64,000 nt of DNA from Halichondria panicea (lineage: Eukaryota > Porifera > Demospongiae > Suberitida > Halichondriidae): NCBI RefSeq assembly GCF_963675165.1, contig NC_087377.1, forward strand, positions 5,890,042 to 5,954,041, written 5' to 3'. Positions 1 through 64,000 of the stretch are shown here, in pieces (the stretch's first letter is position 1; every line of letters begins with the position of its first letter). Under the pieces are notes generated by a model, which was not told where the DNA came from, made no database searches, and saw only the letters and a list, made by a program, of their open reading frames with translations. Made by a program: the position numbers and the translations under genes.

Positions 1-229
1 TGTACAATTTGCGGGGGAGTTTCTGGTATAATTATTTCACATGAGCCTGTCCATTCACCAACTGCATAAACTAGAGTCTATTGTGGAGCAAAAAACTTGT
101 GTGTGAGTGAACCTGACTATAAAATTATAATACTTATGGGGTTGGGTTACACGTTTGCATGTTAATTTTAAGCCTCCCAAAAGGAAGTTTGAGGGTGCAA
201 GTGTTATCTCAATGAATACCGATTATGCA

Positions 230-3200
230 GGCTCCCGAACAGAATGAGACCTTTTGTGGAATTGACTGCCGGTAAGATTACAGTTATGTAGGCTTGCTGC
301 TATAATAATAGGCTTATATACGTGCATGCATAGCTATGCTCTCTTGCATCTTGTGTGGTTAATTAAATTATGAACGCACAGGGCTATTCAAAACAAGGAA
401 GAAAATTGTTCATCTTTCTACCAAGATGTCTGCAGCGAATGGATGTAAGTTTCAGCGTATAACCTTAATTGCCTTTAATGTAAGTGCACAGTGTATGCAT
501 GGGGATGCATGGAAATGAATGTCCGCTCATTCATGCATGCACCATTGCCTATAGTCATTATGTACATAATACTCACACCAATGAAACCAGCATAATAATT
601 ATATGAATATGCATGCATGCTCTCATGCACAGTTTATAGAGCTAATGCTTTATTTTCTATAGAATTCACCCATACATGGATTATAATATTATAAACCACA
701 TGGAATTCTCAAAATGTTGTTTTGAGAGTATCAACTGCTTGAACGTTTCCTTGTTTGAGACTGATTGTACTACAAATTCATCAGGACGTGATTTTACGTG
801 CGATAGAATATGCCAACGTGGTGACCTGATTGACTCGTTTTTGGAAGATTGCCCCTTTCAGCGTTTCGACTTCTGTGTAAGTAGCATTGCAGGGATATTA
901 GGTCTCATACTATAGCTATAGATAATAGTACATAATTTACTATGTAGCTTTATATCAAAACTTAAAACCCCTTTTATTAATTGAATACATGTAGAGAAGA
1001 GAATTAAGGGTTTGGCTGGTGGCATGCAGTAAAACGGGGCTTAATTAACCATGCAGTTACTAGGTTACTGTAGCTACGTATCTGCACCATCACATAAATC
1101 TTCTTGCAGGATCCCTATCTTCAAAATGTGCTAGATATTGACGATGTTATTTCTGAAGACGATTTCGTCTTTTTTATTGAATTCCTCGAAGAATACATTG
1201 AGAGTGTAAATCCAGAGAATATCGTGAACACTCTTGATAATCTGTTCACAAATCTCATGGATTCCAGTGAATACCTTTTGGATAATGACAATAACACTGA
1301 GGTGAGTATGGCCCCATTACACATTTACAGTTTCTCCTCGTAAGTTTGTCTCTCCTCAGAATAAAAAATTAAGTGCGTAGCAATGACGCTAGTGACTCAG
1401 TATAATTATGCATCCTGTACAAAGTAATTATGTAACAAATAAGCAGCGGAACCTCTGAATAACGGACAAATTACTTATATATACATGTACAGCTTATCCT
1501 TGGAATCTTTGAGGAACTTTTTGATGATGCCATCAATCAAAACTGGACTGATCAATTGAATTCTGCAACTGTTACTGTGAGATAAAATCCAAGTGTTAAT
1601 TGTCAGCATGTGTTAAATTTTAGGTCGCAGACAGTAAGGCGCTTTCTCAAGTGGAGTCTCTCGGAGCAGTTCTGGGCAGTAGACTCGCCAATGGAAACAG
1701 GACAAACCCGTTTAGTTTCAGTGGGACAAACATGAGTACGTGTAACAGCCATGCAATAAATTTTGAGTGCATGGCCAACTTCAAGTGGAAATTGATAGTA
1801 TAATTTGGTGCCATGTTGTTCCATTATAATTAAGCTAATTCGACAAGGACTGCATTTATATAATATACTACATACAACTTGATAATACCATTTAATTTAT
1901 ACACTTTCATACATGCACACAGTGCTCACGATGAACTTTCCGAGTCAAAATAGATCTTTAGATAACCAGCACAGAATCAGTATTCAAGGTTAGTTGTACT
2001 GTTTTAGCCTGTATGAATATGCATAATTATACTAACTATGGTTTTCTGCATGCATGCAGGTGTATCTAGCAGGATACGTTACAGCACTGAAGTGAACATT
2101 CCATTGAAAGTACTTTGTTCAAGTGAAGGTATAAGCTGATAATCACTTAGCCATAATTTAGGGTATCATTTTGTAATTATTTTCTCAAATATAGGATGCT
2201 CTAGTGTTGTGTCGCTGGCTTCTGTCAACAACCTGGCTGCGTACCTACACGAGGGGCTTGTCAGGAGGCAACGCAAAGCCAACAATGTGTCACAGTATGC
2301 CAGGTAAGGTCCTAATGAATTTTTCAGTTTGCTTTTCATAGGTATGTAATCTTAATTCCGCATCACAACTGAATAAAACTGCATTGACTCGTGTAGAAAT
2401 AATCTGAACACTGACTATTTTTACGTAATTTATTGTGCACAATACTATGACTGTGAAGAATGCTCTGAATTTTTACAAACTGACTTATTATTCTGCATGC
2501 ACATAACTATTATTCCAGTTATATGCCTGCTACTCCGCTCCTTTCTGCTCAAATTTTTGGGGTCACGGATATCGTAGAACAGCTAAAAACCGCTCCCATT
2601 CAAATCGTCACTACCTTGGACAGTAATAACCTAACTATGCGAGAATTCATGTGTGTGTTTTGGAATGAAAATAACAAGTAAGTGTAATTTCCTTTTGATG
2701 TATTAATTTTGTTTCAATAATAATTAGTGCAGCAAATTATAATTATCTGTTATGTTTTCCAGATAATCACTTCCATAGTGTATAATTATTATAGCCTGCA
2801 TTATTTGTAGCCTGATTTGTATGGCGCTATAATTATAGTACCATAATTCAAAGGCGTATACTTTTTTTCATTAGGGGGTATACTTTTTCATTTGGGATAC
2901 TCTTTTCATTAGGGATATACTTTTTCTCATTGGTATAACTATTATATACATGAGAGGGTATACTTGTATCTTCTGAGAAGTATACCCCCGAATGAAAAAA
3001 GTATACCCCCTTGAATTATGGCACTAATAATTATAGCACCATAGATTTGTAGCGTATATGTCTGCTGATTAATACAGTACGTTACGGCATTTAGGATTCC
3101 TACAACAATTATAATAATCCTAGCTTCAGATTGATCAGCTCTGATGCAGTATCATAATAATGGTATATACTTCTACTGAGTTAGGCCTTGATGCTTCGTT

Positions 3201-6200
3201 CACGGTCCTATAGCATTAAATGTCCCTTTATACATGTAAGGACTTTATCTTTTCTCGCGTTCACACATTTATATACACGTCACACAGGTCATGGTCCCAC
3301 ACCGGAGTAACAACAGATGATAATGGCAACAATACAATAACATGCACAACTACTCATTTGACAAGCTTTGCAATTCTGGTTAGTGTCAACGAAGTATCAA
3401 CGAACCCTTTGGATTTAATACTTATGTCAACTATCTCGTACATTGGCTGTGTGATCTCGATTATTTGTCTACTGGCTACCATTTTCTGTCTCATAGCTTT
3501 CAAGTACGTAAGTGTTTGGATTTAATACTTATGTAAACCATCTTCGTGGCTGTGTGGTCTCGATTATTTGTCTACTGCATGGCTTTTGTCTCGTATAGCT
3601 TTCAACTACGTAAGTGTGGATGGCTATGTCTACACTTTTAAGGGTTAGGGTTAGGGCTTGGATTAGGATTAAGGGTTGGAGATAATTGAAGAGGGGTCCT
3701 TTTTAATGTCTTTAGGCCTAATCATAAAGTAATAATTAAGACTCTCAATTTTCTCCTTTATATCAATGCTGTTACCACAGCCCTGTGTAAGTAAGTATAC
3801 AATTATAATGCATCCATAAATATACAATCTCTGTGTCTCCTTAGGAAATTTCTCAAGAAAGGGCCACTGCTGTATGTGCACCTCAACTTAGCCATTGCTT
3901 TACTGCTTGGCTACACTGTGTTTGTGCTAGGAGTGGACACAGCAAAAGGGATTACGGTGAGTTAATTAGCACCATGCAGGGATTATAGTTAAACGGCAAT
4001 CAAATGTACCGTCGTGTTCTATCTCTCGGCTGTTGTGTCGCTGCTATACAAACAGATACAAACATGCCATGTATGTGTATTGAATAATCATGATGTGCTA
4101 TTCTAGTGACTGGAGTTTGTAGCAATTATAGTCCCGTATCATATCTGGTCGGGTAATTGCACGTTAATTATCATTGACAGCGTACGTGCAAATACTTGTC
4201 AAGTGTAAGTGCACGTATGCTGTCAATGACGACGCATTATAACGGTTGCGGCTGAAAATGTTAATAAAACTGCAGAGAACTTCATCATAAATGATTAGTA
4301 ATCAATACTACTTTAAGGTGCATGTCATATTTTCACAGGTATGCGTTTTCACTGATATTTTTCATTTTGCTGGTATTAAATTCTGTTGTGAAATTCGTAA
4401 CGTTTCTAATTACTCGCAAGTGAGATTCATTGCAATTTCCAATTATCTGCGAGTACATATTTTTGCGATTTTACTCTCATTCGCAGAAATTAATACTCGC
4501 GGAAAATATGTCACCTTAAGGGTATACTTATGGTTACTCGTGCAATAAGGGATATAGTACTCATACCAAACACTCGGCTACACTACGCCTCGTGGAATCG
4601 GAAGCCTTGCCATTGCTTGTTACTTGTGCTCGTAATCCCTAATTATGCAAAATGAGCCATGCATTTCAGCTCTTAGACTAATTATAGTGAAACATTCGGT
4701 AGCCACTGAGTCAAAAGACTTAGGCTATTGGGTTGTGTCGTACTTCGTTAATTATTTCTTATGAGCCTAGCTCTCTTAAATTGATCATGACCGTTTTGGA
4801 TGGTGATCAGTTCCACGTATTTCTTGCTTTTTAATTCATTCCAGGTACTCTGTACTATTGTGGCTGCAGTGATACAATATTTCTTTCTGGCAAGTTTCTG
4901 TTGGATGCTCTCAGAGGCGGTGATGCTTTACCTACTTGTGGTGAAGGTATTTGGTAGTGCAGCAAAGAGATGGTACTGGCTACTGATACTTGGTTGGGGT
5001 GAGTGCATGAGCTATAATATACGATATATGTCAAGGTAGAGAATAGGAAGCGCGAACCATGCAGCTACTTATACGTAGCTCATCAGTCCATGTTCCAAAT
5101 GCACCCATGCAATTGGTTCGCTTAAAATATTTGTTTACCTGACAATAGGTGTACCGCTGCCAATTGTTGCCATTTCAGCTGGCGTCTTACGCATGGAATA
5201 TGGGAACAATAACAGGTATATAAGTCGCTGTAGGTGTCCCCATGCAGAAAATAAGTTATCATCTTGTCTTTAAACCTCCAGTTGCTGGATAAACAGAGGA
5301 CCAGCTGTGTACACATTTGTAGGACCAATGCTCCTTATCATTTTGGTGAGTACGTGGGTGCTCTCCATTGCAAGGTTTAGTTATAGCTGTTATCTTGTAG
5401 CGTATATGTAGTGTTTATTCCTCATGGATTCACTGAACAGATCGAAGCTTGCAAACGATCTCATGCACTGCAGGGAAGGTGCTTTTATAAGTACTTGCGT
5501 GTACGCTCTTGACTAAACATGCATGCATGTGTATAGTGCAATGATTAAGTAAACGGCATTTGAATGTACTCATTTACGTGCATGGTCCATCCCCTGTGCA
5601 GATCAACACAGTGATTCTGATATTGACAGTAGTGAGCATTGTACGAGGGAAGAAGTTCGGTGGAGGAGAAGTCCAGGTCAAGACAAGAACACTAGTAAAG
5701 TACGTCGTGAATCATGTAGTTTATGTACAGTAGGTCGTATAATTATTTAGACAAAATAAGGCACTCGATCTTTGCTTCCTGTACTTAGCTAATTGCCAAT
5801 GTATGAAATTAAGACACAACATTTACATGAACATACACAGGACGACCTTACAGAGTACAGTGATCTTGCTCCCTCTGCTGGGCATCACATGGGTCATTGG
5901 CTTGTTTGCAGTGAATGAAAACACTCAAGTGTTTGCTTGGCTGTTTATATTAACAAATTCTTTCCAGGTATGGCACATGCAGTAAAATGTTTAATTATAG
6001 ATACATCTTTCGAATTCCTCAGTCAGTTTGTGTTTCTTTTGTTCATAATTATTATTTAGGGGATGTTCATCTTCGTCTTTCATGTATTGAGAAACGAGTA
6101 TATAATAAGGAGATTAAAATTCTGCTGCTGTAAGACTAGAGTGAAGAAAACAACGGAAAACAAAACCTCTGCAATGGTAATGATTCTAACCATGCATGCA

Positions 6201-6688
6201 CGTTTGCAATGATCGAGCTATACTATACCTATCAGTTTCTAATGAATTGCTATAATTCTAACCTTGTCTTGTATGCATGTACATTGCATACTTTTATAGC
6301 GAAATGAAAATTAATGATAAATTATGTGAAACACACCATTTTGTAGTAATTACTTCAAGCACCTGCAAAACTATGTATGCATAATTATAAGCACGTCCTA
6401 ATTGTTACTTTTTGTATAGAAGTTGGAGGGTAAATCAGCTGTTAACAAGACTTATAACTTCACCCTCACCACCGAGCCTTATACTGCAGAGTATCTAGAT
6501 AATGAGAGTAAGTTACTTCTGATCATGCACATGTTATTAGCTCCTAGAACAATTAACAGCCTTTATGATTCTGTGTGCCCCAGCTCATTATAAAAACAAG
6601 GATTTAAACTGATTGTGCAGATTGTGGTGTAACTTTTTCCCAAGACAAAGATACAGTGGCAGACATGATAATTAAGCATGAACTCTAA
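230..6688 (+). CDS. Adhesion GPCR 'A' (5' end unresolved)
   Basis: Cell-surface receptor of the adhesion GPCR class, about 20 exons, roughly 745 residues visible. Exons lie near 230-272, 381-446, 662-876, 1110-1302, 1493-1576, 1624-1735, 1921-1988, 2060-2129, 2195-2304, 2519-2677, 3289-3503, 3845-3957, 4845-4998, 5149-5217, 5282-5345, 5602-5700, 5841-5967, 6060-6176, 6421-6508 and 6621-6688. The first three join in frame into a cysteine-rich segment, followed by an acidic, helical GAIN-like region. The GPS ends CTTTHLTSF at about 3345-3372, so cleavage is expected between T and S. Seven hydrophobic segments follow, including SFCWMLSEAVMLYLL (TM3) and LLPLLGITWVIGLF (TM6). Exons of 154 and 127 nt match those in B and C exactly. 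The start codon and signal peptide were not found and may lie left of the window. It ends convergently with B. Confidence 0.85.
2820..3051. repeat. Inverted-repeat (MITE-like) element in an intron of A
   Basis: The two ends are inverted copies of about 50 bp with a few mismatches: a left arm with CATAATTCAAAGGCGTATAC and a right arm with GTATACCCCCTTGAATTATG. Between them are several GTATACTTTTTCATT-like repeats. It lies in the intron between the exons ending at 2677 and starting at 3289. It holds no coding potential and would fold as a long hairpin. Confidence 0.7.
3289..3503 (+). other. GPS and TM1 exon of receptor A
   Basis: A single exon carries the end of the GAIN domain, the GPS and the first membrane helix. 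The GPS reads SWSHTGV, then a cysteine before TTTHLTSFAIL. The expected cleavage site is HLT/S, and the residues after it (SFAILVS) match the tethered-agonist pattern known for the family. The donor that fits the next exon is GTACGT after TTTCAA, giving phase 2 and the join K-K-F-L at TM2. A decayed copy of the 3' half of this exon follows directly. Confidence 0.8.
3510..3680 (+). pseudogene. Decayed TM1 exon copy followed by TTAGGG-like repeats
   Basis: About 100 bp starting near 3514 repeat the 3' half of the TM1 exon, including TCGATTATTTGTCTACTG, with substitutions and small deletions. The copy has no acceptor of its own and its GTACGT donor has become CTACGT. It is followed at about 3637-3680 by short TTAGGG and GATTAGG-like units. 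I read it as a tandem partial exon duplication that is not used. Confidence 0.7.
4310..4521. repeat. CTTAAGGTG inverted-repeat element, copy 1
   Basis: Terminal inverted repeats CTTTAAGGTG...ATATTTTC and GAAAATATGTCACCTTAAG flank about 170 bp that includes CATTTTGCTGGTAT and TTTTTGCGATTTTACTC. A second copy lies at 27107-27312 in an intron of gene C. It is a non-autonomous DNA transposon candidate within the intron between TM2 and TM3 of A. Confidence 0.75.
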
Positions 6689-7331
6689 AGATATAATTAT
6701 CATTGAGGAGATGGTAACAAAACAATAATTTTTGCACATGCAGTATAAAATAATTTACATACAAAAATGTACGTGCATAATAAGTTTATAATCCATCAAC
6801 AGTCTCTTATACTTTCACTATACGTTAGAGACGTACGTACATGTATACATGACTGCATATTAAATAGTGTGTGACGTGTGTAGACTACTGTATACTGTAT
6901 TCTGTACTTAATTTCCATATAATTTATTGATACAATTATTCTGAAACATAATAATGCAGTACGATTTATGGTGGGCGTCTAAAAATGTGAGTGCATGTAT
7001 AAGCCTTATTATGAGGTTGTGGTAGCAGATTATAGTCTCCCTATAATTATACTGCCCCACTAGAGGCAACATTTTTGGACAATTGTACATTCAGGCGCCC
7101 CCCCCACCCCCCCTCCGGTCATTACGGCCCTGGATAAGCAACGTACACAAGTGTATGCAAAATTCATTAATGGGAAGATAAAAAGTTGTGCAACGTACAA
7201 CAAAGAAACTATTGACAGACATGTACATAATTATAGTTATGACCATAAAATTAATGTTTTCCAAGCATACTTGCATATGTGTGTTCATGTGTTCATTATC
7301 TCATAATAGTATAATAGTTTACAGTTTGGAG
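6689..7331. other. Convergent intergenic region between A and B
   Basis: This stretch separates the stop codons of A and B and should hold both 3' UTRs. I saw no gene. At about 7093-7135 there is a C-rich run followed by TCCGGTCATTACGGCC, which looks like a fragment of a dispersed repeat. Confidence 0.6.
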
Positions 7332-10300
7332 CTACGTACATGTAGTTTCAGATTGATCAACAATTTTTGCACTTTCTTTTTTATTTGCCATATTCTCTTT
7401 GTTTCCGACACCATCATTTTCAATTTTACATGCGGTGACAACATCTGGGGGAACATTTATAACTTGTTCACTTTCTTGCATTTCAAGCTGTTCCTCCAGA
7501 TTTTCTTCAAAATCTCCCAAACTAACAGAGACTTTTTGACTTGAGGAAATATCATCATTGAGAATAGAAGCGGTTGTTTCACCTCTCTCCAAAGTGTAAC
7601 GTTTATTGGGTGGCAGTTTTAGACTGCTCCGCGACACCTGCTTGCGCAGGGTGTCCCGTGCTGACCTTGCTCTGGAGCTGTTCCACACCTAAAGCATGTA
7701 CAGACATCATGAATGACACTGATATAAGTATACACAACATGCATGGTCGGAGAATCTAATTTTACGATATTCCAAATTCTAAGTATCTCACAGATACAAT
7801 GATTCACACCTTGTCTGATCTCACAACATGGAAGAAAAAGATGAATAGACCCTGCAGTACGTGTATTGTGAACAAATAAGCAGACACATAATTTATGTAT
7901 TACTGGATTGTATGCATGCTCAGAAGCACAAGCATCGATCAACAGTTGGTGACTATAATTATTATAAAAAATTATATTTACCTGCAGTGAGTTGATGATC
8001 GTAAAGAGCCAGGCAAACAAAGTGGTGTTGTCATTAACTGTAAAGATGCCCAGTATCCACGTCACACCCAGCAGAGGCAACAGCACTAGTGTGCTAGTCA
8101 GTAGTTTGCTTTAGGGGGGGGGGGGTGAAACGATTGTAACACATTAAAATTATTAAATCATGTATGTATAGATATAGGGTGGTAATAACACTATACGTAA
8201 CTCTTAATTAAAACATAAACTACATGTATGAGTCTGGGGAAGCAGTATGGTGAAAAAAACATTCTGTATTTAGTAAGCTCCTACATGTATATAGCCCTCA
8301 AAGTTGGTACAATTGACCTACGTACTACACATTATGTGCTCCGGTGTCTAATTAACTTACACAAAGAGTGTTTTTCTTTCACTTATGTCCATGCTCTCAG
8401 ACTCTCTCCTCTTTCCTGTTATCGTTCTCCCCCGTTTGACCGAACCACGAGCTGCCCTGAATACTGTCACCAGGGCGATAACCAAGAACACTAGGTTCAC
8501 CTACATGCACAGAATGATTTATGCAGAATCTCCATAATGACAAAATAAAGAACATAGACGGATTTATTTAATTATCACAACTCTCAGTGAGCATTAATAA
8601 AATTTACCCGTATAATAATTATTATGGATCAATAATGTACTGGTGCACTGGACAGAAACTTAGCTTAACTATCATGTCACCTACATTTGTACATCACTCA
8701 CACACATGCAGTCAAACCCCATGGGCCCATGCACAATTATAATTATATTCAATTTTCTTACCATAATGATGGCCAGCATTGGACCCACAAAGCCCCATAT
8801 CACTCCATTGGAAGTGGGCAGCCAGCAACTGCACAAATCAATAAGCAATAAATATACGTGTTAATATACATGCAATAATTAGTGTAGTGTACGGTAAGTA
8901 CGAAATTTATATAAACTTTTATGCGGTACACATGCAGCTATAACTATAGTGCAACATGCATCTAGGGCGGTCAGAATTGTCTTTAAATATAGTTTAAACA
9001 GTTGAGTTAATTTACTTACTAGTTTAGAATGCCTTCAGTATACACGCCATACCCAGCTGTGCTTACAGCCACCGTAATCACCACTGGTATCACAGGGAGA
9101 CCTATACAGGAGATAGAAGTTACAGTTACAGTAAATAAAGCTACATGTAAGATTTTAAATTTAGTCTATATAACCGTGGGCTCTCTCTCTCTAACACCAG
9201 TACCGTATTACTAGAATGTTTTGCGTGCATCTAACATATGCGAACTTTGCAAGCGTTAATTGATCACTTCGCAAAAACAAAATCTCAAACCTAAATTAGT
9301 TCTGGTAATTATACACATAATCCTTACCAGAACGTAATAGTTAGATCCATTGTATAGTTCCCACAAAAATCAACAACCACTTAATTGAGACAAAGATCTT
9401 CATGGACCATTAATTTATTCTAATGTAGCTGAGACACAATTTACCAGAGGCAAATGCAACACTCACCATATCCTACCAGTAAGAAGAACCACCATTTCTC
9501 AGAGAGCTTTGAGAAGACAACCACAAGCATAAGATAGAGCATAATTCCCTCACACAGCATCCAGGAAAAGGAGGCAAGGAAGAAATAGTGCAACCAGACA
9601 GCCACAAACACACACGCACCCTACATGTGGGTGGGCGGGAACGTTCCGTTTATTCGTTTGTGTATAACATAGATGTACGCCATGACAGTACACCAAACTA
9701 GAGTACAATCCTCAGTTAATTACATAGCTACATGTACGTACATCAAATGCAAATTATGAATAGAGTCTTGAGGATCAATGACATGTACGTACCAACATAA
9801 TTATACGAGAAAACACGCTGAACACACTATCTAATTTCCGTTGACAAATCGACTAAGTCGTCCCATTGTACTTGTCCGTAAGAAGGACCTATAATTATAT
9901 CGACAAAGTGCTCCTGACTATTGGCTTCCATGCAAATAACATCTACTCCAGCTACTCACATGATTAGCCCTGGCCGTCTCTATACCTGCCACAAACATGA
10001 GGTAGCCGAGGAACAAACTGATTGAGAGATTAAGGTGGATGAAATAGTGAACCTTGCGAAAGAGCTCTGACCTGCAAACAGAGGGTCGGATAGCTATAAT
10101 CATGATGATTCTGGCAAAGTATATCAGACAAAGATTCATGCGAGGTGGTTTTGTGATCTTAACAATAATGTGGAAAATGGTCCTAATTACGATTACTATT
10201 AATTGTAGCTACTTGTTACAATACTGGCAATTAATTACTGACTTCTCTTACCCCATAACTACAAAGAAGATGATAGTTGCCAGGAGACAAATCAGAGAAA

Positions 10301-13300
10301 TAGCACAGCCAATGTATGAAACGATCTGCAATGCTAGCAGCTCAGTAACACTCACACCAGTGTCATTGTTCTGTGGGAGGATTAAGTTTTAGCCTACAGC
10401 ACTTATGAAAAAAGTCTTATTATAGTGCAAATTAAGTGTACATAACAAATTGTAACTGACTCACTGGCAAGGCAACCAATATGTTACACACGGTATTGAA
10501 TTGCAGCACCTAATTTCTGACACTGGAACAAATTTGTGTATAATAGAAAATCTAAAAATTACCTGGGGTCAGTAAAAGACTGAATACTCATACAGTAAGA
10601 CTAGTGTAGCTATAGTGTCAATCAAAGCCTCCAAGACTGATCCCTAGTTATGTATACAATGTATATATGCATGCAATAAGCAGCTACTAAACTCACCCCA
10701 GCATCGAGAGTTCCTGAGAGGTCTACTAGAACGGCAAAGCTGGTCAGGTGAGTGGCATTGCATGTGATAGTGAGTGTCTTGTTGTCAGCGCTCCACTCCT
10801 GACTCATCATGGCCACACCATCTGTCTCCCACGACCCAGAGCCAATGCTGTGTGTGTGCGTGCGAGGAACAGTACACTCATAATAGTTTGTATACACATC
10901 ATCAATAAATTATGGTATCTCTAAAATGAATAGATGCTATAGCCAAAACTCGCTAAGTAAGTTGACCATAATTTTGTTTATACACAGCTAGGGTTTTCCA
11001 CTAACTAATTCCTCTATGTAATTGGCAGCATTGTTTAGTCTCCCACAAAAAGAAACAATTAGTAAGCACTCACGGAGTTGAGAATTGCCAGAAAGCACAG
11101 ATATACTTAGCAGTACTGGAGTTACTATCAGCATCAAACACAAACTTCATAACAATGGGGTCAGTCTGTAGCATTGGAGAATTTAACACGCCTCTCTGGG
11201 CCACTTGAGTTGATAAGACCATGGAAGCAACCTCTGTCGAGTTCCTAAAGTGAGTGGGGAGATAACGTTTAGTCACCCGGGACTGGAAATATACCTTAAT
11301 TTATGAAACGGACATTCCCATTTCATGTGCGTGCTTTCAATGCTTGTTAATGTACACTGGGGTCAGTGCAACTACGACCAGTTGCTAATTAAGTGCCTCT
11401 AGCAAATTCACTAAGAGGAACATGTCATTAGTTGAAAGTGTATAATTATAGGTATGATTGACTCTACATGTATAAGGGGAGAATAAGAAAGGTGGACCTG
11501 CAACGCTTGCAAGCATAAAAGAGGGTGGATCTGCCAAGAGGTTAAAGTTCACAATGGCTGCTGCTTTCTGGCAGTGAAGCTTTGCAGCTGTTATTATTTG
11601 CTCTCTTAGGTGCTAGTAAGAAGCTATAATCTAAACTTTGTGTGAACAGCGAATAGTGGCTACAAGCCTAGCTATAATTATCTTGAATTGCAACCGTCGT
11701 CCGTCGAGCAGTTACAGCTGGCACACACACACACACAAAACGTTATCGCCGTTATCGCCTCCTGCAGCTACGCCCGAGGCATAACAAAATATCCGGGTAA
11801 CGATAGGTTACTCACCGTGTCACAGGTAGTACCTGCTCCATATTTCTGTACAGGATGGTACTCACGGGGACTGATGTGCCTGTAACAGAACAAATGCATC
11901 AGAGTTTGAGACATTTCAGCGAGAGTAATTATAGGTAGGGGACAAAGCGTACGTTTCTCCTATCATGACTATGAGCAAGGGTATGGAGCAAGCCCCTTTT
12001 GGGTCGATATCACAAATGTACGCTTTGATCTATGAATCATACGAGGAATTAGGAGACCCCCCTTGAACAATCTCTAAACCTGCCCCTACTGTATACTTAT
12101 ACAATGCACCAATAGTTAAAGTTGTGTAACAATTTGCATAACAATGCAAAATAATTTTCATTCTCCAACTCGCACAAAAACAACTACAACTGTACAGTGA
12201 CACAGTGGCCCTCAATCCCCAACTGAAGCATCTGCGGACATTCATCAGGCCCCCATACTTCCAGAACATACCCGATCAAGCCTTCCCAACTTTGTATGGG
12301 GAAACCTAGATGGACAACAGTTTGCCGTGCTACTTGGCACCACATACACCAAGTCGTTCACTGGAGACGCAACTGCTTTTCGATCCCCTTCTGTAATGCA
12401 GGCAAAGACTTTGTCTCCAGATTGTACCTAGCCTATGGATCGGCCTCAGCCCTAGAATCAGTTGCATTCTAGGCAACCATCGTGCTCCCCATCTTACTCC
12501 TCCAGAAACCAAAAAAGCAAAAGATCTAAGACCAAAGACCACATCAAAATAATGTGTTGAGAGAAGAATGGCGCTATGGCTACAAGGCGATTTGGAGAGC
12601 TAACGAAAGAAGGCATGGCTTTGCAATCAAGGCTTCCCAGAGACAGATCCAGAAGTCCCAAAGACTCCAACTTGCTTGCGAACCTGATGTTCAAGGGGAA
12701 ATACAAGGCTGCACTGGATCTCCTGTCCAATGAAAAAAGGGGGCATCCTCCATCTGAAAGACCCAACTGACCCAAATGATCCTACCTCACAGACGGTCAA
12801 AGAGAGCCTGATAAACAAACACCAGCAAGGCCAATTAAGAGGCTCAACCCAACTGCATCTTTGAAGATGAGCCGCAGGACCAACACCCCATCCTATTTGG
12901 GTCCCTTGACGCCAGTGCCATCCGTTCAGCAATTATTAAAGTGTCGGGAGCGGCAGGGCCGTCGCCAGGCCTTGATGCACACGAGTGGAGACGTCTATGT
13001 ACCAGCCACAAAGAAGCTTCCAGAGATCTATGCAACTCCCTTGCAGCAGTGGCCAGAAGAATCTGCTCCTCTTATGTGGACCCTACACATAATTATCAAG
13101 CCACTACTTGCAAGCCGCCATATTGCCCTTGACAAAAACCCTGGAGTGAGACCCAGAGGTATTGGAGACACAGCACGCAGGATAATCGCCAAAGCGATCC
13201 TAACAATTATTTCCACTGATATTTAGGAAGCAACAGGCTGTCGCCAACTGTGTGGAGGCCAAATCTCTGGTACTTGAGGCAACAATACATGCAGCTAGAT

Positions 13301-16185
13301 CAGCCTTCGAGTCAAGGGAAGCCGAAGCGATACTATTAGTTGATGCATCGAATTCCTTCAATGCTCTTAATCGCCAGGTAGCACTACAGAACATCAGACG
13401 CCTTTGCCCACTTATTGCCACCATCCTCATTAACTCTTACAGAAACTCCACTGAGCTCTTTGTTGATGGAGAAGTTATTATCCCAAGAAGGTACTACACA
13501 AGGAGACCCCCTTGGCCATGCCCATGTACGGACTAGCAACTATCCCTATCATTAGGAAACTGGATGGATTCTGCAAACAGGTCTGGTACGCGGACGACTC
13601 TGCGGCAATAGGGACAAGTGGACAGTTACATGATTGGTGGAACAAATTAGCAGCAATAGGTCCCCTGCCTTTGGATACTTCCCTAATCCGTCTAAAAAGC
13701 AAAACCACCATGACCGAGCCATCAACATCTTCGCTGGGTCTGGAGTTAACGTCACGCCAGAAGGCAGACCTTACATAGGTGCAGTGATTGGCTCCCGTGA
13801 ATACATTGTTGTATACGTGAACACCAAGGTACAACTGTGGTCATCCAGTATCAACACCTCAGTAACATAGCGAAGTCGCAACCACATGCCGCCTACTCAG
13901 CCATAACTCATGGCCTTCTAAGTAAATGGATATACCTCAGCCGGGTCGTACCCAACTTGAGCCACCTATTAGTCCCACTTGATAACACACTTCGAACTAA
14001 ACTGATACCAGCCATTACGGGAAGACCACCTCCAAACAGTGTTGAATGCTCGGCGGACTAGCAATAACTATCCCCTCCAAGTTAGCGGACTAGGAACTGC
14101 ACCATTCTCTCACAGTCACCTCATCCCTCACTGACCACATCCTGGCTCAAGACAATGATATGGATATAACATAGTCCGTGATCAGCAACTGCATGAAGAA
14201 AACAGAAGTAAGGACAACAGGAACAGACAAGAAGAAGAAGCAGCCTCTATACATCAACATGCAGCTACTGGGCTAGCTCCAGAAGGCAGTGGAGCTAACC
14301 AAGACGAAAGGAGCCTCCACTTGGCTCACAGTTCTCCCACTATCAGAACACGGATTCACACTACACGCTATGGCTGGACACCAACTCGCTTGCCCTCAAA
14401 ATGCGACTGTGGAAAAAACTTTAATGTGGAGCACACCCTCTCCTGTGCCAAAGGAAGGTTTCCTACGCTAAGGCACAATGAAATAAGAGATACCACAGCA
14501 TCCCTTCTCACTGAAATATGCAGTGAAGTGTGTGTGGAGCCCAACCTACAACCTGTGAGCGCTGACCAACTCAACGGCACCTCAGCGAACAGCCAAGAAA
14601 ACACACGATTGGATATATCGGCCAATGGTGTTTGGGGGGGGGGGCAGATTTAAAAAAAACATACTTTGATGTGAGAGTATTCAACCCGCTCGCCCCCTCC
14701 AACAGAAACCAGCCACAAGCAGCAACATACAGAAAACACAAACTGGAACAGAAAGGGGCATACCCAGCAAAGAATTCAGGAAGTTAAACACTCCTCTTTC
14801 ACACCGTTAGTCTTATCAGTAACAGAATCGAGGCATGGGCGTAGAAACATCACTTTTCTACAAACACCTGAGCTCACTACTCGCCCAGAAATGGGACATC
14901 ACCTACAACAAAACTCTGAGATGCCATGCCGCCTAACCTTCTCCCTTCTACGTGGCCATCCAAGCAATCAGAGGTGCAAGATTGTCACAGTGGGACACGC
15001 AGCAAGAACACCCATTGAGATTGACCTGATCTCAGCAGAATCCCATCTCACAGGACAGTTATCCAATTAACAATAAAATCTATTATTTTACGTGTTTTTT
15101 GTCACTGTACATGCCATTCTCTAATAATCATTTTTCCCACATGGGGCCTGAAAAAACAAAAAAACAAAAAACAACAGCTGTACAGTATGTACATGTATTT
15201 CAAAGGTGGATGTCTTACGATTTCTTCCCATTTGCTCTCTAAGGAAGCTCATAGGAATTGAAATTTGTGCCGGTATGGAGGTGAAGGTGCTGTTAATGTC
15301 TTCCTCTGCCTCTGGGAACATGTGGTCTCCGTCAGTGTCAGGGTTAGTGCTACGATAGCTCAACACTGTAGGAATGAACTTCTCTTACATATACACATAA
15401 AAAGAATTGAGCCATTAACTGCAGATCGAGGGAGCACATTCAAGGACATAATTACATTAATTGGTGCTGTTAATTGGTACAACAAGTAATGAGGTAAACA
15501 TACCAACATTGTCACTTTGAAACAGCCTTCTATCATTGTCGTCATCTCCGACAGATCTTGAGAGGTAGAGACCGTAACGTTCTGCAATGTCCAATAGTTG
15601 TCTGCTACCAGCAGCCCTCTAAGTGTGTGTGTTTAGAAGGGGGGTAGTAAGCAAAAGGCTAACTGGGTTGGATGGAACCGCGCCCGCTGAAGTGTACTAT
15701 TTTGATTCAAACGGGAGGCACATTTATTTTTATGAAGGATCGAAATTCAATGACAATTAATATTTTTCCTTTCCTGACTTATGGATAGCTCAAGGAAAGG
15801 TGGGACCACTCCCGGGTGTACGTGTGACTGTCAAACCATGGACTCTATGGTTAAACATCACAGTTAGCTAAAGCTATCTTTTTTGGCATTTGGTTTAGGA
15901 AGTACTTCAAAATTTGGAACTTGATATTGTAGTAGTTATAGGATAAGCAAAACGTAACCCACATGACCCCTGTTTTTATCATTGTGAGGGCCAGGGTACC
16001 CGGTCCGGGTAGGGCGTTTAGTTCTTTTTCTGGTTTGCAGCTACCATGATGATTGTGTTTAGGCTCATGTGATTCTCATAATTATCTGAGTGTATCATCT
16101 TACTTTAGGCGTTTTGTGGCTTGTAGCTACATGTACAATCAGTGTATAGGATCTTGCTTCTGACAACGTGAATTTCCAATTATGC

Positions 16186-16223
<38 letters not shown>

Positions 16224-19200
16224 GTGTGTGGTCCCGCCTTTCCTTGAGAAACTTCTCTGATTCATTTCTGTAAAAGAAGAGTATAACTATACCGTATATA
16301 ATACAGCAAGTATGATTATTTGGCAAATGAGACAATTCTCTTATTCACCGTTAGTTGTGTTTGCATTGTAACGATTGAGCAGTTACAGCTGGCAGGCACG
16401 CACATAATTATACAGTAAGCTTACTGCCTACCTCCCATAGCTATGTATACCCCAGCTATAGCGTGAATCACGTACTGGAACAGACACATGCACAGTATAA
16501 TCCTTGCTACTCTCTGTACCTGCTGTATAGAAATCCATCCATTGAGATTGGTACTTGCTAGTATGTTGCTCATAATGTCCAATACATTCTGTATTCAAAA
16601 AACTGTTTAGAAGCTTATAACAATTTGAAAACTACTTTGATCATATAACGTTATGGTAGACCAAAAGTGGGTGAGGTACAATGTATACCCATCAAAATCA
16701 AAGCTAGCTACGTAGCTCCAGAAACCACAAATATTATATATATGGAGGCTTTATTGAACAATAATTAACTATACGAAGAAGTATACAGATACGGACGTGC
16801 TCATCAAATACCTCATAATTATTATAGTCTAACTTACAAAATTTGGAATGCTGACTTGAATCTCCCCCTCTTGTATCTCCTCTAGCAGCTCAAGAATTGT
16901 GTTGATCAGCTGATTGGAGACATCCAGGTCTGATGGTAGGATGGAGACACGCCTACCTATGGAAGTGTATCAGTACGTGGGTGAATAGATGCAGCAGATT
17001 ATCAGCCAAATGGCATGTTATTATACAGGGTGAGATTCAAGCTTTGTGCATGGATCTATTCCATACTGAAATAATATCGAGAATGTGTATGCATAGTTAC
17101 GGTCTTGCCTAGAGGTGCTGTTTGGAGCCTGACTTCATCGAAGATATCGACAGAGTTGACTAATCTTGTTTCAATATCGTCATCGTCAAATATAGACATA
17201 ATCTATGGGGAAAGGACACTGTCTAGTAATAACTCCAACAACAATACCGTATATCAGGTTTAGAATGCGAGATTAATTAAATCGATTGCGAATGACACTG
17301 TACAAGCCTGATTGCGTTTGTAACTGCATGTAAAACATGGACTCTTCGCGTTTCTTTTGAGTGAAAATTCGCAATTCATATCGTAAGAATGGCATTCGAA
17401 ACACAATATTGTGATCATGAAGTGCAGAGCTAGGGTTGGCATCCACACATGGACAACATAGTCACGACCGATAGAAAGGGGATATACTGCATGTTGTCAC
17501 AACTCTTAAATATAAGCATAATAATTATGCATAAGGTTTACTGACTCACATCATCTTGTAGTAGTGAAAAGCGATAAGATCCACACTGGTCAGCCTGTGC
17601 TTTCATCCATCCTTTGGGGCTACAGTCTCGTGTAATGAAACCTAAGAGGGATTGCATGAGAGTGTACCTAAAGCATGAAATTAATTACTAACACACAAAT
17701 AATTATAATCATAACCTTATAAACAACGTATAGGGACATTCACTAAACTATCACAAGACATAGTAAACAGTACTAACAAGTAGAATTACGTTCCTATATG
17801 AAGTTAATTACTTCGCATACACAGTCATGCTCTACGGCCATAGAGTCACAAACTAACAACTCTAGATCTGCATTGTCTCACCAGGTCCCTGAGGACACCT
17901 TTGCATGTCAGTCTGCCCTGGTAGAGTGTTCCCCCAGGACACCTCCCACACTTCGTCCTCTTCCATTAGACAACCACTACTAAAGCCTGTATAGAAGAGG
18001 AACACCAGGATGCTTTCAAATTTTGATTTTGAATTTGCTAAAAAGCAATACATGCATCTATATAGTGGGCACTTAAAAGCAGATACAGTTGTAATGCATG
18101 CATAGCATGAACTTGAACTTGTGCAGTGCAGCTAGCTAGTTTGAAGTTCAGTGAATACAAATATTAATTAATTCGATAAAGTGAAGATCGAACTTCACAA
18201 TTATAATTAAGTTTATAAACACCAAAAACATTTCGAAAATCATATAAAAAAAATCATTGCGTTGGTTTCTCTATCTCTTCACTGTATAATATTTTGTCTC
18301 TGGACCTGTTCTGCCTTGCTTCTGTCATAGGCGATCCAAAGCCAGACTCTTTCGACATACTGTGATCCAATGGATCGAATACATCCGAGGAGCATGATCC
18401 TTTTCTGGAGACATAAGGACTATCAGTGAAAGCGGAATCAGCTTGTGAAGGTCTTCTTGGACCGTTTTCTACTTGTAAAAAACTACTCGAATCTTGTGAT
18501 GGATTTTGGAGCTTGGTAATGTCACGATGTGGCAGCATCAGACCTAATGTTAATTTGCACTGTTAAAACACATAGATCTACTAGCATTGTACCATTACAC
18601 TTTACCTGCTCGTTGCTTTATTTTGTGCTTTTGAAGTATGTATAGAGTATCCATGGAAACTGGAAGAATGGCAGCCATTACTCGAACAGGGATATCGTAG
18701 GTTAGCTCAACACAGCCATTTCTGACTGTGCGTAAATACAATGCAACCCGCTTCAATTTCAGGGTTTTTGCAATAATTGCTGTGGCAACCGTTATCTGGT
18801 TGATCCTAATTTTATTCCATTCTTCATCAATCTTGAATGAAAATTGCTTTGATCCTTTCATTCCTTTTCCAAATCCAATGGCTGGTACACGACACAGTCT
18901 GTGCTTACAGTACTCCTCCATCTTTGATTTGTACACTTTCAAACGATACATCACATCTTCATCCTTCATACAGAAAGCATTAATGAGAAGCTCAATCAAT
19001 TGATAGTTGAACCAGGAATAATAGCCTCTCAAGAAATCGAAAACCTCATCAATAGTGGAAAACCTTAAAACTTCTCTTTCAAAGAAATAAATTGGTTTTT
19101 TGGCAGCGGTTGTTACAGCAGTAACTGCTTCTATCTCCCCCAAGAATCGAACCAGCAGCTCAACTTTTACATTTCTTTTTTGCATGCTGTCAACCACATT

Positions 19201-22200
19201 CACAATCAACCCAGCAAATTCACCACGAATCGTGAGTGTTTCATTGGATAAATCTCGCTCGGAAAGCTCGACGGTATTGGTCAGAGGTGAAGTGGTATCG
19301 ATTATACCATACAGATTGAGAGAGTCGGTAGAAGCATTAATGGCTGGTTTGTCTGCAACTGTTTCTTCATCAAAAACAACTTCAGGGACAGACGGTAAAA
19401 ACAGCTTAACAGCATCTTGTGTCCATTGACCAACACTTCGCAGAATGTCTACAAATTGAGCCACCACTTCAGGATTATGTCTAGTTCTGTCCGTAACTAC
19501 AGTAACTACTCTAGTAGCCTTGTTCCTTTTACTTACGGACGTTTCACAAACAAAATCACGATCAGCATCAGAAAATAGACCTCTTGCAAACAGTTCTAAC
19601 CCAATTGGTTCTGGGGACTGCTTAATGATATCTACTAAGTCACTGCTTCTACTAACCATAAGAGAGTGCTCAGAAAGACAACACCTAGCAGTAGCCATTG
19701 TTATCGACAAATATTTTGCTTAGCAACGTCTTGCTTGACTTCAGAAAAATAAACACACTAATGAATGCTATTATGTATTATTAACATTGTATAATAGGTA
19801 TATTCATGTTCCCATAGTGACGATACTTATAATTTTCGTTCAAAGAGCTTACCTGTTACGTTTTTATGCATTACCATAATTATACCCAGGTTGAGGTTGT
19901 TTTGATTGCGCAAACAAAAGACACACAAAGAGTGCATGCTTCACATGGCAATAATTATTAAGGCTTGTACACATGCAGTGTCATTCGCAAATGATTATAA
20001 CTAACATTTGAAACTTGTAATATTTTCGGAGGGCTATACTGACTGTAGTTGTTCCTTAAACAGTTGCATTATAATAATTAACAGTCATTATTTTACGTCA
20101 GCCTAATACCTAAATTGAAGTGAGTATGTTACATACACAACGAATTTTACTTTACATGAACACAGCAGCTTATACTGTCATACATTCACATTATATTGCG
20201 TACGACGTACCATTAAAAGTGCATACGTATTCAAAATCACTCACCTAATGGTGCGATACACTTGGTCACGTCCTGAGCCGGGTTATAATGAGAGGGGCAG
20301 TTGTCCTGGGGTGTGGTGTGTCGAGAGAGGAGATCATACATTTTAATATAGTGCGCTAAAGTTGGAGCTGTATATCAGCTATAGCTTCGTTCCCAGGCCA
20401 ATTTGTCTCTAAAATAACGCTAGGTCGCCTCTTAGTGTTTCTATTCGCTCCACCTTGCTCAGGTAATTGCTCGTTTGGTTAAAAACACTTTCCCGATTAT
20501 ACTGCTGTACATAAAACTATACTGTTGTACCAACGTCTGATTGGCCACTTACAGGTATACAATACGAGACATTTCTTTGATCACTGCTCAGGTCAGCACA
20601 GCTCTCGAGGAGCACGTTAGGGTAGCCATCACCGTCCTCATCCACAGTACAAGTCTCACCATCTCCAATGAAGTAGGGGAAGAAACACTGCAACAAAAGA
20701 GGAGTGGCGATTTGTACACAGTGTTTTAAAAATGTAATGACAATTATACATCAAAAGGAAGTTTTGCTATTAATTGCCACCTAACAATTCAAAACTGAAG
20801 GTGACCGTTGATTATACTTATAAGAAAGAGTAAGGACTTAGGAGGAGTTCAACATACGGTAATAATCTGTATGCTAAACATGACGATTGCAACAGAATAC
20901 AAGTAAAATATACCCGACAAGTGTTGTTCATGTCTTTACAAGAGCAGGCTGGGATTGGGACAATGTCCTCACAGAGACCAAGAAATACTTGATCAGTGGG
21001 TTGTTTACAGAGGCAGGAGTCTGTATGAGTGTATGCATGTGTGTGATGAGGAGGTTGGGTGGGTGTATAATTATCCAAATGGAAATAATTATACCAGAAT
21101 TTATACCGCATAATCAGAAAAAATAATCAGCATAAATCCTTGTAGTCAAACGTATGAATGCAATAAATAATATTAACTAATAAGCAGAGCCCTAGGCAAC
21201 TTTCGAGGCCTTACGATGTGTACATGCATGCACATGCAGTGTACAAACTATTTATAACTCTTTAATTGCTACTATACTTATACTTTAATTCTGACCTGCT
21301 TCATAGAATCCTTGTACACCCCACGGTGCGCCCACAGCAGTAGCCAGTCCACCAATAACAGCTTGACCTGTGTAGCACATCAAAGGCTAGCTGATCAATA
21401 CCAGTGTTTAAGATTGATAATTGAACTCCCATAATTATACATGTACATGTGTACTGTGCGTAACTTGACTTGGATGCTATATAGGTCAATTAGCAAATAA
21501 AAAGAAACCTGTTCATAAAGGTCACCCCAACAGTGGTTGTAATAAAGTGGTGGCCCACTTTATAACACGTACAGTCATACCATGTAGCTGCCAATAAGGA
21601 TAGCGTGTTTGCTTATATAGGGTGATCAATACTACTGTGACAGTAGGTGAAGTAATTAAAGCAATTTACCTGCTTCAAACGCAGGTCCGGTCACATTCAG
21701 AGTAGCCACAAGTCCAGGAGAGGGTTGTCTCATTGCTAGTGTAAGCAGGAAAGTGGCACTAAGGTAGGTAGTGGGCTTGGTCACCTCTACCGTACTGAGC
21801 AGACTGAGAGGAAGGGTAGAGGACACACTGAGCAGCCGGTATATCTGGGTGGGTGGGTAGATGATTAATGTTATGGTACGGCACTAATAATTTAACCATG
21901 CGTATATTAATTTCCTCAATTTAAAAATTTCTTGTTATTAAATAATGGCATGGCTTCTACATATGTTTTCCAGACTCGATCATATGTAATTCTTGCCTCG
22001 GCTTTGACTTGAGGGAGTGCTGATGTTAACTGTGGCTCATCCACAGCTAATGGTATCCATATCAACATGAAGGCTCGGCTATCAACTTGTTCAGCATTGA
22101 ATGAGCACCCAGAGTAGTCAAGGGGAGACCAGGTTCCATTGGTGCATGTACGGGTGATGGTACCAGCTAGTGTGTGCATGTACAGATGATGGTATCGACA

Positions 22201-25200
22201 GGTGTGTGGATGTACGGGTGATGGTATATACCGGCTAGTGTGTGCATGTACGGGTGATGGTACCAGCTAGTGTGTGCATGTACGGATGATGGTATCGACA
22301 AGTGTTTGCATGTACGGATGATGGTATATATACCGGCTAGTGTGTGCATGTACGGGTGATGGTACCGGCTAGTGTGTGCATGTACAGGTGATGGTACCGG
22401 CTAGTGTGTGCATGTACAGGTGATGGTACCGGCTAGTGTGTGCATGTACGGGTGATGGTACCAGCTAGTATGTGCATTTACGGGTGATGGTACCAGCTAG
22501 TATGTGCATGTACGGGTAATGGTAACAAATTACATGTACTAGATCGAGCATGCACAGATACACAATGCCATGCAAAAGAACATGAAGTAAAAAAAATACC
22601 TTGGAGACCAAGAAAAGCTATATTGCACGGCACTGCTGCTACACTTGATAGCATCCCAGGCGTGTTTGGTCGCCATAAAATCCCAGCTGCAGCCTCCATG
22701 GGACAGTCCACTATAAGAGAACAAACAAAAGTATTTGTAATGGACCAACCACATGAGGTTTAATTATCAAATACATGTATAACACAGTCATGCAAATACA
22801 CAAAGATACATACAAACGCTAATTATTTTATACTGCAGGTGGTTTACACTGACTGTAGTGTGGTCAATGTTTACTGTTTTGTGTTTAGTTTCACATGTTT
22901 GCTCTATACCCTATTAAATTAAATTAACCACGTGGTCCATTGAAATCTAATATCACTTTGTTGTTAGGACCTTGTATGATTTAAGAGGTGTAAATATTGT
23001 CACATGTTAGCCTGGGACATATTTTAACGTAACACAGTACATCCTCTACTAAAGTACATCAGTAATATGAAGCATAAACACAGCCCTTACAAGCCAAGAT
23101 CATGACCAAAGTACAAGTCATACAGCCATTACATGGAACATGCATACAGTCAACGAATTAGTGCAAGAAAGAATTGGCAATAGCCTTAATTATAGTAACT
23201 GTTGATAACTATACAGTATCAGAGTTTTTCCATTAGAGAGGTGGCTTTATTTGGCCTCTGTTGGATCCTAAATGCCCTCTTTGGGAGTTGACACTACTTT
23301 TACTACTTTAATTTTACCACCTAGCTCTTAAAAAAATGTCCGGATGGAAACCTGACTATACTACACGAGGGTAATATTAAATTACAAGCATGCATGCATT
23401 CAATAGGCATACCATATACGGGGGATCGAAACAAGATCTTACACAGTCATTATTTCACCCACGTAATTACTTGCATTAATTACACCTAATGTTTGTATCA
23501 TGTTCTGGGCCATGCCATCATTATTAACTATTATTTTTATAAGCTGTACGTCCTATAGTTCTACTTTGAAATTCAAACTTTCAACCGAGGATATAACCAG
23601 TGCTGTGACCACCATTAAGATAATTATGCCAAGCATGTTTCCATAATTCTATCAGAATCCCTATAATACACACACATCCTGAGGTCCTCAGTACAATGCC
23701 TAAAATGGTAAAGAACCCAATAACAAACACGAGAGTCATAGCAACTACACAAATTAATGCATACGATTTAGTAAAAGATAAAACCAGGAGCACATGACAG
23801 AAGGAGCGTCTAACTGCATGGGTTAGGAAATTGCTTCTCGTGTGTTTTCCTAAACGCCGCATTGCCTTATATGAAAGTGTGTAAGTACCGTGTACTAACT
23901 AGTGTTCAAGCTGGCGCTGTGCTAATGCCTCTCGCCATGTTTTTGCTTTCGCTCAAAAGTATTAGAGTTATATATATTAGTTTCTATAATGAATTTTATA
24001 TTAAAGTTAGCTTATCTATATAAAATCACTGAGAAGAAAAGACTTATTTACATGCATCTATTGTTGTTATTTATTGTATTATGTGGCTTACCAGGGCCTC
24101 AAGAAAGAAGAAAATTGATTCTCCAGGATCTGTAGTTCACATGATCAGTGTATATAATATGTAAGAAGAAAAGACCTGTGTACATGAATATTGTTATCTA
24201 TATTGTTATATGGTAATGTTTTGTGCCCTCAAGACAAATATGATTCTGCAAGGAGGATCTGGATCTGGATCTTGGATATTATTTTCTCACACATGGGGAA
24301 TGAGCGTGCATGCGCATTACATCCACAGGAATAATTAGAGGGTGTGTCCAATTTCACAAATGGCTACTGCATGCTAGCTAGCTGTTTTAACAGATATTTT
24401 CTGAGTATTGTAGCTAACAAAAAGCTAGCGCTTTAGTGCAAGGCTAACTCATATGTTGAATAGAAAGTTTGTGCGGACAGATGATGCTATGAAAGATTCT
24501 GAAGAGACCGCAACAGCCTTCAATGTGAGTCAAACTAGCCATAACTCGAGAAAGAAGCTTTAGTTTGCTAATCCACGAATCAAAATCCAAGAGAACGTGG
24601 CTAGAAGCCTATAGAAGCTGTTAGCTTTTGTCGCATTGCAACCGTTGAGCAGTTTACAGCTGGAACAGACACACACACACACAGACACACACACAGTCAG
24701 CTTTACCGTATCCCTCGTGCGGCTACGCCTCGAGGCATAATTACAGACCGTGGTCAGCCTGTGAAAATGGATTTGTAAGTAGTGCAGCAGTAGGAGAGCT
24801 AGGTTGAGCCAGAAAGAGCTAAAATGAATAGTTATACATTCAATGTAGGTCTTTGATGGATGTTGGTATACATCATGAAAGAGGCTGTCATTGGTGAGGT
24901 ACAGAAAATTCTAAAAGAGGAGCATATCAATTACATTATAAGAGAAGACCTAGACTATTATTTACACATACTAGGCGTTTTGTTTTTGCAGTAGGGAGTC
25001 TTACTGGGGTTCTTAGAAGAGAGAGCTTACTACCAGGCCTATAGCTAACTAGCTAGCTGTAGCTTTTCATTTTTATTGACTTACGCTTGGTAAAAGTGCA
25101 CCGGCAGTTATCGCCCGCAGATGATTATCACCCACTTAGCGGTTTTGCATATAAGGTCATGTTTTGCAAACTTGCACGAGATACAATTCCCAAGGTAAGA

Positions 25201-25732
25201 CGCTCGAAACAAAACACAGTGACTATGTATGCACCATCACTGTAAGCTTATGATTGTTCTAGCACCTCATGTATTTGGGGGGAAGAACAATATTAATTCC
25301 AATGTGCACAACCAAATACAGCAATCACATATTAAACTGCTGAACTAGTACATCCAGGATGCAAATGAAATAATAATTAGCAAATTAAGGTGTAAATTGC
25401 TTGATAAATTGCTTGATAAACACACAATGTGAACTAATCAAAAAGTCTCGCCTAACTATAATTATCACAACACATCAATGTTGCACTCAACAATTATACC
25501 ACGCTGCAGTCTAGTCACATCATATACACAGCCACTTACTTGCTATTTGACACTGCACTCCAGTGTATCCAATACCAGAGCAGTCACACATACTGTTAAC
25601 ACAGGTGCCACCATTCAGGCACATTGTGTTACCACACATAACAGGACCTCCTTGAGCTTCCACAAGAGAGAGGGTGGACAAGACGGCAATGGTTAAGCAG
25701 GCTAGGAGGTGGGTAGCGAGAGTGTGACACAT
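7332..25732 (-). CDS. Adhesion GPCR 'B' (EGF-HRM-TSP3-HRM-GAIN-7TM)
   Basis: About 27 exons encode roughly 1,110 residues. The ATG at 25732 opens a signal peptide (LLACLTIAVLSTLSLVEA), then an EGF domain with six cysteines ending GYTGVQC. Then come a hormone-receptor motif (22710-22600 and 22166 downward), an unnamed extracellular domain, an EGF/TSP3 block with DEDGDGYP and DNCPSHYNPAQD, a second hormone-receptor motif, a GAIN domain and a GPS ending CNATHLTSF at about 10755. 7TM exons run 10370-7810, followed by a 119-residue charged tail. Phases agree at nearly every junction. The exception is the GAIN piece near 11503-11553, whose edges I could not fix. One intron (donor next to 17109) begins with GC. 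The gene starts 400 bp from paralogue C and hosts a retrotransposon and gene N in its introns. Confidence 0.88.
7810..11244 (-). other. GAIN end, GPS and 7TM exons of B
   Basis: GAIN and GPS exons are 11074-11244 and 10697-10847. Membrane exons are 10252-10370, 9960-10071, 9467-9620, 9020-9101, 8762-8828, 8361-8500, 7982-8108 and 7810-7851. TM3 includes SFSWMLCEGIMLYLM, TM6 LVLLPLLGVTWILGIF, TM7 LFAWLFTIINSLQ, then GLFIFFFHVVRSDK. The GPS has only two cysteines, one near AFW and one just before NATHLT; the usual central pair is missing. Exons of 112, 154, 67, 127 and 42 nt equal those in C. Confidence 0.88.
8109..8127. repeat. G-run beside a splice acceptor of B
   Basis: A run of about 13 G on the + strand gives a C-only tract on the coding strand directly before the acceptor CTAAAG at the TM6 exon. 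It acts as an all-cytosine polypyrimidine tract. Confidence 0.6.
12220..15075 (+). mobile_element. Degenerate non-LTR retrotransposon with reverse transcriptase
   Basis: A broken open reading region runs in several frames. Near 12570-12770 an N-terminal piece reads GELTKEGMALQSRL. Near 13110-13230, LDKNPGVRPRGIGDTARRII belongs to the fingers of a reverse transcriptase. At 13252-13480, EAILLVDASNSFNALNRQ matches the first catalytic block, and at 13580-13600 WYADDS is the YADD block. Near 14395-14480, CDCGKNFNVEHTLSC is a C-terminal zinc-binding motif followed by RHNEIRD, as in elements with a C-terminal nuclease. Frameshifts and stops separate these blocks, so it is dead. It is inserted antisense in the intron of B between its GAIN exons (15219 and about 11550). 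Confidence 0.85.
16189..16221. repeat. (TG)n microsatellite
   Basis: About 16 uninterrupted TG dinucleotides lie in the intron of B between exons 16520-16588 and 15504-15618. Confidence 0.95.
17258..17412. repeat. AATGCGAG dispersed repeat, copy in an intron of B
   Basis: The ends TTTAGAATGCGAG and GGCATTCGAAAC are roughly inverted. TTGCGAATGACACTGTACA is identical to a block of the copy at 62588-62752. Confidence 0.65.
18254..19698 (-). CDS. Death-fold protein 'N', nested in an intron of B
   Basis: Two exons, 18606-19698 and 18254-18543, joined by a phase-1 intron, give about 460 residues. I chose the ATG at 19698 (ACAATGGCT); a TTG 12 bases upstream is in frame but unlikely. Residues about 18-90 (SSDLVDIIKQS, GLFSDADRDFV, VAQFVDILRSVG) look like a CARD or other death-fold helical bundle. 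Around residues 230-290, FNYQLIELLINAF and YKSKMEEYCKHRLC, then NGCVELTYDIP near 340, match from memory a conserved but poorly named region of sponge and cnidarian immune-type proteins. The tail is Ser-rich. It has its own start and stop and lies wholly in the host intron between 17987 and 20244, same strand as B. Function unknown; innate signalling is inference. Confidence 0.8.
22142..22530. repeat. 32-bp minisatellite at an exon edge of B
   Basis: About twelve units of the type GTGTGTGCATGTACGGGTGA plus TGGTACCAGCTA stand head to tail, with small variants such as TATATACCGG. The first unit is part of a B exon: on the minus strand it is the acceptor CTAG and the codons for GTITRTC of the hormone-receptor motif. 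The array then extends into the upstream intron. There are no spacers, so it is not a CRISPR array. Confidence 0.92.
24028..24262. repeat. Tandem duplication of about 130 bp
   Basis: AGAAGAAAAGAC, TACATG, TTGTTAT and CCCTCAAGA blocks occur twice in the same order, with the second copy starting near 24162. The copies have diverged. It lies in the first intron of B. Confidence 0.6.
24560..24745. repeat. Dispersed repeat, AGCAGTTACAGCTGG family
   Basis: The sequence CCTATAGAAGCTGTTAG leads into GCAACCGTTGAGCAGTTTAC, a CA-rich run, and GGCTACGCCTCGAGGCATAA. Related copies lie near 11685-11795, 16365-16430 and 61760-61895, and the last block alone near 58770-58810. I could not find clear pol III boxes, so whether it is a SINE is open. 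Confidence 0.65.
25540..25732 (-). other. First exon of B: signal peptide and EGF domain
   Basis: Translation begins MCHTLATHLL, runs through a hydrophobic stretch to a likely cleavage after VEA, then forms one EGF domain with cysteines in CGNTMC, GGTC, MCDC and VQC. The exon ends in phase 1 at a consensus GTAAGT. The phase fits the acceptor at 22710, so the first intron is about 2.8 kb. Confidence 0.88.
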
Positions 25733-26132
25733 TTTGTAGCCAGCAGCTGTGTGTATAATTATGTATGATGTAAGTGTGAATAACTAGCTACGTATGAGCT
25801 AGCTCTAGACAATAGATATTCTACATAGAATTGTCTTACCACTTTGTTTAAATTAAGCCACAGAACAGTAATTATACAATTCAAGAGTATCAGGGCTAAG
25901 GATTCATTAACTCAAGCAGCCCCTCCCACCCAAAGCCAAGGGCGTTGTTTTCTGCGCATGCACATTCAGAAGGAAGCACCCAGGCCCACCCTTTTTTGCC
26001 CCCTCATGGGACACTGGAAATAACTGCTTGGCTACCAATAATATTATACTACCTAAATCTACAAGGAAAAGGAATTGAGAATACAGCAGATCTAGATGTA
26101 AATCTTAGACTTAGTCAACCTCCTATTTGGTC
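25733..26132. promoter_or_regulatory. Presumed bidirectional promoter of B and C
   Basis: Only 400 bp separate the ATG of B (25732, minus) from the ATG of C (26133, plus). The region must hold both 5' UTRs and promoters unless there are distant non-coding first exons. At 25918-25934 there is a GC-rich CCCCTCCCACCC. At 25952-25963 CTGCGCATGCAC resembles an NRF1-type site, common in bidirectional animal promoters. A CCAAT lies near 26036. Motif roles are inference. Confidence 0.65.
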
Positions 26133-45088
<18,956 letters not shown>

Positions 45089-45763
45089 ATTCTCTTTACA
45101 TACACATAATTACCATAGCCATTTTTTACCATGTTTTAAACCCTTCACCTGATTATGATGACTGGTGAATCAAGTACAAGCTCTATTAATTTTGTTGATA
45201 GTGAAAACAAAAACAGTTAGTGTATATACATATACATGCCAGTGACTTTCTATAATTATGCTAACATTGAAAACAAAAGTACATCTGTTTTGTCAACAAT
45301 GCATGCTTCTCGGGTGTTGTATAATACGTACACTGACTCGGTGCAAACAGCTACACAGATCTAATTAATACTAGCCTATCTCATTACTGTGAGTTTGTAA
45401 AACTAGATAACAAGATCTAGACTGCATTGAAGGTCATACAGTAGCCTCCCTCACAGGCCTTGGATTGGGATCGAGGCTATAAGCCTGTACAGGTATTATA
45501 GATCTAGCTATCAGATATGAAACAACCCTACAGTGCATGCATAATTATACATACATGTGTAAGGTTGCATGTAGATATATCTATCATAGTACTGTAAGTC
45601 CATAGGCTATGGCTTCATGTGCTCTGCAAGTGAAACTTTAGAACAGTACATGGTAGATGTAATCAAATACAACAAAGTACACATGACCTAAACAGTATTG
45701 ATACTGTTGTATGTATTCACACTTAAGCAATGCAAGCCTTTATAGCAGTGTTCTCAGGCAATA
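45089..45763. other. Intergenic region between C and D
   Basis: It holds the 3' UTR of C and the promoter of D. I saw no gene, only ATAATTAT-type palindromes. Confidence 0.6.
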
Positions 45764-47023
45764 ATGGATTCACACAGCATCAAGATAAACAAGTTGACTA
45801 ACAAGCTGAATGCTCAAGGAATTTCTCAAAGGAAAATCGAGAGAAGCAGAAAGGTACTGTCTGAATACTATTTACTGGCACTGGCACTCTGTTTTCTAGC
45901 ACTTACTTCATATGTGTTCAAAGTGAAGTACACAAATCAGTTATTTGTAAACGAGCAAAAACATATGTGCGAAAAAAACATAACGTTAACACAGTTGAAT
46001 CTTATGATGATGAGCCTCAAAGAGTGCCAGACTCGACTCAATAAAAATGAACTACTAACAATAACACCTGATTTAGAAAATCTTCAGGATTTTTTGATGA
46101 GAATTGAGCAGTCTGCAGTGAAAGACATTCGCTTATTCGAGTTAAACAGTCTTTCCTTTCAAGTGAAAAAAATTGAAGAATATATTCAGAAGTTTTCTTG
46201 TAACAAAAATACTGTTGAGAACCCTGCTAAATCTTGCAGCAAGTTGCCTCAAGGCAGCTTATCAGGAGAATACTGGATCACTGGCAGTGACAATTCTCCA
46301 ATACCTGTCTATTGCAGCACTAATCGCAAGAACTGCCATTGCAACACTACAGGGGGGTGGATGAAGGTAGCTGATATTGATATGACTGACCCCTACAAAA
46401 AGTGTCCAGATGGTTTCAAAGTGATCAACAGAACTGAATCACCTCTACGAACTTGTGGCCGTACGGATTCTCTCAAACGATGCGCTTCAACTACGTTTCC
46501 AGTACATGGAGTCAAATATTCACATGTGTGTGGACGAATTATTGGCTACCAAGTTGGATCTCCAGATGCCTTTTATCCATTTATCCATTTAGGGCAATCG
46601 ATTGATGGTTATTACATCAACGGTATTAGTCTCACACATGGAAAATCACCAAGGCAACACATATGGTCGTTCGCAGGTGCAGTTGGAGAAAGTTACCACG
46701 GAGGAGATGATAGTTTATGCCCTTGCATTAACAATCGAGAATCAGCCAGCAATATTCCTCTATTTGTTGGGAATGACTATTTCTGTGACACAGCTTTGAG
46801 AGGTCACAATTTTTCGGTTGGCTTTTTCTATCAGAAAGATCCACTATGGGACGGACAAGGATGTGGAAGTACTAGTAGTTGTTGTGAGTGTAACAAGGCT
46901 CCTTGGTTTTGTAAGCAGCTTCTTTATACAACTGCTGATGATATTGAGTTGAGAATATGCAACGAAGAAGATGCATCTGTCGATGATACACCTTTTGAGA
47001 TCGTGGAACTGTACGTTCACTAG
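45764..47023 (+). CDS. Intronless type II membrane protein 'D' with fibrinogen-like C-terminus
   Basis: One open frame of 419 residues. After a basic N-terminus a single hydrophobic segment (residues about 33-50, YLLALALCFLALTSYVF) should anchor it with the C-terminus outside. Residues 70-150 are helical, likely a stalk. From about residue 160 the sequence resembles fibrinogen-related proteins (SCSKLPQGSLSGEYWI, then GGWMKVADIDM). It then follows a family pattern I recall from sponge and cnidarian predictions: CGRIIGYQVGSPDAFYP, GISLTHGKSPRQHIWSFA, FVGNDYFCDT, DPLWDGQGCG and a final IVELYV. Around 20 extracellular cysteines suggest many disulphides. A lectin-like recognition role is inference. 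No intron is visible, unlike every neighbour. Confidence 0.88.
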   Translation: MDSHSIKINKLTNKLNAQGISQRKIERSRKVLSEYYLLALALCFLALTSYVFKVKYTNQLFVNEQKHMCEKNITLTQLNLMMMSLKECQTRLNKNELLTITPDLENLQDFLMRIEQSAVKDIRLFELNSLSFQVKKIEEYIQKFSCNKNTVENPAKSCSKLPQGSLSGEYWITGSDNSPIPVYCSTNRKNCHCNTTGGWMKVADIDMTDPYKKCPDGFKVINRTESPLRTCGRTDSLKRCASTTFPVHGVKYSHVCGRIIGYQVGSPDAFYPFIHLGQSIDGYYINGISLTHGKSPRQHIWSFAGAVGESYHGGDDSLCPCINNRESASNIPLFVGNDYFCDTALRGHNFSVGFFYQKDPLWDGQGCGSTSSCCECNKAPWFCKQLLYTTADDIELRICNEEDASVDDTPFEIVELYVH

Positions 47024-48526
47024 TTGCATGTATTAATTGTTCCGTTATAATGAGTGTTGAGACACACTAGCTAGCTAGTAGCTATTAATTATGCAAGTCA
47101 GTCTGAAACTATACAATCATGTTCTTCACTTAGACAATCATAGCAAACATTAGGCTAGAAACTCATGGTTGCTATGATGTAAAATGCTTATAGACCTGTT
47201 TAGGAAGTTTCCACATGATTTAGAAGTAAGCCCAAAGGGCTGGTTCAATGGTCCCAGACATATTCTTTCTAGCCACATGCATCATCAAAATGATAATTAC
47301 CATGACAATTGTCACTAGCAATGCCACAGTCCAAACAAACTTGTAGTATCCTGAACGTAGTGAGGGTTCTACTATCCCTGAAGGCTTCTCAATCATGTAG
47401 AAACTTCCTGAACAGTGTCTATTATAACTATTATTTGTACCCGCAGTTTAATTTGAGCTTTCAATCCTGAAAACCTACATGGGGCCTGTTGCCTGAGATC
47501 AAAGGAATAGCAGTGCTAGCACATTAATTGTATAATCACGGCATAATTATTGTAGGGCCAATATAATTATGGCACTGGGGCAAAGTGACGGTTTTGTGAC
47601 CTGAACCCACCCTACACCCAATACTGCAAATCATCGCTTTTATAGTGACACACTGCATGACACTTGTGGTTTCTGTGGTAAATGTACTGCATATGCATGG
47701 TTTCGATGCAGTTACTGTGCACCAGGTGCTGGCCCACCTACGCCCACACACTGTTGCTAAGGAAAACTAACTATGAAACTGCTGCCAGTAGAGACATGGG
47801 TCCTTCAGTCACTATACTTAAAAGCACTATCCTACTAGTGCCTACCTCAAGAATCAAGAAGAAATATCACCCAGAAGAGGTACAGCAAGCCATTTTTAGT
47901 GAATAGCTAAAAATGGTTCGGCTTAGAAAACCACTAGTGCTAGGGACTTGGTTTTTATATCATTTTATGCTGTTTGAAATGCTTTTCAATATTACAGAAG
48001 GTTTTTTTAGAAACATCCTGTGTTGTTCAATTTATACACTTTTTGCTGTGACACACCCAGTTTAGAAAAATCTAGACCATATATATTATATATATGGATC
48101 AAAACTCTCTGTAATGTTGTTAACATGACATCATGGGTTAACTATGCTAAATATAGGCCCTATCCTGCACGTGGAACTCCAGATTGAACGTTTTAACACT
48201 TACTCTACGGTAATGGCTAAATAGCTCGCAAATGAAAGCCACGCCCCCAAATGATATTGCGGTAGTACGGTAGTATATACAATGTACATGCGAGCGCAGC
48301 CACAACTAATGAGATATAATGCGCACGCAGTGATTGTAAACATTGCGTGTGCAATTATTGCAGCCATACTATCTGCATTCTTGTGGTTAAATGTTATCAA
48401 TTTGTTACTATGGGCCAGCACCCATAAGTATTGTAATTCCAGCCACCAAAAACAGAACAAAAACTACGGTAACCTCACATCTATGCAGCAAGTGGTGTCT
48501 ATGCTGGTTTCTATATGCAGAAAATG

Positions 48527-48668
48527 GTTATTACATGGCAATTCGTGCCACAAGCAGCAGTTTATTGGCCCTTGTAGTAGATAATGATCTCGGGCCTTTA
48601 GGCCCCTTGACCACAATCTACTACCGGGCCAATAAACAGCTTGTGGCACTCATAACCATGTAATAACT
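48527..48668. repeat. Hairpin element with 50-bp arms
   Basis: The left arm GTTATTACATGG...TTTATTGGCCC...GTAGTAG and the right arm CTACTACCGGGCCAATAAA...CCATGTAATAAC are inverted copies, about 50 bp each, with a spacer that is itself partly palindromic (GGGCCTTTAGGCCC). Confidence 0.85.
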
Positions 48669-49018
48669 ATTACGTAAATATGTCAGACTACTGCGACGAT
48701 GTTGTTGTTGAGTAAAAGATTCTAGCATATTGAAAGTGATTACAGTTAATTATAGAGATATAGAAAGTGATTACAGTTATTATAGAGATATTACGTCAAC
48801 AGTGCAGATTGAGTAGTGCATGTATATGTATGTGAGTGACTCCTAATGGTATAGCTAGCTGTACACGTATAGCATCAAGTATACCCACTTTAAAAACATG
48901 AGAGCAAAATAAATGTATACCCATGACATAATTATAGTCTTAATTAATTTAGATCGACTTGTGTCTATATAATATTTCTGCTGATTAGACTAGAATGCAA
49001 ACTACATGATTGTACTCA

Positions 49019-49137
49019 CTGACATGCATGCACGAATCACTACAAGTTCAGTTCAGTGCATTGATGTCATTGCGGTCATGTGATATGTCCAGGCCAATGC
49101 ACTAGCACTTGTATACTGATTCGTGCACGCATGTCGG
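49019..49137. repeat. Inverted-repeat element
   Basis: CTGACATGCATGCACGAATC at the left end is inverted at the right as GATTCGTGCACGCATGTCGG, and the inner CAGTGCATTG pairs with CAATGCACTAG. Arms of about 45 bp contain some mismatches. Confidence 0.75.
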
Positions 49138-49387
49138 ACCTCCTCTGACATGTACCATACCCCGGCCCCCACTGCATGAACGTGTTTGGCCTAGAAAGCT
49201 AAGTCCACACAAACTCTCAGAATTATTGAGTAATTGTAGCAGTTTGAGATGTATGTATGCATGCAGATTAGAATCTTACTACAGTGCTAATAAGTATACT
49301 TGCTCAGAAAAATAATAGTTATAAATGTTACCATAACATACCAGTTCTGACATAATTATGGCCCAACTGAAACACAAACTACCATAT

Positions 49388-49615
49388 ACCGTATAGCGCG
49401 AAATTTTCGAGGCACTTATATTTCGTGGATTGGCCTCTAAAAGCCATTTCGTTGCACAATGTTCGCGGAATGACTGCTAACCGGAAGCCACGCCTTAAAT
49501 CTTTGCACGTTATAGCAGGTAATTTAACAATTTTCGTGGACTTATTTTTGTGCAGAATTCTAACCCACGAAATCCGCGAAAATTAAGCCCCTCGAAAATT
49601 TCGCGCTATACGGTA
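49388..49615. repeat. MITE-like element with 27-bp terminal inverted repeats
   Basis: The left end TACCGTATAGCGCGAAATTT and following TCGAGG match, inverted, the right end CCTCGAAAATTTCGCGCTAT plus ACGGTA. Inner sequence includes ATTTCGTGGATTGG and CCACGAAATCCGCG, also inverted. A related fragment follows at about 49617-49680. Confidence 0.85.
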
Positions 49616-50152
49616 GTGGGAAATTTTCGTGAGGTGCAAAAGTTTTTCGAGGGCAGAGAGCAGTAACGCGAAAATTAAAACTGGGATAAACTCCCACGCA
49701 CCGGTATTTCACATGCAAAGATATTGGTCAGGTGGGTGTGGTTTCCTGGCATTGAAACGCAAATATTAGAAGCCACGAACATTTCTGCTGAGGGCTCTGG
49801 AGCCATAGCGAAGCATGTGAACTGCAGATCGTGGTACTTGAAAATATTGGCTGTTTGTGCTAAGTAATGCACTAAAAGCGGGGAAACAACCAGGTAACAT
49901 GCGTTGAGAATGCACTGTTATTGGTATAGAGCTAATCTTGTTAGACTGATATGGGTATAGGTGGTGAAGAAAATCATCAAAGCATATCAAGTATGCACAA
50001 AGAAGGTAAACAACTGTCAGCAGCAGCTGGCAAGAATGCTTATACCATACTCCTCCATAAAAAAAGAGCATTGTAGTTATACTTTGTCCAAGGAGAATAA
50101 ACACAAGTCTAGCAAGCTATTTTGTATAGCTGCATGCAAGTATATAATAATT

Positions 50153-51888
50153 ATGGCTCATTTTCCACCAAAGAACATGGAAGACATATTGAAAAGCTAT
50201 GATGTCATCGAAGTGGGAGAGTTTCTAATGAATGAGAATATTCTGTCGGAAAGAGAGTTCAGAACCATTAAAACTCTCCGACACAAGCAAGATATTACCA
50301 GTTTCTTAACTCAAATGCTCAAAGGAGATTTATGTCGGCTTGAAATGTTTCGCAAGGCAATGATAAAATTTTCTATGGATGCCATGTATAGAACCATTAG
50401 CCAGCTTTCAGAATGGAGTTCTAGTTTACCAACTACAGTGGAGTCAGAGTGTTATCATGACACGTCCAAAGAGAAAGATGTAAACATGCTATTTTATGCT
50501 CATAATGTATATGGTCAACCGTCAGTTGATAGGCTTGCTCGAGTGAGTCAAGCAATAACTTGTGTATGTGATTTTACTAGCTAGTTGTATAAGCTTGTAA
50601 AGCAATGGTATCACTACGTATAGACTGCAGTCAATAAAACACCATCAATCATTAATTTAACTGGACTTCGTTAACATAAGCATATACTTCCAGGCATAGA
50701 TTTATGTGTATTCCCTTAATTGTTTATATCCTGCATTCTTGAGTGCATTATCCATGGGTGTTGTTCGTAAAAGAGGTAAACGAGTATTCTGCATGTAACT
50801 AATGCCCAGAATTTGTATTCCCATACCTATGCATGTAATTCACCGTCCTGTGTTTTTACCCTTTAAAGGCATTTTGCTTGTGGCAACCAGATCACGAGTA
50901 AAATTTTATGCACTTGCTCACTTTTTACATGCAGTCAATCAGTCAAGAAACTGGATATGATACTGAGTACCCTACGTATACAATGTCCCAACAACTGAGA
51001 AATATTCCAAAGTTAAAACACGCCACTGCCCAACCTAAGCCAAAGAGAAGTGAAGCAGTGCTGCAAGCACATACGAGCAGAAAAGAACGTTCAAAATCTA
51101 ATAGTGTAGTGAAAATTACAAATAACTATATACATGTGGTTCCACAAGATGTTTCAACAACTACTTCATCTAGAGTCAGACCAGTGTTATTGTCATTTCG
51201 CCACCGCCACCAAGCTGTACGTGATATAAATTTAGTATCATATCAATTACATAAAGAATATTAGTGACTGCATTCTTTTCCATAATTATTATAGGGAGCC
51301 TACTGTGATCAATTGTTACCACGATCAAGTGGCCAGTTGAAAGGTGAGTGAACTTTACTCTATTATGGCAGTATACTGTTATAATTATAACCGTCATGCC
51401 CCCCGGCCAGAGGAAAGTTATCATGTTATCCTTGATATAAAGTACAAACTAATGCCAGGAGCTAGGCACTTAAGTCCCAAATGAACACGTAGTACACAAA
51501 AAATGCCACCTCATGCCAAAATTTACAAGCTATATACATGCATCTACTAACAGAACAAAATTCGACAGATGTGATGCTCAAATGTTTTAGAGACCTACTA
51601 AAGGAATGCAGTCATGAGCTATTTAGCAGCTTGAATGTGGATTCCTTACTGCCACACCTACAAAAGGAGCGGCTGGTGACACACGAAGAGTTTCAGACTC
51701 TCATTCACCCATCGAAAACGAGCCAAGAGAAGAAGAACTTTTTATTGTCAATTCTACCTTCTAAAGGGGAAAATGCATATGAAGGATTTCTCACTTGTCT
51801 GACCAATGCAGATGACCATTCAGGACATTCGTATTTGGTCAAACTATTGACTAGGTTGCTTCCGTCAAAATCTGTAACATTTGTTTAG
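50153..51888 (+). CDS. Two-death-fold adaptor 'E1' with C-terminal CARD
   Basis: Exons 50153-50542, 50935-51216, 51296-51341 and 51554-51888 join in frame to about 350 residues. Residues about 5-80 (MEDILKSYDVIEVGEFLM, LSEREFRTIKTLRHK) look like a death-fold bundle, DED or CARD type. The middle is basic and Ser/Thr-rich with KITNNYIHVVPQD. The last exon is a clear CARD: FRDLLKECSHELFSSLNV, LLPHLQKERLVTHEEFQTL, FLLSILPSKGENAYEGFLTC, GHSYLVKLLTRLL. The first donor could also be GTAAAC at 50480, but GTGAGT at 50543 is stronger and keeps phase. It probably acts as a cytoplasmic adaptor. E2 is its tandem paralogue. Confidence 0.83.
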
Positions 51889-52384
51889 GCTGAGCATATT
51901 AATTTTGTGTGAGTCTATCCAGGCAGAGGCCCACACTATACCATACATTATTATGACACTACAAACATTATCGGACTATACTTATTATTATTGAAATCTG
52001 TAATTTTCGTAAAGGTATACATTGTCAGATGACTATAATTATTTCGGAGAATGAATAAAATTTTCGCTGAGTGTTTATACGTTTGGAGATGGGTTTCCAC
52101 CATGGATACTCCACTCCATGCACGCGCATGCATGCCTGTAATTATTGTTGCACGGGCTTTTGTGTCCACATGCACCAGTCGTGACTGTACGGATTACGTG
52201 TATTATGATAACAAAGACGCATCCCCCACACGGCTGACAATGCAATACTCGAACGTTAGGCTAGAGTTGGTAGTCGGTACTAATTATACGGTGTAGAAAT
52301 ACCCACAGGCTCATTAAGTTTATTGTGCATATGCATGCATACATGTACTAGTTTTGTCCTACTGTTGTGTTTCTGAGTGTAGAT
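51889..52384. other. Spacer between E1 and E2
   Basis: About 500 bp with no gene seen. It must carry the 3' end of E1 and the promoter of E2. Confidence 0.55.
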
Positions 52385-54932
52385 ATGGATCAGCCAAGAG
52401 CTGTTGAGCGAACAAGGTTGGAGAAACTTTTGCAGCACTACGACATCAAAGATTTTATCAGATTTCTAGCTAAAAAGAAGTTTCTATCTGCTTTTGAACA
52501 TACACTTCTATCTAGACTTACCAAGAAAGAAACCATTAACCACCTAGCTAAGAGAGACCAACTTGAAGGGGGCCTCATGGACATTTTTCTTCAGTACACT
52601 AACTTTGTCTTCGAAGATGTGAACTTGGTACTTTCTGAGATTTTAAGAGACCAGAGATTGTTCCCACCCAAACAAGAATCTGATTCTGATTCCTTTTCAT
52701 CATCATCTTTCTCAGAAGATTCTGACCCTGGCCAGTACAGCCAAGAAAGTCCAAATGTAAGTATATGATAATAATCATTATGCTAGACTGGTACTAGAGG
52801 TCTGGAAATACATTTCGAGGGTATAAAACATTTGCGTTTTTCACTGATTAAGCATGTACCGTCAAAAATATACCCACGAATTTAATATCACATACATGCA
52901 TGCGCCAAAAGGCTGACACTATAGTCAATGAATGCGAAATCTTTTATAACGATCTTTCCGCAAAAGTTTATACCTTCGAAATAATTATATGGTATTAGCA
53001 CAACAGCTATAGTTCTAAACATAAAAACGGTCACCAGGGTAAATGAACGAACCAGAAAATGATTTTTGTGATCTAATTATACAGTCATGTTTGTTAAACC
53101 GTATGGCTTTAGAATGCGAGGTTCTTTCGATCACAAATTGCGAGTTTTTGGATAGACTGCACAAACGAAAGACACGCAAAGAGTGAGCTTGGTGCATGCA
53201 ATTTCGCATGCTTCACATGCAGACATGCCCAATATAATAGACTCTCGTTAATCCGGTCACCCTTGGGACAGTGCAGTTTGGCCGCAATAGCGAGGTGGTT
53301 CCATTTTAGAAAACGCGGTCCTGTTTCAAATGTAATGACTATAATTTTGCAGTTCTGTCTCGAGATTAATGAAGATAATGCTCTCTATTTATACCAAATC
53401 ACACCCAAAACATCCTATCCAGCTGTAATTAACGTATCAAAAATCTAGTTTGGAGTAGTCAGAACTGAACCAGTATACGGAATATCGAGTGGCCGCATTT
53501 CAGAGCGAGTTTTGTGCTGCAATGATCAAGCCAGCAATCAGTGCCAAACGAAACGACCGTAATTCAGAGAGCCGGATTATCGAGAGTCTACTGTAGTTAG
53601 ACAACAACTATACTAGCTATTATATACACACTAATAGTCATGTGTATTACAGATACGCATGAGAATACATGTATATTCCCACATGAATGTGGGAGTTAAT
53701 GTGAACGCTGTTTATGATAAAGATTTTTGCTGATGCATGCAGACATTAAGTATTGTATGCTTATGCAGGACATAATGAATGTCTAGCTATACACACTAAC
53801 ATCAATATGTTTTACAGATACGCATGAGAATACGTGTATTCCCACATGAATGGTGGGAGTTAATGTGAACGCTGTTTATGATTGCTGATGCATGCAGACA
53901 TCCAGTATGGTGTGCTTTATGCAGGACATAAGTGAATGTTCAGCTATTGTTGATGATCCTGGGTATTGTACACAAAGCAATTCACTGGGATGTTCTCTGA
54001 CAAATGATGTTCAGCTTCCTTCTCCGGAGTACCTCGAAGCAACCAGTAGACAATTGCAACCAGCAACAATGCATCCTTCACGACCGAAGAAAAACAGACG
54101 CTCAGGGCATGTGTACTTCACAACCAATAATTATTTCAATTCAGTGCCTATGAACTCAAGCTTGCCGTTGACACAACACTGGATTCCAAATCAGGTGACA
54201 ATTTTGTGTAAATAATTTAAAGTTTTCCTTGAAATGTCAAATAAGTAATTTGCATACTTGTGTGATGATGGCCTGCATAATAATAATTATAAGCTAGCTA
54301 TACACATAATGATCTGTCCATTCCGATAGCTTTAATTTACCACACATAATTATCTCTTAAATTTTTAATATACTGATAGAGAATTGAGCTCCCTACAACC
54401 TGTAACTCTATTATAGCTCCCTTGTGTAAAATGCTGCAAAATACACCATTGCATAGATGATTTAAGTTCATGCAGCAGTATTATCGTACCTTATAATTAA
54501 TTATGCCAATTGCAATTTAGATAAATAACGTTTATGCTGCAGGGTTATAGTGCAGCGACAGACACAGACAGCCAATTTTCACTACAGTCACCAGTTTATG
54601 GTAGGTGATTCACTTTCAATAATTGTATGTACTTCCTTACCACAGAGAAGATTGAAAACTTCAAGCTAGTACTACAAAAATGCAACCGTGAGCTTATAGA
54701 ATGCTTAAACGTACGATCACTGCTACCATATCTTATTGAGCAAGAACTTTTGACTTCAGATGAATATGAAACCCTTAAAATGGGGACCCGAAATGAGCAA
54801 AATCAGTCACTATTACATATACTACCCTCAAAAGGTGAACATGCTTGCAAACGATTCCTCAAATGCTTAAACCAAGAAAAGGAGCACTTGGGCCATAAAC
54901 AGCTTGCAACACGTCTGAGTGGTATGATATAA
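52385..54932 (+). CDS. Two-death-fold adaptor 'E2' with C-terminal CARD
   Basis: Exons 52385-52756, 53925-54194, 54543-54600 and 54646-54932 give about 328 residues, with the same exon number and phases as E1. The N-terminal fold reads LEKLLQHYDIKDFIRFLAKK, FLSAFEHTLLSRL, followed by a Ser/Asp cluster (DSDSFSSSSFSEDSD) that could be phosphorylated. The linker shares the TNNY..SVP motif of E1. The CARD reads FKLVLQKCNRELIECLNV, LLPYLIEQELLTSDEYETL, LLHILPSKGEHACKRFLKC, LGHKQLATRL. ATG at 52385 is the first in frame after TGTAG, which could also be an acceptor from a 5' UTR exon. Confidence 0.85.
52812..52984. repeat. Inverted-repeat element in the first intron of E2
   Basis: ATTTCGAGGGTATAAAACAT and TTTGCG at the left are inverted at the right as CGCAAAAGTTTATACCTTCG AAAT. 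A short palindrome ATACATGCATGC sits in the middle. Confidence 0.7.
53096..53222. repeat. AATGCGAG dispersed repeat, copy in E2 intron
   Basis: TTTAGAATGCGAGG, AAATTGCGAG, AAAGACACGCAAAGAGTG and GCATGCTTCACATG are shared in part with copies near 17258-17412, 19868-20015 and 62588-62752. Confidence 0.6.
53237..53595. mobile_element. pogo/Tigger-like non-autonomous element, copy 1
   Basis: It starts TAGACTCTCGTTAATCCGG and ends CCGGATTATCGAGAGTCTA. The interior TGGCCGCAATAGCGAGGTGG matches the copy at 57981-58412. Ends of this kind with TA targets are known for the pogo/Tigger group; the assignment is from memory. It lies in the first intron of E2. Confidence 0.75.
53623..53945 (+). repeat. 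Tandem duplication covering a splice acceptor of E2
   Basis: Two copies of about 160 bp share ACAGATACGCATGAGAATAC, CCCACATGAATG, GGGAGTTAATGTGAACGC and GATGCATGCAGACAT. Both end in TATGCAGGACATAA, the acceptor and first codons of exon 2. Only the second copy stays open; the first reads into a stop (GTCTAG) within five codons. Confidence 0.85.
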
Positions 54933-55382
54933 TCATGCCAAAGGATATTCGATTGATGTGTAAGGGTACTGATAACTTAAACAATGCTGCTTGTAAGGAC
55001 AGATTTTCATGATTTGTTTTGTACCACACTAATTATAGCTTTGTAGATTGTCACAATTAAGTGTTTGTCCAAATAACACTCAAACTTGTCATTGTCAAAG
55101 TAATGTTGAGGAGTTTTTGTGAACACTTCCATCATAAAAACCAGCCTCTATTGAATAAATATAAGCCATCATTACTAGGACCGTATGCATAGGTCACAGT
55201 ACGTACATTAACACCTAATTACTCAATACGTACTTGTAGATCTACAGAATTAATTTTGTGACTTTGAATGGATTAAAAGCAGACATAAAAATTGGTGAGT
55301 TAAAAAAGGCCTAAAAACGTGCTTTTTGCTGATTAAGACAAACGTGATAAGTAGCTAATTAGTCTTTATGCACACACAGAGC
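54933..55382. other. Convergent region between E2 and F
   Basis: The 3' ends of E2 (+) and F (-) face each other across about 450 bp. I saw no gene, only presumed 3' UTR sequence with an AATAAA near 55155. Confidence 0.6.
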
Positions 55383-58300
55383 TCATGCATTTGTGCTGGT
55401 ATCGGCCCACCCCAGTTCAAAGTGCAGTGTGATAGTTCCCTTGCCATTCTTTAGTGGGAGGTGTTGGTTCTTTAATTGCAGTGAGCTCACCCCCTGACTC
55501 ATGTTGACCTTCAACCTCTGGGCGACGGCCATCATCTGAATGTCGACACCACCAAGATACTCTGCATTATTATATTGAAAAAATGTACAAACAGATTAAG
55601 TAAGACGCAGATCGAGGTAATCATGTTTATAAATCGTAGGGAAAAATTAAAAACGCCACGGATGCCTATCGCCTCAGCGGAAGCTTTTTTAATAACATGA
55701 TTTAGTTTCCATGCATGCAGGGAATGGTGTAAAAAAGTAGGAAAAAAAGCATGATTGTGTTGTCAAAAAGGAATATTCATGTCCATGATTGAATGGCTAT
55801 AACAGCCTCCCCCTTTGTCACAGTGCAGTGCACATCTTTCCACAATATTATTTTATGCAGCTACCAATAGCTAGCGCTGTATAGAGCAGAGCTAACTACT
55901 AAATAGAATAGCATAATAATTATAATTATGGGTTTAATCATAATTATTATTTTTATAGATAATTAAAGGAGAAATGGTCAACGGGAGGGCTCTAGCTTTT
56001 AAAAGAGTATGGCTATCTACATAGTGCAGCTTATAAGTCATATCTACTTAATAGCCTAGAAATATGGGGGGGGGGTTCTAGGGCCCCCCCTTCCTAATGC
56101 AGTGGTGTACGAAGAGGGGGGGGGGGGAGCCACGATGCATTCAAGAAAGGCCTGCATGTGTGGCACGAAATTCTCAGAATCACAGTTATAGAATAATATA
56201 CTAAGATCGATGCATGCGACTATAATTATGACCACTACAAGACTGCATGCTCAATTTACTCTTATCTACTCTTGCTTCATAGTATACCGGTGCATGTAGA
56301 TACACAAGACAGCAAGGTAAATTAAATGACACATGTATGATTAGCCGGCAATACCCACCATCAGGACTAGTTATCCTCTCAGTGTAGAACTCTATCCAGA
56401 CTGTTTCAGTGAGAGAAAAGTCCACAAACTCAAACTGTGTCAAATTAATGGATGGAGTTATAAAGACAACAATAATAATAATTATAACACAACTACTGCA
56501 TGTACAGTCATCTTAAAGGGTAGATATACATGCATTGCCCTACCCCACTAGCTGGCATCATTTATTGTTCAAATTGCAATTGCCTACCAAAACTTGTATG
56601 TCTAGGAAACAACAACCTTTCTACCTACACTGATGTACACACCTGGTAGTTCCAGGATGGCCAGCACTGAGCCTTCACACTGGGAGTCTTGCACTTTGTA
56701 TCCCCGATCTGTACAGAACAGAAGTGGTTTCTTGTTTTAGCATCCACTTCAACAGCCACATTATTGGCCTCCACAATGGTGAGGGTGAGCTTTGTGTAGG
56801 TGGGACTGGTTGGGAGTTGGCGAACTAGTGAGAGAGCATTCATCAAAATTGGTACTGCTATTTTAGAAATTGTACAGAGTAAAATTATAGCTATAAGTGA
56901 AGCCTGTCTTAATTATACTACATTCCCTGAGAGTAACTACAATCCAGGCACTCAGGCAGGTCCTAAACAAAAAATTACACTACTGTGTATAGCTATAATG
57001 GCCAAATATTTCCCCCAAAGGTGTCTGTTGTACGTAAAGTTAGGGGTTCCATTCTACATGCACCAGTTTAAGATATTATAGTGATACCACGCTTGACTCA
57101 CAATCATCCAAGTATTAATATTATACATGTATTATTATGGAGTGGAGATTAGCATACATTGTCATGTATCAAATTTCAGGGTTTCACCTACACTCCAGCA
57201 ATGTTTACATTGAGTACAACACCCTTTAGTATGACTACTCAACCAAGTAAAAATGGTGACCACTCCCAACAATGCACATGCACTTTCCTTATAATTACAT
57301 AATACGTACATGTGCTGTAAAATTACCCTAAATGCATATCAGAATCGGAACAGAAAAGAGAACTGCTAACAGTGCGTGACTTACTGATATTTCCCTCTGA
57401 TAGCACGGTCTTGGCTAGAGCTTTGGTGCAGGATGCAATGGCAGCATTGAGAGAGTCCACCCAAACGTCCTTGGCCTCCTTGGAGACAGAGTGCAGTGTA
57501 AACTGGATCATCTCTGACCGATCGTCGTAGTGAAGATAGAGTACTTGTGGCTCTGTGCACAAGTGCGAAAGAAACAGTGTAGATACTAACTAATCATCAT
57601 ACAAACAGTGCAGTGGAACCCCTCTTAATGACCATCTCTGATAACTGCCACAATTTTCCCATGAAAGTCCCAAAAAGAACATGCACAAGCAGTTTGTACA
57701 AACAACCCCCCTCAATAACCTATAAGCTTTGTTCCCCCAAAGCTGTCCTAAAGTGTACTCATTGTATGTACAGACAATACTGACAAAGTGATCGTAACTA
57801 GATGGGAATTTCTATAATTATATTAAATCAATGCATGTGTGTACAAGGGTCGGAGCTGGAGCGTATACTTTACTCACCTTTTCTCTTTGACAGTGATCTC
57901 ACAGAGAGATGATTTAGCATTAGAGGCTGCATAAACAAAATCCGACATGTTTATTATAATGAAATTGATACGGTACTGATACAGTAGACTCTCGTTAATC
58001 CGGTCACCCTTGGGACCATGCAGCTTGGCCTGAATAGCGAGGTGGCTGCAGCTCAGGAAATAGCTGCGGCTTAAAAAGGACTGTACCTCGAATCTAATGA
58101 CTACTTTTGCGGTTCTTGTCTCGAGGATAATGTAGGATAATGAATCATTCTGTTCTCTATTTAAGTGTAATCCAATTTTATTTGCTAAACCACACCCAAA
58201 ACGTCATATCCGGCCGTAATACACGTATAAAATTACATTGAAAACCTTGTTTGGGACAGCCAGCACTGGCCGGTAAACGGAATAGCGAGTGGCCGTACTT

Positions 58301-61300
58301 CAGGGTGAGTTTTGTGCAGTAAACATATAGCTAGCATTTCGTGCCAAGCCAAATGGCCGGTATATCGAGGTGGCCGTACTTCAGAGAGCCGGAATAGCGA
58401 GAGTCTACTGTAATACTTGTTTGTGAACGTATTATGTTGTGAAAACTATCCTTACCATCTTGGTAATACACTCCATATCGCTGAACCAGTCCAGTACTGG
58501 TCCTTTAGAGCTGGAGAAGAAGCTCCCCAATCTTCCTGGAAGGATACTGGTCTTCTTACGGGGCTTCAGAATAAGTAACATGTCAGTGAGCAGCACCAGG
58601 AACTTGGGCTGTCCATGCTGCATTGTGTAATAATTATGGCACGTATTATTACATGCACATCAATAACTTTTGTTTGCTGGCAAGGATTATCGAGTTAATT
58701 ATAAACGTGTGCATGAGGAATAGTATAAATAGTGAGCTCTAGATCTTCTAGCGGCCCTGAAACACACTACCGTATACCTCACTTGCATGCGCACTGAGGC
58801 ATAATTACCTTGATATTATTATTGTTGACGTACACACTAATAACTATTGTGACTGCAATGCATTGCACTTAACTTTTGGTGGTTCAGCATAAATATACTA
58901 TCCATGCATTTAAGGGAGTGCTTGCATCATAAAAATCAATTAAAATCTGCTCACCTCATATAGAATACCACTGTTGAGTAACATCCTCTCTTGATTGAAG
59001 TGAGTACGAGACGAGAACAGAATATCCTATAATACAAAATAATTATTATCGATGTAAAGTATAATCAAGCCAATGATAAATTACCTCTGGAGTTCTTTTG
59101 AATCGAACCTTCTCTTGCAGCCATTCAAACTTCTTCATAGATAGTGTCTGTTAAGAAATACATAGTCAATTGTACTAAGATTGGACTGCATAAATTATTT
59201 CCTTATAATTATACCTATGCAGTTTTTTTGCTTAGTTACGAATATGCTATACTGATTCCAAAATTCATTTATGACTACACGTGTTTATACCGCTCAGCTA
59301 TAATTATTGCACTTACCTCACTCCCAGTATCTGAAGCAGTGGCTCCCACGTACTTGCTGACTGATGATCCAGGATCAGTGAACAGACTGAACTCACTTGG
59401 ACTGCGTAGTTTACTGTCGAATGTACTTGTAATTCCGGAATCCTGCGTTGAGATTATTGGAATATGACTTGGAACTTCGGAGATTGTGGACACATTGCTG
59501 CTACTTAATCTGGAGGGGGTGGTGTCTCGTCTGAGAGAAAGGTGTTTATAGTTTGAGGGATGTGGCTGTTGGGGGGTGGGAAAGGTCACAAAGTCGGACA
59601 CGCTGGCTTGAGAGGTGTCGTAGCTCTGAGTGCGTCTGTGAGTCCTCTGCTTTACAGGAACTATATATAAAGGAGGGAAACGTTCAAGTAAGCACGTACT
59701 GTACATGCAGTAGTTTTAGAGTAAGGCTTTCAGACGTTTGGAGCCCCCATTGAATCATGACCGACCAGCCGTTTAATAACATGGTATTTAATTTCATAAT
59801 TATTGCATAGGAATTGGAAAGCTCTTAGATTGTATGTGCATGAATACAGTGGTGACAGATTCCCTAGATATTAAGAATGACTGTGTGCTGCATTTATTAT
59901 AAAAAACATGCCTGGAGGAGGTTTTTCTCTTGTTTGCGCTGGACCAACAGTATCGGGAGACAAGGCTGAAGGCATGTAGGAACCATCATAGGGGAACTGC
60001 TTCGAGGGTGAATCAGACATTCCATATAGTGACATCCCACGCTTCAGTGGTACTGATTGTTTTGGATTTTCTCGCCTCAGTGATGAGTGCTTGGGCCGAT
60101 TTACTGAAAATACCATAACAGGTTCGTTGTTCTCTTGAGAAATAGCTTGGGACGGTTGTCTGGTAGCAATTGTAGTGGGGGCATTTCGGTCGACACTTAC
60201 GAATGAATAGTTCTTTCTCGCGTCTCTTGTTAGTGATCGCCGTTGTTTAACTGGCATGGGAGGTGGTTCTGCATCAGGGGACTCAGCTGTTTCAGACACA
60301 GCTTCAGGGATGGTGGTGTAAGGGGTTGAATCAAGAGTTTTCTTGACTCGTCTCAGTGAATCTCTTCCGCTTGTAGGATTATCAAATCTGCTTTCGTGAC
60401 TGTTTGAGTAACCCACTTGCGAGTTTTCATTCATCATTCCCTGGTAGCTAAACTCTTGTGGCGTAGTAGGAAATTGGAAGACTGACGTTTTGAAATGAGT
60501 CAAATTCTCCAGGACATCAGAGTTCTCTTCTGAAAGTTTGTTACTATCTCTCAAAAGTGGAGTAACTTGAACTCTCCCATCACTAGTACCTTGAAACGAG
60601 CCATGCCTCGAAAGTTTTGAGCGTCTTGTGTTAATGTCTTTCTGTGTTGAGCTCATGGATGTGTAACGAGCTGAGGAATATGGTTTACTTCCACGGGAAT
60701 CTTGTCTCAAATTTGATTCGAATCTTCTTGGCAGTGTAGACGTTTCGTGTGATGTCTCTGGCTTTGATTTAGATGGCAAGGTTTTGAGTATAGGCTGAAA
60801 TGGTACCTCGTTAGTATCGATGTTGGAACTGGATTGATTTGCAATTGAAGAAGCTGATGATCGAGGTGTTACTCGTGTCGGGGTTCTAGGAGAGGGTGTG
60901 GTAGAGCTGTGGGGGGAGTGTCTTCGCTCCTTGGACATTAAGATTGCGGACGGCTTGTTAATGTTTTGACTGTTTCCTCGGAGGGACGATAGTCGCTCTG
61001 GAGAGGGTGGAGGAGTATTGAGATGAGAAGTACCTAGTATTAAGAATTATGCATCTATACAATCAATTAGAATACCACAAGTACGTAATTATAACTATAG
61101 CTAGCTTACTAAAAGGGTTGCTTCGCTTTTTCTCGAGTGCTTCTCTAATCCTCCTAGCCAAATACACATGACCAGAATCAGTCTTTTCAGATGAGATAGC
61201 TTCCACAAATAGCTCAAAGTCTGTCGCTGGAGCACTCGCGATAATTCTTTTTTTCTTCTCCTTTTCTGTTCTGAAGGGGTGCGAGAGGTACTTGAGATCG

Positions 61301-62426
61301 TCGCCTTTTAACAGGTTGTACTGGCTGAGTAGAGGGATGATCACCACTGGGTTTAGATACTAGGCGCATAAAGAAAATTTAATCAGTTGGCAAGGATTAA
61401 CATCATAATTATTATTATTATAGGTATAGCAAAGTATTAGTAATCATTGTAGTTAGAGTGAATACCTACTGTCCTGGAATGAATATCCAGCATGCAGAGC
61501 CTTTACGCCTAAGAGATTATAATGCTCTCGGTTGAGCAATGCACTAGTATATAGAATTGCTGCAAATATAACACTAGAGTAATACCTATATAATTATGTT
61601 TGGACACATGCAGTTATCGTACTTGCACCCACTCTCCTACTGGATGCTCGAGGTTAACGAAGACAGCTTGCGGAATCATCAATTTCGAGCAACTCTTCGG
61701 TAGCTACAGGCCCTAACGTACCCCCGTTCCTATACGTTATGTTTGAGCTAAACTGCAGCAAACAACAATCCAAGAAAACATACTAGAAGCCTATAGAAAC
61801 TCTTACTTGCACTTGATTGATCTTTGAGCAGCTGTAGCAGTCTACACAAACACACATACCTCGCTTGCGCATGTGCACCGAGGCATAATCATGCAGTTGC
61901 CGCCAGAGGAGGTACGACACGCGTGCCTCGATTTAGCAATTAGCCTCTGCAATAACGTTAAGCGTGAGCGGAATTATGCCTTGATTATCCGTCCACGCTC
62001 AAAGTTATTGCATAGGCAAATTGCTAAATCGAGGCACGCGTGTCGTACCTCCTCTGAGTTGCCACCATTTGCGCATTTTATTTGGGAAATGCCTAACTAG
62101 CGTTGCATAATCAGGATTTGCTCGAAATTAATTGGTTGATTCTGGAATTAACTGTTTTCGTTGACCACGAACACCAAGCATAAACAAGTTGCAACTGCTA
62201 TGCAAGTAGAGTCGTACTATGTGCAGTATCATAATAATTATACGGACTGTATAATTATAATACGTACTCCTGTGTGAATGTGAATTTTATAATTTACGGC
62301 TTACCTGCATGAGTTGTGGCCGGAGGTAGTTAAGGATGTCTTGGTTGGCAGAAGACATGGAATGATTGAGCTGACTCTCTTGGGAAGATATAGAGAGAGG
62401 AGACAGAGAGTCACGGCCATCTTCAG
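55383..62426 (-). CDS. CARD-PH-C2 protein 'F'
   Basis: Twelve exons join in phase: 62305-62426, 61110-61359, 59912-61033, 59317-59660, 59085-59147, 58955-59026, 58456-58617, 57878-57926, 57385-57552, 56643-56824, 56359-56434 and 55383-55561, about 929 residues. The N-terminus is a CARD (DILNYLRPQLMQYLNPVV, PLLSQYNLLKGDDLKYL, FELFVEAISSEK, VYLARRIREAL). About 490 Ser/Pro/Thr-rich residues follow, with two similar PPP.PVKQR motifs. A PH domain follows (MLLNSGILYEHGQPKFLVLL to KEAKDVWVDSLNAAI), then a C2 domain (KLTLTIVEANNV to ITLHFELGWADTSTNA, then the stop). No catalytic domain is seen. The 5' end is open: the first exon starts in phase 1, but an ATG at 62358 just before the CARD could be the start. 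It likely brings CARD signalling to membranes (inference). Confidence 0.85.
57605..57760. repeat. Possible terminal fragment of another pogo-like element
   Basis: CAGTGGAACCCCTCTTAATG resembles pogo/Tigger ends, and AACCCCCCTCAATAACC is a second similar block, but no inverted right end was found. Confidence 0.4.
57981..58412. mobile_element. pogo/Tigger-like non-autonomous element, copy 2
   Basis: It starts ACAGTAGACTCTCGTTAATC and ends GAATAGCGAGAGTCTACTGT. It shares TTGGCC.GAATAGCGAGGTGG and TGGCCGTACTTCAG-type blocks with copy 1 (53237-53595) but is longer. It lies in an intron of F inside the PH domain. Confidence 0.78.
59317..61033 (-). other. Ser/Pro-rich linker exons of F with a GC-AG intron
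   Basis: A 1,122-nt exon (59912-61033) and a 344-nt exon (59317-59660) encode a low-complexity linker rich in Ser, Thr, Pro and Arg. They join only if the first ends CTCCAG followed by GCATGT, a GC donor, which gives PPPVPVKQRTHRR. This mirrors PPPMPVKQRRSLTR inside the long exon. Without that splice the frame ends at a stop at 59871. Confidence 0.7.
61905..62055. repeat. Near-perfect 151-bp hairpin in an intron of F
   Basis: The outer arms AGAGGAGGTACGACACGCGT and following GCCTCGATTTAGCAATT (37 nt) are perfectly inverted at the right end. The inner GCCTCTGCAATAACGTTAAG also pairs with the right half with few mismatches, so almost the whole element folds back with a small loop. It lies between F exons 61359 and 62305. 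Confidence 0.92.
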
Positions 62427-64000
62427 CTGTACATGTGGAGAATGATTTGGAAGAAAATTCAGTAGAATACAGGTATGAAATAATACCGAGATTCAGAAAG
62501 TATATATGGACACAAGCTGTAAAGTAATCGAGTGTCAATTAATAGTCCATGGCACTTACTTAATAGATATAGCTCTAGCCTCCCAATATACTGGTTTCAA
62601 ATGCGTATAGTTAATCAATTGCGAATGACACTGTACATGCAAGCATGAGTGCGTTTCTAACTATTGCATGCGAATGCTCTCTATTTAGGAGGCTTTTGTT
62701 TGCAAAATGAGCAATTCGCAATGGCTCGCATTTGAAAACCTGTATAATTGGGTAATACGATAGACTACACAAACTTCATCTGTGGGGCCAAGTACAACTG
62801 TTGCAAATACGGACTAATTATTGCTTAGTATCACTGAGAAAGTTTACACAGTCCACAAAAGTCGAAGAGGTGAGGTATTGTGTGAAATGGGTTGGTCCGT
62901 GGGTACAGCATAGATACGCCTGTTTGTGTAGGGGGGCTAATGAGTCGTGCAGTTGATACAGGTGATTACTTTGCAAGTTGATTCAACTGTCAGAGAAAAA
63001 AATCTGCCACGTTCAAATTAGAAGTTCACATGCATGCATAGCAATTAAATGTTATTCCTTACAATAATGTTATGCCTAATGCGGAACGCTAAGAATGTGT
63101 CATCATTCATTCCTTGAAAAGAGAAGAAAAAGTCTCACAAAGTTTTCCCACACTTGTACACATGCAATAATAATTTATGTGATTGCGCTGATCAAGACAC
63201 TATAATGTCCTGTCTCGTCAGATTTGAAATATATACCACATGAACTACAGCACTATAAAGTTGGGGTTGCATAATTTCACATGAAAAAAACAGCAGCTCA
63301 GAGCTTAAGGTGGGAAGGGCTATCATGCGGTCAACGTGGTAAGAGGGACTGCTGGATGCACTAGTCCGAGGCCAGAGGCAGGACGGGTATTCACGAGTCC
63401 TCAACATGGATGGGCTCCACGTGGTTAAAATTATAGAGTGCACATGCATAGGACTAGATACATGTAGTTTGATGTCTCAAATCAGAAGTGTGTATATAGC
63501 TATAGCTAGCCCATGCATAGCCAAGCTTCCTAGCCTTTAATTGCTCACTTTATTCTACCACTAAGATTTTAAGAAAATCTTCCACAGGTAAAACTAATAA
63601 CTTGTTGTGTTGAAGCTATCGATGCTGTAACACACCATTTAAGCTAGTTGAACAGACTTAGAATCGCAAGCAAAGAGAACAAACCGTGGAAGAAACAGAT
63701 ACAACACGTGGCACCGCGGTGCACCTCGGGTTAATGACAATAGGAAGTGCAGCAAATTAATGTAAACATTTTCATCATGATAATAATTATTATCATTATG
63801 TGTAATAATAATAATTATTAGCTAGATATAATAATTATACATTGTAGTAGCTTTAGTTATTGTGCCTTTGACACATCTACAGAAGCATCAGCAGCGGGTG
63901 CTTTTATTGCTATAATTATATGATGCCAATAATAATTATGGAGAGTGCTGTAAGTCTTTTTCTAAGAGGTACTTTAATTTCACAGTCAATATACAAAATA
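62427..64000. other. Region right of F
   Basis: No exon could be supported. Upstream exons of F may be here. A GC-richer patch at 63305-63420 has an open frame on the minus strand with Ser-rich sequence, but no clear splice sites. At 63778-63840 there is low-complexity ATAATAATTATTA. Confidence 0.45.
62588..62752. repeat. AATGCGAG dispersed repeat, upstream of F
   Basis: TTGCGAATGACACTGTACA and GTGCGTTTCTAACT match the copy at 17258-17412 (TTGCGAATGACACTGTACA, TTGCGTTTGTAACT). The ends, TTTCAAATGCG and CGCATTTGAAA, are inverted. Confidence 0.7.

Follow-up and report, generated by a model that had tools for sequence, protein, structure and literature searches.

The closest described systems are intersectin-L (ITSN1/ITSN2), the CARD-CC family (CARD9, CARD10, CARD11, CARD14) and the PH-C2 RasGAPs of SynGAP and RASA type. 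Intersectin contains SH3 domains, typical ligands of which are PxxPx[KR]-like motifs, and a MAGUK-type domain is present in CARD10, CARD11 and CARD14. According to the available parts of the reports, the DH-PH-C2 part is absent from some animal intersectins (PMC3645719), and CARD9-type proteins seed BCL10 via a polymer held by multivalent coiled coils, seeding without coiled-coil help being thought unlikely at physiological concentration (PMC9342958).

The gene described here was predicted in a stretch of 64,000 nucleotides from the sponge Halichondria panicea (the window) and combines an N-terminal CARD with a C-terminal PH-C2 block of intersectin type. Both intersectin-L and CARD proteins are familiar; it is their join that appears to be new. 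No CARD joined to PH-C2 or to intersectin was found among the titles and abstract starts listed from the open-licence literature, and the word counts in the available part of PMC12909245 are 15 for 'card' and 0 each for PH domain, C2 domain and intersectin.

Predicted gene model and linker

The CARD-PH-C2 gene lies on the minus strand at 62426-55383 and consists of 12 exons with 906 codons, with the ATG at 62358 and the end of the stop codon at 55383. Exon 1 opens with pre-ATG sequence, the 5' end of which is putative because 62426 is the base right after an acceptor-like CAG. All exons were set before any comparison with intersectin. The reading frame is kept at 11 of 11 junctions. Ten of the 11 introns are GT-AG, and intron 3, between exons 3 and 4, is GC-AG (AG/GCATGT). 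Introns 1 to 11 are 945, 76, 251, 169, 58, 337, 529, 325, 560, 208 and 797 bases long. The predicted features are:

Exon 1, 62305..62426, minus strand, pre-ATG sequence and codons 1-18, CARD first helix region
Exon 2, 61110..61359, minus strand, remaining CARD, aa 19-102 (same-genome CARD profile, model)
Exon 3, 59912..61033, minus strand, linker part 1, aa 102-476, with PPPMPVKQR at aa 358 and the GC donor at its end
Exon 4, 59317..59660, minus strand, linker part 2, aa 476-590; PPPVPVKQR (aa 473) spans the exon 3/4 junction
Exon 5, 59085..59147, minus strand, first part of the intersectin-like block (DH-PH junction), aa 591-611
Exon 6, 58955..59026, minus strand, PH, aa 612-635
Exon 7, 58456..58617, minus strand, PH, aa 636-689
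Exon 8, 57878..57926, minus strand, PH, aa 690-706
Exon 9, 57385..57552, minus strand, last part of PH and the following stretch, aa 706-762
Exon 10, 56643..56824, minus strand, first half of C2, aa 762-822
Exon 11, 56359..56434, minus strand, C2, aa 823-848
Exon 12, 55383..55561, minus strand, last part of C2 and the stop codon
Neighbouring Pfam CARDs, 51589-51822 and 54669-54890, plus strand

Splice signals and frame are compatible with CARD, linker and PH-C2 being carried by one predicted transcript. The limits 55383-62426 given in the initial annotation were right, as the 12-exon minus-strand model fits within them, and the order claimed there (CARD, linker of about 490 residues, PH, C2) is borne out by the 906-aa gene model. 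The same annotation saw no enzyme domain, in agreement with the full-length Pfam scan at E <= 10, which returned only C2, PH_13 and PH_CERLI1, the last two under their cut-off.

The linker is 492 residues long in the stretch measured, is composed of 18% Ser, 11% Pro and 10% Thr, and is probably disordered. Four PxxPx[KR] sites are coded on it against 0.64 expected, with at least four in 0.36% of 5,000 shuffles, for a pattern that was picked after the sequence was known. Two of the four are copies of a repeated PPPxPVKQR, the second of which is completed across the exon 3/4 junction. These motifs are putative SH3 ligands.

Two repeat structures were found in the introns. In intron 1, a foldback element at 61904-62056 has 69-base arms, 91% complementary and 15 bases apart, and looks like the remnant of a small DNA transposon. 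A pair of 24-base inverted repeats in intron 7 (57980-58412), 92% complementary and 385 bases apart, is perhaps another small element.

The PH-C2 block and the intersectin gene of the same genome

As a separate piece, C2 was recognised in Pfam at 1.6e-10. PH_13 reached 5e-7 and 30.2 bits on the isolated piece, above the cut-off of 27, and 25.3 bits in the full-length scan, slightly under it. When the 906 aa were scanned with Pfam, RhoGEF (DH), EH, SH3 and RasGAP domains gave no match. RhoGEF has 68 matches in the genome (E <= 0.1; exon-by-exon search, from which weak matches may escape), and the contig of the window carries none of them. As the introns flanking exon 4 have only 251 and 169 bases and no RhoGEF match was obtained, the gene probably has no DH.

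In the PDB, intersectin-2 (3jzy) was the best match of PH-C2, with E 8.1e-12 in one alignment that includes the DH-PH junction, PH and C2. At E <= 10, 18 distinct sequences were matched, five of them intersectins, one a RhoGEF (in the PH part) and twelve in the C2 part. Among these 18, intersectin-2 is the sole match that covers both PH and C2, and no entry is named as a RasGAP.

An intersectin-like gene of about 9 kb is coded on the minus strand of another contig of the genome (C16), in the order EH, SH3, RhoGEF (4.6e-31), PH_13 (131 bits) and C2. SH3 was recognised in four of the five scanned frames of L016, the fifth being EH. From this gene the DH-PH-C2 part alone was joined; the joined protein matches intersectin-2 with E 1.4e-117 and aligns with human intersectin-2 along its length. 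The CARD-PH-C2 protein has 74 identities with the joined C16 protein over 293 aligned positions. All six introns of the C16 PH-C2 region have a counterpart of the same phase within one codon in the CARD-PH-C2 gene, four in the identical alignment column and two one column off, and the latter gene has one extra intron inside the region; the CARD-PH-C2 gene was already known when the C16 splice sites, all of which have AG at the acceptor and GT at the donor, were chosen by hand. When seven introns were placed at random in 200,000 trials, at most three of the six were matched.

The intersectin-2 match in the PDB together with the six shared introns is strong evidence that PH-C2 represents a duplicated intersectin-L tail. 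The two copies are far diverged, since neither of two genome searches recovered both: a search with the PH-C2 protein gave seven matches, all to its own gene, so that it showed no further copy of the fusion but missed the C16 intersectin as well, and an exon-by-exon search with PH_13 (six matches) found the C16 intersectin and missed the CARD-PH-C2 gene. In bacterial and archaeal contigs, searched with a PH-C2 pattern for stray host DNA, 14 matches were obtained and no relative was among them.

The N-terminal CARD and other features of the window

The CARD (aa 1-101) matched no Pfam family and no PDB sequence at E <= 10, and it is absent among the 27 matches of Pfam CARD (PF00619) in the genome at E <= 0.001, two of which lie beside the gene on the plus strand. 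A same-genome profile, built from 22 of these 27 matches including the two from the window and leaving out the five others, scored 36.7 bits on the isolated CARD and 31.2 bits on the whole protein. The best of 2,000 shuffled CARD controls had 10.1 bits, against the 36.7 of the real one. Identity of the N-terminal domain as a CARD is taken as established on sequence grounds.

The structural model gives mild support. AlphaFold was run on exon 2 by itself, which lacks the first helix region, and predicted five helices with pLDDT 75.8 and pTM 0.54, from an input alignment with two other CARDs, both from the window; a doubtful fourth row of the earlier CARD alignment had been dropped from the later one. 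In VIA-align, the 11 best of 121 chains were CARD-bearing entries, among them Apaf-1, caspase-9, MAVS and CED-4, with a best Z of 8.5, a value within the chance range for helical bundles. The twelfth chain was a designed protein (Z 6.9), followed by other designed or unrelated helical proteins. Foldseek returned the CARD of CARD9 as the best match with E 0.6, and no match at E <= 0.001. The exon 2 model may be of CARD-type structure, a death fold of six helices.

A search of the whole genome with the CARD protein (E <= 10) gave five matches, including its own two exons, the two CARDs of the neighbour at 5.5e-5 and 0.17, and one on contig C11 at 0.37. The best pairwise match is the neighbouring CARD gene. 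Derivation from this neighbour was considered and left aside, as a tree of 23 CARDs joins the domain instead to a long branch (L018), with support 92/62; that join was flagged as a possible long-branch join, and the placement is unsafe.

The neighbouring CARD gene or genes are situated at 51493-54932 on the plus strand, tail-to-tail with the CARD-PH-C2 gene. Between the two Pfam CARDs, the frame 52352-52768 may by eye be a divergent CARD, although Pfam gave nothing for it at E <= 1. Elsewhere in the window, a 374-aa open frame on the minus strand (18595-19719) likewise matched no Pfam family at E <= 1. On the plus strand, an SRCR exon (26684-27055; 1.4e-14) and a secretin-type 7TM exon (41750-42112; 4.2e-14) were found; one frame between them (29735-30202) matches an Ig-like domain below threshold (0.019). 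In a 425-aa frame on the same strand (45746-47023), the C-terminal domain of fibrillar collagens gives E 0.0074, a weak match below cut-off.

Possible function and relation to known systems

The explanation we lean towards, with some reserve, is that a duplicated intersectin-L PH-C2 was joined to a CARD gene and that its product is a CARD nucleator or adaptor clustered at an intersectin-type site, where it seeds a partner CARD. The 3' part of an intersectin-L gene, starting just past the DH and comprising PH-C2 with its introns, would have been duplicated and joined to a CARD-coding gene. PH-C2 and the proline-rich linker would then gather several copies of the protein at an intersectin-type site on the plasma membrane or on endocytic structures, where the CARDs, once clustered, could seed the partner CARD. 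Nucleation is proposed by analogy with the CARD family, and the clustering, the seeding, the location and the partner are inferred. Possible effectors are present, as the search for the caspase family gave 33 matches in the genome at E <= 0.001. A sponge death-fold adaptor is described as supersaturable, like its human counterpart, in the available part of PMC13012725.

The likeness to the PH-C2 of RasGAPs, suggested in the initial annotation, gave way to intersectin-L. An origin from the SynGAP or RASA group with loss of the GAP domain would account for the identical PH-C2 order, and is nevertheless extremely improbable: the one PDB sequence among the 18 that matches both domains is intersectin-2, six of six introns are common with intersectin, and the PH is of the PH_13 type, for which the C16 intersectin reaches 131 bits. 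Sequence and introns contradict it, in a comparison made via the PDB list and the C16 intersectin gene. We find it unlikely, though not to the same degree, that the locus forms products that overlap. One would be a CARD-linker protein terminating within intron 3 and the other a PH-C2 protein that begins at Met594 or is expressed from an inner promoter, and the fusion would be rare or absent. With a GC donor at the exon 3/4 junction, the CARD half and the PH-C2 half may be carried by separate transcripts, and such donors are enriched in alternatively spliced genes according to the available part of PMC2490688. Reading through past exon 3 leads to a stop at 59871, followed by ATTAAA at 59792 and 59777, and Met594 lies where the PH-C2 block begins. 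Against two products, frame and phase fit at all junctions, PPPVPVKQR needs exons 3 and 4 to be joined and repeats the PPPMPVKQR within exon 3, exon 4 has no Met, and introns 2-4 are short (76, 251 and 169 bases). AATAAA is also present at 59898, ahead of the read-through stop (possible short isoform, 59771-59912).

Membrane targeting, which the initial annotation suggested from PH and C2, is still possible, but the case for it is weaker than was thought. Five C2 aspartates in loops 1 and 3, which we take from synaptotagmin and PKC to be calcium sites, are present in the C16 intersectin used as reference, and none of the five is kept in the CARD-PH-C2 protein, which has V788, N794, T840, R842 and E848 at these places. 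One place is alignment-dependent, because D789 adjoins V788 and a shift by one residue saves one aspartate. The PH strand-1 lysine, presumably a lipid-binding place as in other PH domains, is replaced by E635. Ordinary lipid targeting is less likely because of these losses. Human intersectin-2 is itself without the two loop-1 aspartates, which means that this gene is not alone in having lost some of them. It is worth weighing, if rather doubtful, that PH-C2 no longer binds lipid and binds protein instead, so that the product would be an adaptor in the cytosol or would block a partner CARD as a decoy. Besides the lost residues, the strong divergence from the C16 intersectin fits such a change, and RhoGEF PH domains have low affinity for phosphoinositides in the available part of PMC2892021. 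On the other side, profile searches still pick out both PH and C2, D789 stands beside a replaced place and E848 is still acidic; intersectin-2 lacks the loop-1 pair as well. Moreover, calcium-independent C2 domains are able to bind lipid. About as improbable is a more specific version with membranes, in which a death-fold nucleator reaches the membranes of endocytosis or phagocytosis by means of the captured intersectin tail, and SH3-ligand motifs together with a C2 independent of calcium have replaced the exchange-factor activity; the GC donor would then possibly act as a splice switch between a membrane-addressed and a free form of the CARD. If that were true, uptake sites would be wired directly to CARD signalling in an animal that phagocytoses bacteria.

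Returning to the clustered nucleator that we favour, a site on endocytic membranes would likewise make a direct link between uptake and CARD signalling testable. The locus offers a traceable domain capture, in which an intersectin piece including its introns appears to be attached to a death-fold domain in a sponge. An intersectin-type PH-C2 that evolved without DH would also be useful for asking what PH-C2 does alone.

Compared with the known systems, the protein shares the order PH-C2 with the RasGAPs and differs from them in that Pfam recognised no RasGAP domain in it, and both sequence and introns favour intersectin. Like the CARD-CC proteins, it is a larger protein that starts with a CARD and has no recognised enzyme domain, and seeding by a clustered CARD, described for that family in the available part of PMC9342958, is proposed for it as well; it differs in its C-terminal PH-C2 and in that the scan with Pfam gave no MAGUK-type domain. 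Intersectin-L has EH, SH3 and DH, none of which was found in the CARD-PH-C2 protein, where a CARD and a long linker are present instead, and the calcium-loop aspartates of the C16 intersectin are lost. With intersectin-L it has in common homologous PH and C2 domains, the DH-PH junction and all six PH-C2 introns of the intersectin gene of the same genome.
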